From Glycomyces albidus (GTDB lineage Bacteria; Actinomycetota; Actinomycetes; Mycobacteriales; Micromonosporaceae), in assembly GCF_009451885.1 (NCBI RefSeq), contig NZ_WIAO01000004.1, forward strand, positions 62,001 through 126,000: a DNA stretch of 64,000 bases, given 5' to 3'. Positions 1-64,000 of the stretch are shown here, one piece after another. The first letter of the stretch is position 1. Each line of letters opens with the position of its first letter. The notes under the pieces were generated by a model. That model was not told where the DNA came from, ran no database searches, and worked only from the letters and a program-made list of their open reading frames with translations. The position numbers and the translations under genes were made by a program.

Positions 1-515
1 TCCTCCAGCGCGCTCCATTCCGTGTCGTCGCGGTCGAAGCCGATCGGCGGGCACCACGCGCCGACGACTTTCAGCCCCGGGTGGCGGGCCTCGAGGACCG
101 CGGCGGCGCGCTCGGTCGGGCGCGCGGCGCCGTCAGGGGTGCCGCCGAGGAGCGCGATGCGCAGGCCGCGTTCGGACGCGGCCGCCGAGAGGCTCCAGAC
201 CAGGTCGGAGCCGGCGACGCGCTCGGGCAGCGGCGAGCCGGCGAGCCGGGACGCCCACACCAGCGGCGCGCCGTCGGCCGTCACCAGGCCGGCGGCGTCG
301 ATGACGGCGCGCAGGTCGCGGCTGCGGCGCGCGGCCGCGACGATGTCGACGTTCGGGGTCACGATCTGCCCGCCGCGGCCGGCCTCGATCGCCTCGAGCA
401 CGCGCGCGACCGCTTCGGACTCGGTGACCGGGTCGATGCCGATGCCGCCCAAGCGGATCCGCGTTGAATGTGTGCCGCGCGCGCCGTCGGCGCGCACAGG
501 GCCCAAGCGCTCCAT
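1..515 (-). CDS. WecG/TagA/CpsF-family glycosyltransferase, 3' part cut by window edge
   Basis: About 171 N-terminal residues are visible on the minus strand from an ATG at 515; the rest lies outside the window. A TPN motif at residues 53-55, an ADG at 80-82 and an LPERVAGSDL stretch near 96-105 match the family that transfers N-acetylmannosamine or a related sugar onto an undecaprenyl-pyrophosphate-linked GlcNAc at the inner membrane face. The family makes teichoic-acid linkage units, enterobacterial common antigen and capsules. It is divergent from a sulfotransferase and GT2 gene, which fits the end of a surface-polysaccharide cluster. The sugar donor cannot be deduced. Confidence 0.85.
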   Translation of the reverse strand, partial: MERLGPVRADGARGTHSTRIRLGGIGIDPVTESEAVARVLEAIEAGRGGQIVTPNVDIVAAARRSRDLRAVIDAAGLVTADGAPLVWASRLAGSPLPERVAGSDLVWSLSAAASERGLRIALLGGTPDGAARPTERAAAVLEARHPGLKVVGAWCPPIGFDRDDTEWSALE

Positions 516-623
516 GACATCAGACGCTAGAGCCCGGCGGGCGGTTTTCCGGGTTTTTTCGCGGCAGGGCGTGTCCCCGACCCCACCTCGGATCGTTATA
601 GGAGTCGACAGGGGAACACGACG

Positions 624-1688
624 GTGAGCGAGGGTTCAGTGAGCTGGAGAACGGCCGAGCAGTCCGAGCAGTCCGAGAACCGCGTCAAAGTGGTCTTCAT
701 CGGAGGCCTGGGCCGATCCGGCACGACGCTCCTGGAGCGGCTGCTGGGGCAGCTTCCCGGGGTCGTCCCGCTCGGCGAGATCACCCACCTGTGGGAACGC
801 GACCTGGTCGGCAACGAGATGTGCGCGTGCGGGGCGACGTTCTCGCACTGCGAGTTCTGGCAGCGCATCGGCGGGCGGGCCTTCGGGTCCTGGGAGAACG
901 TCGACGTCGAGCGGCTCAGCGCCTTGAAGGCCACTGTGGACCGCACCCGGCACATTCCGGCGCTCGCGGCGAAGAAGCTCGCTCCGGCGCAGCACCAGCT
1001 CGTCACCGAGTACGCCGAGTACTTCGAGAAGCTCTACGAGGCCGCCGCCAGGGACACCCGGGCGCAGGTCGTGGTCGACTCCTCGAAGCACGCGTCGCTC
1101 GCGTACTGCCTGCGCTGGTCCCCCAAGATCGACCTGCGCGTGATGCACGTGGTGCGCGACTCGCGGGGCGTCGCCTACTCGTGGACCAAGCAGGTGCGCC
1201 GCCCCGAGTCCCCCACCGGCGACCAGATGACCCGCTACTCCCCCGCGAAGGCCGCGATGCTGTGGAACGCGCAGAACGCCGCGTTCAGCCTCCTGGCGCG
1301 GCGCGGCGTCCCGGTGCGGCGGGTCCGGTACGAGCGGATCATCGAGCGCCCGCGCCGGGTCATCGCGTCGCTGGCCCGCTTCTGCGGGCTCGACCTCGTC
1401 GAGTCCGACCTGAACTTCATCGGCGACGGCTGGGCCGACCTCGGCCCCAGCCACTCCGCGGCCGGCAACCCGATGCGGTTCACCGTGGGGCGCATCCCGA
1501 TCCGGCCCGACGAGGCGTGGACCGAGGACCTCCCGGACGGCACCCGCCGGATGGTCTCGACGCTGACGCGACCGCTGCTGGGCCGGTACGGGTACCTTGC
1601 TGAAGACGAGGAACCCTTGGAGGACTCCGCGCGCGAGCGCCTCGTCGACGCCCGCGGAGACGTGATCATGGGGAGTGAGCGCCCGTGA
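624..1688 (+). CDS. Sulfotransferase-family protein
   Basis: This 354-residue protein has the P-loop-like 5'-phosphosulfate binding motif GGLGRSGTT at residues 27-35 and the 3'-phosphate binding element RDSRG at 178-182, preceded by DSSK at 152-155. These are hallmarks of PAPS-dependent sulfotransferases that put sulfate on a carbohydrate or small-molecule hydroxyl. The start is a GTG at 624 with GGGGAA upstream; the stop overlaps the next gene by 4 bp (ATGA), so the two are co-transcribed. No signal peptide or membrane segment is evident, suggesting a cytoplasmic or membrane-peripheral enzyme. The acceptor is unknown; a glycan is likely from the glycosyltransferase neighbours. Confidence 0.85.
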   Translation: MSEGSVSWRTAEQSEQSENRVKVVFIGGLGRSGTTLLERLLGQLPGVVPLGEITHLWERDLVGNEMCACGATFSHCEFWQRIGGRAFGSWENVDVERLSALKATVDRTRHIPALAAKKLAPAQHQLVTEYAEYFEKLYEAAARDTRAQVVVDSSKHASLAYCLRWSPKIDLRVMHVVRDSRGVAYSWTKQVRRPESPTGDQMTRYSPAKAAMLWNAQNAAFSLLARRGVPVRRVRYERIIERPRRVIASLARFCGLDLVESDLNFIGDGWADLGPSHSAAGNPMRFTVGRIPIRPDEAWTEDLPDGTRRMVSTLTRPLLGRYGYLAEDEEPLEDSARERLVDARGDVIMGSERP

Positions 1689-2614
1689 CCGACTGGCCCT
1701 CCGTCGGGGTCGTGATCCCGACGCACGACCGGCCCCAGCAGATGCGCGCCGCTCTGAGGTCGGTGCTGACGCAGTTCTACCCCGGCGAACTCGAGGTCGT
1801 CGTGGTCTTCGACCGCGCCAAGCCGGCCGAGGGCCTCGAAGCCGAGCTCAACGGCGGCTCGGGCGAGGCCGCGAAGCGCCCGGTGCGGGTCGTCAGGAAC
1901 GAGCGCACCCCGGGCCTCGCCGGGGCCCGCAACACCGGCATCACCGCCTTGGAGACCGACCTGGTCGCGTTCCTCGACGACGACGACGAATGGCTCCCCG
2001 GGAAGCTCACCGCGCAGGTCGCGGCCCTGGGCACCGAGGCCGAGCTGTGCACCACCGCGATCGAGGTCGACTACCGGGGGAGGCGGAACGCGCGGCTCGC
2101 GCAGCGGACCACGGTCCGCCACGTCGACCTGTTGCGGTCGCGGATGATGATGCTCCACTCCTCGACGTTCCTGTTCCGCCGCTCGGCGCTCCTGGGCGGG
2201 CTCGGGCTCGTCGCGGAGGACGCGCCCGGCAGCCAGAACGAGGACTGGGACATGCTCCTGCGGGCGTCCCGGCGGCGGCCCATCGCGCACGTCGACGTCC
2301 CCTACGCGCTCGTCAACTGGGCCGGTTCGCACTTCGAGACCCGGTGGGACACCAAGATCTCCTCGCTGCGGTGGATCCTGGACCGCCACCCCGAGATCCA
2401 CGGCAGCCCCGAGGGCGCCGCGCGCGTCTACGGGCAGATCGCGTGCTGGCACGCGGCGATCGGCGACCGCAAGGAAGCCCTCCGGTGGGCGCTTCGCGCC
2501 ACCAAGGCGAACCCGGGCGAACCGCGCGCCGCCGTCGCGGCGGCCGCCGCGGCCGGCATCGTCGGCGTCCCCGCGGTGATGGCGGCCCTGCACCGCCGCG
2601 GCCGCGGTATCTGA
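1685..2614 (+). CDS. GT2-family glycosyltransferase
   Basis: The 309-residue product opens with the GT-A fold signature VGVVIPTHDRP and carries NTGI near residue 83 and an acidic DDDDEW run at 98-103, the metal/nucleotide-sugar site of family 2 inverting glycosyltransferases. It lacks a clear transmembrane segment, so it is probably cytoplasmic, acting on a lipid-linked or nucleotide-activated acceptor. Its start codon overlaps the sulfotransferase stop, tying sugar transfer and sulfation together. The last ~70 residues form an Ala-rich helical region typical of variable GT2 tails. Donor and acceptor cannot be inferred. Confidence 0.88.
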   Translation: MTDWPSVGVVIPTHDRPQQMRAALRSVLTQFYPGELEVVVVFDRAKPAEGLEAELNGGSGEAAKRPVRVVRNERTPGLAGARNTGITALETDLVAFLDDDDEWLPGKLTAQVAALGTEAELCTTAIEVDYRGRRNARLAQRTTVRHVDLLRSRMMMLHSSTFLFRRSALLGGLGLVAEDAPGSQNEDWDMLLRASRRRPIAHVDVPYALVNWAGSHFETRWDTKISSLRWILDRHPEIHGSPEGAARVYGQIACWHAAIGDRKEALRWALRATKANPGEPRAAVAAAAAAGIVGVPAVMAALHRRGRGI

Positions 2615-2791
2615 CGTCCGTGCGCGGGTGCGGATCTGAAGCGCCGCAAGGGGTCTGACGTTCTGAACTCCGACACGGGCACTGAGGTCCGGCCGCGGGC
2701 GCGGTGTTCGAACGCTGCGGCCGGGGTTCGAAGTCCCGCCGCGGGCCGGGAGGCGTCGCTCGAATCCGACGAACCCGCTGCGGCCCATCGC

Positions 2792-2839
2792 GTTCACCCT
2801 TTGTCCGCCCTTTATTCACCGCTTATCGGTCCCTTAACC
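2792..2839 (+). promoter_or_regulatory. Tandem 11-bp direct-repeat activator site upstream of the DUF4956-VTC operon
   Basis: Four contiguous 11-bp units start at 2792, 2803, 2814 and 2825: GTTCACCCTTT, GTCCGCCCTTT, ATTCACCGCTT and ATCGGTCCCTT, followed by AACC. T/CTTA-type cores recur every 11 bp, which is the layout bound by dimers of OmpR/PhoB-type response regulators. Units 1 and 3 resemble the GTTCACC core of the Streptomyces PHO box. A candidate -10 (TACGGT, 2850-2855) lies just downstream, so the last unit covers the -35 region, as in class II activation. The last two units share CTTATCG-N3-CCTTAAC with the site at 6398-6423. The rest of the 2615-2908 gap holds no gene that I can see. 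Confidence 0.65.
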
Positions 2840-2908
2840 TCCGGGCCCATACGGTTCCTCCAGTGCCGCCGCGAAGGCGGCCGTCCGCATCCACTGAGGA
2901 GGAACGCC

Positions 2909-3514
2909 TTGAGTCTCGCGCTCGCACTCGCCCTGCCCGTCGACCTGTTCGCGATCACCGTGCTCGCGTGCGCGATCTACTACCGGCGGCACCGGCGCAC
3001 CGACCTGGCGCTCGCGTACGTCGCGTTGAACGTGGGCGTCTTCTCCGTCTCGGCGCTCATGCTGTCGCAGCAGGTCAGCCTCGGACTCGCGTTCGGGCTG
3101 TTCGGGGTCCTGTCGATCCTGCGGCTCCGGTCCGACCAGATCTCGCAGCGCGACGTCGGCTACTACTTCACCGCGCTCGCGCTGGGGCTCATCAACGGGA
3201 TCGGGGCGTCCCGCCCGGCCGTCATGATCGGCCTGTCGGTCCTCCTGGTGGCCACGATGTACGTCGCCGACCATCCGCGGCTGGCGAACCGGTCCCGGCA
3301 CCGCATGATCGTCCTCGACACCGTCCACCGCGACGAGCAGCGCCTCCGCGAGGACCTCGAGCGGCGCCTCGACGCGCACGTCGCCAAGTTCGAGGTGATC
3401 GACACCGACTACGTGCGCGAGACGATGACCGTCGACGTGCGGTTCCAGCCGCACGCCTCACCCGTGCGCCAGATCCCCGGCGAGCGCACCGTCCCGCTGG
3501 CGAGGACCCGATGA
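2909..3514 (+). CDS. DUF4956-family membrane protein
   Basis: I choose the TTG at 2909 because GAGGAGG lies 7 bp upstream and the protein then begins directly with a hydrophobic segment; the in-frame ATG at 2801 lies inside the regulatory repeats. The 201-residue product has a hydrophobic N-terminal helix, then two or three more membrane segments up to about residue 115, and a soluble C-terminal domain. The SILRLRSDQISQRDVGYYF stretch is typical of DUF4956. Genes of this family are commonly paired with VTC-domain genes, as here, with a 4-bp ATGA overlap. The biochemical role is unknown; a link to polyphosphate or membrane polymer metabolism is inferred from the partner only. Confidence 0.82.
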   Translation: MSLALALALPVDLFAITVLACAIYYRRHRRTDLALAYVALNVGVFSVSALMLSQQVSLGLAFGLFGVLSILRLRSDQISQRDVGYYFTALALGLINGIGASRPAVMIGLSVLLVATMYVADHPRLANRSRHRMIVLDTVHRDEQRLREDLERRLDAHVAKFEVIDTDYVRETMTVDVRFQPHASPVRQIPGERTVPLARTR

Positions 3515-4266
3515 GCGGCCTCGACGCCTTCGCGGGGATCGGGCTCGAGGAGGTGGTCGCCGCGGCCGACCTCCAGACCCGGGTCGACACGAAGTACCTG
3601 CTCGCACCGGTCGTGTACCGGCGGTTCCGAGACGTGCTCGCGGCGAGCGGCCAGTGGGCGTGCCTCGACATCGGCGGCCGGCGCCGGTTCGCGTACGAGT
3701 CGGTGTACTTCGACACGCCCGACCTCCTGACGTACCGGCAGCACCGGCAGGGCCGCCGGCGCCGCTTCAAGGTCCGGACCCGGCTCTACGCCGACTCGGG
3801 CGAGTGCGCGTTCGAGGTGAAGGTGAAGGGCGCGCGACAGGACACGGTCAAGGAGCGCCTGCCGTACCGGGCCGCCGACGCCGCACGGATCACCCCCGAG
3901 GCCGCGGACCACCTGGCGCGGACCCTGTGGGAGGCGTACGGGATGCGCGTCCCGGCCGGTCTCGCGGCGCGGCTGCGCACCGACTACCGGCGGCACACTC
4001 TGGTGAACCCCGCTGCGGGCGTGCGCATCACATGCGACGAGGAACTGCGGTGCGTCTCCGGAGCCGGCGCGGTGGCGTCGCGCCCGCTCAGCCTCGTCGA
4101 AGTGAAATCGGCCAGGCCCGGCGGGCCCGCCGACCGGCTCCTGTGGGCGATGGGCGCGCGGCCGGTGTCGGTCAGCAAGTACTGCCTCGCGGTCGCCGTG
4201 CTCGCCCCCGGGATGCGCGCCAACCCGTGGGCGAAGGCGCTGCACGAGTGCTTTCCCGGGGTCTGA
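3511..4266 (+). CDS. VTC-domain (polyphosphate polymerase-like) protein
   Basis: The 251-residue protein shows the beta-tunnel motifs of the VTC/CYTH-like superfamily in order: RVDTKYLL near 22-29, YFDTP near 71, KVRTRLY near 87, FEVKVKG near 101, a basic/acidic middle, VEVKSARP near 194 and SVSKYCLA near 217. In yeast Vtc4 this fold polymerises ATP gamma-phosphate into polyphosphate; bacterial stand-alone members are mostly uncharacterised. No membrane segment is visible, and the preceding DUF4956 gene (ATGA overlap) would supply the membrane anchor. The PHO-box-like repeat upstream fits a phosphate connection, but this is inference. Confidence 0.85.
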   Translation: MSGLDAFAGIGLEEVVAAADLQTRVDTKYLLAPVVYRRFRDVLAASGQWACLDIGGRRRFAYESVYFDTPDLLTYRQHRQGRRRRFKVRTRLYADSGECAFEVKVKGARQDTVKERLPYRAADAARITPEAADHLARTLWEAYGMRVPAGLAARLRTDYRRHTLVNPAAGVRITCDEELRCVSGAGAVASRPLSLVEVKSARPGGPADRLLWAMGARPVSVSKYCLAVAVLAPGMRANPWAKALHECFPGV

Positions 4267-4379
4267 CCGGCGGACCCGGGCGAGGCGGTCCGATTCGTTC
4301 GCGCGAGGCCGGGGGCCGAATCGGAGTTCTTCGGCAGCCCGGGCGGCCGTCCCGGAGGACGACCGGTCCGGTCGGACGG

Positions 4380-5642
4380 TCACTGACCGAGTTCGAGCCT
4401 GATGAGCGCGCCCCGGCCGCCCGGGCCCTGGCCGAACACGAGCTGGCCGCCCGAGGCGGCGGCGGCGCGCCTGGCGATGTCCAGGCCCAGCCCCGTGGAG
4501 CCGCCTTCGCTGCGGCCGCGCTGGAACACCCCGAGGTTCGGCAGCCCCGGACCCTCGTCTGCGACGTCCACTGTGGCCCCCGAGTCGTAGCGCGGCGTCA
4601 GCCGGACCTCGAACGCGGTCCCGTCCGGGGTGTGCTCGAAGACGTTCGCCAGCAGCGCGTCCATCGCCGCGGCGAGGTCGGCGGCCGACAGCCGCACCGG
4701 CAGCGGCCCGGGCGCGAGCCGCGCCCGGCATTCCCGGGCGGTGTCCTCGGCGAGGGCCGACCAGAACTCGACGCGCTCGGCCACCACCGCGGCCGCGTCG
4801 CACCTCCCGGCCTCCGCCGGGTTGCGGGCGTCGCGGATCGCCTCGTTCACGGCCCGCTCCACGTCGGCGACGGCCTGCTCGACCGGTTCGCGCTGCGCGT
4901 GGTCGCCGAGCGCCTCGGTCTCGAGCTTGAGCACCGTGAGCGGGGTCCGGAGCCGGTGCGAGAGGTCGGCCACGCGTTCGCGCTCGGCTTCGAGGAGCTC
5001 CCGGATCCGGTCGGCGAGCGTGTTCAGCGCCGTGCCGACGTTCCGCAGCTCCGCCGGCCCGCCCGCGTCGGCGCGGGCCTCCAGGTCGCCGTTCGCGAGC
5101 CGGTGAGAGACGGCCTCGAGGTCGTTCAGCGGCACCAGGATCACCCTCGCGAGCCGCCACGCCAGCAGCAGTCCGAACCCCAGGAGCAGCAGTGCGATCG
5201 AGCCGAGCAGCAGCCACGAACGGGCCACACCGGCGGTGAGCCGCTCGTCGGGGACGTAGACGCGGATGACGGCCACCTGCCCGTCGACGTTCACGCTGAA
5301 CAGGACCTCGCGGCCGCCCTCGGCCTCGGCGGTGACCGAGGAGCCGCGGGACGCGAGCTCGACCGCGTTCGAGCGCGGGGCGTCGACACCGCTGAGCGTC
5401 CCGTCGGGCCAGAACACCGTCACCGGGTAGTCCGTTCCCGCATTGAGGTTCTCCACCGCGGCCTGGGCCGCGGCGCGGTCGCCGGAGCTGACCGTCGCGA
5501 CGAGCGTCTGGCCCTCCTGCTCGGCGCTGTCGACGGCGTACTGGGCCGCACTGTTGCGCAGCAGGATCGCCATCGGGATCGAGAACGCCAAGAGGATCAG
5601 ACTCGCGGTCGCGGCCACGAGCAGCGTCAGCCGGGCCCTCAC
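4380..5642 (-). CDS. Sensor histidine kinase (HAMP-HisKA-HATPase)
   Basis: The 420-residue protein starts at a GTG that overlaps the response-regulator stop (GTGA). Membrane segments lie at about 6-27 and 143-162 and enclose a ~115-residue extracellular sensor region with no recognisable fold. A HAMP linker (163-215) leads to the H-box DLSHRLRTPL with phospho-acceptor His229. The ATPase domain has an N-box Asn333, G1 ADEGPGL (361-367) and G2 GSTGLGLDI (381-389). All catalytic motifs are intact. It would phosphorylate the regulator encoded just upstream. The signal is unknown. Confidence 0.93.
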   Translation of the reverse strand: MRARLTLLVAATASLILLAFSIPMAILLRNSAAQYAVDSAEQEGQTLVATVSSGDRAAAQAAVENLNAGTDYPVTVFWPDGTLSGVDAPRSNAVELASRGSSVTAEAEGGREVLFSVNVDGQVAVIRVYVPDERLTAGVARSWLLLGSIALLLLGFGLLLAWRLARVILVPLNDLEAVSHRLANGDLEARADAGGPAELRNVGTALNTLADRIRELLEAERERVADLSHRLRTPLTVLKLETEALGDHAQREPVEQAVADVERAVNEAIRDARNPAEAGRCDAAAVVAERVEFWSALAEDTARECRARLAPGPLPVRLSAADLAAAMDALLANVFEHTPDGTAFEVRLTPRYDSGATVDVADEGPGLPNLGVFQRGRSEGGSTGLGLDIARRAAAASGGQLVFGQGPGGRGALIRLELGQ

Positions 5643-6337
5643 CGCGCACCGCCCGCCGGGTCCACGAGCTTCACGCCGACGCCGCGCACCGTGTGCAGGA
5701 ACCGCGGCTCCTGCGCGGTCTCGCCGAGCTTGCGGCGCAGCCACGCCAGGTGCACGTCCACGGTCTTGTCGGCGCCGCCGAACGGCAGGTCCCACACGTC
5801 GGTGAGCAGCTGCCGCTTCGCGACCACCTCCCCGGCCCGCGCCGCGAGGTAGTGTAGCAGGTCGAACTCCTTGGGGCTCAGCTCGAGCGGTCGCCCGTCC
5901 AGATGCGCCGAGCGTCCGCGCGGGTCGATCCGCAGCGGCCCCACGACCACCGCCGCATCGACCGCCGCCGCGCCCGCGCCGACGCGGCGCAGCACCGCCT
6001 GGATGCGCGCGTCGAGCTGCTTGGCGGTGAACGGCTTCACCACGTAGTCGTCGGCGCCCGATCCGAGCACCCGGACGATCTCGTCCTCGTCGTCGCGAGC
6101 GGTCGCCACGATCACCGGCACGTCCGAGACCCCGCGGAGCATCCGCAGCATCTGCGACCCGTCGAGGTCCGGCAGCCCGAGATCGAGCACGACCAGGTCG
6201 GGCCGGTCGTCGATCGCCGCGCGCAGCCCCGTCATCGCATCGGGCGCGGAGGCGACCTGGTGGCGGAGATCCCGCAGCGAACGCATCAGCGCCGTGCGGA
6301 CCCGCTCGTCGTCTTCGATCAGGAGGAGGTGGGCCAT
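5639..6337 (-). CDS. OmpR/PhoB-type response regulator
   Basis: The 232-residue protein begins MAHLLLIEDDE at the ATG at 6337, which I prefer over the upstream in-frame codon at 6376 because it aligns with the family start. The receiver domain has acidic residues at 9-10, phospho-acceptor Asp52 in LDLGLPDLDG and Lys101 in VVKPF. The C-terminal ~100 residues form a winged helix ending in the TVRGVGVKL wing. It is co-transcribed with the kinase at 4380-5642. The 11-bp-phased repeats at 6398-6423, about 60 bp upstream, are a likely binding site for autoregulation and for control of the divergent gene. Confidence 0.94.
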   Translation of the reverse strand: MAHLLLIEDDERVRTALMRSLRDLRHQVASAPDAMTGLRAAIDDRPDLVVLDLGLPDLDGSQMLRMLRGVSDVPVIVATARDDEDEIVRVLGSGADDYVVKPFTAKQLDARIQAVLRRVGAGAAAVDAAVVVGPLRIDPRGRSAHLDGRPLELSPKEFDLLHYLAARAGEVVAKRQLLTDVWDLPFGGADKTVDVHLAWLRRKLGETAQEPRFLHTVRGVGVKLVDPAGGAR

Positions 6338-6397
6338 GGCCGGAATGCTATGCGCAGATCCCCGCGACGACCACACCCCGGGAGCGGCCCGCGAAGG

Positions 6398-6423
6398 CTT
6401 AGAGCCGCCTTATCGCGGCCTTA
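6398..6423 (+). promoter_or_regulatory. Three CTTA repeats at exact 11-bp spacing between response regulator and divergent gene
   Basis: CTTA occurs at 6398, 6409 and 6420, an exact 11-bp period, as expected for tandem OmpR-family binding. The last two repeats read CTTATCG-N3-CCTTAAC, the same 17-bp pattern found at 2822-2838 ahead of the DUF4956-VTC operon. The site lies in the intergenic region of the two-component system and the gene at 6450. Only 26 bp separate it from that ATG, so the plus-strand transcript may be nearly leaderless. Binding by the neighbouring regulator is inferred. Confidence 0.65.
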
Positions 6424-6449
6424 ACGATCCGCGCGGCAAGCTTGGTGCC

Positions 6450-6953
6450 ATGCAGAGGAAATGGGCAGTGGCCGGCTGGGTGACGTTCGCGGCGGTGGCC
6501 GTGGCCGCCGGGATCGGCGCGGTGGCGCTGGCGCAGGGCGGGAGCCTCGCCGGGCCCGAGGAGCCGATGTCCGACGACGAGGTCCTCGCGGCCCTGGACG
6601 ACACCGGGGACGACCCGACCGAGTCCCCCGCGGCGAGCGAATCGCCTGCGGCCGCATCCGAGACGCCGACCGCCGGCACGTCGCCGAGCACCCCCGCCGG
6701 ACACGTCCTCGGCGGCGACGGCGGCACCTTCATGGCCGTCTGCGAAGGCGACGAGGTCCGCATCGACTGGTGGACGCCCGCGCAGGGCTGGAACGCCGCC
6801 GCCGTCGAGCAGGGCCCGGGTCCGCAGGCGTCCGTCACCTTCACGGCCGCCGGAGACGACGATGACGATGACGACGGCTTCCACTACATCGCCACCTGCG
6901 ACGGAGGCGTCCCCACCGCCGCGCTCCAGTCCGACGACGACGCGGACGACTGA
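6450..6953 (+). CDS. Small membrane-anchored acidic protein
   Basis: The 167-residue protein has an N-terminal membrane segment or uncleaved signal at about 8-29, then a Ser/Thr/Pro/Glu-rich linker (about 40-84), a small domain with Cys98 and Cys150 that could form an extracytoplasmic disulfide, a run of seven Asp at 136-142 and an acidic tail. I recognise no family. It is divergent from the two-component system and is preceded by its likely binding repeats, so it could be a target or accessory sensor. The Asp run might bind cations, which is speculative. Confidence 0.75.
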   Translation: MQRKWAVAGWVTFAAVAVAAGIGAVALAQGGSLAGPEEPMSDDEVLAALDDTGDDPTESPAASESPAAASETPTAGTSPSTPAGHVLGGDGGTFMAVCEGDEVRIDWWTPAQGWNAAAVEQGPGPQASVTFTAAGDDDDDDDGFHYIATCDGGVPTAALQSDDDADD

Positions 6954-6987
6954 CCACTGGACCGCCCGCCTGGGGATGAAAAGGGGG

Positions 6988-7023
6988 GAACGGCCCCGGA
7001 ACCTCGCGGTTCCGGGGCCGTTC
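6988..7023 (-). terminator. Intrinsic terminator hairpin closing the ATP synthase operon
   Basis: A perfect 16-bp stem (6988-7003 with 7008-7023) with a 4-nt loop sits 21 bp beyond the atpD stop. On the minus strand it is followed by a C run and TTTT. It also lies downstream of the convergent acidic-protein gene, so it may act on both. Its closeness to atpD leaves no room for atpC. Confidence 0.85.
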
Positions 7024-7044
7024 GCGCAGCACTGCGAAGAAGGA

Positions 7045-9413
<2,369 letters not shown>

Positions 9414-9415
9414 GG

Positions 9416-11050
9416 CTAACCCTTCTTGACGCGCTTGACGGTCTCGACGTCGACGTCGCCCTCAAGGGCGTCCTCGGCGGCGTCGGTCACGTGCAGGTCG
9501 TCGGCAGTGGCCTTGAACATCTGCTTGAACTTGGCGATGGCGCGCTTGAGGGTGTCCTCGATGTCGCCGGCCACCTTGTCCTTGCCAGCGTTGAGCTGGG
9601 CGATGACGTCCTTGTGGTTGGCGCGCATGTAGGTGAGGAACTCGGCCTCGAAGCGGCGGATCTCGCCGACGGGAATGTCGTCGAGCTCGCCGGACGTGCC
9701 CGCCCAGATCGAGATCGTCTCCTCGCCCATCGGGAACGGCTCGGCCACGCCCTGCTTGAGGAGTTCGACCAGGCGCAGACCGCGGTCGAGCTGCGCGCGG
9801 GACGCGGCGTCCAGGTCGGACGCGAAGGCGGCGAACGCCTCCAGGTCGCGGTACTGGGCCAGGTCCAGACGCAGCGAACCGGCGACCGAGCGCATGCCCT
9901 TGGTCTGGGCGGCGCCGCCGACTCGGGAGACCGAGGTGCCGACGTTGATCGCCGGCCGGACGCCCGAGTTGAACAGGCCCTCTTCGAGGAAGACCTGTCC
10001 GTCGGTGATCGAGATGACGTTGGTCGGGATGAACTGCGAGATGTCGCCGGCCTTGGTCTCGATGATCGGCAGGCCGGTCAGCGAACCGCCGCCCAGCTCG
10101 TCCGACAGCTTCGCGCAGCGCTCCAGCAGGCGGGAGTGCAGGTAGAAGACGTCGCCGGGGAACGCCTCGCGGCCCGGGGGACGGCGCAGCAGCAGCGACA
10201 CGGTGCGGTAGGCCTCGGCCTGCTTCGACAGGTCGTCGAAGACGATGAGCACGTGCTTGCCGCCGTACATCCAGTGCTGGCCGATGGCCGAACCGGTGTA
10301 GGGGGCCAGGTACTTCAGGCCCGCCGGCTCGTCGGCGTTCGCCGCGACGATGGTGGTGTACTCCATCGCCCCGTGCTCTTCGAGCATGCCCTTGATGCCG
10401 GCGACGGTGGAGCCCTTCTGGCCGACCGCGACGTAGATGCAGCGGAGCTGCTTGTTCGGGTCGCCCGACTCCCAGTTCGCGCGCTGGTTGATGATCGTGT
10501 CGATCGCGACCTGCGTCTTGCCGGTCTTGCGGTCGCCGATGATGAGCTGGCGCTGGCCGCGGCCGATGGGGGTCATCGAGTCGATGGCCTTGATACCGGT
10601 CTCGACCGGCTCGAACACCGACTGGCGGTTGATGACGTTCGGGGCCTGGGCCTCGAGCTCGCGCTCGCCCTCGGCCTCGATCTCGCCGAGGTCGTCGATG
10701 GGGTTGCCCAGGGCGTCGACGACGCGGCCCAGGTACTTGTCGCCGACCGGCACCGAGAGGACCTTGCCGGTGCGCTTGACGGCCTGTCCCTCGCCGACCT
10801 TGGTGGGGTCGCCGAGGAGCACGGCGCCGATCTCGCGCACGTCGAGGTTCAGGGCGAGGCCCATGACGCCGCCTTCGAACTCGAGGAGCTCGTTGGCCAT
10901 GACGGACGGGAGGCCTTCGACGACGGCGATGCCGTCGCCGGCGCTGGTGACGGTACCGACCTCTTCGCGGGTGATCTCCGGCCGGTACGACGAGACGTAG
11001 GCGTCGAGCGCGCTGCGGATCTCGTCAGAGGAGATGGTCAATTCAGCCAT
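9416..11050 (-). CDS. atpA: ATP synthase F1 subunit alpha
   Basis: The 544-residue non-catalytic nucleotide-binding subunit has Walker A GDRKTGKT at 172-179 and the conserved [13 protein letters not shown] segment near the arginine-finger region. The C-terminus is extended by an acidic/basic tail (about residues 515-544), as seen in other actinobacterial alpha subunits. The ATG at 11050 is used; atpH ends 34 bp upstream. Confidence 0.98.
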
Positions 11051-11084
11051 CTGAACGTTTACCTTTCTGTTGCTACCGGCTGGA

Positions 11085-11906
11085 TCAGCGTCCGGCCAAG
11101 GCTTGGCGGGCTTCGTCGAGGCGACGCGAGACGGAGCCGTCCCACAGGTCCGAGCCGACTTGCACTCGGATGCCCCCGACGATCGCGGGGTCGACGGTGA
11201 CCTTGAGCGCCACCGGGCGGCCGTAGACGAGCGACAGCTTGGCGGCGAGCTGGCGCTCGCCGGACTCGTCGAGCGGCTTGGCCACGGTCACGTAGGCCAC
11301 GGCCTCGTCGCGGGCCGCCGCGGCGGCCTCGACCAGGTGGGCGAGCGACGCGTGGAAGCTGCGCCCCCCGAGCCCGAAGCACGCGGCGGCGGCGAGCTTC
11401 ACCGTCACCGGCTCGGCCTTGCCGTCGAGCAGGCGCTCGGTCAGCTCGGCCCGGCCCTTGGGGTCGGTGCCGGTGGCACCGAGGACCGAGGCCAGCTCGG
11501 CGTCGCCGTCGACGAGCCGCCCGAAGCGGAACAGCTCGTCTTCGACGTTCGCCAGGCTGCCGTCCTTGGCGGCGGCGAGCAGCAGCGCCTCGACGGCGAG
11601 CTGCTCGGTGCCGTCCACCAGTTCGGACGGCCGGCGCCAGCGGCCGCGCACCAGCGTGACCACCACGTGAGCGGCGGTGTCGCCGACTTGACCGGTGAGG
11701 AGCTGACGGATCAGGCCCTCGCGGTCGTCCGCCTCGCGAGCGGGGTCGGACAGGGCGCGACGCAGCCGAGGCTGGTCGACGAGGAACCGCGTCACTCCCA
11801 GCAGCTGTTCGCCGCACTCGGTGAGCTGCTCGGCCGAGGCGCCGGAGGCGGCGGCCTCCAGCACGGCCCGGCCGGCCTCGATGCTTTCGCGTCCAGTCGT
11901 CGACAT
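11085..11906 (-). CDS. atpH: ATP synthase F1 subunit delta
   Basis: The 273-residue product starts MSTTGRES at an ATG that overlaps the atpF stop by 1 nt (TGATG). It is the peripheral-stalk OSCP/delta subunit that joins F1 to the b subunits. The C-terminal half ([26 protein letters not shown]) is the conserved delta signature. It is about 90 residues longer than the E. coli protein, which is usual in actinobacteria. It is a stand-alone delta, not the b-delta fusion of mycobacteria. Confidence 0.96.
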
Positions 11907-12448
11907 CAGCGCGCTCCGCTCGTCTCGGCCGTCTCGTCCGCGATCTGGGTGAGGAACTGGTCCACGGTCGCGGTCGTGTCGGCGTCTCCGGCGAGTCGCT
12001 GGCCGATGATCTTCCCGGCCAGGTCGACGGCCAGGTTGCCGACCTCGCTGCGCAGCTCGCGGACGAGCTGCTGGCGCGAGGCCTCGACCTGGGCGTGACC
12101 GGCCGCGATGATGCGGTTGGCCTCTTCGCGGGCGGAGACGAGGATCTCCTCCTTGGCGGCCACGGCGTCGGCACGGGCCTCGTCGCGGATCGCGGCGGCC
12201 TCCTCCTGCGCGGTGGCGAGCTTCCGGCGGTACTCCTCGAGCGTCTGGTTCGCCTCTTCCTGAGCGCGCTCGGCGCGCTCGATGCCGCCTTCGATCGCGT
12301 CCACTCGTGCTTCGAACGTCTGCTCCATGCGGGGGAAGACGAACTTGATGAGCACGAAGCACAGCAGACCGAACGCGATGGCACCGATCAGCATTTCCTG
12401 CCAGATCGGGAAGAGGATCCCTGCCCCTCCTTCGGCGGCGTGAATCAT
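11906..12448 (-). CDS. atpF: ATP synthase F0 subunit b
   Basis: The 180-residue protein has one N-terminal membrane helix (about 13-35, ILFPIWQEMLIGAIAFGLLC) followed by a long, strongly charged coiled coil rich in Glu, Ala and Arg, as expected for the dimeric stator stalk. It lies between atpE and atpH and overlaps atpH by 1 nt, giving translational coupling. Confidence 0.96.
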   Translation of the reverse strand: MIHAAEGGAGILFPIWQEMLIGAIAFGLLCFVLIKFVFPRMEQTFEARVDAIEGGIERAERAQEEANQTLEEYRRKLATAQEEAAAIRDEARADAVAAKEEILVSAREEANRIIAAGHAQVEASRQQLVRELRSEVGNLAVDLAGKIIGQRLAGDADTTATVDQFLTQIADETAETSGAR

Positions 12449-12470
12449 GATGACTCCCTTGAAGGGTTAA

Positions 12471-12686
12471 CTAGTTACCGCCGCCGATGGCGAAGGCGAG
12501 AACGAGGCCGAACAGCGCCAGCACCTCGACGAGGGCGAAGCCCATGAACAGCATCGGGCGGGTGATGCCGGCGGACTCGGGCTGGCGGGCGGTGGCGGTG
12601 ATCCACGCCGCGAAGATGAGGGCAACACCGATACCGGGGCCGATCGCAGCGAGGCCGTAACCGATGACGTTGACGGAGCCTTCCAT
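12471..12686 (-). CDS. atpE: ATP synthase F0 subunit c
   Basis: The 71-residue proteolipid forms two membrane helices joined by a polar ATARQPE loop (the conserved RQP). The proton-binding carboxylate is Glu54 in the second helix (FALVEVLALFG), so this is a Glu-type, proton-coupled ring; the sodium-site residues are not evident. The gene has its own ribosome-binding sequence (AGGAGAAAG), fitting the high stoichiometry needed. Confidence 0.97.
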   Translation of the reverse strand: MEGSVNVIGYGLAAIGPGIGVALIFAAWITATARQPESAGITRPMLFMGFALVEVLALFGLVLAFAIGGGN

Positions 12687-12780
12687 CTGGCTTTCTCCTA
12701 GGTGTCAGCGTGGCGTGACCGTCACGCGCACGATGTTGTTCAATTGCGAAAACTGGGGTGGGGTGGAAACCGAGGGAGCT

Positions 12781-13602
12781 CTAGTGCTCTTCCGCGAGGG
12801 ACCCCTGGATGTACATGCCGGTCAGCAGGGTGAACACGTACGCCTGCAGCAGGATGACGATGAGTTCGAAGAGCGTCATCGCGATGCCCATGGCGAACGA
12901 GAAGACCGACAGGCCCTGGATGAAGATGTTGCTGGAGTTCAGCATCTCGAACCCGCCGAGGATGAAGACCAGCAGGATGAGGTGGCCGGCGAACATGTTC
13001 GCGAACAGCCGCAGGGCGAGGGTGACCGGGCGCAGGATGATGTTCTGCAGGATCTCGATCGGGATCAGCAGCGGGTAGATGAACGCCGGAGCGCCCGGCG
13101 GCACGACCGTGATCTTCAGCCACTTGGCGAGGCCGTGCTGCTTGATGCCGACCCAGACGTACATGATCCAGGAGAGGACCGCCAGCATCGCGGGGAACGC
13201 GATGTGGGCGTTCGGCGAGATCTGGATGCCGGGCACGATGGCCCAGAAGTTCATCAGGACGATGAACAGGAACAGCGTGGCGAGGTACGGGGCGAAGCGC
13301 ACGCCGTCCTTCTTGCCCATGAGGTCGATGGCGACGGTGTTCCGGATGAAGCCGTAGGCCGATTCGGCCATCCACTGCTTCTTGGTGGGAACGATCTGGG
13401 GCTTGCGGTAGGCCCACAGGAAGAAGACGATCAGGATCGCGACCGTCGCCCAGACCACCATCGTGATGGTGGTGAACATGTGGGCGAGGGCGGTCTCGCT
13501 GAGCCCGGAGAACCAGTCGGCAAAGTCAAAGCTGTGGATACCGGGCGGGAAGTGGGACTCCCCTTCGGCCAGCACGATGGCTGAGTCGGTCACGCGAGCC
13601 AC
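12781..13602 (-). CDS. atpB: ATP synthase F0 subunit a
   Basis: The 273-residue membrane protein has five or six hydrophobic helices and the conserved LRLFANMFAGH segment with the essential Arg facing the c ring. The start is a GTG at 13602. It channels protons through F0. About 95 bp separate it from atpE, enough for a separate translation signal for atpE. Confidence 0.96.
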   Translation of the reverse strand: MARVTDSAIVLAEGESHFPPGIHSFDFADWFSGLSETALAHMFTTITMVVWATVAILIVFFLWAYRKPQIVPTKKQWMAESAYGFIRNTVAIDLMGKKDGVRFAPYLATLFLFIVLMNFWAIVPGIQISPNAHIAFPAMLAVLSWIMYVWVGIKQHGLAKWLKITVVPPGAPAFIYPLLIPIEILQNIILRPVTLALRLFANMFAGHLILLVFILGGFEMLNSSNIFIQGLSVFSFAMGIAMTLFELIVILLQAYVFTLLTGMYIQGSLAEEH

Positions 13603-13627
13603 GCCTCTCAGTCAGTGTCGGTCAAAT

Positions 13628-13846
13628 CTACGGTGACATCTGCTTGATGAGCAGGTACATTCCCGCTCCAGCACCGACTAGCATCCCTACCAGGAGCCCG
13701 ACTTTGGGCAGTTCGAGCCACAGGTCGACGAGATATCCGAGACCACCCCAGACGATGATCCCGGACAGCAGATATCCCAGAGCGCGCCAGCCCATGTCCG
13801 AACCGTCGGGTTGGGGCTTGCGATCGGGGGGTTCCATGTCGGCCAT
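13628..13846 (-). CDS. atpZ: AtpZ/AtpI-type F0F1 accessory membrane protein
   Basis: The 72-residue protein has a short hydrophilic N-terminus (MADMEPPDRKPQPDGSD) and two membrane helices around a LVDLWLELPKVG loop, the signature of the small AtpZ/AtpI family thought to help c-ring assembly or Mg2+/Ca2+ handling. It lies directly ahead of atpB. The ribosome-binding site is poor and the Met three codons further in (13837) is an alternative start. Confidence 0.78.
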   Translation of the reverse strand: MADMEPPDRKPQPDGSDMGWRALGYLLSGIIVWGGLGYLVDLWLELPKVGLLVGMLVGAGAGMYLLIKQMSP

Positions 13847-13976
13847 GTCGGAATGAACTCTAACAGCTACTACGCAGGAACTGCCCGGCGGGCTAGCTGA
13901 GATGAGCGCCATCCGTGCGCAATTGTCAACCTCCACGAAACACCGCGTGTCGCGGTGCGCGGGCGTCAAGAAGCCG

Positions 13977-14393
13977 TCAAGACGGCTGGTCGAGCTCGAT
14001 GTACGGGATCTTCGCCCTGTATGCCCAGACAGCCTGGGTCGCGAGCCACGCGACGGCTCCGCCGACGATCCCGCAGGCGAATGGGAGCAACGCATTCGGC
14101 ACCGTCGATTGAACCGTCCACAATGCAATGAAAGCCAGGAACAACTTGACCGCATATGTGATCAAGGCCATAGGCAAGGTGAGACGCAGATCAATCTTCT
14201 CCGCTGCGGCGACCGCTTGGACCGATCCCGCGAAGCCCAAGGCCGCCAACGCGACTCCGGCCGGAGCGGACCACGCGCCGACGCCGCCCGCGGTGATCCA
14301 CCCGACGATCGCCGCCACCGCCGCCGCGATTCCCGCGACGGCGAAGCAAGGCTTCAGCCAGTGCTTCTTGGAGGCAGCCCGGGCGGTCGTCAC
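13977..14393 (-). CDS. atpI: AtpI-like ATP synthase protein I
   Basis: The 138-residue product is almost entirely four membrane helices, with a short basic N-terminus and the C-terminal sequence RAKIPYIELDQPS. Size, topology and position between the phosphatase and the F0 genes match the poorly conserved AtpI proteins of Streptomyces-type operons. The GTG start at 14393 overlaps the phosphatase stop (GTGA). Identification rests on context and topology, not on a strong motif. Confidence 0.7.
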   Translation of the reverse strand: MTTARAASKKHWLKPCFAVAGIAAAVAAIVGWITAGGVGAWSAPAGVALAALGFAGSVQAVAAAEKIDLRLTLPMALITYAVKLFLAFIALWTVQSTVPNALLPFACGIVGGAVAWLATQAVWAYRAKIPYIELDQPS

Positions 14394-14944
14394 GAGCCCC
14401 CCTCGAGCGCGATGGCGACGGGCTTGAGCGCCGCCTCGAGCTGGTCGGCGATCGTCGCGTACACCGCGCGGCTCATGCCCCACGGGTCCGACAGGTCGGT
14501 CTCGTCGTAGTCCGCCCGGTGCAGCTCGGCCAGCGCCACCAGCGCCTTGCCGCGGGTGTTCACATCGCCGTCGGGCAGCTCGTCCGCGGCGTCCTCGGCG
14601 ACCCGCCCGAAGGTGCGGACCAGGAACGTCTTGCCGGCCGCCTCGGGGTAGTGCTCCGCGATGAAGCCGAGGTGCCCGGTGGTGGCGACCAGGATGAGGT
14701 CGGAGGCCGCCACGTGGGCCCGGGTCAGGTGGCGCGCGCCGTGTCCGCCGGCCTCGTAGCCGCGGTCCTCGAGTTCGCGCGCGGAGAAGGGCTGCATGTC
14801 CTCGCCCTCGTGCCACGAGGAGGTGCCGGCGCCGTGGTTGAACACGTCGTCGCCGGTGAGCCCGTCGAGGATGCGCTCCGACATCGGCGACCGGCAGATG
14901 TTGCCGGTGCAGACGTGCAGGACGGAGAAGGGCACGGCGGTCAC
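14390..14944 (-). CDS. Low-molecular-weight protein-tyrosine phosphatase
   Basis: The 184-residue protein carries the catalytic P-loop CTGNICRS with Cys12 and Arg18, and a DPWGM motif with the general-acid Asp. The family dephosphorylates tyrosine (or arginine) on proteins and often controls exopolysaccharide tyrosine kinases. The start is a GTG; the stop overlaps the atpI-like gene. A phosphatase at this place, between tsaC and the atp genes, is shared with streptomycetes, where glyA and a UndP-sugar transferase usually intervene; those two are absent here. Confidence 0.92.
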   Translation of the reverse strand: MTAVPFSVLHVCTGNICRSPMSERILDGLTGDDVFNHGAGTSSWHEGEDMQPFSARELEDRGYEAGGHGARHLTRAHVAASDLILVATTGHLGFIAEHYPEAAGKTFLVRTFGRVAEDAADELPDGDVNTRGKALVALAELHRADYDETDLSDPWGMSRAVYATIADQLEAALKPVAIALEGGS

Positions 14945-14987
14945 TCCGCTTCGGTGGGGGTCGCCGCGGTGCGGCGCCGGCGGGCGG

Positions 14988-15728
14988 TCACGCCGAGGTC
15001 TCCTCGGTCGCGTCGGTCTCGGCCGGGGCCTCGGCGGCGGCCTCGTCCGCTTCCTGCTCTTCGGGGCGCTGGCCGGGGCCGTAGCCGTCGCGGTCGAGCG
15101 TGTCCGGGACGATCTTGCGGATCTGCTCGAGCGTGAGGGCGCCTTCGCGCAGGATCTGCGGCGGGTGCGCGACGCAGTCGACGATGGTCGACGGCAGGTT
15201 GTCCTCGCTGGGGCCGGCCTCCAGGTAGACCGAGACGTCGGAGCCGAGCTGGGCCTTCGCGTCGGTGGCGGTCTCGGCCGGGGGCTGGCCGTGCTTGTTC
15301 GCGGAGGACACGGCCATGGGGCCGGTCTCCTTGAGGAGCTCGAGCGCGAGCGGGTGCAGCGGCATCCGGACCGCGACGGTGCCGTCGGTGTCGCCGAGGT
15401 CCCACGTCAGCGTCGGCGTGTAGGGCACGACGACGGTGAGCGGGCCGGGCCAGAACGCCTCGATGAGCTCCTTGGCGGAGTCGGGGACGTCGGAGGCGAT
15501 GCCGTCGAGGGCCCGCTTGGAGCCGATGAGGACCGGCGGGGCCATGTCGCGCCCGCGTCCCTTCGCGGCCAGGAGCGCCTTCACGGCGGCGTGGTTGAAC
15601 GCGTCGCATCCGATGCCGTACACGGTGTCGGTGGGGATGACGACGAGCCTGCCGCCGGTCACGGCCCTGGCGGCCGACTTGATCCCGGTGGCGCGGTCCT
15701 TGATCTTCCTGCAATTGAACAGCCTCAC
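14988..15728 (-). CDS. tsaC: L-threonylcarbamoyladenylate synthase
   Basis: The 246-residue YrdC/Sua5-domain protein makes the threonylcarbamoyl-AMP needed for the t6A modification at position 37 of ANN-decoding tRNAs. GGRLVVIPTDTVYGIGCDA and the PVLIGSK and PLTVVVPYT blocks are diagnostic. It lacks the C-terminal Sua5 domain; after the core it ends in a ~35-residue acidic Glu/Ala-rich tail. The GTG start at 15728 overlaps the prmC stop (GTGA). Confidence 0.95.
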   Translation of the reverse strand: MRLFNCRKIKDRATGIKSAARAVTGGRLVVIPTDTVYGIGCDAFNHAAVKALLAAKGRGRDMAPPVLIGSKRALDGIASDVPDSAKELIEAFWPGPLTVVVPYTPTLTWDLGDTDGTVAVRMPLHPLALELLKETGPMAVSSANKHGQPPAETATDAKAQLGSDVSVYLEAGPSEDNLPSTIVDCVAHPPQILREGALTLEQIRKIVPDTLDRDGYGPGQRPEEQEADEAAAEAPAETDATEETSA

Positions 15729-16558
15729 GGCAGCAAGCCTAGCCTTCCTGTCGCGAACCTCGGCCGGCCGGCGAGGTCGTCGTGGTCTTCGGCGTCGGTG
15801 AACCCGCTGACCCGCAGGATCTCCGGGGCCACCGAGCCGTGGGTGTCGTCGTGCTCGAAGCCGTACCAGCCGCCGGGCCTGAGCCAGCGGGCGGCGCGGA
15901 CGGCGAGCGGCTGGATGACCGCGAGGCCGGCCTCGGCGGCGTAGACGGCACCGCCGGGGTCGAAGTCGACCTCGGGGGCGACTTCCATCTCGAACGGGAC
16001 GTACGGCGGGTTGGCGGTGACGAGGTCGACCTGGCCGTCGAGTTCGGCGAGCGTGCCGGTGGCGGTCGCGTCGGCGAGGACGGGCACCGCGTTCGTGCCC
16101 TCCAGGTTCGACTCGAGCCATTCGAACGCGTCGGGGTCGATCTCGACGGCCCAGACGCGGGCGTCGGGCCGCTCGGTGGCGATCGCGTACGCGACGGCCC
16201 CCGAGCCGGAGCAGGCGTCGATCACCGTGCCGCCCTCTGGGAGGTGCGCCAGGGCCCAGTCGACGAGGAGCTCGGTCTCGGGCCTGGGCACGAACACGCC
16301 GGGGCCGACCGCGAGCTCGCCGTAGCGGAACGCGGCCGAGCCGGTGAGGTGCTGGAGCGGCTCGCGGGTGCAGCGGCGTTCGACCAGGGCGTCGAACTCG
16401 GCGAGCTGGTCGTCGCGGGGGCCGTCGGCGATGAGGAGGCGGGCGCGGGTGAGTCCGGAGACGTGGGCGGCGAGCAGCTCGGCGTCGACCCGGGGGGAGG
16501 CGACGCCGGCCGCCGCGAGGCGCTTCGCGGCGGCGGCGATCGCTCCTGCCCAGGTCAC
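15725..16558 (-). CDS. prmC: Peptide chain release factor N5-glutamine methyltransferase
   Basis: The 277-residue SAM-dependent methyltransferase has an N-terminal helical release-factor binding domain (about 1-85), the SAM loop DACSGSGAVA at 114-123 and the catalytic NPPY at 183-186. It methylates the Gln of the GGQ motif in RF1 and RF2. It sits 16 bp behind prfA, which encodes one of its substrates. Confidence 0.96.
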   Translation of the reverse strand: MTWAGAIAAAAKRLAAAGVASPRVDAELLAAHVSGLTRARLLIADGPRDDQLAEFDALVERRCTREPLQHLTGSAAFRYGELAVGPGVFVPRPETELLVDWALAHLPEGGTVIDACSGSGAVAYAIATERPDARVWAVEIDPDAFEWLESNLEGTNAVPVLADATATGTLAELDGQVDLVTANPPYVPFEMEVAPEVDFDPGGAVYAAEAGLAVIQPLAVRAARWLRPGGWYGFEHDDTHGSVAPEILRVSGFTDAEDHDDLAGRPRFATGRLGLLP

Positions 16559-16574
16559 GTCGGTGTGCTGCTGC

Positions 16575-17660
16575 CTACTCAGCGCCGCGCGCCATGCGGT
16601 CGGCGCGGTCAGCGGTGGCGAGGGCGTCGAGGACCTCGTCGAGGGCGCCGTCCATGACCTGGTCGAGGTTGTACGCGGTGAAGCCGATCCGGTGGTCGGT
16701 GAGCCGGTTCTGGGGGAAGTTGTAGGTGCGGATCCGCTCGGATCGGTCGGCGGTGCGGACCTGGAGGAGCCGGGCCGCGCCGGCCGCGGCGGCGGCCTCC
16801 TCCTGCTGCTTGGCGAGGAGGCGCGCGCGGAGGACCTTGATCGCGGCCTCCTTGTTCTGAAGCTGGCTCTTCTCGTTCTGCGAGGTCACGACCACGCCGG
16901 TGGGCACGTGGGTGAGGCGCACGGCGGAGTCGGTGGTGTTGACCGACTGGCCGCCGGGGCCCGAGGACCGGTACACGTCGACCCGGACGTCGTTCATGTT
17001 CAGCTCGAAGTCGACCTCTTCGGCCTCGGGCATGACCACGACCGCCGCGGCGGAGGTGTGCACGCGGCCCTGGGACTCGGTGACGGGCACGCGCTGGACG
17101 CGGTGGACGCCGCCTTCGAACTTCATGCGGGACCAGACGCCGTTGCCGCCTTCGGGGGCGCCCTTGGTGCGGACGGCGATCGAGGAGTCCTTGATGCCGC
17201 CGAGGTCGGTGGGCACCATCTCGAGGGTCTCGACCGCCCAGCCCTGGCGTTCGAAGTAGCGCAGGTACATGCGCATGAGGTCGCCGGCGAACAGGCCGGA
17301 CTCCTCGCCGCCCGCGCCGGCCTTGATCTCGATGATGACGTCCTTGGAGTCGTCGGGGTCGCGCGGGACGAGCAGCTCGGCGAGCTTCTCCTCGAGTTCG
17401 GGGATCCGGGCGCGGAGGTGCTCGGCCTCCTGGGCGAACTCGGCGTCCTCCTTGGCGAGCTCCTCGGCGGTCTCCAGGTCGCTCTTGGCGGCGGCGATGT
17501 CCTCGGCGGTCTTGGCGATCGGGGAGAGCTCGGCGTAGCGGCGGCCGACCCGCCGGGCCTGTGCCGGGTCGGCGTGCAGGGCGGGGTCGCCCATCTGGAC
17601 CTCGAGGTCGCGGTACTCGGCGAGCAGCGAGGCCAGGCGGTTGTCGGCGGCAGTCGTCAT
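16575..17660 (-). CDS. prfA: Peptide chain release factor 1
   Basis: The 361-residue protein has the stop-codon-reading PVT tripeptide at 192-194, inside [17 protein letters not shown], which marks RF1 (UAA/UAG) rather than RF2. The GGQ that triggers peptidyl-tRNA hydrolysis is at 236-238. The N-terminal coiled coil is normal. It follows the rpmE terminator and is coupled to prmC. Confidence 0.98.
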
Positions 17661-17709
17661 CTCTGTTCCTTACGAAGAAGCCTTGCGGACGGTCATGTGA
17701 GACGAAAAA

Positions 17710-17744
17710 CGCGGCGTCCGTGTCGCAGGGACACGGACGCCGCG
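17710..17744 (-). terminator. Hairpin terminator after rpmE
   Basis: A perfect 15-bp stem (17710-17724 with 17730-17744) with a 5-nt loop starts 8 bp past the rpmE stop. On the minus strand it is followed by a short TTTTTCG run. It separates rpmE from prfA, with possible partial read-through. Confidence 0.85.
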
Positions 17745-17752
17745 CAGCAAAG

Positions 17753-17983
17753 CTACTTGCCGGCCTCGGCCTTCTCGGCAGCCTTGGCGTAGCGGGCCTT
17801 GAACTTGGCCACGCGACCGCCGGTGTCGAGGATGCGCTGCTTGCCGGTGTAGAACGGGTGGCATTTGTTGCAGGTCGCAGCCTGGATCTTGCCGCTGGTC
17901 ACCGTCGACCGGGTGGTGAAGCTGTTCCCGCAGGAGCAGGTCACTTCGGTGACGACGTACTCAGGGTGGATGCCCTCTTTCAT
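17753..17983 (-). CDS. rpmE: 50S ribosomal protein L31 (zinc-binding type)
   Basis: I use the ATG at 17983, preceded by GAAAGGGAAG, giving 76 residues. The cysteines in VTCSCGNSF and ATCNKCHPF form the zinc ribbon of the C+ form. Organisms with this form usually also keep a zinc-free paralogue induced under zinc starvation; none is seen in this window. It lies between rho and prfA. Confidence 0.97.
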
Positions 17984-18121
17984 GACTTCCCTTTCGTGTC
18001 GGTCGCCGGGTCGGCGTGGCGCATCGCTCGCGCGACGGCCGGCCGTGAACCGGTACCGCGTTGGACCCCGGAGGGCCATTGGTCAGGGTGCGCGACCTGC
18101 GCACCGACATTCAATAGTAGT

Positions 18122-18156
18122 GCGTGAGGCCGCTCTCAGCCTGAGGGGCCTCACGC
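18122..18156 (-). terminator. Hairpin after rho
   Basis: A 10-bp perfect outer stem (18122-18131 with 18147-18156), with a small inner pairing, lies 8 bp past the rho stop on the minus strand. No T run follows, so it may be an RNA-stabilising hairpin rather than a strong terminator. Confidence 0.6.
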
Positions 18157-18163
18157 GTGCCGA

Positions 18164-20140
<1,977 letters not shown>

Positions 20141-20669
20141 TGGATTCCTTCCCTGGCGGAACTTCGAATGGGATTCGAGGAGTTTCCGCGTCTTTCAAAT
20201 AGCCGCAATGCCGATGTTCTGGTCTGCGTCCCGCCATCGCTTCGACCGCCTCGGCGTCCTGACGGGCGCGGCGGATGGAAGACGACGGTTGACACCGGGT
20301 GCAACACCCCTGGGCTGTCCGCTGTGCAGACGGTCCTGAACGAGGCGACGCCTCTGGGCTTGTGACCGGCGAGCTCGCGCTGAATGATCGTGCACGGTGA
20401 GACACGTGCCGCCGATCCCCGCTGATTGCGATCCATGCGGACAGCGACTGTTCCTTCGTCGAAACCGTGCCATGTCACGCTGGAGCTATGCAAAGTCACA
20501 AATCCATGGTTGAGGGTGATGACCCAAACAAGAGATCAGGCGTGCGCTGGATGCGCCGCAGCTGTTGTGACCACAAGCATAAGCAAGGCTTCGAGCAGTC
20601 ACGACACCGGGTGGTCGTCTAACTGGAATAGTAGCGCACTCTTGCCATTCTCAACAACGGACCCGAGGA
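20141..20669 (-). promoter_or_regulatory. Long rho leader with candidate promoter; no gene seen
   Basis: This 529-bp stretch between thrB and rho has no convincing coding frame and is visibly less GC-rich than its neighbours. On the minus strand TTGTTG (20657-20652) and TACTAT (20633-20628) are separated by 18 bp, a good housekeeping promoter that would give a ~480-nt untranslated leader. Long leaders carrying Rho-dependent attenuators are known for rho in other bacteria, so autoregulation is likely but not shown. Confidence 0.55.
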
Positions 20670-21569
20670 TCATTCGTTGGCGGGTGCGACCTGGGCCGCG
20701 CCTTGGGCGACATCGAGGCGCCTGGCCTCGAAGCCCGGAGGGGCCTCGGGGACTTCGGCGCCGTCGATTGCCAGGGCGAGCACCGTCGGCCCCGCCCCCG
20801 AGATCGCCGCGGCGATCCCGGCGGTGCGCAACCGGTCCAACAACCGCGTGCTCTCCGGCATTCCCGAGGCGCGGAACCGCTGGTGAAGGCGGTCGTCGGT
20901 GGCGTCGAACAGCCGCGAGGGCTGGCGCGAGACCGCGGCGACGAGCAGCGCCGCGCGCGAGAGGTTGAACACCGCGTCGGCGTACGCGACCTTCTCGGGG
21001 AGCGCGGCGCGCGCGACCGAGGTCAGGCCCGTCGTCTGCGGGATGTAGACCCACGGGTGGATGCGCGGCGACGGGTCGAGCGCGACCGCCTTCGCGCCGT
21101 CCTCAGTGGAGTACGCGATGGTGAAGCCGCCCAGCAGGCACGGCGCCACGTTGTCGGGGTGGCCCTCGATCTCGGCCGCGAGGGCGAGCTTCTGGCCGCG
21201 GGTCATGCCCGCTCCCGCGAGCGCGTCGGCGAGCATGATGCCGGCGACGATCGCCGCCGACGACGAACCGAGCCCGCGCGCGTGCGGAATCCTGTTGCGG
21301 CACTTGAGCTTCAGGCCCGGAGGCGCGAGGTCGAGCGTCTTGAATGTCCGGAGCATGGTCGCGGCGACGAGGTGGCGCTCGTCGCCGGGCACGGCGCCCC
21401 GGCCCTCGCCTTCGACCTCCACGGTCACCCCGGTGCCGCTCTGGGCCTCGGCGGTGACCTCGTCGCACAGGTCGAGCGCGAGGCCGAGCGAGTCGAAGCC
21501 GGGCCCGAGGTTCGCTGACGTGGCCGGGACGCGGACGGTCGCGCGCGGCCCGGTGGAGAAGGCGCCCAC
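20670..21569 (-). CDS. thrB: Homoserine kinase
   Basis: The 299-residue GHMP kinase phosphorylates homoserine in threonine synthesis. The ATP-binding motif IPHARGLGSSSAAIVAG and the N-terminal VRVPATSANLGPGFDSLG are diagnostic. The GTG start at 21569 shares a base with the thrC stop (TAGTG), so translation is coupled. It is the last gene of the argS-lysA-hom-thrC-thrB run. Confidence 0.96.
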   Translation of the reverse strand: MGAFSTGPRATVRVPATSANLGPGFDSLGLALDLCDEVTAEAQSGTGVTVEVEGEGRGAVPGDERHLVAATMLRTFKTLDLAPPGLKLKCRNRIPHARGLGSSSAAIVAGIMLADALAGAGMTRGQKLALAAEIEGHPDNVAPCLLGGFTIAYSTEDGAKAVALDPSPRIHPWVYIPQTTGLTSVARAALPEKVAYADAVFNLSRAALLVAAVSRQPSRLFDATDDRLHQRFRASGMPESTRLLDRLRTAGIAAAISGAGPTVLALAIDGAEVPEAPPGFEARRLDVAQGAAQVAPANE

Positions 21570-22672
21570 TAGAGCCCCAGCGCGGTCGCGGTCTTGAGCA
21601 CGTCGACCGGGACGGTCTGCGGCTGCGGCGCGGTGGAGACGGCCCAGTCGGGGTCCTTGAGGCCGTTGCCGGTGACGGTGCAGACGACCGTCCGCCCCTT
21701 CCCGATCCAGCCGGCCTCGGCCTGCTTGAGCAGACCGGCGACGGACGCGGCCGAGGCGAGTTCGACGAAGACGCCTTCGGAGCGGGCCAGCAGCATGTAC
21801 GCGGCGTGGATCTCGCGGTCGGTGGCGGCGATGATGTCGCCGTTCGACTCCTGCTTCGCGTCGAGGGCCTTGGTCCAGGACGCGGGGTTGCCGATGCGGA
21901 TCGCGGTGGCGATGGTCTGCGGGTGCTCGACGACGCGGCCGTCGACGATCGGGGCCGAGCCGGCGGCCTGGACGCCGAGCATCCGCGGCAGCTTCGTGGT
22001 CGCGCCCGCGGCGTGGTCCTCGTTGTAGCCGAGCCAGTAGGCGGTGATGTTGCCGGCGTTGCCGACCGGGAGGCAGTGGATGTCCGGGGCGTCGCCCAGG
22101 ACCTGCACGACCTCGTACGCGGCGGTCTTCTGCCCGAGGATCCGGTTGTAGTTCAGGTGGTTGACGAGGGTCACCGGGTACTCGACGGCGAGCTTGTCGG
22201 CGATCGAGAGGCAGTCGTCGAAGTTGCCGTCGACCTGGAGGACCTTGGCGCCGTGGACGAGCGCCTGGGCGAGCTTGCCGAGGGCGATCTTCCCGGCCGG
22301 GATGAGCACCGCGCAGGTGATCCCGGCGCGGGCGGCGTAGGCCGCGGCCGACGCCGACGTGTTGCCGGTGGAGGCGCAGATGACGGCTTTCGAGCCGTCC
22401 TCGACGGCCTTGGAGACCGCGAGGGTCATGCCGCGGTCCTTGAAGGAGCCGGTCGGGTTGAGGCCCTCGATCTTGAGGTACACGTCGCAGCCGGTCTTCG
22501 CGGACAGGACGGGGGCGGGGAGGAGCGGCGTGCCGCCCTCCTGGAGGGTCACCACGGGGGTGGCGTCGCTGACCGGGAGCCGGTCGCGGAACTCCTCGAT
22601 CAGGCCGCGCCACCCCGGGCGCCCGCTCTGCGAAGCTTGCGAGCCATAAGTGTGCATGGCGCTTTCGGACAT
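21569..22672 (-). CDS. thrC: Threonine synthase
   Basis: The 367-residue PLP enzyme converts O-phosphohomoserine to threonine. The Schiff-base Lys78 lies in [11 protein letters not shown], and the phosphate-binding GNAGN is near residue 203. It is the short, class of thrC typical of actinobacteria. It is 6 bp from hom and overlaps thrB. The start [11 protein letters not shown] could also be the second Met, five codons in. Confidence 0.97.
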
Positions 22673-22678
22673 GTCGTC

Positions 22679-23956
22679 CTATTCTCCTTCGACGCGCATG
22701 ACGCTGGTGACCTGGTGCACCGACGTCAGCCGCGACAGTTCGTCAACGGTGTCCGACAGCTGCTTGTCGGCCGCCGTGTGGGTGACCACCACGAGCTGGG
22801 CGTCGTCGCCGCGGCCCGACTGGTGGACGGTGGCGAGGCTGACGCCGTGGTGGGCGAAGGTGGCCGCCACGCGGGCGAGCACGCCGGGCTCGTCGACGAC
22901 GTCGAGGCTGACGTGGTAGCGGGTGCGGGACTCGCCGATGGGTTTCACCGGCAGGTCCTGGTAGGCGGCCTCGGGCGGGAACGCGGTGATCCCGCCGCGC
23001 TTGTTGCGCGCCACGGCCACGATATCGCCGAGCACGGCCGAGGCGGTCTCGGTGCCGCCGGCTCCCGCTCCGTAGAACATGAGGCGGCCGGCGGACTCGG
23101 CCTCGACGAACACGGCGTTGTAGGCGCCGTTGACGTTCGCGAGCGGGTGGGTCGCCGGGATCATCGCCGGGTGGACGCGCACGGACACGCCGTCGGCCTC
23201 CCGGGTGGCGATGCACAGCGGCTTGACCACGCGGCCCTCGGCGGCGGCGGAGGCGATGTCGGCGGCGGAGACGCCGCGGATGCCCTCGCGGTAGACCTCG
23301 CCGAGGTCGATGTGGGTGTGGAACGCGAGCGAGGCGATGAGCGCGGCCTTCGCGGCGGCGTCGTAGTTGTCGACGTCGGCGGTGGGGTCGGCCTCGGCGT
23401 AGCCGAGCTCGGTGGCCTCGCCGAGGGCCTCCTCGAACGAGGCGCCGGTCTGCGACATCTGGCTGAGGATGTAGTTCGTGGTGCCGTTGACGATGCCGAG
23501 GACCCGGTTGATCGTGTCGCCGTGGAGCGACTCGCGCAGCGGGCGCATGAGCGGGATCGCGGCCGCGGCGGCGGCCTCGTAGTACAGGTCCGCGCCGCCG
23601 GCCTTCGCGGCGGCCGACAGGGCCGGGCCGTCCTCGGCGAGCAGCGCCTTGTTCGCGGTCACGACCGACTTGCCCTCGCCGAGGGCGGTGGTGATCCAGG
23701 TGCGGGCCGGCTCGATGCCACCGGCGACCTCCACGACGATGTCGACGTCCTCGCGCTTGACGAGGCTCAGCGCGTCGTTGGTGAACAGCTCCTTCTCCAC
23801 CGGCAGGTGCGAGCGGTCCCGGTCGAGGCGGCGCACGGCGATGCCGGCGATCTCGACCGGCTCCCCGACCCGGGCGGCCAGCTCCTCCCCGCGCGTTCGC
23901 ATGAGGCGCACGACTTCACTGCCGACGGTGCCGCATCCGAGTAGCGCGAGTTTCAT
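22679..23956 (-). CDS. hom: Homoserine dehydrogenase
   Basis: The 425-residue protein has the Rossmann motif LGCGTVG at 5-11, a catalytic domain (GIVNGTTNYIL near 170) and a C-terminal ACT domain (about 345-425) that gives threonine feedback inhibition in related enzymes. It reduces aspartate semialdehyde to homoserine, feeding ThrC and ThrB encoded downstream. Confidence 0.97.
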   Translation of the reverse strand: MKLALLGCGTVGSEVVRLMRTRGEELAARVGEPVEIAGIAVRRLDRDRSHLPVEKELFTNDALSLVKREDVDIVVEVAGGIEPARTWITTALGEGKSVVTANKALLAEDGPALSAAAKAGGADLYYEAAAAAAIPLMRPLRESLHGDTINRVLGIVNGTTNYILSQMSQTGASFEEALGEATELGYAEADPTADVDNYDAAAKAALIASLAFHTHIDLGEVYREGIRGVSAADIASAAAEGRVVKPLCIATREADGVSVRVHPAMIPATHPLANVNGAYNAVFVEAESAGRLMFYGAGAGGTETASAVLGDIVAVARNKRGGITAFPPEAAYQDLPVKPIGESRTRYHVSLDVVDEPGVLARVAATFAHHGVSLATVHQSGRGDDAQLVVVTHTAADKQLSDTVDELSRLTSVHQVTSVMRVEGE

Positions 23957-23997
23957 CGCTGGTGTCCTCTTTCAGGTGGTGAAGGCCGCGTGCTGTG

Positions 23998-25392
23998 CTA
24001 GCCCAGGTCCAGACGGAGCAGGTCCTCGACGGTCTCCCGGGCCAGGATCACCCGTGCCTCGCCGTTCCGGACGGCGACGACCGGCGGGCGGGGCACGTGG
24101 TTGTAGTTCGAGCCCATGGAGCGGCAGTACGCGCCGGTTCCAGGGACCGCGATCAGGTCTCCCGGCGCGATGTCCGCCGGCAGGAACTCATCTTTAACAA
24201 CAATGTCGCCCGATTCGCAATGCTTTCCCACTACGCGGGCGAGCGCGGGCGTCGCAGTGGACGAACGCGAGGCGAGCGTCGCCGAGTAGGTGGCGTCGTA
24301 GAGCGCGGTCCGGATGTTGTCGCTGATGCCGCCGTCGACCGAGACGTACAGGCGCGAGGCGCCCGCCGAGAGCGTCACCGGCTTGACCGTGCCGACCTCG
24401 TAGAGGGTGAACATGGCCGGGCCGATGAGGCTGCGCCCCGGTTCGATGGACAGGCGCGGGACCTCGATCCCGGCGCCGGCGCACTCGTGCTCGACGATCC
24501 GCCGCAGCGAGGCGGCGAGGTCGGCGGGCGGCTGCGGGTCGTCCTGGGTGGTGTAGGCCATGCCGAACCCGCCGCCGAGGTCGAGCTCGCCGAGCGTGAC
24601 CCCGAGGTCGGCCTGGAGCTGCGCCTGGAGCCGGGTGACGCGCGCGGCGGAGACCTCGAACGCGGCGGTGTCGAAGATCTGGGAGCCGATGTGCGAGTGC
24701 AGGCCGAGCAGGTTCAGGTGCTCGGCGTGGACCACGCGCCGGGCCGCCTCGTAGGCGTCGCCGCCGGCGAGGGAGAAGCCGAACTTCTGGTCCTCGTGGG
24801 CGGTGGCGATGAACTCGTGCGTGTGGGCCTCGACGCCGACGTTGACGCGGACCATCACGTTCGCGCGCTTGCCGAGCTCCTTCGCGATCGCCTCGAGCCG
24901 CTCGATCTCCTGGAACGAGTCGGCGACGATGCGGCCCACACCGAGGTCGACGGCCTGGTGGAGTTCGGCGAGGGACTTGTTGTTGCCGTGTAGGCCCAGC
25001 CGGGCCGGGTCGAGCCCGGCCGCGAGCGCGACGGCGAGCTCCCCCGCGGTGCACACGTCGACGGACAGGCCCTCTTCGGCGGCGGCGCGGAGCACCGCTT
25101 TGGAGCAGAACGCCTTGGAGGCGTAGAAGACGTCGGCGCCGGCGAACGCCTCGGTCCAGGCGCGGCAGCGGGCGCGGAAGTCGTCCTCGTCGAAGACGTA
25201 CGCGGGCGTGCCGAACTCGGCGGCGAGCTTCTCGACCGAGAGGCCGCCGATGTGGAGCACGCCGCCGGCGCGTTCCACGTTCGCGGACCACAGCTCGGGG
25301 ATCAGCCGGTTCACGTCCTCGGGGACGGCGAGCCAGCCGGGGCGGAGTGAGTCGAAGTCGCCGTGCAGTGCGCCGGCCTCGTGAGTCCGCAT
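23998..25392 (-). CDS. lysA: Diaminopimelate decarboxylase
   Basis: The 464-residue fold-III PLP enzyme has Lys93 in VFYASKAFCSK and the HSHIGSQI and EPGRSLIG motifs. It makes lysine from meso-diaminopimelate and draws on the peptidoglycan precursor pool. The ATG at 25392 overlaps the argS stop by 1 nt (TAATG), so the longer in-frame start at 25470 is unlikely. Confidence 0.97.
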   Translation of the reverse strand: MRTHEAGALHGDFDSLRPGWLAVPEDVNRLIPELWSANVERAGGVLHIGGLSVEKLAAEFGTPAYVFDEDDFRARCRAWTEAFAGADVFYASKAFCSKAVLRAAAEEGLSVDVCTAGELAVALAAGLDPARLGLHGNNKSLAELHQAVDLGVGRIVADSFQEIERLEAIAKELGKRANVMVRVNVGVEAHTHEFIATAHEDQKFGFSLAGGDAYEAARRVVHAEHLNLLGLHSHIGSQIFDTAAFEVSAARVTRLQAQLQADLGVTLGELDLGGGFGMAYTTQDDPQPPADLAASLRRIVEHECAGAGIEVPRLSIEPGRSLIGPAMFTLYEVGTVKPVTLSAGASRLYVSVDGGISDNIRTALYDATYSATLASRSSTATPALARVVGKHCESGDIVVKDEFLPADIAPGDLIAVPGTGAYCRSMGSNYNHVPRPPVVAVRNGEARVILARETVEDLLRLDLG

Positions 25393-27044
25393 TACATCCG
25401 CTCCGGGGCCGAGACGCCGAGCAGGCCGAGCGCGTTGGCGAACACGATCCGGGACGCGGTCGCGAGCCACAGGCGCGCGACGTTGACCGGGGTCGGATCC
25501 TCATCGTGGCCCGGGGCGACCCGGCAGCCGCTGCTCTGGAACCGGTGCCAGGCCCCGGCGAGCTCTTCCGCGTAGCGCGCGATCCGGTGGGGCTCGCGCA
25601 GCTCCGCGGCGGTCGCAACCACGGCCGGGAACTCAGCGAGCACCTTGAGAAGCTCGGTCTCCAGAGGGTGGGAGAGCAGCGAGGCATCGTACCCGTCGCC
25701 GAGCGCGACACCGCGCTCGGTCGCGGTCCGGATGATGCCGTTCGTGCGGGAGTGCGCGTACTGCACGTAGTAGACCGGGTTCTCGTTGCCGTGCTTGGTC
25801 CACAGGTCGATGTCGAGGTCGATCGCGGAGTCCGCGGAGTAGCGGGTGAGCGCGTAGCGGGCGGCGTCGACGCCGACGGCCTCGACGACGTCGTTCAGCG
25901 TGATGATGGTCCCGGCCCGCTTCGACAGCCGCACCGGCTCGCCGTTGCTGAGCAGGTTCACAAACTGGCCGATGAGGATCTCCAGCGTGCCCGGCTCATC
26001 GCCGAACGCGCGGCTGATCGCCTGCATCCGGCCCACGTACCCGTGGTGGTCGGCGCCGAGCATGAGCACGAGCTTCTCGAAGCCGCGCTCGCGCTTGTCG
26101 AGGTAGTAGGCGCAGTCGGCGGCGAAGTAGGTCCAGGCGCCCTTGGAGCTCTTGAGGACCCGGTCCTTGTCGTCGCCGAAGTCGGTCGTGCGCAGCCAGA
26201 CCGCCCCGTCGGCCTCGTAGACGTGGCCGAGCTCGGACAGCCGCTGGACGGCCGCGTCGAGTTCGCCCCGCTGGTGCAGGTCGTTCTCGCTGAAGAACAC
26301 GTCGAAGTGGGTGCCGAAGTCGGCGAGGGTGCCCTTGATGTCGTCGAGCATGAGCTCGAGGCCGACGGTCCGGAACACTTCCAGGGGCTCGGGCGCGTCG
26401 AGCGCGTCGGGGCGCCGCTTGAGCACGTCGGCCGCGATCTCGTCGATGTAGGCGCCGACGTAGCCGTTCTCGGGGGTCGGCTCGCCTTTGGCGCGGGCGA
26501 GGAGCGAGGAGGCGAAGTGGTCGATCTGCGCGCCCGCGTCGTTGACGTAGTACTCGGTGGTCAGCTTGGCGCCGGAGGCGCGCATGATCCGGGCCAGCGC
26601 GTCGCCCAGGGCGGCCCAGCGGGTGCCGCCGGCGTGGATCGGGCCGGTCGGGTTCGCGGACACGAACTCGAGGTTGGCGTAGACGCCCTCCATGGAGCCG
26701 TTGGTGCCGTACGAGGGTCCGGCCGCGACGATCTTGCCGGCGATCTCGCCCGCGGCGGCCGCGTCGAGGGTGATGTTCAGGAAGCCGGGTCCGGCGATGT
26801 CGACCTTGGCGACGCCGTCGGCGGCGGCGAGGATCCCGGCGATCTGCTCGGCGAGCGCGCGCGGATTGGTGCCGGCCTTCTTCGCGGTCTGGAGCGCGAT
26901 GTTGGAGGCGTAGTCGCCGTGCTTGGGGTCCCTGGGTCGCTCTACCGCCGTCCGGGAGGGCAGTACGGCGCCGTCGAGGCCGAGGGCCTCGAAGGCGGCG
27001 CGCGTAGCGGACAGCACTTTCTCTGCGAGCGTCTCAGGAGTCAC
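25392..27044 (-). CDS. argS: Arginyl-tRNA synthetase
   Basis: The 550-residue class Ia synthetase has the HIGH-equivalent in SANPTGPIHAGGTRW, the KMSKS-equivalent RLSKRAGT and the C-terminal DALR anticodon domain (YVQYAHSRTNGIIRTA onwards). I choose the GTG at 27044 (VTPETLAEKV), which matches the family start; longer in-frame extensions run into the divergent gene. An argS-lysA pair is characteristic of actinobacteria. Confidence 0.95.
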   Translation of the reverse strand: MTPETLAEKVLSATRAAFEALGLDGAVLPSRTAVERPRDPKHGDYASNIALQTAKKAGTNPRALAEQIAGILAAADGVAKVDIAGPGFLNITLDAAAAGEIAGKIVAAGPSYGTNGSMEGVYANLEFVSANPTGPIHAGGTRWAALGDALARIMRASGAKLTTEYYVNDAGAQIDHFASSLLARAKGEPTPENGYVGAYIDEIAADVLKRRPDALDAPEPLEVFRTVGLELMLDDIKGTLADFGTHFDVFFSENDLHQRGELDAAVQRLSELGHVYEADGAVWLRTTDFGDDKDRVLKSSKGAWTYFAADCAYYLDKRERGFEKLVLMLGADHHGYVGRMQAISRAFGDEPGTLEILIGQFVNLLSNGEPVRLSKRAGTIITLNDVVEAVGVDAARYALTRYSADSAIDLDIDLWTKHGNENPVYYVQYAHSRTNGIIRTATERGVALGDGYDASLLSHPLETELLKVLAEFPAVVATAAELREPHRIARYAEELAGAWHRFQSSGCRVAPGHDEDPTPVNVARLWLATASRIVFANALGLLGVSAPERM

Positions 27045-27149
27045 CCGGTAATCGTAGACTCCCGCCTTCGGCGCCCGCGAGTGATAAAGGCCCGTGTGGC
27101 CTGCACGGGTAGGTTGCTTTACAGCAACTTCGACGGAAGGCTTCCGAAC

Positions 27150-27854
27150 ATGCGCCCGCTTCGCTCCCGCTGGTCCGCGCTCGCACCCCTCCTCGCCCTC
27201 GCGGCCCTCGCGGCCTGCACGCCCTCGTCCGATCCGTCCTCGAACGGCGGCGCCGCGGCCGACCCGGTCACGACCGGGCAGGACGCGCCCGCCGAGATCG
27301 AAGGGGTCGAGAACTTCTACGGCGAGTACGGCGACTACGTCACCGTGATGGCCGCGATCCAGTCGGGCGAGATCACCGCCGAGGACCTGGAGCACCCGTT
27401 CGTGGCGCAGCAGGACCACGTCGACGTCGCGACCGGGTGGAACGGGCAGCCGCCGGTGTACGACCTGAAGCCGCCGGTCGGCGGGAACCACCTGTCCGCG
27501 TGGCAGACGTGCACCGGCTCGGTCTACGGCGCGCCGCTCGTCGACGGCCACGCCGTCCACTCGATGGAGCACGGCGCGGTGTGGCTGACCTACGACCCGG
27601 AGCTGGTCGAGCCGGCCGCGGTCGAGGCGCTGGCGCTGCTGATCCAGAACCGGGACTACTCGCTGATGAGCCCATACCCGGGCCAGGGCGTGGCGGTGTC
27701 GCTGCAGTCGTGGGGCAACCGGTACCAGACCGACGACCCCGCCGATCAGGCGATCGAGTCGTATCTCGACGAGTACGTCCTCAACGACCGGTTCAACCCG
27801 GAGGCGATGGCGACCTGCGCGGGCGGCGTGAATACGACGATCGAGGACCAGTAG
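27150..27854 (+). CDS. DUF3105 lipoprotein
   Basis: The 234-residue protein has a lipoprotein signal ending LAALAAC with the lipidated Cys23, then a Ser/Gly/Asp-rich linker and a DUF3105 domain from about residue 50. Conserved points are PPVGGNHL, WQTCTGSVYG, HAVHSMEHGAVWL and RDYSLMSPYP. The His/Cys spacing suggests a metal site, which is my inference. It is divergent from argS and followed by a second DUF3105 gene and a DUF305 gene. Confidence 0.85.
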   Translation: MRPLRSRWSALAPLLALAALAACTPSSDPSSNGGAAADPVTTGQDAPAEIEGVENFYGEYGDYVTVMAAIQSGEITAEDLEHPFVAQQDHVDVATGWNGQPPVYDLKPPVGGNHLSAWQTCTGSVYGAPLVDGHAVHSMEHGAVWLTYDPELVEPAAVEALALLIQNRDYSLMSPYPGQGVAVSLQSWGNRYQTDDPADQAIESYLDEYVLNDRFNPEAMATCAGGVNTTIEDQ

Positions 27855-27981
27855 GGCGGTTTCGGGGCGCGCTCTAAGGAAGCCCCCGGGCCCGACCAGG
27901 TAAGGTGGCGTACGCGAGCGGTGTTCATGCCGGGCCCTCACCCGGTGCCGCTCCGGCTCCACCTGTCGTCGACGAATAGGC

Positions 27982-28878
27982 ATGCCCCGCGAAATGGCTA
28001 CGAAGAAGCAATCCGCCACCAAGAGCGCCGGCAAGGGCAGCACTGGCAAAGGCACCGAGAAGGACGCCGCCAAGGACTCGGGCAAGACCCCGGCCAAGTC
28101 CAAGAGCGCGTTCGACAAGCCCTCCGCCAAGAGCGCCTCGGCCAAGAAGGACGCCAAGTCAGGGCCGTCCCGCAAGGGCCGCGCCGTCCAGGTGAAGCAG
28201 CCCAAGCCGTGGGGCCTGATCCTCACCTTCTCGGGCGTCGGCGTCGTCGCGCTCGGCCTCATCGGGGCCGCCGTGTTCGTCGTCTGGGACCGGAGCCAGC
28301 CGCCGGAAGGCGTCACCGACTACTACGGCGAGTACGCCAACTACTCCGAGGTCTCCGCCGCCCTCCAGGACGGCGACGTGACCGAGGAGGACCTCGAGCA
28401 CCCGTGGGTGGTCCAGCAGACCCACGTCGACGGCGACGAGGACACCACGAACGACACCCCCGAGTACGAGACGACGCCGCCCACCGGCGGCAACCACCTC
28501 GGCCAGTGGCAGACCTGCACCGGCTCGGTGTACGGCGCCGCGATCGTCGACGGCAACGCCGTCCACTCCCTCGAGCACGGCGCCGTGTGGCTGACCTACG
28601 ACCCGGCGCTGGTCGACGGCGACGGCATCGCGCAGCTCTCCGAGAAGATCAGCGGCCGCGACTACTCCCTCATGAGCCCCTACCCCGAGCAGGGCATCGA
28701 GGTCTCGCTCCAGGCGTGGGGCGTGCAGTACCAGACCGACGACCTGAACGACCCGAAGATCGACGAGTTCCTGGACTACTACATCCAGAACGCCGACAAC
28801 ACGGCCGAAGCGAACGCGGTCTGCTCCGGAGGCGTCTCGACCACCGTCGAGGACGCCGCCCAGATGCCCACGGGCTGA
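27982..28878 (+). CDS. DUF3105 membrane protein with Lys-rich N-terminus
   Basis: The 298-residue paralogue of the preceding gene has a ~75-residue Lys/Ser/Ala-rich cytoplasmic region, one membrane helix (about 78-100) and an extracytoplasmic DUF3105 domain with the same PPTGGNHL, WQTCTGSVYG, HAVHSLEHGAVWL and RDYSLMSPYP blocks. It thus differs from its neighbour in how it is anchored. The second Met (27994) is an equally possible start. Function is unknown. Confidence 0.83.
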   Translation: MPREMATKKQSATKSAGKGSTGKGTEKDAAKDSGKTPAKSKSAFDKPSAKSASAKKDAKSGPSRKGRAVQVKQPKPWGLILTFSGVGVVALGLIGAAVFVVWDRSQPPEGVTDYYGEYANYSEVSAALQDGDVTEEDLEHPWVVQQTHVDGDEDTTNDTPEYETTPPTGGNHLGQWQTCTGSVYGAAIVDGNAVHSLEHGAVWLTYDPALVDGDGIAQLSEKISGRDYSLMSPYPEQGIEVSLQAWGVQYQTDDLNDPKIDEFLDYYIQNADNTAEANAVCSGGVSTTVEDAAQMPTG

Positions 28879-28962
28879 CGCGGGCGAACCTTTCGGGCCG
28901 ACGCTCGTTAGGCATCACGGAGGCGCGGGCGCTCCATCGGGGCGCCCGCCGAAGGAGGACCA

Positions 28963-29583
28963 ATGACCGGCTTGTGGCGCAGGCCCGCGGTGCTGATCGC
29001 CATCACCGCCGTGCTCATGCTGGCCGCGGGCGGCGCGGTCGGCTGGGTGGCCGCCACGTCGACCCCCGGGAACGACTCGGTCGAGGCGGGCTTCGCCCGC
29101 GACATGATCACCCACCACCAGCAGGCCGTCGACATGGCCATGTACGAGTGGCAGAACGGCGCCGACGAGACCATGAGGGCCGTCGCGTACGACATCGCCA
29201 CCGCGCAGAGCGCCGAGATGGGCATGTACCGCACCTGGCTGCGCCAGTGGGACGTCCAGCTCTCCAGCGGCGACCCGATGGCCTGGGCCGGCGAGGAGCA
29301 CGCCCACGACACCGAGGCGAACGGCGGCCTCATGCCCGGCATGGCCACCGACGAGGAGATGGCGGAGTTCAAGGCCGCCACCGGGACCGACGTCGACGTC
29401 ATGTTCGCGAACCTCATGATCGACCACCACATCGGCGGCGTCGACATGGCCAAGGCCGCGCTGGACCTCTCCGACGACGCCCTGGTCGTCGACGCGGCGC
29501 AGCGCACGGTCACGGTGCAGCAGTCCGAGATCGAGAACCTCGAAGGGCACCGCGACCGGATCCTCTCGAGCGCCGAGAACTAG
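28963..29583 (+). CDS. DUF305 protein, membrane-anchored ferritin-like fold
   Basis: The 206-residue protein has one N-terminal membrane segment (about 9-31) and a tandem DUF305 domain with MITHHQQAVDMA near 49-60 and IDHHIGGVDMAKA near 150-162, giving four paired His plus Met residues. DUF305 proteins are exported helical-bundle proteins often linked to copper. GGAGG precedes the ATG. It completes a DUF3105-DUF3105-DUF305 set that may handle metals outside the cell. Confidence 0.9.
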   Translation: MTGLWRRPAVLIAITAVLMLAAGGAVGWVAATSTPGNDSVEAGFARDMITHHQQAVDMAMYEWQNGADETMRAVAYDIATAQSAEMGMYRTWLRQWDVQLSSGDPMAWAGEEHAHDTEANGGLMPGMATDEEMAEFKAATGTDVDVMFANLMIDHHIGGVDMAKAALDLSDDALVVDAAQRTVTVQQSEIENLEGHRDRILSSAEN

Positions 29584-29592
29584 GGAGCCGCC

Positions 29593-30297
29593 GTGAGCGA
29601 CAACTGGGGACCGCGATACGGCGACCCGTCCCACCCGACCACCGGGGAGCTGCCCCGGGTCGGCGACGGCCGCGGCACCGACGAGCTCAAGACCGTCCAG
29701 GTCGACACGGTCAGCGGCTCGATCCCCCACACGCGCGAGCCGTCCCGGCCGCGCTGGGAGCGGCCCGAGCACGGCCACTCGGAGCCCTCGGCGCCGCGCG
29801 CCGAGCCGCAGTCCTGGTCGGTCCCGCGGGTCGGACGCGACGGCGCACCGGACGATGCACTGAACGATGCACTGAACGATGCACAGCCGAACCGGTTCCG
29901 GTACTCGTGGGAGACCTCGCAGCCGCGGATGGAGCCCTCGCGGCCCCGCCCCGACGACACCGCCCAGTTCGCGCGCGTCGGCGACGGCCTGCGCGGCTCG
30001 GTCGGCCCCGTCACCGTCCAGGTCGAGCACGTCCGCATCGGCGGCGTCACCGCCGACGACACGCAGCTCCTCTCCACCGCGGCTTTCCGCAGGCCCGTCC
30101 CGGAGGAGATCCCCGACGCGGTCGAGTCGCCCCGGCCCGAGCCCGGCACCGGCTCGATGCCCGCCATGCGACACCAGATCGGCCCCGACTGGACCCAGAC
30201 GCCGCTGCGCCTGCTCGCCGCGGCCGTCGTCGCCACCGCGGTCCTCGGCGCGTCCGCCGCCAGCCTCATCACGATCGGCAACTGGATCAACCCGTAG
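29593..30297 (+). CDS. Tail-anchored Pro/Arg-rich protein, unknown
   Basis: The 234-residue product has ~200 hydrophilic, disordered-looking residues rich in Pro, Arg, Glu and Ser and a single C-terminal membrane helix (about 208-230) ending NWINP. Internal similarity is visible: RVGDGRGTDELKTVQVDTV near the start recurs as RVGDGLRGSVGPVTVQVEHV in the second half. A short DNA tandem repeat lies in the middle. It starts at a GTG 9 bp after the DUF305 gene. No family is recognised. Confidence 0.7.
   Translation: MSDNWGPRYGDPSHPTTGELPRVGDGRGTDELKTVQVDTVSGSIPHTREPSRPRWERPEHGHSEPSAPRAEPQSWSVPRVGRDGAPDDALNDALNDAQPNRFRYSWETSQPRMEPSRPRPDDTAQFARVGDGLRGSVGPVTVQVEHVRIGGVTADDTQLLSTAAFRRPVPEEIPDAVESPRPEPGTGSMPAMRHQIGPDWTQTPLRLLAAAVVATAVLGASAASLITIGNWINP
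29852..29884 (+). repeat. 12-bp tandem repeat inside a coding region
   Basis: ACGATGCACTGA occurs at 29852 and 29864, with a partial third copy at 29876-29884. It encodes the repeated peptide DALNDALNDAQ. The multiple-of-3 unit preserves the frame, so copy number can vary without breaking the gene. Confidence 0.85.
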
Positions 30298-30336
30298 CGG
30301 ACCCGGAATGTCGCACCCTTGCGGGACGATGGGCAT

Positions 30337-30678
30337 ATGCCTACCTGGGACGACGTGGTCGAGATCGCGATGCGCTACCCCGAGGTCGAGGAGACCACGA
30401 GCTGGCGGACGCCCTCGCTGAAAGTGAAGGGCCGCTTCTTCGCCCGCCTCCGCACCGAGGCCGAGGGCGGCCTCGCCATCGTCTGCGACCCGGGCGAGAA
30501 GGCCGCCCTCCTCGCCTCCGGCGACCCGGCCTTCTACACCACGAAGCATTACGACGGATCCGCCATGATCCTCGTGGACCTCGCCCGCATCGACGACACC
30601 CGCCTCACCGAACTCATCGAGGACGCCTGGCTCATCAAAGCCCCGGTCCGGGTCCGCAAAGCCTGGGAAGCACACTGA
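30337..30678 (+). CDS. MmcQ/YjbR-family protein
   Basis: The 113-residue protein (MPTWDDVVEIAMRYPEVEETTSW) matches the YjbR double-wing fold: the LKVKGRFFARL and DPGEKAALLASGDPAFYTTKHYDG blocks and the C-terminal LIEDAWLIKAPVRVRKAWE are typical. Family members are small DNA-binding-like cytosolic proteins of unclear function. I start at the internal ATG 30337. A strong terminator follows immediately. Confidence 0.9.
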   Translation: MPTWDDVVEIAMRYPEVEETTSWRTPSLKVKGRFFARLRTEAEGGLAIVCDPGEKAALLASGDPAFYTTKHYDGSAMILVDLARIDDTRLTELIEDAWLIKAPVRVRKAWEAH

Positions 30679-30706
30679 AGGCCCGGCCGCTTCGCGGCCG
30701 GGCCTT
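30678..30706 (+). terminator. Intrinsic terminator after the YjbR gene
   Basis: A perfect 13-bp stem (30678-30690 with 30694-30706) with a TTC loop overlaps the last base of the stop codon and is followed by TTTC. Its inner 25 bases are identical to the core of the hairpin at 31677-31729, on the other side of the Rpn-like gene. Confidence 0.9.
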
Positions 30707-30726
30707 TCAAAGTCGTCGCAGCGAGT

Positions 30727-31587
30727 TCAGTCGAAGATCTCCTCGACCCGGTCCACGGTCACCGATCGGGCGAACCAGCGGTCGAGCTCCTCCTCATCGG
30801 AGACGCTCTCGATACGGGTGCGAGCCGACTCGGAGACGTTGATACCGCGGGCTTCGAGCACCTTGAGCAGCGCCCCGATCTGCCCGCGCCGCTCGCCCTT
30901 GATCTCCAACTGACCCGCGTAGCTTTCGCGGTATTCCTGATATGTCAAGCTCATGTGATCCTCCAGAATCTCGCAGGCGGGTGTTGAGAGAAGGTGGAAC
31001 GCCCAACCAGCATACTTCCTGCGTTCGGCCTCGGATAGTTCGTTGAGGCGACGGCCGAGATCGTGAGCTACGGACTCGGTCTCCGGGCCTCGGTCGTAGG
31101 TCGCAGCGACGAGGATGAGCAGTTCGACCGCTTCCCTCGGGTCGTAGTCGGCAGCCAGCCGCAGCAGGTCCCCGGGCCCGAGCACCTCGGGACGCAGGAC
31201 GAACTCCGGTGGTCCGATCTTGATCGGCTGTCTCGCCCATTTCGCTGTTATTTCATTGGTGCAGATGACCAATAGCTGCACCTGGCACCTGAGACGGGCC
31301 CTCAGGTTGGTCAGGTACATCGGCCAGCTATACGGTTTGTTGTCGTCCTCGCTTCGCTGGATCTCCGTGATTACCGCATAGACCGGCTTGCCGAAGCCGT
31401 CTCGAAACACCGCGACGTTGTCGCAGTTCAGTTCGATCGGGTCGCAGTTCGTCAGTGCTTCCGATTCGGGCACAGCGCTCGCGTAAGCCGGAATCGATGT
31501 CCCGGCGGTCTTTACCAGCAGCTCGACAGCCAGCTCCGGCCGGTCTTGGAAGAGGCGGATCGGGATTTCATGGTAATGGGTGACCAT
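30727..31587 (-). CDS. Rpn/PD-(D/E)XK nuclease-like protein (tentative)
   Basis: The 286-residue protein resembles the multi-copy actinobacterial family opening THYHEIPIRLFQDRPELAVELL, with a core of D..VAVFRD, KPVYAVITEIQ and WPMYLTNLRARL. That order (Asp, then Glu-x-Gln after a beta strand, then a helix) fits a PD-(D/E)XK-type endonuclease fold, and the C-terminal KGERRGQIGALLKVLEARGI segment resembles Rpn/transposase-like tails. The DNA is less GC-rich than its neighbours and a hairpin bounds it on each side, hinting at transfer. I start at the ATG at 31587; 31617 is possible. Function is not established. Confidence 0.55.
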   Translation of the reverse strand: MVTHYHEIPIRLFQDRPELAVELLVKTAGTSIPAYASAVPESEALTNCDPIELNCDNVAVFRDGFGKPVYAVITEIQRSEDDNKPYSWPMYLTNLRARLRCQVQLLVICTNEITAKWARQPIKIGPPEFVLRPEVLGPGDLLRLAADYDPREAVELLILVAATYDRGPETESVAHDLGRRLNELSEAERRKYAGWAFHLLSTPACEILEDHMSLTYQEYRESYAGQLEIKGERRGQIGALLKVLEARGINVSESARTRIESVSDEEELDRWFARSVTVDRVEEIFD

Positions 31588-31676
31588 GACATGAAACGTT
31601 ATTGAAGCGCACCGCATTATTCGCGTTTCAACACTCCAGCATCAGCGTACGCTTCCATGACATGAGCCACTTACAG

Positions 31677-31729
31677 CGCAACGCATCTGGGGCCCGGCCG
31701 CTTCGCGGCCGGGCCCCAGATGCGTTGCG
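31677..31729 (-). terminator. Exceptionally long perfect hairpin (25-bp stem) after cysN
   Basis: Two 25-base arms (31677-31701 and 31705-31729) pair without a mismatch around a TTC loop, starting 4 bp past the cysN stop. The inner arm sequence GGCCCGGCCGC equals that of the hairpin at 30678-30706. No strong T run follows on the minus strand, but the stem strength suggests an effective terminator or 3'-end stabiliser. Confidence 0.85.
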
Positions 31730-31733
31730 GTGC

Positions 31734-33011
31734 TCAGACGATGATGCCGGCGCCCACAGTGCGGTTGTCGGATTCGTCGATGATGATGAAGCCGCCGGTG
31801 GCGCGGTTGCGGCGGTAGTCGTCGCACAGGAGCGGCTTCGTGGTGCGGAGGGTGACGCGGCCGATCTCGTTGAGCTTCAGCTCGTTCGCGGACTCGTCGC
31901 GGTGGAGGGTGTTGACGTCGAGCTGGTACTGGACGTCCTTGACGACGGCGCGGGCGTCCGAAGTGGTGTGCTTGATGGCGTACTTGCCGCGCAGGCGCAG
32001 CGGGCGCGCCTCGTCCATCCAGCAGACCATGGCCTCGATGTCCTGCGAGACGCGCGGCTGGTTGCCGGGGCGGCAGAGCATGTCGCCGCGGGAGACGTCG
32101 AGCTCGTCCTCGAGGCGGACGGTGACCGACAGGGGCGGGAACGCCTCGTCGAGCGGGCCGTCGGCGGTCTCGATCGACGCGATGCGGGAGGTGAAACCGC
32201 TGGGCAGCACCATGACCTCGTCGCCGGGCTTCATGACGCCCGAGGCGATCTGGCCCGCGTAGCCGCGGTAGTCGTGGTTGTCGTTCGAGTGCGGCCGGAT
32301 CACGTGCTGGACCGGGAAGCGCACGTCGACGAGGTTCCGGTCCGAGGCGATGTGGACCTTCTCCAGGTGGTGGAGGAGGCTCGGGCCCTTGAACCACGGC
32401 ATGTGCTCGGAGCGGTTGACGACGTTGTCGCCCTTGAGCGCCGAGATCGGGATGACCGTCAGGTCAGGCACCTCGAGCTTGGTCGCGAACGCCTTGAACT
32501 CGTTCTCGATCCGCTTGAACACGGCCTCGTCGTAGTCGACCAGGTCCATCTTGTTGACGCACAGGACCATGTGCGGGACGCGCAGCAGCGAGCACAGGAA
32601 CGCGTGCCGCCGGGACTGCTCGACCAGGCCCTTGCGGGCGTCCACGAGGATCAGGGCCAGGTCGGCGGTCGAGGCGCCGGTGACCATGTTCCGCGTGTAC
32701 TGGATGTGCCCGGGGGTGTCGGCGATGATGAACTTCCGCTCGGGCGTGGAGAAGTAGCGGTACGCGACGTCGATCGTGATGCCCTGTTCGCGCTCGGAGC
32801 GCAGGCCGTCGGTGAGGAGCGCGAGGTCGGTGTACTCGTCGCCGCGTCCGGCGCTCACGGCCTCGACGGCGTCCCACTGGTCGTCGAAGAGCGACTTCGA
32901 GTCGAACAGCAGCCGGCCGATGAGCGTGGACTTGCCGTCGTCGACCGAACCGGCCGTGGCGAAGCGCAGCAGCTCGTGCGTGTCCTCGCGGGAGCTCAAG
33001 GTGTCGGTCAT
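31734..33011 (-). CDS. cysN: Sulfate adenylyltransferase subunit 1
   Basis: The 425-residue EF-Tu-like GTPase has GSVDDGKST at 21-29, DTPGH near 101 and NKMDL near 155. With CysD it couples GTP hydrolysis to making adenosine 5'-phosphosulfate (APS). It ends at the usual GTPase/beta-barrel length and has no fused APS kinase (CysC), unlike mycobacterial CysNC. Its ATG overlaps the cysD stop by 1 nt (TGATG). Confidence 0.96.
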   Translation of the reverse strand: MTDTLSSREDTHELLRFATAGSVDDGKSTLIGRLLFDSKSLFDDQWDAVEAVSAGRGDEYTDLALLTDGLRSEREQGITIDVAYRYFSTPERKFIIADTPGHIQYTRNMVTGASTADLALILVDARKGLVEQSRRHAFLCSLLRVPHMVLCVNKMDLVDYDEAVFKRIENEFKAFATKLEVPDLTVIPISALKGDNVVNRSEHMPWFKGPSLLHHLEKVHIASDRNLVDVRFPVQHVIRPHSNDNHDYRGYAGQIASGVMKPGDEVMVLPSGFTSRIASIETADGPLDEAFPPLSVTVRLEDELDVSRGDMLCRPGNQPRVSQDIEAMVCWMDEARPLRLRGKYAIKHTTSDARAVVKDVQYQLDVNTLHRDESANELKLNEIGRVTLRTTKPLLCDDYRRNRATGGFIIIDESDNRTVGAGIIV

Positions 33012-33913
33012 CAGAAGTAGCCTTCCCTCTTGCGGTCTTCCATCGCGGCCTCGGAGGTCTTGTCGTCGCCGCGGGTCGCGCCCCGCTCGGTGATGCGGGT
33101 CGCCTCGATCTCGGCGATGATCTCCTCGATCGTGCGGGCCTCGGAGCGCACGCCGGCGGTCAGGTTCGCGTCGCCGACGGTGCGGTAGCGGACGGTCTCC
33201 TTGAAGACGGTCTCGCCCTCGCGCGGCTGGAGGAACTCGTTGACGGCGTACAGCATGCCGCCGCGGTCGACGACCTCGCGCTCGGAGGCGAAGTACACCT
33301 CCGGGAGCGGGATGCCCTCGGAGCCGATGTACCGCCACACGTCGAGCTCGGTCCAGTTCGACAGCGGGAACACCCGGATCTGCTCGCCGGGGTGGACGCG
33401 CCCGTTGTACAGGTTCCACAGCTCGGGCCGCTGGTTCTTGGGGTCCCACTGGCCGAAGTCGTCGCGGAAGGAGAACACGCGCTCCTTCGCGCGGGCCTTC
33501 TCCTCGTCGCGGCGGGCCCCGCCGAACAGGGCGTCGAACTGGTACTTCTCGGCGGCTTCCAGGAGCACGGGCGTCTGGATGCGGTTGCGGGTGCCGTCCG
33601 GGGGCTCGGTGACCATGCCGCGGTCGATCGCGTCCTGCACGGAGGCGACGATGAGCTGGACGCCGGTCTCGGCGACCCGGCGGTCGCGGTAGTCGATGAC
33701 CTCCGCGAAGTTCTGGCCGGTGTCGACGTGCATGACGGGGAACGGGATCGGCGCGGGCGCGAACGCCTTCTGCGCCAGGTGCAGCATGACGATCGAGTCC
33801 TTGCCGCCCGAGAACAGCAGCACGGGGCGCTGACAGGTGGCCGCGACCTCACGGAAGATGAAGATCGCTTCGGCCTCAAGCGCGGCGATATGGCTGATGC
33901 GGTAGTCGCTCAC
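33011..33913 (-). CDS. cysD: Sulfate adenylyltransferase subunit 2
   Basis: The 300-residue PP-loop ATPase has SGGKDS at 35-40 and the C-terminal substrate region ending DRKREGYF. It transfers AMP from ATP onto sulfate. The GTG start at 33913 is preceded by GAGGAG. The order cysD-cysN followed by nothing else suggests a two-gene operon; no sulfate permease, APS kinase or reductase genes are adjacent. Confidence 0.96.
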   Translation of the reverse strand: MSDYRISHIAALEAEAIFIFREVAATCQRPVLLFSGGKDSIVMLHLAQKAFAPAPIPFPVMHVDTGQNFAEVIDYRDRRVAETGVQLIVASVQDAIDRGMVTEPPDGTRNRIQTPVLLEAAEKYQFDALFGGARRDEEKARAKERVFSFRDDFGQWDPKNQRPELWNLYNGRVHPGEQIRVFPLSNWTELDVWRYIGSEGIPLPEVYFASEREVVDRGGMLYAVNEFLQPREGETVFKETVRYRTVGDANLTAGVRSEARTIEEIIAEIEATRITERGATRGDDKTSEAAMEDRKREGYF

Positions 33914-33982
33914 CGGCGCAGTGCTCCTCTCAGCCCGGACGTGGGCGTCGGTCGGTTGTGGCGGCCCGGCGGGGCCGGATGG

Positions 33983-34801
33983 TCAGTGGCCGTTGACGGC
34001 GGCGAGCAGCGGCTCGGCCAGGTCGGGGCGACAGACCAGCAGGTCGGGAAGGTAGGGATCGGACTCGTTGTACCGCAGCGGAGCGCCGTCGATCCGCGTG
34101 GCGTGCCAGCCGGAGGCCAGGGCCACCGCTACGGGCGCGGCGGAGTCCCACTCGAACTGGCCGCCAGCGTGGACATAGGCGTCAACTGTACCGGCGACCA
34201 CGGCCATGACCTTGGCTCCGGCCGAGCCCATCGGCACGAGTTCGGCTCCGAGCGCGGCCTCCGCGGCCACCGCCTCGGCGGGCGGGCGGGTGCGGGACAC
34301 CGCGATCCGCGGCTTCGCGGGCCGCTCGGCCGGCACCGGGTAGACGCGGTCCGTGCGCAAGGTCACGCCCTGGGCGGGGAGTGCGACGGCGGCGGCGGTG
34401 AGGCCGAGGCCGCGCTGCCAGAGGGCGACGTGGACGGCCCAGTCGTCGCGGCCCTCCTCGGAGTACTCGCGGGTGCCGTCGAGCGGGTCGATGATCCAGA
34501 CCCGGTCGGCGTCGAGGCGTTCGGTGCCGACGCGGCCGGCCTCGCCCTTGCCCTCCTCGGAGAGCACGGCGTCGCCGGGGCGCTCGGCGGCGACACGGCC
34601 AAGCAGGAAGTCGTTGGCGCGCAGGTCGCCCGCGGACTTGAGCGCGCGGGCGTCGCCGAAGCCGAGTTCGGCCCTGATCTGGAGCAGCAGCTCCCCCGCT
34701 CCGCCGGCGAGCTCGGCCGCGAACGCCACGTCGGCCGGGTCGGCGGCCTCGGGCGCGGCAGTAGGGGCTCCCGTCGCGGCGGAGCCTGGGGCGTCATGCA
34801 T
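33983..34801 (-). CDS. cysQ: 3'(2'),5'-bisphosphate nucleotidase
   Basis: The 272-residue inositol-monophosphatase-fold enzyme has the metal motifs SEEGKG (81-86) and DPLDGT (105-110) and the distal [10 protein letters not shown]. It hydrolyses PAP, the inhibitory product left when PAPS donates sulfate, or PAPS itself. Placement directly upstream of cysD and downstream of a sugar-phosphate transferase suggests PAPS-dependent sulfation in this organism. The start is ATGCATGAC at 34801. Confidence 0.9.
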
Positions 34802-34908
34802 GCGCGCCAGTCTACGCTGCGGCCCTTCCCCGTCCAAATGCTGGGCCAGATGATCCCGCGAAATGGGAGCGACTCGCGGGTTCGGCTGCGGGCTCCGCAA
34901 GGCGCGCC

Positions 34909-36396
34909 TCAGTACGCGCCCTGCGGACGCAGGATCGCCGTCACGGTCCGCAGCAGGATCACGAAGTCGAGCGAGAGCGTCCAGTGCTCGACGTACCGCA
35001 GGTCGAGGCGCACGGCCTCCTCCCACGGCAGGTCGGAGCGGCCCGAGACCTGCCACAGGCCGGTCATGCCCGGCTTGACGGCGAGGCGGCGGCGCATGTC
35101 CGACTCGTACGCGGCGACCTCGACGGCGAGCGGCGGGCGCGGCCCGACCAGGCTCATGTCGCCGCGCAGGACGTTGACGAGCTGCGGGAACTCGTCGATG
35201 GAGAAGCGGCGCAGGTACTTCCCGACGGGCGTGATCCGCGGGTCGTCCTTCATCTTGAACAGGACGCCGTCGGTCTCGTTGAGGTGCGCGATCTGGGCGA
35301 GCCGCCGCTCCGCGTCGGTGTACATCGTGCGGAACTTCCAGATGGTGAACGGCCGGCCGTCCTTGCCGATGCGCTCCTGCTTGAACAGCGCCGGACCCGG
35401 CGAGGTGCACCGGATCAGGAACGCGGCGCACAGCAGCAGCGGCAGGAGCATCAGGAGCAGGAGCGCGGCGCCGAGGCGGTCGACCGCGTCCTTGGCGACC
35501 CGCCGGACGCCGGTGAGGCGGGCGTGGTCGAGGTGGAGCATCGGCAGGCCGTCGACCGGGCGGATGGTGGTGCGGTCCCCCGCGACGTCGACGAGCGCGG
35601 AGGCGACGATCAGGTCGACCTCGCTGCGCTCGAGCTTCCAGGCGAGGCGCCGCAGCGCCTGACCGTCGATCTCGGGGCAGGACAGGACGATCACGGTGTC
35701 GGCGCGCTCGGCGGCGACGGCTTCGGCGATGCGGTCGAAGCTGCCGCGGACGCGGGTGTTGAACTCCAGCAGGGCCCCCTGCGGCCGCTCGGTCGGCAGA
35801 CACGCGGCCACGACGTTGAGGCCGTGGTAGTGCTCGCGGCGCAGCTGCACGATGAGCGCCGCGACCGACGACTCGTGGCCGACCAGGACCACCCGCTTCA
35901 TGCACCTGCCGGAGCGGCGCATCCGGTGCAGCCACTTGCGCCACACGAACCGCGCGGTGATCGAGCAGGCTGCGGCCGTGGGGATCGCGATGAGGACGAA
36001 CACCCGCGAGGTCGGCAGTTCCAGGCCGTACGAGGCGATCGCGACGACCGCGGTGAGGCCGACCGCCGCGTGGACGACGCGCTGGTACTCCTCGGTCCCG
36101 ACGAACAGGTACCGCTTCTCGAAGGCCCGCGAGAGCCCGAGCGCGGCGATCCACACCGCGGGCAGGGCGATGAGCGCCAGCGCGTAGACGCGGCTGTGGT
36201 GGTCGATGTGCCCGAACCGGGCGAAGAACGCCAGTGCCGCGCCGAAGATGCCGGCGGCGACGTCGGATCCGACGATCCCGGCGAAGTACTTGCGCTGCCA
36301 TGCGGGCTGACCGCCGTGGGGGCGGCTTCCCTGGGGGCCGATGGAGTAGACGCGCCCGCGCGCCTCGATGTTCTCGCGTGCCTCGGTAACCGTCAC
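34909..36396 (-). CDS. Polyprenyl sugar-1-phosphate transferase (WbaP/CpsE type)
   Basis: The protein has four or five N-terminal membrane helices, a Rossmann-like middle domain ([16 protein letters not shown]) and the C-terminal transferase domain with [41 protein letters not shown] and [16 protein letters not shown]. It would load the first sugar phosphate onto undecaprenyl phosphate to start exopolysaccharide or capsule assembly. I prefer the GTG at 36396 (495 residues); the in-frame TTG at 36462 overlaps a TTGACT that looks more like a -35 box. The start is uncertain. Confidence 0.9.
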
Positions 36397-36523
36397 AACG
36401 GAACTAACGATCGAGGGAACGATGAGTGACGGACATGTCACGTTGAGGAGTACGTGAGTCAAGCCCGCGCTCGGCGACCTGCGATCGGCCGTACGGCACG
36501 GTGAAGGCTGGGAAGAAGCGCCG

Positions 36524-37117
36524 TCAGGGCTGCGAAGGGGCGTTGACGACGTTCTGCGCCATCACGAAGCCCTTCTCGATGATCGCCTCGACCGCGTCGG
36601 CGGCGAGTTCGATGCCGAGCTCCACTTCCGGGCGCTCGGCCTTGGCGAAGTCCTTGAGGACGAAATCCGCGGCGTCCTGGCGGCCCGGCGGGCGGCCGAC
36701 GCCGAAGCGGACGCGGGCGTAGTCCTTGGTGCCGAGGGACTTGCTGAGCGAGCGGAGGCCGTTGTGGCCGCCCTCGCCGCCGCCGCGCTTGATGCGGATC
36801 TGGCCGAAGGGGATGTCGAGCTCGTCGTGGACGGCGATGACCGATTCGGCGGGAATCCCGTAGTACTGCGCGAGCGGGGCGACGGAGTCGCCCGAGAGGT
36901 TCATGTACGTCAGCGGTTTGACGAGGATGACGCGAGGCCCGCCTACCCCCAGACGGGCCTCGCAGACTTCGGCGCGGGCCTTGCGGGCCACGGCGAACGT
37001 GCCGCCGACGCGTCGGGCGAGCGCATCGGCGACCATGAAGCCGACATTGTGACGGTTCGCAGCGTACTTCGGCCCGGGGTTGCCCAGGCCGGCCACGAGC
37101 GTCGGCGTGTCGGTCAT
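36524..37117 (-). CDS. pth: Peptidyl-tRNA hydrolase
   Basis: The 197-residue enzyme has GLGNPGPKYAANRHNVGF with the catalytic His23, KPLTYMNLSG and HDELD (97-101). It recycles peptidyl-tRNA released from stalled ribosomes. It lies 9 bp downstream of rplY, a pairing conserved in actinobacteria. Confidence 0.97.
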   Translation of the reverse strand: MTDTPTLVAGLGNPGPKYAANRHNVGFMVADALARRVGGTFAVARKARAEVCEARLGVGGPRVILVKPLTYMNLSGDSVAPLAQYYGIPAESVIAVHDELDIPFGQIRIKRGGGEGGHNGLRSLSKSLGTKDYARVRFGVGRPPGRQDAADFVLKDFAKAERPEVELGIELAADAVEAIIEKGFVMAQNVVNAPSQP

Positions 37118-37126
37118 GAGTCGAAT

Positions 37127-37735
37127 CTACTCCGCGGCGGTCTCGGCCTCGGCGGGCTGCTCCGCGGCCTCGTCCTCGGCGGCGGCCTCGGCGCGGGGCT
37201 CGCTCACGGTGGCGACGGTCTGCTCCGGGTCGTTGATGATGACGATGCCCTTGGGCGCGGCGACCTCGGCGACGGTGCGCTGCGAGCCGATCTTGAGGCC
37301 CTCGAGGTCGACCTCGATGGACTCGGGGATGTGGGTGGCCTCGGCCTCGACGGTCAGGCTGGTGAGCTCGTGGACGACCAGGCCGCCCTTCTCCACCTCG
37401 CCGACGAAGTTGATCGGGATGTCGGTGGTGATGGTCTCGCCGCGGCGGACGATGAGCAGGTCCGCGTGGACGATGTCGTCACGGAGCGGGTCGCGCTGGA
37501 TGTCCTTGGGGATCACCAGTTCGCGGGTGCCGTCGGTGACTTCGATGCTGATGAGCTGGTTGGCGCCGCCCTTGCGGATGGCGGCGGCGAACTCGAGTCC
37601 GGGAAGGGAAATGTGGCGCGGCTTCTCGCCGTGGCCGTAGACCACCGCGGGAACCTTTCCAGCCCTGCGCGTACGGCGGGCACCGCCCTTCCCGAAGTCA
37701 GTGCGAGGCTCTGCGCTGATACGAACTTCGGACAC
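37127..37735 (-). CDS. rplY: 50S ribosomal protein L25 (CTC/TL5 type)
   Basis: The 202-residue protein has the 5S-rRNA-binding N-terminal domain ([20 protein letters not shown]) and the C-terminal TL5 domain of the general-stress CTC form, ending in an Ala/Glu-rich acidic tail. I choose the GTG at 37735 preceded by AGGGGAG rather than the longer frame from 37765. Confidence 0.96.
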   Translation of the reverse strand: MSEVRISAEPRTDFGKGGARRTRRAGKVPAVVYGHGEKPRHISLPGLEFAAAIRKGGANQLISIEVTDGTRELVIPKDIQRDPLRDDIVHADLLIVRRGETITTDIPINFVGEVEKGGLVVHELTSLTVEAEATHIPESIEVDLEGLKIGSQRTVAEVAAPKGIVIINDPEQTVATVSEPRAEAAAEDEAAEQPAEAETAAE

Positions 37736-37937
37736 GGAAATACTCCCCTGTTTTTCAAGCAACATTTCATGCGGCGCTCGACGCTCACGTCGGCATTCAG
37801 AAGGGCACAGCAGCCCTGAAACGACCTACGCCTTTGCGTCGATTACGGCGCCCTCTGGAGGACACCCTCGCCGTCGGCAACCCCACCAGAGTACTACGCG
37901 CATCCGGTGCGGCTTGACACGGGCGTCGAGGTGTGAC

Positions 37938-38921
37938 TTACGAGAGCCCGCCGAACAGGGTGGTGACGGAGCCGTCGTTGAAGACCTCCCAGATGGCCTT
38001 GGCGACGAGCGGCGCGATCGAGAGGGTGGTGATCTTGTCGAGGTCCTGCGCTTCCTTGGGGAGCGGGAGCGTGTTGGTCACGATGACCTCGCTGACGGGG
38101 GCGGCGGCGAGGCGCTCGACGGCGGGGCCGGACATGATCGCGTGGGTGGAGGCGATGACGATGTCCTCGACGCCGGACTTGGCGAGCATCTCGGCGGCGG
38201 AGCAGATGGTGCCGGCGGTGTCGATCATGTCGTCGATGAGGAGGCAGGTGCGGCCCTCGACGTCGCCGACGACCTTGTGCGCGACGACCTGGTTGGGCTT
38301 GAGCGGGTCGCGGGTCTTGTGCACGAACGCGATCGGGCAGCCGCCGAGTCGGTCGGACCAGCGCTCGGCGAGGCGCACGCGCCCGGTGTCGGGGGAGACG
38401 ATGGCCATCGGCCGGTCGGCGTACTTCTCCTCGACGTACCGGGCGAGGGTGCCCATGGCGAAGAGGTGGTCGACGGGCCCGTCGAAGAAGCCCTGGATCT
38501 GCGCGGTGTGCAGGTCGACGGTGAGGATGCGGTCGGCGCCGGCGGTCTTGAGCAGGTCGGCCATGAGCCGCGCGGAGATCGGCTCGCGCCCGCGGTGCTT
38601 CTTGTCCTGCCGCGCGTACGGGTAGAACGGCAGGACGACGGTGATGCGCTTGGCCGAGCCGCGCTTGAGCGCGTCGATCATGATGAGGGTCTCCATGACC
38701 CACTCGTTGATCGGAGCGGGCATGGACTGGACGACGAAGGCGTCGCAGCCGCGGACGGACTCCTGGTACCGCACGAACAGCTCGCCGTTGGCGAACGAGT
38801 AGGCGCTCATCGGGGTCGGCGCGACCCCGAGGTGCTTGCCGATCTCCTCCGCCAGCTCCGGGTACGCGCGCCCGGAGAACAGCATGAGCATCTTGGAGTT
38901 GACAGCGGACATGCTCGCCAT
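37938..38921 (-). CDS. prs: Ribose-phosphate pyrophosphokinase
   Basis: The 327-residue enzyme makes PRPP from ribose 5-phosphate and ATP. The catalytic YPYARQDKKHRGREPI, DLHTAQIQGFFD and the PRPP loop DDMIDTAGT are present. I use the ATG at 38921 with GGGGGAG upstream; the ATG at 38912 is also possible. It follows glmU by about 100 bp, the usual actinobacterial glmU-prs order. Confidence 0.97.
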   Translation of the reverse strand: MASMSAVNSKMLMLFSGRAYPELAEEIGKHLGVAPTPMSAYSFANGELFVRYQESVRGCDAFVVQSMPAPINEWVMETLIMIDALKRGSAKRITVVLPFYPYARQDKKHRGREPISARLMADLLKTAGADRILTVDLHTAQIQGFFDGPVDHLFAMGTLARYVEEKYADRPMAIVSPDTGRVRLAERWSDRLGGCPIAFVHKTRDPLKPNQVVAHKVVGDVEGRTCLLIDDMIDTAGTICSAAEMLAKSGVEDIVIASTHAIMSGPAVERLAAAPVSEVIVTNTLPLPKEAQDLDKITTLSIAPLVAKAIWEVFNDGSVTTLFGGLS

Positions 38922-39023
38922 GGCGTGGGCTCCCCCAGTAGGTCGTCTCACCTGAACCTCGACGGTTCCAGTGTCCCCGACCGGCCGGGTGGGCGGTAGG
39001 CGACCGGGGCGTTTAGTGTCGCG

Positions 39024-40463
39024 TCACGCTTCGGCCACTCCCGCCTCACCTTTCGCTCGCCTTGCTGCTTCGTCCGAGACCGTGCCGGGGCGCTTCTTCG
39101 CGACCCAGTCGGTGAGGGCGGCCTGGCGGGCGCGGGCGACGGCGAGGTCGCCGGGCTCGACGTCCTTGACGATGGTGGAGCCGGCGGCGACGTAGGCGCC
39201 GTCGCCGACCGAGACGGGGGCGACCAGGACGGTGTCGCAGCCGATGAACGCGCCCTCGCCGATCTCGGTGTGGTGCTTCTTGAGGCCGTCGTAGTTGGCG
39301 GTGATGACGCCGCAGCCGATGTTCGCGTCGGCGCCGACGGTGGCGTCGCCGAGGTAGGCGAGGTGGTTGGCCTTGGCGCCGCGGCCGATCTCGGCGTTCT
39401 TGGTCTCGACGAAGGCGCCGACCTTCGCCGACTCGGCGAGCTTTGAGGCCGGGCGCAGGTGGGCGTAGGGGCCGACGTGGGCGCCTTCGCCGATGTGCGC
39501 CTGCGTGGCGTGGGAGCGGACGACGACCGCGTCGGCGCCGACGATGGTGTCGGTGAGCGTCGTGTCCGGGCCGATCTCGGCGCCGGAGTCGACGGCGGTG
39601 GCGCCCTTGAGCTGGACGCCCGGACGCAGGAGCACGTCGGGGGCGACCTTGACGGTGGCGTCGATCCAGACGGTCTCGGGGTCGTCCATGGTGACGCCGG
39701 ACTTCATGAGCTCGGTGTTGATGCGGCCCTGGAGGATGCGGCGCAGGGCGGCGAGCTGGGCGCGGTCGTTGCAGCCGAGGACCTCGGTGGGGTCGTCGAC
39801 GACGACGGCGCCGACGGCGTGCCCGGCCTCGCGGGCGAGTTCGAGGACGTCGGTGAGGTACTCCTCGCCCTGGTCGTTCGCGGTGTCGAGGCGCGCGAGC
39901 TGCTCGCGGAGCACGTCGGCGTCGAACGCGTAGGTGCCGGAGTTGATCTCGCGGATGGCGAGTTCGGAGAGGTCGGCGTCGCGGTGCTCGACGTTGCGCA
40001 GGACGTTGCCGTCGCCGTCGCGGACGATGCGGCCGAACCCGGTGGGGTCCTCGACCTCGGCGGTGAGGACGGTGGCGCCGTTGCGGGCCTTCTCGTGGAC
40101 CTCGACGAGCTCGGCGAGCGTGTCGGGCCGCAGGAGCGGGGCGTCGCCGCAGGCGACGATGACGGTGCCGGTGAGGTCCGGGTTGGCCTCCATGGCGATG
40201 CGCACGGCGTGGCCGGTGCCGAGCTGCTTGTCCTGGAAGACCGTGGTCGACTGCGGCGCGTGCTCGGCGAGGTGCTCGCGGACCTGGTCGGCGGCGGCGC
40301 CGACGACGACGATCTGGCGCTCGGGCCCGACGGCCTTGACGGCCCGCAGGACGTGCCCCAGCAGCGAGCGGCCGAGCAGCTCGTGGAGGACTTTGGGACG
40401 GGCGGACTTCATGCGGGTGCCCAGGCCGGCGGCCAGGATGATCGCAGAACGCTCACTGCTCAT
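39024..40463 (-). CDS. glmU: Bifunctional GlcNAc-1-P uridyltransferase / GlcN-1-P acetyltransferase
   Basis: The 479-residue protein has an N-terminal nucleotidyltransferase domain (LAAGLGTRMKS near 11-21) and a C-terminal left-handed beta helix of hexapeptide repeats for acetyl transfer. It makes UDP-GlcNAc for peptidoglycan, after GlmM, which is also encoded in this window. The C-terminus ends in a short charged tail. Confidence 0.97.
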   Translation of the reverse strand: MSSERSAIILAAGLGTRMKSARPKVLHELLGRSLLGHVLRAVKAVGPERQIVVVGAAADQVREHLAEHAPQSTTVFQDKQLGTGHAVRIAMEANPDLTGTVIVACGDAPLLRPDTLAELVEVHEKARNGATVLTAEVEDPTGFGRIVRDGDGNVLRNVEHRDADLSELAIREINSGTYAFDADVLREQLARLDTANDQGEEYLTDVLELAREAGHAVGAVVVDDPTEVLGCNDRAQLAALRRILQGRINTELMKSGVTMDDPETVWIDATVKVAPDVLLRPGVQLKGATAVDSGAEIGPDTTLTDTIVGADAVVVRSHATQAHIGEGAHVGPYAHLRPASKLAESAKVGAFVETKNAEIGRGAKANHLAYLGDATVGADANIGCGVITANYDGLKKHHTEIGEGAFIGCDTVLVAPVSVGDGAYVAAGSTIVKDVEPGDLAVARARQAALTDWVAKKRPGTVSDEAARRAKGEAGVAEA

Positions 40464-40579
40464 GATGGGCCATGGTAGTCGGTTGCGCCGACGTGAACGG
40501 CCCGGGCCGCCGAACCGGTCCGCGCGCCCCGCATTACCGAATCGTTACGAATGGAACACGCTCTCCATGCGGTCGCATC

Positions 40580-40619
40580 TTGTGCGAGCTGTGTCATTCA
40601 TCATATGTTGCAGTCAACA
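40580..40619 (+). promoter_or_regulatory. Promoter and inverted-repeat operator of the sugar ABC operon
   Basis: TTGTGC (40580-40585) and TATGTT (40604-40609) are spaced by 18 bp. Overlapping the -10, TGTTG-CAGT-CAACA (40606-40619) is an inverted repeat in a locally AT-rich stretch, a plausible site for the ROK regulator encoded at the end of the operon. GGAGG lies 9 bp before the first ATG. Confidence 0.55.
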
Positions 40620-40641
40620 ACAAATCTTGGAGGTACCTCTC

Positions 40642-41772
40642 ATGCACTCCAGCAGCAGTCCGACCCCGCCGAGCCGACTCACGGCTCGCACACTCCGCCA
40701 AGGCGGCGCCGCGCTGGGCGCGGCGGCCCTGGCCCTCACCCTGACCGCCTGCGGCGCCGGCGAAGACGACGCCGGCAGCGGCGACACGCCCCTCATCGGC
40801 GTCATCCTCCCCGACTCGGCCTCGTCCGACCGGTGGGAGACCGCCGACCGCAAGTACCTCGAAGAGGCCTTCGAGGCCGCCGGGGTCGAGTACGACATCC
40901 AGAACGCCCAAGGCAGCCGCGAGGACTTCCAGACCATCGCCGACCAGATGCTCACCAACGGCGTCGACGTCCTGATCACGGTCAACCTCGACTCCGGCAC
41001 CGGCAAGACCGTCATCGAGAAGGCCAAGTCCCAGGGCGTGGCCACCATCGACTACGACCGGCTCACCGAGGACGGCGGCGCCGACTACTACGTCAGCTTC
41101 GACAACGAGCAGGTCGGCGTCCTCCAGGGCGAGGGCCTCGTCGCCTGCCTCGAAGGCGCCGCGAGCACGCCCCTCATCGCCGAGCTCAACGGCTCCCCCA
41201 CCGACAACAACGCCACCCTGTTCAAGAACGGGTACGACTCGGTCCTCGACCCGCTCTACGCCGACGGCACCTTCGAGAAGGGCCCCGACGAGTGGGTCCC
41301 CGACTGGGACAACGCCCAGGGCGGCACCCTCTTCGAGCAGATGCTCACCGACACCGGCGCCGAGATCGACGGGGTCCTGGCCGCCAACGACGGCCTCGCC
41401 CACGCCGTGATCACCGTCCTGCAGCGCAACAGCCTCAACGGCACCGTCCCGGTCACCGGCCAGGACGCCACCGTCCAGGGCCTGCAGAACATCCTCACCG
41501 GCGACCAGTGCATGACCGTCTACAAGGCGATCAAGCAGGAGGCCGACGCCGCCGCCGAACTGGCCGTCGCCCTCGCCAACGGCGAGAAGCCCGAGACCGA
41601 AGCGAGCGTGACCGACCCGGTCAGCGGCGCCGAGGTCCCCGCCGTGCTCCTCGAGCCGGTCGCCATCACCGCAGAGAACATCCAACTCGTCGTCGACGAC
41701 GGCTACGTCGACCCGGCCGAACTGTGCGCCGGCGATTACGCGGCCCTGTGCACCGAGCACGGGATCGGTTAG
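40642..41772 (+). CDS. Xylose-type sugar ABC transporter substrate-binding lipoprotein
   Basis: The 376-residue periplasmic-binding-protein-like lipoprotein has a signal ending LTLTAC (Cys37). The domain resembles XylF: IDYDRLTEDGGADYYVSFDNEQVGVLQG, SPTDNNATLFKNG and VPVTGQDATVQGLQNILTGDQCMTVYK. It probably captures a pentose or small sugar. It is the first gene of an operon with a permease, ATPase and ROK regulator. The exact ligand cannot be read. Confidence 0.9.
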   Translation: MHSSSSPTPPSRLTARTLRQGGAALGAAALALTLTACGAGEDDAGSGDTPLIGVILPDSASSDRWETADRKYLEEAFEAAGVEYDIQNAQGSREDFQTIADQMLTNGVDVLITVNLDSGTGKTVIEKAKSQGVATIDYDRLTEDGGADYYVSFDNEQVGVLQGEGLVACLEGAASTPLIAELNGSPTDNNATLFKNGYDSVLDPLYADGTFEKGPDEWVPDWDNAQGGTLFEQMLTDTGAEIDGVLAANDGLAHAVITVLQRNSLNGTVPVTGQDATVQGLQNILTGDQCMTVYKAIKQEADAAAELAVALANGEKPETEASVTDPVSGAEVPAVLLEPVAITAENIQLVVDDGYVDPAELCAGDYAALCTEHGIG

Positions 41773-41784
41773 GAGCAAGACACG

Positions 41785-42561
41785 GTGCTGCTCGAACTCA
41801 CCGGCATCTCGAAGCGCTTCGGACCGGTGGAGGTCCTCTCCGACGTCGATCTCGCGATCGACGCCGGAGAGGTCTGCGCCCTGGTCGGCGACAACGGCGC
41901 AGGGAAGTCCACTCTGGTCAAATGCGTGGCCGGCATCCACGACATCGACGGCGGCGAGATCGCCGTCGACGGCGAGGTCCGGACCATCACCGGGCCCCGC
42001 GACGCCGCGGCCCTCGGCATCGAGGTGGTCTACCAGGACCTCGCCCTGTGCGACAACCTCGACGTGGTCGAGAACCTGTTCCTCGGACGCGAGAAGCGCC
42101 GCGGCATCGTCCTCGACGACGACGCCATGGAGCAGCTCGCCGCCGAGACCCTCTCCTCGCTCGCCGTGCGCACCATCCGCAACCTCCGCCAGCCCGTCGC
42201 GAGCCTCTCCGGCGGCCAGCGCCAGACCGTCGCCATCGCCAAGGCGGTCCTGTGGAACTCGCGGCTGGTCATCCTCGACGAGCCCACCGCCGCGCTCGGC
42301 GTGGCCCAGACCCGCCAGGTCCTCGAACTCATCCGGCGCCTCGCCGACCAGGGCCTGGCCGTCCTCTACATCTCCCACAACCTCAACGACGTCTTCGCCG
42401 TGGCCGACCGGATCGCCGCGCTCTACCTGGGCCGCATGGCAGCCGTGCTCGACGCGGCCGACACCACCCAGTCGCAGGTCGTCGAGCTGATCACCAGCGG
42501 CCGCTCCGGCCAGCTGGGCCTCACCGACCAGAACACCGACCTGAACGGAGCCCGGTCGTGA
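41785..42561 (+). CDS. Sugar ABC transporter ATP-binding protein (single domain)
   Basis: The 258-residue ATPase has Walker A GDNGAGKST at 35-43, the signature LSGGQRQ and Walker B LVILDEPTAALG. It has one nucleotide-binding domain, unlike the duplicated XylG/RbsA type, and so resembles FrcA-like subunits that work as dimers. It starts at a GTG and overlaps the permease gene by 4 bp. Confidence 0.95.
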   Translation: MLLELTGISKRFGPVEVLSDVDLAIDAGEVCALVGDNGAGKSTLVKCVAGIHDIDGGEIAVDGEVRTITGPRDAAALGIEVVYQDLALCDNLDVVENLFLGREKRRGIVLDDDAMEQLAAETLSSLAVRTIRNLRQPVASLSGGQRQTVAIAKAVLWNSRLVILDEPTAALGVAQTRQVLELIRRLADQGLAVLYISHNLNDVFAVADRIAALYLGRMAAVLDAADTTQSQVVELITSGRSGQLGLTDQNTDLNGARS

Positions 42562-43829
42562 CCACCGCTGCGCCTCAGAACGACGTCGAAGCCGCGCAGG
42601 CGGCCCCGCCCGGCGCGGCCCGCGCCGTCCTCGACCACGCCCGGTCCTACTGGGCCGAGGTCCGCTCCGGCGAAGTCGGCGCGCTGCCCGCGGTCGCCGG
42701 GATCATCGCGCTCTGCGTGTTCTTCGGGCTGAGCAAGCCCGTGTTCCTGTCGGTCGGGAACCTCGCCAACCTCTTCGGGCAGGGCGCGGCCGTCGCGTGC
42801 ATCGCGATGGGCCTCGTGTTCGTCCTGATCCTCGGCGAGATCGACCTCTCGGCCGGATTCGCGTCCGGCGTGTGCGCCTCCGTGATGGCCGTGATCCTCA
42901 CCGACTGGGGACTGGCCTGGCCGCTCGCGATCGGCGCGGCCCTCGCCACCGGCGTCGCCATCGGGCTCGTGCTCGGGACGCTGGTGGTGAAGCTCGGCAT
43001 CCCGTCGTTCGTGGTGACGCTCGCGGCGTTCCTGGCCTTCCAGGGGATCGTCCTCATGATCCTCGGCGAGGGCAGCAACATCTCCATCAACGACGAGACG
43101 GTCAAGGCGCTCGCCGGCGGGAACCTCGAACGCTGGCAGGGCTGGGCGCTGCTGGTGGTCACCGTCGCCGCGTACGGCGCGATCCAGATCCAGCGGTGGC
43201 GGCGGCGGATCGCCCGCTCGCTCGTGCACGAGCCGCTCGCGGTCGTGCTGGCGCGCGTCGGCGCGCTCGCGGCGCTGCTGACCGCGACGGTGTTCCTGCT
43301 CAACCTGGAGCGCTCCGCGAACCCGCAGATCATCTCGCTCACCGGGGTGCCGGTCGTCGTGGTCATCCTCGGCGGCATGTTCGCGATCTGGACGTTCGTG
43401 CTGCACCGCACCAGGTTCGGGCGGCACCTGTACGCCGTGGGCGGCAACCCGGAGGCGGCGGTCCGCGCGGGCGTGAACGTCGACCGGGTCCGGATCGCCG
43501 CGTTCGTCATCTGCTCGGGCATGGCCGCGGTCGGCGGCGTCGTGGCGGCCTCGCGCGCGGCCTCGGTGGACCCGAACACCGGAGGGTCCAATGTGCTGCT
43601 CCTTTCCGTAGGGGCGGCCGTGATCGGCGGTGCTAGCCTCTTCGGAGGCAAGGGCACGGTGCGGGCGGCCCTCCTGGGAGGAGCGGTGGTGGCGATCATC
43701 AACAACGGCATGGGCCTCATGGGCCTCAGCGCCGGCGTGCGATTCGGCGTCACCGGTGCGGTCCTGCTCCTCGCCGCCGGCGTCGACGCCATGTCCCGTG
43801 GTCGGGGCAAGCTCTTCGGCAGGCACTGA
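42558..43829 (+). CDS. Sugar ABC transporter permease (XylH/RbsC type)
   Basis: The 423-residue membrane protein has about 10 helices and the conserved LILGEIDLSAGF and GRHLYAVGGNPEAAVRAGVNVDR motifs that contact the ATPase. GTG start. It forms the transmembrane path for the sugar delivered by the lipoprotein encoded at 40642. Confidence 0.95.
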   Translation: MTTAAPQNDVEAAQAAPPGAARAVLDHARSYWAEVRSGEVGALPAVAGIIALCVFFGLSKPVFLSVGNLANLFGQGAAVACIAMGLVFVLILGEIDLSAGFASGVCASVMAVILTDWGLAWPLAIGAALATGVAIGLVLGTLVVKLGIPSFVVTLAAFLAFQGIVLMILGEGSNISINDETVKALAGGNLERWQGWALLVVTVAAYGAIQIQRWRRRIARSLVHEPLAVVLARVGALAALLTATVFLLNLERSANPQIISLTGVPVVVVILGGMFAIWTFVLHRTRFGRHLYAVGGNPEAAVRAGVNVDRVRIAAFVICSGMAAVGGVVAASRAASVDPNTGGSNVLLLSVGAAVIGGASLFGGKGTVRAALLGGAVVAIINNGMGLMGLSAGVRFGVTGAVLLLAAGVDAMSRGRGKLFGRH

Positions 43830-43832
43830 CCG

Positions 43833-44918
43833 GTGGCCCGGACCGGGACCGAGGAGCTGCGGCGACGCAACCGCGCAGCGCTCGTCGAGCAGCTCCACCG
43901 GCACGGGCCCCAGACCCGCGCCGAACTCACCGAGGCCCTGGGGCTCAACCGGTCGACGATCGGCGCGCTCGCGGCGGACCTGGCCGAGACGGGGCACCTG
44001 CACGAGACGACGGGGCGGTCGACCGGCTCGGCCGGCCGGCCGTCGACGCTCGTGGAGTGCGTTCCGAAGGCGGCCACGGTGACCGCGGTGGAGATCCGCG
44101 TCGACCGGGTGCGGTTCGCGCTCGTCGGGCTCGGCGGGGAGGTGCTCGAACGCGCCGAGGCCGAACTCGACGGCGCCGACCCGGTGGACGCGATCGAGGT
44201 GGTCACCGGCGGGGCGGCCCGCGACGCCCTGGAGGCGGTCGCGGCGGTGCCGGGGCTCGTGGACGCGGGCGTGGTCGCGCACTCGACGGAGCTGGGCTGG
44301 GCCGGCCGCGACCTGGCCGCCGACCTCGCCGCTGCGACGGGCCGCGCCTGGCAGGTGGTGGACACGGCGACGGCCGCTGCGGTCGGGGAGTGGTCGCGCG
44401 GCGACGCGCACGAGTCGACGAAGCTGCTGTACCTGCACGGCGGCCGCGGCCTGACCGCCGGCCTCGTCGTCGACGGCCGCGCTCAGCGGGGCGGGTCGAT
44501 CCAGTTGGGGCACATCGTGGTCCAGCCGGGCGGGCACGAATGCGGGTGCGGGCTGCGGGGGTGCCTGGAGGCGGAGATGGAGGTCTTCGGGTACGCCGAG
44601 GACATCGAGTACGCGACGCTCGCGGCGGGCATGGGCGACGCCGCCGCACGGGACGGCCTGCGCCGCTCGGGCGAGGACCTCGGGCGCGCCCTCGGCGCGG
44701 TCGTGACCGCGACCGGCCCCGACGAGATCCTCTTCGGCGGCTGGCTGCGCGAGCTGTACCTCTCCACGGCGGCCCCGGTCCGCTCGGCGCTCGCCGAGAC
44801 GACGCTGCCGCACCTGAGGTCGCGGCTGCGGCTGCGCACGCCGGTCCTGGGTGACGAGGGCGCCCTCATCGGGGCGGCGGAGACGGGATTCGCTGCGGTC
44901 ATCGACGGGATGCGATGA
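43833..44918 (+). CDS. ROK-family transcriptional regulator
   Basis: The 361-residue protein has an N-terminal winged helix (about 5-65, TRAELTEALGLNRSTIGALAADL) and a ROK domain with the zinc motif in HECGCGLRGCLE. Usual members repress sugar genes until a sugar ligand binds. It is 3 bp behind the permease, so it most likely controls this transporter operon through the inverted repeat at 40606-40619. GTG start. Confidence 0.93.
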   Translation: MARTGTEELRRRNRAALVEQLHRHGPQTRAELTEALGLNRSTIGALAADLAETGHLHETTGRSTGSAGRPSTLVECVPKAATVTAVEIRVDRVRFALVGLGGEVLERAEAELDGADPVDAIEVVTGGAARDALEAVAAVPGLVDAGVVAHSTELGWAGRDLAADLAAATGRAWQVVDTATAAAVGEWSRGDAHESTKLLYLHGGRGLTAGLVVDGRAQRGGSIQLGHIVVQPGGHECGCGLRGCLEAEMEVFGYAEDIEYATLAAGMGDAAARDGLRRSGEDLGRALGAVVTATGPDEILFGGWLRELYLSTAAPVRSALAETTLPHLRSRLRLRTPVLGDEGALIGAAETGFAAVIDGMR

Positions 44919-45052
44919 GGGCTCGCGGCTTGTTCGAACCGGGAGGTGTCGGACCCGCGGGGGACACTTCAGATCCGGGGGTCCCTTGGGCATCCGATTT
45001 GAGCGGTTTCACGTTCCGGGGAGTTCGGCCCCACTCGGCCGGGAGGAGGTGG

Positions 45053-45124
45053 CTGGCCCGCCAGGACTCGAACCTGAAACGACTGAACCAAAATCAGTAG
45101 TGTTGCCGATTACACCACGGGCCA
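45053..45124 (-). tRNA. tRNA-Gln (anticodon TTG)
   Basis: The 72-nt minus-strand sequence folds with a 7-bp acceptor (TGGCCCG/CGGGCCA), a D arm, an anticodon arm ACTGA-loop-TCAGT with anticodon TTG (reads CAA) and a T arm with TTCGAGT. The first pair is U1-A72 and the discriminator is G, both typical of tRNA-Gln. CCA is not encoded. Confidence 0.95.
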
Positions 45125-45177
45125 TCGCAGGCGGATCCGAGCGATCGTCCCGCGCGCAGCCATCTTAGCAACCGCGG

Positions 45178-45858
45178 CTAGCGGTCGGCCCACACGTGCT
45201 TCGGGATCTGGGCGAGCACGTCGCACAGGAAGTCGGCCACCGGAAGAAGCTCATCCAGGTTGAGGCGGCCCTTGCGGAACGTCATCAGCCACGAGCCCTC
45301 GAACCGCCACCGGTAGGACTGCGCCCGCGGATCGGCGAGCATCCACTCCATCGTCCGCGGGTGGATCACGTCGTGCGCGAACCGCGGGTTGGCGGACACC
45401 ACCCGGAAGCGCTCGTTGAACGCGTGGTTCTCGAAGTCGATGTCCTTGCCGAGGGACTTGGGCAGCAACCCCTCGCGGCCGATCTCCAGGTACGGCCGCA
45501 TCGCCGGGAGGCCGACCGCCACCACCTGGAAGTAGTGGGTGGTCTCGTTCTCGCCGTCGCTGGTCCGGTACCGGTACTCGAAGCAGTGCAGGTGGACGCC
45601 CCGGTGCACGCCGCGGAAGACGTCCACCCCGCTGCGCCCGTGGCCGGCGGTGAACGGCGGCCTCGCCGAGATCCGCAGCACCGAGTCGTCCGCGGGCCGG
45701 TACTGGAACCCGTGGTGGGCGGCCCACGCCTGGCATCGAGCGATCCGGGCGTTGCGGGACCTGCGGCTGAAGTACACCGCCAGGCCGATGGCCGTGCCGA
45801 TCAGCGCCAGGCACGTGAGCGGGGCGAGCACGAGGAACGCTGCGGCCGCGCCGTCCAC
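45178..45858 (-). CDS. Membrane protein, tandem paralogue of the next gene, LemA-associated
   Basis: The 226-residue protein has one N-terminal membrane helix (about 9-30) and a cytosolic domain. It shares many blocks with the gene at 45941: the AWAA.HGFQY pattern, GVDVFRG, VVAVGLP, KDIDFENHAFNERFR, DVIHPRTMEWMLAD and the WRFEGSWLMTFR to KHVW end. The family is not named with confidence; it looks like a product of local duplication. The start is a GTG with GGGGG upstream. Confidence 0.8.
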   Translation of the reverse strand: MDGAAAAFLVLAPLTCLALIGTAIGLAVYFSRRSRNARIARCQAWAAHHGFQYRPADDSVLRISARPPFTAGHGRSGVDVFRGVHRGVHLHCFEYRYRTSDGENETTHYFQVVAVGLPAMRPYLEIGREGLLPKSLGKDIDFENHAFNERFRVVSANPRFAHDVIHPRTMEWMLADPRAQSYRWRFEGSWLMTFRKGRLNLDELLPVADFLCDVLAQIPKHVWADR

Positions 45859-45940
45859 GAGTACCCCCTCGGCTCCCGCCTCCGCCGGCCCCCGGCCCGG
45901 AGACGAATCGGGGCCGCGCCTTCCGGCGCGGCCCGTTTCG

Positions 45941-46606
45941 CTAGTTGTTCGACCAGACGTGCCGGGGCACCTGGGCGTAGATGTCGAGCAGGAAGTCCGC
46001 GTAGAAGAAGACCTCCTCGAGCTTGAGCAGCCCGGGCCGGAACGTCATCAGCCACGGCCCCTCGAACCGCCACTGGTAGGAGCGGGCGCGCTGGTCGGCG
46101 AGCATCCACTCCATCGTGCGGGCGTGGATCACGTCGTACGCGAAGCGGCGGTTCGGCGACTTGATCCGGAACGTGTCGTTGAACGTCTGGTTCTCGAAGT
46201 CGATGTCCTTCGCGAACCGCTTCGTCAGGAAGTTCTCCTGGCTGATGTCCAGCAGCGGCCGGGCCGTCGGCAGGCCGATCGCGACGACCTGGTTGTGGTG
46301 CGTCTGCGACTCCTTGCCCGAACCGGTCGTGTACGTGTACTGGAAGAACACGATGTGCGAGCCCTTGTACATGCCGCGGAACACGTCGATGCCCTTGCGG
46401 GAGTGGCCGACGTTGAACGGCTCCTCGCTGGAGAGGCCGACCACCGAGTTGTCGCTCGGCTCGTAGTGGAAGCCGTACTGGGCCGCCCAGGCCCGGTACA
46501 TCGCGATCTTCTTCTGGCGGGCGCGCCAGCCGAAGTACGCGATGGCGAGGACGATCGCGCCGCAGGCGACGTAGACCAGCCAGTTGGTGCTCTCCACGGG
46601 GTGCAT
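45941..46606 (-). CDS. Membrane protein next to lemA, paralogue of the gene at 45178
   Basis: The 221-residue protein has one N-terminal helix (about 7-27) and a soluble domain with GIDVFRGMYKG, VVAIGLPTARP, KDIDFENQTFNDTFR, DVIHARTMEWMLAD and WRFEGPWLMTFRPG. I use the Met at 46606. It lies 63 bp after lemA. The conserved W, D and H positions shared by the two copies suggest a real enzymatic or binding fold, but I cannot assign a function. Confidence 0.82.
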   Translation of the reverse strand: MHPVESTNWLVYVACGAIVLAIAYFGWRARQKKIAMYRAWAAQYGFHYEPSDNSVVGLSSEEPFNVGHSRKGIDVFRGMYKGSHIVFFQYTYTTGSGKESQTHHNQVVAIGLPTARPLLDISQENFLTKRFAKDIDFENQTFNDTFRIKSPNRRFAYDVIHARTMEWMLADQRARSYQWRFEGPWLMTFRPGLLKLEEVFFYADFLLDIYAQVPRHVWSNN

Positions 46607-46669
46607 TCCTTCGTACACGGGCCGGGGCCGCGCGCGGGCGGCACCGGGGCAGGGGGGATCGAGAAGCGG

Positions 46670-47563
46670 CTACCGGCCGTAGGGCTGCTGGCCGTAACCG
46701 GGCTGCTGCGGCTGCTGGGGCTGCTGCGGGTAGCCCGGCTGGGGGGCGCCGTAGCCGGGGGCGTGGCCGGGCTGCGGGGCGCCGTAGCCGGGCTGGGGCG
46801 ACTGGCCGTACCCCGGCTGCTGGGGCTGCGCGTAGCCGGGCTGCTGCTGGTAGCCGGGCTGGGGCGACTGGCCGTAGCCGGGCTGCGGGGCGCCGTAGCC
46901 GCCGGGGGGCAGCTGGCCGGGCGGAGGCTGCGGCGGCATCTGCTGCTGCTGGGGCTGCTGCATGAAGGCGGGCTGGCCCATGTCGCGCAGCTTCGGAGCG
47001 GTGCGGGCCTCGGGCGTGTCCAGCTCGAAGTACTCCTCGGGCTTGAAGCCGCCCATCTTGGCGGAGATCGAGCCGGGGAACACCTGGAGGGCGGTGTTGT
47101 ACTCGCGCACGTTCGCGTTGTAGAACCGGCGCGGGGCCGCGATCCGGTTCTCGGTCTCGGTGAGCTCGGTCTGGAGCTGGAGGAAGTTCTGGTTGGTCTG
47201 CAGCGCCGGGTACTGCTCCTGCATGTGGATCACGCCGCGGATGGCGTTGCCGAGCTGGCCTTCGACCTGGCCCTGCGCGGCGTGGCCGGCGTTCGGGTCC
47301 TGGCGGGCCTGCATGGCGAGCGCCCGCGCCTCGGCCACCTGGCGGAGCGTCGCGTTCTCGGCCCCGGCGGCCTGCTGCACCACGTACATCAGGTTGTCGA
47401 GCAGGTCGTACCGGCGCTGGAGCTCCACGTCGATCTGCGCCCACGACTCCTGGGTGATGTTCCGCAGCCGAACCAGCTTGTTGCGCCCGCCGATGACGGC
47501 GAACATCAGGATCAGGCCGATCAGCAGCAGGAGGATCAGGATCCAGACGATTGGGTTGTCCAT
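46670..47563 (-). CDS. LemA-family protein with Pro/Gly/Gln/Tyr-rich tail
   Basis: The 297-residue protein has an N-terminal membrane helix (about 6-25), then the LemA helical domain (RNITQESWAQIDVELQRRYDLLDNL to about residue 185), and a ~100-residue tail of repeats such as QPGYGQSP and APQPGYG that is probably disordered. LemA proteins are helical-bundle scaffolds in membranes. It is the first gene of the lemA/paralogue cluster. Confidence 0.93.
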   Translation of the reverse strand: MDNPIVWILILLLLIGLILMFAVIGGRNKLVRLRNITQESWAQIDVELQRRYDLLDNLMYVVQQAAGAENATLRQVAEARALAMQARQDPNAGHAAQGQVEGQLGNAIRGVIHMQEQYPALQTNQNFLQLQTELTETENRIAAPRRFYNANVREYNTALQVFPGSISAKMGGFKPEEYFELDTPEARTAPKLRDMGQPAFMQQPQQQQMPPQPPPGQLPPGGYGAPQPGYGQSPQPGYQQQPGYAQPQQPGYGQSPQPGYGAPQPGHAPGYGAPQPGYPQQPQQPQQPGYGQQPYGR

Positions 47564-47626
47564 AATCCGTGAGCCTAGTCCATCTATGCCAGCGGGAGGG
47601 CACCCCCAACAGCGCTGTCAGGGGCG

Positions 47627-47745
47627 GCTCGCAGGCGCCGCCGATCCGGCCTCCGGCACAGCTCGCAAGCAACGCCGCTACTCCTTGCCACGGCTCACAA
47701 GCGTCGCCGCTCTACTCCCCGCCACGGCTCGCAACTTTCGCCGCG
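47627..47745. repeat. Four imperfect 32-34-bp tandem repeats upstream of lemA
   Basis: Units beginning GCTC(G/A)CA start at 47627, 47661, 47693 and 47727, a spacing of 34, 32 and 34 bp. Each contains GCTCGCAAGC-like and CGCCGC elements. They fill the 283-bp gap between glmM and lemA, which contains no other gene that I can see. Confidence 0.7.
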
Positions 47746-47846
47746 GTGCCGTCAAGCGCGGCCTGCGGGCGCGGCCGGATCGCCCCCGATCCGGCGCGCG
47801 AGCGCTCCGGGAGTCCTTCCCGCGCATGGCGAAAGCGCGTCAGGCC

Positions 47847-49190
47847 TCAGGAATGGGCATGCTCGACGATCGCCGCGAGCTCGGCCGCGACGGACTGGGC
47901 CACCGGCTCCTCCGACGCCTCGACCATGACCCGCACCAGCGGCTCGGTACCCGAGGGCCGCAGCAGGACCCGGCCGTCGGAGCCGAGCTTGGCCTGCCAC
48001 AGGGCGACGGCGCTCTTGACGTCCTCGTGGTCGATCACGGACTTGTCGGCGACGCGGACGTTCAGCAGCACCTGCGGCGCCGGCGTGAACACCGACGCGA
48101 GGTCCTTCAGGGTCCGGCCGGTGGCGGCCATGCGCGCGAGCAGCATGATCGCGGTCAGGGAGCCGTCCCCGGTGGTCGCGTGGTCGGACATGATGATGTG
48201 CCCGGACTGCTCGCCGCCGAGGGAGTAGCCGCCCTCGGAGAGCCGCTCGAGGACGTACCGGTCGCCGACCTTCGTCGTCTCCAGTTCGATCCCGGCCGCG
48301 CCCATCGCCTGGTGCAGGCCGAGGTTGCTCATGACGGTCGTCACGAGGACGCCGCCGCGCAGGGTCCCCGCGTCGCGCATCGCGAGCGCGAGGATCGCCA
48401 TGATCGCGTCGCCGTCGACCGTGGCGCCCTCGGCGTCGACGGCGAGGCAGCGGTCGGCGTCGCCGTCGAGGGCGATGCCGGCGTCGGCGCCGTGCTCGAT
48501 GACGGCCGCGCGCAGGCCGTCCATGTGCGTGGAGCCGCAGTTCTCGTTGATGTTGAGGCCGTCGGGCTGGTCGTTGATGGTGATGACCTCGGCGCCGGCG
48601 CGGCGCAGGGCCTCGGGGGCGGCGCCGACGGCCGCGCCGTTGGCGGGGTCGACGACGACCTTGAGTCCGCCGAGCGGGTTCGGGCAGACCGCCACGAGGT
48701 GCTCGATGTACGACTCGACCGGGTCGACGGAGCGGACGATGCGGCCGACGCCGTCGCCCTGCGGGAGCGGCGCGGGGGCGTCCAGGGCCGCCTCGATGGC
48801 GTCCTCGACGTCGTCGGGGAGCTTCCGGCCGCCGGCGGCGAAGAACTTGATGCCGTTGTCGGGCATGGGGTTGTGCGAGGCGGAGACCATGACGCCGAAG
48901 TCGGCGCCGGTCAGGGCCGTCAGGTGCGCGACCGCGGGAGTGGGAAGGATGCCCAGGTCGATGACCTTGGCTCCGGCGGCGGCGAGGCCGGCGGCGCTCG
49001 CGGCGGCGAGCATCTCGCCGGAGGCGCGCGGGTCGCGGCCGATGACGGCCACGGTGCGCCTGCCGGTGGCGCCGAGGACGCGGGCGGCGGCGATGTTGAG
49101 GCGCAGTGCCAGGTCGGGCGTGAGGTCGGCGTTCGCCCGCCCCCGCACGCCGTCGGTGCCGAACAGTCGTGACACGGTGTGGCTTCCCAT
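47847..49190 (-). CDS. glmM: Phosphoglucosamine mutase
   Basis: The 447-residue protein has LFGTDGVRG near 9-17, the phosphoserine loop [14 protein letters not shown], the metal loop DGDADR and the [14 protein letters not shown] phosphate site. It converts GlcN-6-P to GlcN-1-P, the substrate of GlmU. It follows rplM-rpsI, as in most actinobacteria. Confidence 0.97.
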
Positions 49191-49296
49191 CTTGGCGGTG
49201 CCGGTGCGGCGCTCGCGGGCCCTCTCTGCGGACTGCGGGCCGGGACCGGACCGGTCGGTCGGCGGCAGGGCGGGTTCGGCCTGCCGGGTGGCATGG

Positions 49297-49334
49297 AAAA
49301 AGGGGCCGCCGAGGATGTCCTCCTCGGCAGCCCC
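49297..49334 (-). terminator. Intrinsic terminator after rpsI
   Basis: A GC-rich hairpin (49302-49334) is followed on the minus strand by TTTTT (49301-49297), the classic form. It lies 48 bp past the rpsI stop and before glmM, so glmM may have its own promoter or depend on read-through. Confidence 0.88.
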
Positions 49335-49381
49335 GTCGCTTGTGCAGACTAGCGCGTCCCCCTCGGAAGGGGGAAGGCGTG

Positions 49382-49930
49382 CTAGCGCTTCGAGTACTGC
49401 GGCGCCTTGCGGGCCTTCTTGAGACCGTACTTCTTCGATTCCTTCTCGCGCGCGTCGCGGGTCAGGAAGCCGGCGGCCTTGAGGGCCGGGCGGGTGTTCG
49501 GGTCGATCTCGACGAGGGCGCGGGCGATGCCGAGGCGCAGCGCGCCGGCCTGACCGGTGGCGCCGCCGCCGTGGATGTTGACCAGGACGTCGAAGTTGTC
49601 GCCGGCCTCGACGGTCACGAAGGGCTCGGCCACGGTCTGCTGGTGGACCTTGCTCGGGAAGTAGTCCTCGAGGCTCTTGCCGTTGACGACGTACTTGCCG
49701 GTGCCCGGGACCAGGCGGACGCGGGCGATGGCGCGCTTGCGGCGGCCCACGGTCTGGATCGGGCGGTCGACGGGGACCACGGGGATGCTGGGCACGGACG
49801 GCGCGGCGGCGACGTCGGCGGGGACGTCCACCGGGACCTCGACGGGCGCGGGAGCCTCGGCGGCCTCGGCAGTCTCGACGGCGGGGGCTTCGGTTTCGGC
49901 GGCCTCGGTGGCCTGGATCTCGTCACTCAT
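49382..49930 (-). CDS. rpsI: 30S ribosomal protein S9
   Basis: The 182-residue protein has the S9 core from about residue 60 ([15 protein letters not shown]) to the C-terminal [11 protein letters not shown], which reaches the P-site tRNA. A ~58-residue Ala/Glu/Pro/Val-rich acidic N-terminal extension precedes it; such extensions are common in actinobacteria. Confidence 0.97.
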
Positions 49931-49949
49931 GTCTGCTCCTCGCCCGCGC

Positions 49950-50393
49950 CTACTGCGCGGCCTTCGTGATCTCGTACGGCTTCGGCTGCTGGGCGGCGTG
50001 CGGGTGGCCGGGGCCTGCGTAGACCTTCAGCTTCTTGAACACGGCGCGGCCGAGCTTGGTCTTCGGCAGCATGCCGATGACGGCCTTCTCGACCACCTTG
50101 TGCGGGGCCTTCTCCATCAGCTCGGCGTAGGACTTCTCCTTGAGACCGCCCGGGTAGCCGGAGTGGCGGTAGGCCTTCTTGGTCTGGAGCTTGTTGCGGG
50201 TCAGCACCACCTTGTCGGCGTTGACCACGATCACGTAGTCGCCGGTGTCGGCGTTCGGCGTGAAGGTGGGCTTGTGCTTGCCGCGAAGCAGTTCGGCTGC
50301 GTGCGTCGCGAGACGACCCAACACCACGTCGGTCGCGTCGATCACGAGCCACTGCGGTTCGATGTCACCCGCTTTGGGGCTGTACGTCGGCAC
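49950..50393 (-). CDS. rplM: 50S ribosomal protein L13
   Basis: The 147-residue protein has the L13 signature ([30 protein letters not shown] and the [16 protein letters not shown] end). It starts at a GTG. It precedes rpsI in the standard order. truA, which often lies upstream, is absent. Confidence 0.97.
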
Positions 50394-50845
50394 AGTGTTA
50401 CCTAGCTTTCGTTGTCGGTGTGGAACGAATCCCGCGGATGAGGGCGGGACCGCCTGAATCCCCGCGGCCGCGTGCGGCGCGCGCCGGCCGTGTCGCGGCC
50501 GGTCCGGGATTCGTTGGACAGCGCCCCTGCGAGCCGTGGAGACGGCTCAGTGCGGAGACACTCGAACAACAGCTGCCAAGTCTACGCGGTGGTGGCGGCC
50601 GCTCTGACGGCGGCCGCCGTGACCTCGGATACAGCCCGGTCGAGGCGGGGCCGGGCGCCTCCGGCGGTGGACGCGAGGGCCGAGCGCCGCCCGCTCACCC
50701 CTGGCCGGTGAGGGCGGCGACGGCGAAGCGGCCGGTCCATGACGGTCGCGCCGATGCCCGCGGCGGTGACGGTGCCGGCTTCGGCCAGCCCACGCCGTGG
50801 AGAGCGGTGTCGGCGGCGCACGACGCGCCGCCGACGCCGCGCCGG
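50394..50845. other. Intergenic region upstream of rplM, no gene seen
   Basis: This 452-bp stretch between thiC and rplM has only composition-driven frames in both directions. It must contain the rplM-rpsI promoter and a ribosomal leader, but I find no convincing -10/-35 pair. No terminator hairpin with a T run is visible behind thiC. Confidence 0.5.
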
Positions 50846-52444
<1,599 letters not shown>

Positions 52445-52486
52445 TCAGTGATCTCGATCAATCGATCGCGCAGGGGCGGCGCGAAC

Positions 52487-52783
52487 TGTCGTACCTGCGG
52501 CGCAGGGTTGGAACCGGGGGCCCGCAATCCGGCATTCGGGCGGTGTCTGCGCTGCCCGGAAGCCGCAACGCGGCACCGGACCGCTGAGCGCGCGATGTCG
52601 TACCCGCCGGGCAGGGTTTGAGCCGGGGGCCCGGAATCCGCGATTTCGGCGGTGATTGGGCTGCACGGAAATCCGCGGCGCCGTCTGCTGCTCCCCGCGG
52701 CACTCGATGTCGTACCCGTCGGGCACGGTTTGAGCCGGGGGCCCGTGATTCGCGGATCGGGCGGTGGCTGTGCTGCCCGCGGT
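52487..52783. repeat. Three tandem ~110-bp repeats between thiD and thiC
   Basis: Units starting TGTCGTACC lie at 52487, 52596 and 52708 (periods 109 and 112 bp). Each contains a CAGGGTTTGAGCCGGGGG-type block, GGGCCCG, then a CGGGCGGTG and GCTGCCCGG-type end. They fill the gap between thiC and thiD exactly. Frames crossing them give a repeated peptide on one strand but have no start signal or family match, so I treat them as non-coding. Confidence 0.85.
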
Positions 52784-55854
<3,071 letters not shown>

Positions 55855-55855
<1 letters not shown>

Positions 55856-56898
55856 CAGACCTCGCCCACCCCTCGCAGGCCGCCGGCCGATCGGCCAGGC
55901 GCGGTGTCGGCGGCATCTCCCGGGGCCACATCGGCTTCCGGAACCGCCCTCGACGGTTCGCCCGGCGCTCGCGAGCCGTCGGCCGATCGTTCAGGCGCGG
56001 GGGCTGCGGTGTCCACCATGGGCGGCCGGGGACCCGGACCCGTCTTCGACGGTTCCGGCACCTCACGCCCCCCTCGTCGGCCATCCGCAGATCGCTCGGA
56101 CACGCGCCCGTGCGCCACGACAGCATTGACGTCAAGTCGAGCACGAGTCGACGTCTCCCGCAGCGCCGCGTGCGATGCCGCGCTGGTCTCCGGCGCCCCC
56201 GGCGTCTCGCCGACCGCCGCGAGCAGGTCCGCCGTGGCCGCTGCCGGGTCGGGCGCGCCCGCGATGGCGCCGACCACTGCGACGCCGTGCGCCCCGGCCT
56301 CCCGGCACAGTGCGGCGCGTTCGGCGGTGATGCCGCCGATGGCGATGACCGGGAGGTCCACGGCTTCGCAGACCGCGGCGAGGCCGTCGAGTCCGATCGG
56401 TTGCGGCAGACCGGCTTTGGTGGTGGTACCCCAGACGGGTCCGACTCCGAGGTACGTGGCGCCGGCCCGGCGCGCGGCGCGGGCCGACTCGGGGTCGCGG
56501 CAGGTGCCGCCGATGATCGCGTCGGCGGGAAGGATCCGCCGCGCGGCGTCGACAGGGAGGTCCTCGGCCCCGAGGTGCACGCCGTCGGCGCCGACGGCCT
56601 GGGCGATGTGGACCCGGTCGTTGACAAGGCACACCGCGCCGTGCGCCTCGCACAGCGCCGCGACCGAGGCGGCGAAGTCGAAGGCCGCCCGGTCGCTGTA
56701 GTGGTCCTCGGGCCGGACCTGGACGAGACGGGCGCCGGCGGCCAGCGCGGCCGCGACGATGTTCAGCGGGTCGCCTTGCGGGGCAACGGGTTCGCTGCCG
56801 GTTCGGGGGCCGTCCGGGTGCGGGCCCGCGGCCTGTGGCGCGATCGGTGCGCGCGTGTCGGTGATGACGTGCAGCCGGGGTAGACGAATCGCTCGCAT
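55855..56898 (-). CDS. thiE: Thiamin phosphate synthase with repeat-containing C-terminal tail
   Basis: The TIM-barrel core (about 1-230) carries VNDRVHIAQAVGADGVHLGAEDLP and GVGPVWGTTTKAG, with a ~25-residue insertion after the first strand. It joins HMP-PP and thiazole phosphate. A further ~117 residues are Pro/Arg/Ser/Asp-rich and contain RSADG or RSAGG about every 34 residues (~100 bp), reflecting DNA repeats. The family is normally ~210-220 residues. AGGAG lies inside the 3' part of the TPP riboswitch. Confidence 0.94.
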
Positions 56899-56904
56899 AA
56901 GCTC

Positions 56905-57000
56905 CTTCTCCCTGCGCCAGCATGACCTGGATCAGGTTCGACGGTCGGGACTACCGAGTCCCCTCTCAGCCCGATGCATCGGACTCCCGTGGGTGTGTAT
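56905..57000 (-). promoter_or_regulatory. TPP riboswitch of the thiamin operon
   Basis: Read on the minus strand, the conserved CTGAGA (56969-56964), CCTGATCCAGG (56936-56926) and GCTGGCGCAGGGAG (56921-56908) lie in the order and spacing of the THI element that binds thiamin pyrophosphate. The thiE ribosome-binding site overlaps its 3' edge, so control is probably at translation initiation and extends to the coupled downstream genes. Confidence 0.95.
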
Positions 57001-57161
57001 TCGTGTTCGGCCGTCACGCTACGCCATTGCGAGCACTACTCGCAAGCGGTGTGTCAGGAAGCGGACACCGAACCTGCCGCCGCGCGCTGGACGGCCGATC
57101 GGACTGTCTTCATTGCCCCGCGCAGCCCGTTTCGAGCCCTTTCACCTCTGTGACCTGGGTC

Positions 57162-57219
57162 TTGACCATCGGCGTCGACAGGGATTACGATGACCGCCAT
57201 CACTATTACAACGTTGTAA
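57162..57219 (+). promoter_or_regulatory. Promoter and perfect palindromic operator of the secreted glycosidase gene
   Basis: TTGACC (57162-57167) and TACGAT (57186-57191) are 18 bp apart. Downstream, TTACAACGTTGTAA (57206-57219) is a perfect 14-bp palindrome with a central CG, the form bound by LacI/GalR-type repressors, placed around +8 to +22 where binding would block transcription. No repressor gene is adjacent. A GGGAG ribosome-binding site follows. Confidence 0.75.
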
Positions 57220-57237
57220 AAAGAATGGGAGCTCCCA

Positions 57238-59331
57238 ATGCGACATGCACTAGACCTCAGACGGGGAGGCGCGCTCCTCCTCGCGGCGGCACTCCTCATC
57301 GCCGCAGTTGCCGCGTCCGTCGGGTGGGCTCCCGCCCCGGCCGCGGCGGTGACCACCGGGAACGGCGCTCTCGTCTACTCGCCGGCGGCCGGCAGCTCGT
57401 TCAACCCCGAAGGCGGCGCCCCGGCCGGGACCACCTACGCCAAGATCATCGTGCTCAAGCACAGCGGCAGCGCCAACGGCACCCAGCTCGTCACCTTCGA
57501 CAAGCTCGTCCTCCAGAACGGCGAGCAGGTCTACCCGATCTACCGCAGCACCAACGACGGCGCGAGCTGGACCCACGTCACCGACGTCAACCCCAGCGAC
57601 CAGTTCCCCGCGCTGACCCGCACGGCCCAGCCGTTCCTCTACGAGGTCACCGAGACCACCGGCAACCTCACGGCGGGCACGATCCTCCTGGCGGGCATGA
57701 TCATGCCGGAGAACCGCTCCAGCAGCCGGCTGGTCGTCTACAAGAGCACGAACCAGGGCACGAGCTGGAGCTACCTGAGCACCATCGACTCCGGCGGCCC
57801 GGCCGTCTACGACCCGAGCCCCTCCTCGACCACCACGACCGTGTGGGAGCCCTCGCTCGCGATCGACGCGAACGGCGGCCTGGTCGCGTACTTCTCCGAC
57901 GAGCGCCAGAAGGCGAACGGCGTCCTCCAGGCCGTCTCCTACCGCCGCTCCACCGACGGCGGCCAGACCTGGGGCTCCCTCGTGAACGTCTCGGCCCCGA
58001 CCAACCAGAGCGACCGCCCCGGCATGATCACCGTGACCACCCTGCCGGACGGCCGCTACCTCGCGACCTTCGAGGTCGTGAACCGCCCGAGCCAGTCCCA
58101 GAACACCGCGCCGGTCTACTACAAGACCTCCGCCGACGGCTTGAACTGGGGCAATGCCAACAGCATCGGCACTCCGATCAAACTGGCCGACGGCCGCGGC
58201 ATCGGCTCCTCGCCGTACGTGACGTGGGTGCCGACCGGCGGGCCGAAGGGCATGGTCGTGGTCGCCTCGAAGTGGTCCCTCGACGCGAACGGCGCCATCG
58301 ACGGCGGCCAGAACTTCTACGTCAACTACAACCTCGGCGAAGGCCCGTGGGAGCGGCTGCCGATGGCGGTCGCCTACGACGCCACCGACACCCAGGGCGG
58401 GAACTTCAGCGGCTTCGCGCAGGGCATCGACGTCAGCGCCGACGGCCGCACGCTCTACCAGGCCGTCAACGTCGAGAACCCGGCCACCGACCTGAACGAC
58501 ATCCGCGTCGGCTCGATCCCCCTCGACGCGCAGCAGTACGAGGCGGAGAACGCCGCCCTGAACAGCGTCTCCACCGTCACCCACGTGCAGGCGTCGAACG
58601 GGTCGAAGATCGGCAACATCAACGACACCGGCGACTACGTCGAGTTCACCGTCAACGTGCCCGCCGCCGGCACGTACACGATGAACGTCCGCTACGACAA
58701 CGGATACGGCGCGACCGCGACCCACTCCGTCAGCGTCAACGGCGGCGGCGCCTCATCGATCAGCTACCCGGCCACAGTGGACTGGGGACGGTTCGGCTGG
58801 GCGCAGAAGTCGGTCACGCTGAACGCCGGCGCCAACACGATCCGGTTCACGAAGGGGACCAACTTCGCCGAGCTCGACGTCGTCCACCTGTACCGGAGCA
58901 CCGCGCTCGACCCGGTCTTCCAGGTGCAGAACCGCAACAGCGGCAAGTACCTCGAGATCCTCAGCGCCCTGACCACCGACGGCGCCGCCGCCGGACAGTG
59001 GGGCGACACGAACCACGCGACCCAGCGGTGGACGGTCAGCGGCGGCGGCACCGTCCAGCTCGTCAACCGCAACAGCGGGAAGCTCCTGGAGATCCCGTCC
59101 GCGCAGACCGCCGACGGCGTCGACGCAGTCCAATGGGGACCGACAGGGAGCGCGACGCAGTCGTGGACGGCCGTCACGAGCAGCGGCTGGTGGACGTTCC
59201 GGAACGCCAACAGCGGCAAGCTCCTCGAGATCGACGGCTGCTCCACTGCGGACGGCGCGGTCGCGCAGCAGTGGACCGCCAACGGCGCCGCCTGCCAGCA
59301 GTGGCGGCTCGTCAAGGAGGGCATCCAGTAG
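57238..59331 (+). CDS. Secreted BNR/sialidase-fold glycosidase with CBM and ricin-type domains
   Basis: The 697-residue protein has a signal peptide (about 1-37), a beta-propeller with Asp-box-like SxDGGxTW motifs (about 40-420, for example RRSTDGGQTWGS), a CBM6/35-type domain starting YEAENAALNSVSTVTHVQA (about 430-553), and a ricin-type CBM13 trefoil with three NSGK(Y/L)LEI repeats (about 560-697). The propeller resembles GH93-like exo-arabinanases or exo-sialidases; the substrate is probably plant arabinan or another polysaccharide, but that is inference. Confidence 0.85.
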   Translation: MRHALDLRRGGALLLAAALLIAAVAASVGWAPAPAAAVTTGNGALVYSPAAGSSFNPEGGAPAGTTYAKIIVLKHSGSANGTQLVTFDKLVLQNGEQVYPIYRSTNDGASWTHVTDVNPSDQFPALTRTAQPFLYEVTETTGNLTAGTILLAGMIMPENRSSSRLVVYKSTNQGTSWSYLSTIDSGGPAVYDPSPSSTTTTVWEPSLAIDANGGLVAYFSDERQKANGVLQAVSYRRSTDGGQTWGSLVNVSAPTNQSDRPGMITVTTLPDGRYLATFEVVNRPSQSQNTAPVYYKTSADGLNWGNANSIGTPIKLADGRGIGSSPYVTWVPTGGPKGMVVVASKWSLDANGAIDGGQNFYVNYNLGEGPWERLPMAVAYDATDTQGGNFSGFAQGIDVSADGRTLYQAVNVENPATDLNDIRVGSIPLDAQQYEAENAALNSVSTVTHVQASNGSKIGNINDTGDYVEFTVNVPAAGTYTMNVRYDNGYGATATHSVSVNGGGASSISYPATVDWGRFGWAQKSVTLNAGANTIRFTKGTNFAELDVVHLYRSTALDPVFQVQNRNSGKYLEILSALTTDGAAAGQWGDTNHATQRWTVSGGGTVQLVNRNSGKLLEIPSAQTADGVDAVQWGPTGSATQSWTAVTSSGWWTFRNANSGKLLEIDGCSTADGAVAQQWTANGAACQQWRLVKEGIQ

Positions 59332-59368
59332 CGGAGCACCGGCGGCTCGCTCGCGAGTCCCCGCCGGA

Positions 59369-59433
59369 GTCCTAGGGTCCGCCCTGCGGATCCGGCCCGT
59401 TCGGGCCGGAATGCGCGGGGCGGGGCCTAGGAC
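59369..59433. terminator. Bidirectional terminator between convergent genes
   Basis: GTCCTAGG (59369-59376) pairs with CCTAGGAC (59426-59433) as the outer part of a long imperfect inverted repeat. Inside, TCCGGCCCG and CGGGCCGGA (59391-59410) form a perfect 9-bp hairpin with a TT loop. It overlaps the end of the methyltransferase gene. Confidence 0.7.
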
Positions 59434-60041
59434 TCGCCGCGTTCCACTCGGAGGACGCGGTAGCCCTTCGCGCTGGCGTGCTTGTCCACGGCCCAGCCGC
59501 GCTCGTCGAGCCAGCGCGCGAGCGAGTCGGCGCCGAGGTGCTTGGAGACCACGAGCCAGGCGACGCCGCCGTCCTTGAGGCGCGGGAGCCAGGTGTCCAG
59601 CAGTTCGTGGAGGGCCTCCTTGCCGACCTTGATCGGCGGGTTCGACCAGATCTCGTCGAAGCGGAGGTCCGCCGGGACCTCCTCGGGGACGGCCACGTGG
59701 ACCGTGCCCGGGACGTTCGCGGTGTTGCGGCGGGTCAGCTCGAGGGCGCGGCGGTTGACGTCGACGGCCCAGATCTCGGCGTCGTCGCGCTGGGCGAGGA
59801 CCTTGGTGATCGGGCCGTACCCGCAGCCGAGGTCGAGGAAGACGCCGGCGGTGTCGGGCAGGACGACCTTGTGCAGCAGCACGCTCGTGCCGGGGTCGAG
59901 GCGGTTGCCGGAGAAGACGCCGGTCGAGGTCGTCAGCTCGTACTCGACGCCGTCGAGTTCGAACCCGATGGTGCGCTCGCGGTCGCCGACCGCGGGCTGC
60001 TCGCTGAAGTAGTGCTCTGGCTGCTCGGACACATCGACCAT
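59427..60041 (-). CDS. RsmC/RlmG-like class I methyltransferase
   Basis: The 204-residue protein has the SAM motif FLDLGCGYGPIT near residues 68-79 and the NPPI catalytic loop (SNPPIKVGKEALHELL), which mark the N2-guanine rRNA methyltransferases related to RsmC. The N-terminal duplicated domain of E. coli RsmC is missing, as in other Gram-positive homologues. I start at MVDVSEQPEHYF (60041). Confidence 0.9.
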   Translation of the reverse strand: MVDVSEQPEHYFSEQPAVGDRERTIGFELDGVEYELTTSTGVFSGNRLDPGTSVLLHKVVLPDTAGVFLDLGCGYGPITKVLAQRDDAEIWAVDVNRRALELTRRNTANVPGTVHVAVPEEVPADLRFDEIWSNPPIKVGKEALHELLDTWLPRLKDGGVAWLVVSKHLGADSLARWLDERGWAVDKHASAKGYRVLRVERGES

Positions 60042-60121
60042 TGTCGCCTGCCGCGCCGGGCGGGGTCGGCGGGACCGGGCGGGAGAGGCGTGCGTCCCGG
60101 GTCCGCCCCGGTGGAATATCA

Positions 60122-60307
60122 CATGTCACATGGCGCCACAGCCGATGCCGCGACGACGTTCCGGGGACGAGCGAGTGCCAAGACCGCCCACGACACCACC
60201 GAGGCCGAGGTCCGCCTCCCGGCTCCCGACTCCCAGCACCCAGCACCCAGCACCCAGCACCCAGCACCCAGCACCCAGCACCCAGCTCAGCGAGGGCATG
60301 TCACATG
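60122..60307. repeat. Two identical CATGTCACATG palindromes flanking a CCCAGCA heptamer array
   Basis: The 11-bp palindrome CATGT-C-ACATG occurs at 60122-60132 and 60297-60307; a one-mismatch copy, CATGGCACATG, overlaps the start codon at 60420-60430. Between the first two lie seven tandem CCCAGCA units (60232-60280) plus a partial CCCAGCT. All are in the 379-bp region between two divergent genes, which holds nothing else that I can see. Confidence 0.8.
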
Positions 60308-60420
60308 TCGCTCGCGGCGCCGACCCGAGCGGTCACCCGTCGAGATGAACGACGCTCACCTGTCCATCTCCCGAGGGAACGATTCGCCGATTCGCCCGCT
60401 TCGGGGTTTAAGCTGCCACC

Positions 60421-61377
60421 ATGGCACATGGCCCGTCCCCGTTCGGCGTCCCGCAGCAGGCGGGGCACCGGCACCAGCAGGAACCGGGATTCGACTGGGC
60501 TGAGTACGACGAGCGGACGCCGATGAACGCGCCCACCGTCCGGCTCAGCCAGGAGGAGCTCGCGCAGCTCGCACTCAAGCGCTCTCCCGAAGAGGAGATG
60601 GAGGCGCACCTGGACCACATCCACGCGTCCCGTCCTCTGCGCCGCGCCGCGCAGCGCGCGCGGCGCCGCACCAAATGGTGGCTCGTCGCGCTCGCGATCG
60701 TCAGCGGCCTCGCGGTCGCGGCCGCCTGCTCCGCGGGCGCGTTCATCGTCCTCCGCGAAGGCGAGCGGGACCCGGCCGCGCCGAGCACGGCCGCCGACCA
60801 GGAGTCCGCAGGGGACGAGTCGTCGGGCGCGCCCGAGGTCGTCGACCCGATCGCGAGCCGCGAGACCGACGCCGCACCGATCACCGTCGCGGAGCTGTTC
60901 GGCGCCGAAACGATCACGCCCGCCGGCGCCGCCGGTCCGTACGAGGTCCTGGAGACCGAGGAACTCGCCGACTGCGCCGAGGCCGGCCTCGAAGAACTCG
61001 CGACTCTGCTCGCGGAGACCGACTGCACCCAGGCCGTACGCGCCACGATCGTCAACCCCGACGGCGAGTACGCCGCCACCGCGGGAGTACTCAACCTGTC
61101 GACCGCCGCCGAGGCGGAGGAGCTCCGCGCGGCCATCGCCGCGGGCCTCGACGGCGGCTTCGCCGTCCTGCGCGCCGACGGCGGCGCCGAGGAGCTCGGG
61201 CGCGCCGACACCCAACTGGGCTACAACACCTACGGGCACTACCTCATGTACGTGGTCATCGGCTACACCGACGGCGAACCGCTGCTGGAGGCGAACGACG
61301 CCGTGCGGACCATCGTCGGGGACATCCTCGACATCTGGTTCGTGGACCAGCTCAACCCGCGCCGCGAGGTGCAATGA
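60421..61377 (+). CDS. Membrane-anchored protein of unknown function
   Basis: The 318-residue protein has a ~80-residue cytosolic N-terminus (a hydrophilic start, then RLSQEELAQLALKRSPEEEME), a basic patch RRAAQRARRRTK, one membrane helix (about 87-108), a Glu/Ser/Asp linker and an extracytoplasmic domain with two cysteines (ADCAEAG, TDCTQAV) that could pair. The NPDGEYAATAGVLNL and LMYVVIGYTDG blocks suggest a folded beta-rich domain. No family is recognised; similar proteins are common in actinomycetes. Confidence 0.82.
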   Translation: MAHGPSPFGVPQQAGHRHQQEPGFDWAEYDERTPMNAPTVRLSQEELAQLALKRSPEEEMEAHLDHIHASRPLRRAAQRARRRTKWWLVALAIVSGLAVAAACSAGAFIVLREGERDPAAPSTAADQESAGDESSGAPEVVDPIASRETDAAPITVAELFGAETITPAGAAGPYEVLETEELADCAEAGLEELATLLAETDCTQAVRATIVNPDGEYAATAGVLNLSTAAEAEELRAAIAAGLDGGFAVLRADGGAEELGRADTQLGYNTYGHYLMYVVIGYTDGEPLLEANDAVRTIVGDILDIWFVDQLNPRREVQ

Positions 61378-61912
61378 CCGGGACTGACGGTGGTCTGATG
61401 GCCGAGGCGCGCTAAGGGCTTAAGGCCGTAGACCATCCCTAGCCCCCACCCACCCTGAGGGGACCGTAGACCCCATCCTTGCCGCCGGGTCCGACAAGAA
61501 CCGGGCCCGGCGCCGCCGGTGTCACCCGAAAGTGGACGACCGCGGCGAAGCCGGCCGATGACGTCGGCCGGCGCTGCCGACCACCGCGCCGACCGTGCGC
61601 CGTCAGGTCTCCTCGTCCGGCCGTAGGCCGGGACAGCACCGTCCGACATCGGCCACGGGCAGCGTTGTGCGCCGGGGCGGCGCCGCGCCCCATGGGCGAT
61701 GGCCCAGGCAGCGCCGAACCCCGTGGCCCGTCGGCGCCGTCGCGTCCGCCGGCCGGGGACCGCGCCGTGTCCGGCTCGTGAACATTCGCCCGAAAGGCTT
61801 GCCTTAACCGATGATCCCATGTTTCCATCGAGGGAGGCCGATGCCCGATCCCCCGTCAGCCGCTCCCCCGCAACCGGATCCGCCGGTTCCCCATCACGCA
61901 CAGGAGCTGCAC
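61378..61912. other. 535-bp intergenic region, no gene seen
   Basis: The frames here look like composition artefacts on both strands. GGCTTGCCTTAACC near 61797-61810 stands out as less GC-rich and may be part of the promoter of the secreted nuclease gene. I see no hairpin terminator with a T run behind the preceding gene. Confidence 0.5.
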
Positions 61913-62944
61913 ATGCCTTCCTGGTCCCTCCTCCCCCGCCGCGCGCTGGCCGCATTCGCCGCGCTCGCGCTCGCGCTGCTCGGCGTCCTCGCCCTCGACG
62001 CCGCACCGGCCGAAGCGGTCCGCCCGCCCGGCATCCCCTCGACCGCGACCGCGCAGGCCGAGCTGAACGCCCTCACGGTCGCCGCCGAATCCCACGGCTC
62101 GAGCTACGACCGCTCCCTGTTCCCGCACTGGAAGTCCGTGAGCGGTACCGGAAGCTGCACCGCCCGCCAGTACGTCCTCAAGCGCGACGGCCAGAACGTC
62201 GTCACCGGCGACGGCTGCCAACCGACCTCCGGCCGCTGGCAGTCCGACTTCGACAACACCTGGACGACCACCGTCTCCAACGCCACCATCGACCACGTCG
62301 TGGCCCTCTCCGAAGCGTGGGCCTCCGGCGCCTGGGCCTGGACCACCGCCGAGCGCCAGGCGTTCGCCAACGACATCAACTCGCCCCAGCTCTGGATCGC
62401 CACCACCTCCGCGAACTCCGCCAAGAGCGACTACGACCCCGCCGAGTGGATGCCCGTCAACACCACCGGGCTGCGCTGCGACTACGTCAAAGCGTGGACG
62501 CACGTCAAGTACCTGTACGACCTCACCGTCGACTCGGCCGAGAAGTCCGCGATCCAGTCGCACCTGACGAACTACTGCGGCTCGACCGGCGGCGACCCGA
62601 CCGGCTGCACCGGATCGAAGACCACCGCCGCCGCGATCCCCGAGGGCCCGCCGCTGAACTCGACGATCACCCTGTCCTGCACCGGGACCGCATCCTCCAG
62701 CGGCCGGATCACGGTGAGCGTCACCCACCAGTACAGCGGCGACATCGCGATCGCGCTCATCGCTCCGGACGGCTCGAGCTACACGCTCAAGTCGTCGAGC
62801 GGCTCGACCACGCCGAACGTCAACACCACGTACAGCGCCAACCTGTCGAGCGAATCCCGCTCCGGCACTTGGACCCTGCGTGTCACCGACACCTACTCGG
62901 GCGGCTCCAGCGGCACCCTGAACAGCTGGTCGCTGACGATCTAG
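61913..62944 (+). CDS. Secreted HNH-type nuclease with C-terminal P-domain-like region
   Basis: The 343-residue protein has a signal peptide (about 1-36, ending AEA), then a DUF1524/GmrSD-C-like HNH domain with the DHVVALSEAW metal-His motif near residue 127, WIATTSANSAKSDYDPAEWMP and flanking cysteines. From about residue 230 a second domain (TITVSVTHQYSGDIAIALIAPDGSSYTL-like order, ending GTLNSWSLTI) matches the proprotein-convertase P/jelly-roll domain. The ATG at 61913 follows AGGAG. It is probably an extracellular nuclease for nutrient scavenging or competition. Confidence 0.87.
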   Translation: MPSWSLLPRRALAAFAALALALLGVLALDAAPAEAVRPPGIPSTATAQAELNALTVAAESHGSSYDRSLFPHWKSVSGTGSCTARQYVLKRDGQNVVTGDGCQPTSGRWQSDFDNTWTTTVSNATIDHVVALSEAWASGAWAWTTAERQAFANDINSPQLWIATTSANSAKSDYDPAEWMPVNTTGLRCDYVKAWTHVKYLYDLTVDSAEKSAIQSHLTNYCGSTGGDPTGCTGSKTTAAAIPEGPPLNSTITLSCTGTASSSGRITVSVTHQYSGDIAIALIAPDGSSYTLKSSSGSTTPNVNTTYSANLSSESRSGTWTLRVTDTYSGGSSGTLNSWSLTI

Positions 62945-62976
62945 ACCTCCGCCCGCAGTCCCCCAGGACTCGCGCA

Positions 62977-63005
62977 GAGGGCCGGGCGCTCGGCGCCCGG
63001 CCCTC
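62977..63005. terminator. Hairpin between convergent nuclease and cydB genes
   Basis: A perfect 13-bp stem (62977-62989 with 62993-63005) with a TCG loop lies 33 bp past the nuclease stop and 39 bp past the cydB stop, so it may terminate both transcripts. Confidence 0.85.
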
Positions 63006-63043
63006 CACTGTATCCACCGCAGGATCAAGTATGTCCTCTATGG

Positions 63044-64000
63044 TCAATCGTCGAGGCGCGCGCTCCAGTGGACCCGCTTGGGGCCCTCGGGTTCGACGCC
63101 GTACCCCTGGTCGCTCCATTGCGGCGTCTGCGTCAGGTAGAACAGGTAGCCCAGGGCCGGACCGACGACCACTGCCGCGATCCCGACGGCCACCAGCAGC
63201 CCCTGCAGGGTCGCCGTCGCACCGGCCGCCTCGGCGATCGTCACCTGGTCGACCAGGACCCACGGGTACTGGCCGATCCCCCAGCCCGCCATGACGGCCG
63301 CCACCGCGACCACCGCGGTTCCGCGCGCCGGACCGAAACGCTTGCGCCACAGCAGGACCAGCGTCGCGATCCCGCCGAGCGCCGACAGCACCACGACCGG
63401 CGCGGCACGGCCGATCAAGCCCTCCCACAGCGTCGGCGCGTCGCGCTCGACCGGGATGAGCGCCGCGAAGACGATGACGCCCGTCGCCGCACCGACCACG
63501 AGGGAGCGCCGCCGCAACCGCTCCGCCAGCGCCTCCCGGCCGCGGCGGGCCGCGTCGGCCGTCAGGAACGTCCCGGCCAGGAACGCGCAGGTCCCGACCG
63601 AGATCGCGCCGGTGAACAGGGGCGTGGGCGCGATCCAGGAGGTCCACGCGTCCCCGTACCCGCCTTCGGGAACGCGTCCTGACGCGAGCGCGCCGGCGAT
63701 GGTGCCGAGGAAGAACGGGGCCAGCACGGAGGAGGTCGCGAACACGATCCCGAACAGCCGCGCCTGCCAGAGCGTCTCGCTGTACTTGCGGAACGCGAAG
63801 CTCGCGCCGCGGAGCACGATGCCGACGAGGGCGAGCGTGAACGGCACGTACAGGGTGGTCATCGTGGCGGCGAAGGACTCCGGGAACGCGGTCCACCAGG
63901 TCACCAGCACGTAGATGAGCCACACGTGGTTGGCCTCCCACACCGGGCCGATGCTCTGGTCGATGAGGGTGCGGACTTCGGCGCCGCGGCGGCTGTCGCC
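63044..64000 (-). CDS. cydB: Cytochrome bd oxidase subunit II, 5' end outside the window
   Basis: About 319 residues are visible. The frame runs through the right edge and includes the conserved GPVWEANHVWLI, so the start lies beyond 64000. Eight or more membrane helices follow, with FPESFAATMTTLYVPFTLAL and the C-terminal QYPWVLVDQVTIAEAAG and YLFYLTQTPQW regions. With CydA it forms the high-affinity quinol oxidase; cydA would be expected upstream, just outside the window. Confidence 0.95.
   Translation of the reverse strand, partial: GDSRRGAEVRTLIDQSIGPVWEANHVWLIYVLVTWWTAFPESFAATMTTLYVPFTLALVGIVLRGASFAFRKYSETLWQARLFGIVFATSSVLAPFFLGTIAGALASGRVPEGGYGDAWTSWIAPTPLFTGAISVGTCAFLAGTFLTADAARRGREALAERLRRRSLVVGAATGVIVFAALIPVERDAPTLWEGLIGRAAPVVVLSALGGIATLVLLWRKRFGPARGTAVVAVAAVMAGWGIGQYPWVLVDQVTIAEAAGATATLQGLLVAVGIAAVVVGPALGYLFYLTQTPQWSDQGYGVEPEGPKRVHWSARLDD

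Follow-up and report, generated by a model that had tools for sequence, protein, structure and literature searches.

Paired CTTA-repeat operators suggest a small two-promoter regulon of a two-component system in Glycomyces albidus

Response regulators of the PhoB/PhoP group act on PHO boxes, 11-nucleotide (nt) direct repeats that are bound head-to-tail, and for PhoB a contact with sigma has been reported (PMC4415409, PMC7866108). Among actinobacteria, CutRS of Streptomyces is a conserved two-component system with a small regulon in which CutR binds TAWATAAA (PMC12802291). A gene group comprising DUF4956, a polyphosphate polymerase and cotH has been reported next to Pel clusters, as an accessory of exopolysaccharide clusters in streptococci, clostridia and bifidobacteria (PMC7112168).

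Here we compare with these systems a locus of Glycomyces albidus that lies in a stretch of 64,000 nt (the window; positions 62,001 to 126,000 of contig NZ_WIAO01000004.1) and in which two promoters share a motif of CTTA repeats. As in the PhoB and PhoP systems of Escherichia coli and Streptomyces, an OmpR-family regulator is paired with 11-nt head-to-tail direct repeats; unlike the PHO boxes, with half-sites CTGTCAT or GTTCACC, the half-site here is CTTA[AGT]C, and the regulator belongs to a different family. The likeness to CutRS lies in a conserved actinobacterial system with a small regulon, but the shared motif differs from the published CutR word, and CutR was rejected as the binder on a comparison of the two words. 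The likeness to the Pel-associated group, in which DUF4956 also stands beside a polyphosphate polymerase gene, rests on a DUF4956–VTC gene pair. Motif, promoter layout and conservation together make it likely that the local regulator binds the arrays at both promoters and activates a divergent gene for a membrane-anchored protein together with the DUF4956–VTC operon. An unstudied two-component system would thereby gain an operator word, targets at two promoters and a protein partner that is conserved with it, which makes its regulator, signal and output directly testable; a little-studied bacterial VTC operon would acquire a defined input from signalling; and the operator word could be used for target searches in other actinobacteria. 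A name for the system was not found in the literature searched, which left most subscription journals outside, and this is weak evidence of novelty.

The response regulator P0001 (5639–6337, reverse strand) consists of a receiver domain (PF00072) and a C-terminal winged helix (Trans_reg_C, PF00486), both above their cut-offs, which makes it a member of the OmpR/PhoB type. Its receiver holds LDL with D52 and KPF with K101, presumably the aspartate acceptor and the conserved lysine. None of its best 25 NCBIfam models was reached at its own cut-off: the top two, from the actinobacterial systems CseB/CseC (CseB, 175.6 bits against 350) and MtrA/MtrB (MtrA, 168.7 against 300), fell far short, and PhoB scored 165.9 against 296.2, so that P0001 was rejected as PhoB, CseB or MtrA proper by these equivalog cut-offs. 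The solved structure closest to it by sequence is PrrA (1ys6). The sensor histidine kinase P0002 (4380–5642, reverse strand) carries HAMP, HisKA and HATPase_c domains. Divergent from the regulator gene lies the gene for P0003 (6450–6953, forward strand), an acidic protein that has a hydrophobic helix at its N terminus, called the anchored protein below. A DUF4956 membrane protein gene with a TTG start (2909–3514, forward strand; PF16316, E = 1.7e-58) overlaps the gene for the VTC-domain protein P0004 (3511–4266, forward strand; PF09359, E = 1.5e-28, 100.4 bits where the cut-off is 23), which by its domain match is likely to be a polyphosphate polymerase; a sequence search of the PDB with P0004 gave no match at E <= 1. 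Around the locus, sulfotransferase-like and family 2 glycosyltransferase genes (624–2614) keep their positions in all 11 genus regions fetched, and atpD (7045–8472) is in place in 10 of them, the last contig stopping short of it.

The initial annotation had described CTTATCG-N3-CCTTAAC as a pattern found only twice, which holds for the whole genome. The window copies lie at 2822–2838 and 6409–6425, with no further match at up to two mismatches, a threshold at which shuffling predicts 0.03 matches per window; the 5.76-Mb genome contains two exact matches to this 17-mer, none with one mismatch and seven with two. At up to three mismatches, 79 genome matches compare with 66 for the reversed pattern, and the informative form is therefore the near-exact one only. 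The bare CTTA-N7-CTTA was rejected as a motif because it is not enriched in the genome (nine matches, three of them at the two operators, against 13 for the reversed pattern): the signal is carried by the extended motif together with its conservation, and the 11-bp spacing by itself is unremarkable. A site had been placed at 6398–6423; there is a real site here, but the 17-mer occupies 6409–6425, and 6398 is the start of the first of three CTTA units. Operator 1 (6398–6425, forward strand), in the gap between the regulator and anchored-protein genes, comprises CTTAGA (6398), CTTATC (6409) and CTTAAC (6420) in 11-bp steps, and operator 2 (2811–2838, forward strand), upstream of DUF4956–VTC, comprises TTTATT (2811), CTTATC (2822) and CTTAAC (2833) in the same steps. 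That each site has a third unit had been missed, and so had three further features: a fixed distance of 11 nt to a −10-like hexamer, conservation beyond the genus and what may be a PHO box at the DUF4956 promoter.

The −10-like hexamers are CAAGCT for the anchored protein (6437–6442, forward strand; 11 nt past CTTAAC, with the ATG 7 nt further on) and TACGGT for DUF4956–VTC (2850–2855, forward strand; again 11 nt past CTTAAC). The last CTTAAC, N11 and [TC]ANNNT follow one another in 23 of 23 genus promoters, with CANNNT in all 12 anchored-protein promoters, where it is a poor −10 match, and TANNNT in all 11 DUF4956 promoters. Across the genus the anchored-protein hexamer ends 6–7 bases before the ATG, and its mRNA is therefore probably leaderless. 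A sigma-70-type −35/−10 pair was found at neither promoter. The usual spacing between these two elements is 16–18, and PhoB takes the position of the −35 box; by analogy, the succession of array, N11 and −10-like hexamer is the layout that would be expected of an activator replacing the −35 box. The regulator's own promoter has a −10-like TAGCAT (6345–6350, reverse strand) 7 nt before its ATG, and by eye a TANNNT stands 6–7 nt before the ATG in all 12 genus sequences. Operator 1 lies 61–88 bp upstream of the regulator start codon, and its geometry suits the opposite promoter.

Within the genus, sampled as 22 genomes (this one and 21 others), the motif follows the regulator. An orthologue is present in 12 genomes, at 87–94% identity in the 11 others, and the remaining ten have weaker relatives only (best E 2.9e-47 to 5.1e-43). 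A slightly relaxed motif, CTTATCNNNNYCTTAA, gives 21 matches, all in the 12 regulator-bearing genomes (12 in the regulator/anchored-protein gap and nine before DUF4956) and none in the ten genomes without the regulator, against a single match for the reversed pattern. Further relaxation to STTADCNNNNNSTTAAC gives 25 matches, 23 of them at the two promoters, against 11 when reversed; the two additional DUF4956 sites read CTTAGCG, and the two off-target matches both fall in genomes that lack the regulator. The near-exact motif, which could have been scattered at random, is thus placed by the whole-genome and genus scans at the two promoters. The triple array of operator 1 is found in 12 of 12 regulator-bearing genomes and the array of operator 2 in 11 of 11 with a linked DUF4956 gene, its middle unit being CTTAGC in two. 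The anchored-protein gene holds the same place in all 12 (48–77% identity in the other 11), and the linked DUF4956 gene is present in 11 (79–91% in the ten others) and missing in G015. The genus alignment has the CTTA units as islands amid variable DNA, in genomes that are related and so not independent. In one genome (L134) the regulator/anchored-protein gap is 101 nt, compared with 111–113 nt in the other 11, about one helical turn less.

Beyond the genus, 98 of the 296 genomes of the class have relatives of the regulator at E <= 1e-65. We collected 91 upstream regions, part of the listed homologue matches, from close homologues (55–74% identity), including some second copies within a genome; rough removal of regulators at least 90% identical left 69. 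On the strand that reads away from the regulator, pairs of [CG]TTA at 11 bp are present in 32 of these 69, and on the other strand in four, compared with one of 79 other OmpR-type regulators and a mean of 0.13 (maximum 2) in shuffles. The 79 controls come from many phyla at 31–48% identity, and only 23 have G+C-rich upstream DNA; none of those 23 has the pair. At the other spacings from 8 to 14 bp, no [CG]TTA pair was seen on the same strand of the 69 regions. Looser forms behave similarly, with [CGT]TTA pairs in 37 of 69 regions and in just 7 of the 79 controls (0 of 23 G+C-rich) and [CGT]TT[AG] pairs in 42 of 69 against 14 of 79 (2 of 23). The strict pair is absent from 37 of the 69 distant homologues, the [CGT]TTA pair declines with regulator identity (15/18, 10/18, 8/16 and 4/17), and a −10 geometry with N9–14 fits just 16 of the 45 distant loci that have a pair. 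One locus of another genus, L406, is the only case found outside the genus with all five genes in the same order (identities of 72% for the regulator, 57% for the kinase, 59% for DUF4956, 55% for VTC and 30% for the anchored protein); it has arrays at 11 bp of four units at the DUF4956 promoter and three at the anchored-protein promoter, and by eye both promoters keep N11 to [TC]ANNNT. Conservation beside orthologous regulators, on which the idea of a local regulon depended, is thus seen in the genus, in the distant homologues bearing the strict pair and at L406.

The output genes are distributed otherwise: DUF4956 or VTC was found in none of 11 regulator regions of 12–19 kb from other genera (L145, L146, L148–L156), a count from which the L147 region, just 3.2 kb long, is left out. 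An order-wide search for CTTATCNNNNYCTTAA matched 54 of 397 genomes, nine of them within this genus, and most of the other 45 bear a CTTATCCG-type string. In 21 such outside loci (L272–L292, about 3 kb each), no match was found at E <= 1e-5 to the regulator or seven other window proteins, and CTTATCNNNNYCTTAA was rejected on this ground as an operator marker beyond the genus. At L275–L292 there is another string, CTTATCCGNNCCTTAA, with G as the usual next base, and it recurs across many genomes from other genera.

We propose that the response regulator encoded at 5639–6337 recognises an operator whose core is the shared motif. Once phosphorylated by the kinase, regulator molecules would bind the 11-bp units head-to-tail, and the bound regulator, standing in for the −35 box as PhoB does, would recruit RNA polymerase; the anchored-protein gene, with its probably leaderless mRNA, and the DUF4956–VTC operon would be switched on together. 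From about −61 to −88 the same array may also activate the regulator's divergent promoter, but such autoregulation, which the initial annotation had included, is the weakest step and no stronger than possible. Control of the anchored-protein gene and of DUF4956–VTC, by comparison, is well supported at the level of sequence, and the suggestion of a small regulon of the local two-component system draws support from a motif that is confined to two promoters and follows the presence of the regulator.

An alternative is that a different regulator, such as PhoP or MtrA, binds the arrays and that the neighbouring two-component system is incidental. Tandem repeats of 11 nt are used by other OmpR-type regulators too, and a PHO box may be present in the DUF4956 promoter as well; its 11-nt units GTTCACCCTTT, GTCCGCCCTTT and ATTCACCGCTT (2792–2824, forward strand) are in register with operator 2 and overlap it. 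Compared with GTTCACC, these units read GTTCACC, GTCCGCC and ATTCACC; GTTCA 22 nt before [AT]TTCA is kept in 8 of 11 DUF4956 promoter orthologues, and GTTCACC-type units lie upstream of pstS in the same genome. The loose two-unit pattern is frequent, with 79 genome matches at up to two mismatches (four for its reversal), so that a single loose match means little. A PHO box was rejected as the sole explanation because GTTCA is absent from all 12 anchored-protein intergenic regions of the genus. With that absence, the occurrence of the motif in every genus genome that has the local regulator and in none that lacks it, and the way in which the array tracks this regulator's family outside the genus, binding by another regulator is very unlikely.

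Repression from the arrays, or a mainly autoregulatory role that leaves the two targets unactivated, is also unlikely. An array just upstream of the −10-like hexamers could block RNA polymerase, and operator 1 is within the regulator's own upstream region, but the arrays lie upstream of the −10 and not across it, at a distance that never varies among the 23 promoters, and the lack of a −35-like pair makes an activator the simpler need. A motif that arose by chance, served as a sigma-factor −35 element or was a repeat unlinked to the regulator is largely refuted and scarcely credible: CTTAAC does look like a portion of the −35 box, the order has similar strings at other places and bare CTTA-N7-CTTA is not enriched, yet N11 is too short a distance to the −10 for a −35 box, the 21 outside loci resemble neither the regulator nor any of the seven further proteins used as queries, and the only two near-exact genome copies are both conserved and both in promoters. 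Activation of both targets by the local regulator is thus the reading that we prefer.

The partner in this proposal, the anchored protein, had no Pfam match as P0003, and 39 aligned members have no Pfam family in common (seven families, each matched by one to four members, best E = 0.00027). With a simple script, 75 of the 91 distant loci yielded a candidate divergent protein that starts with a hydrophobic helix; 74 of the 75 have a W within residues 6–35, and 64 have two cysteines 36–76 residues apart in the outer part. W10, G92, C98 and C150 (P0003 numbering) are invariant across the alignment, although the 27 distant members chosen for it came from 40 preselected for a cysteine and an ATG start codon, and the invariance of the cysteines is therefore partly due to selection. 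Our guess is that the protein might feed back on, or otherwise modulate, the kinase.

Repeats at 11 bp are also found at other DUF4956–VTC operons. The genus contains eight paralogous DUF4956 loci (40–45% identity), and each of the five fetched (L157–L161) has another OmpR-type regulator beside VTC; upstream of the DUF4956 gene of this second operon lie CATAG-type and CTATGG repeats spaced 11 bp apart. Among 27 DUF4956 upstream regions (22 from a family search and the five paralogues, all mutually related loci), 22 have a 5-mer repeated at 11 bp, against a mean of 5.1 and a maximum of 11 in 300 shuffles, and four, with shuffles averaging 0.007, have a strict PHO-like pair, always in reverse orientation and close to the start codon. 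The broader picture, which we put forward as evenly balanced between right and wrong, is of a widespread and apparently undescribed actinobacterial cassette of three genes (regulator, kinase and a divergently encoded protein, membrane-anchored and with two cysteines in its outer domain) joined by a [CG]TTA[GA]C 11-bp operator from this genus to distant families. Here it would have captured a DUF4956–VTC operon whose promoter is maybe shared with phosphate control, and DUF4956–VTC operons in general would tend to follow 11-bp repeat operators of the OmpR type that differ in their half-sites.

At L394, L395, L397 and L405, PHO-box-like pairs of [GA]TTCA at 11 bp lie in reverse orientation about 13–14 nt from the DUF4956 start codon. 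In two other genera (L385 and L387; L407, L408), an OmpR-type regulator with 39–41% identity to P0001 is encoded directly upstream of DUF4956–VTC in the same direction.
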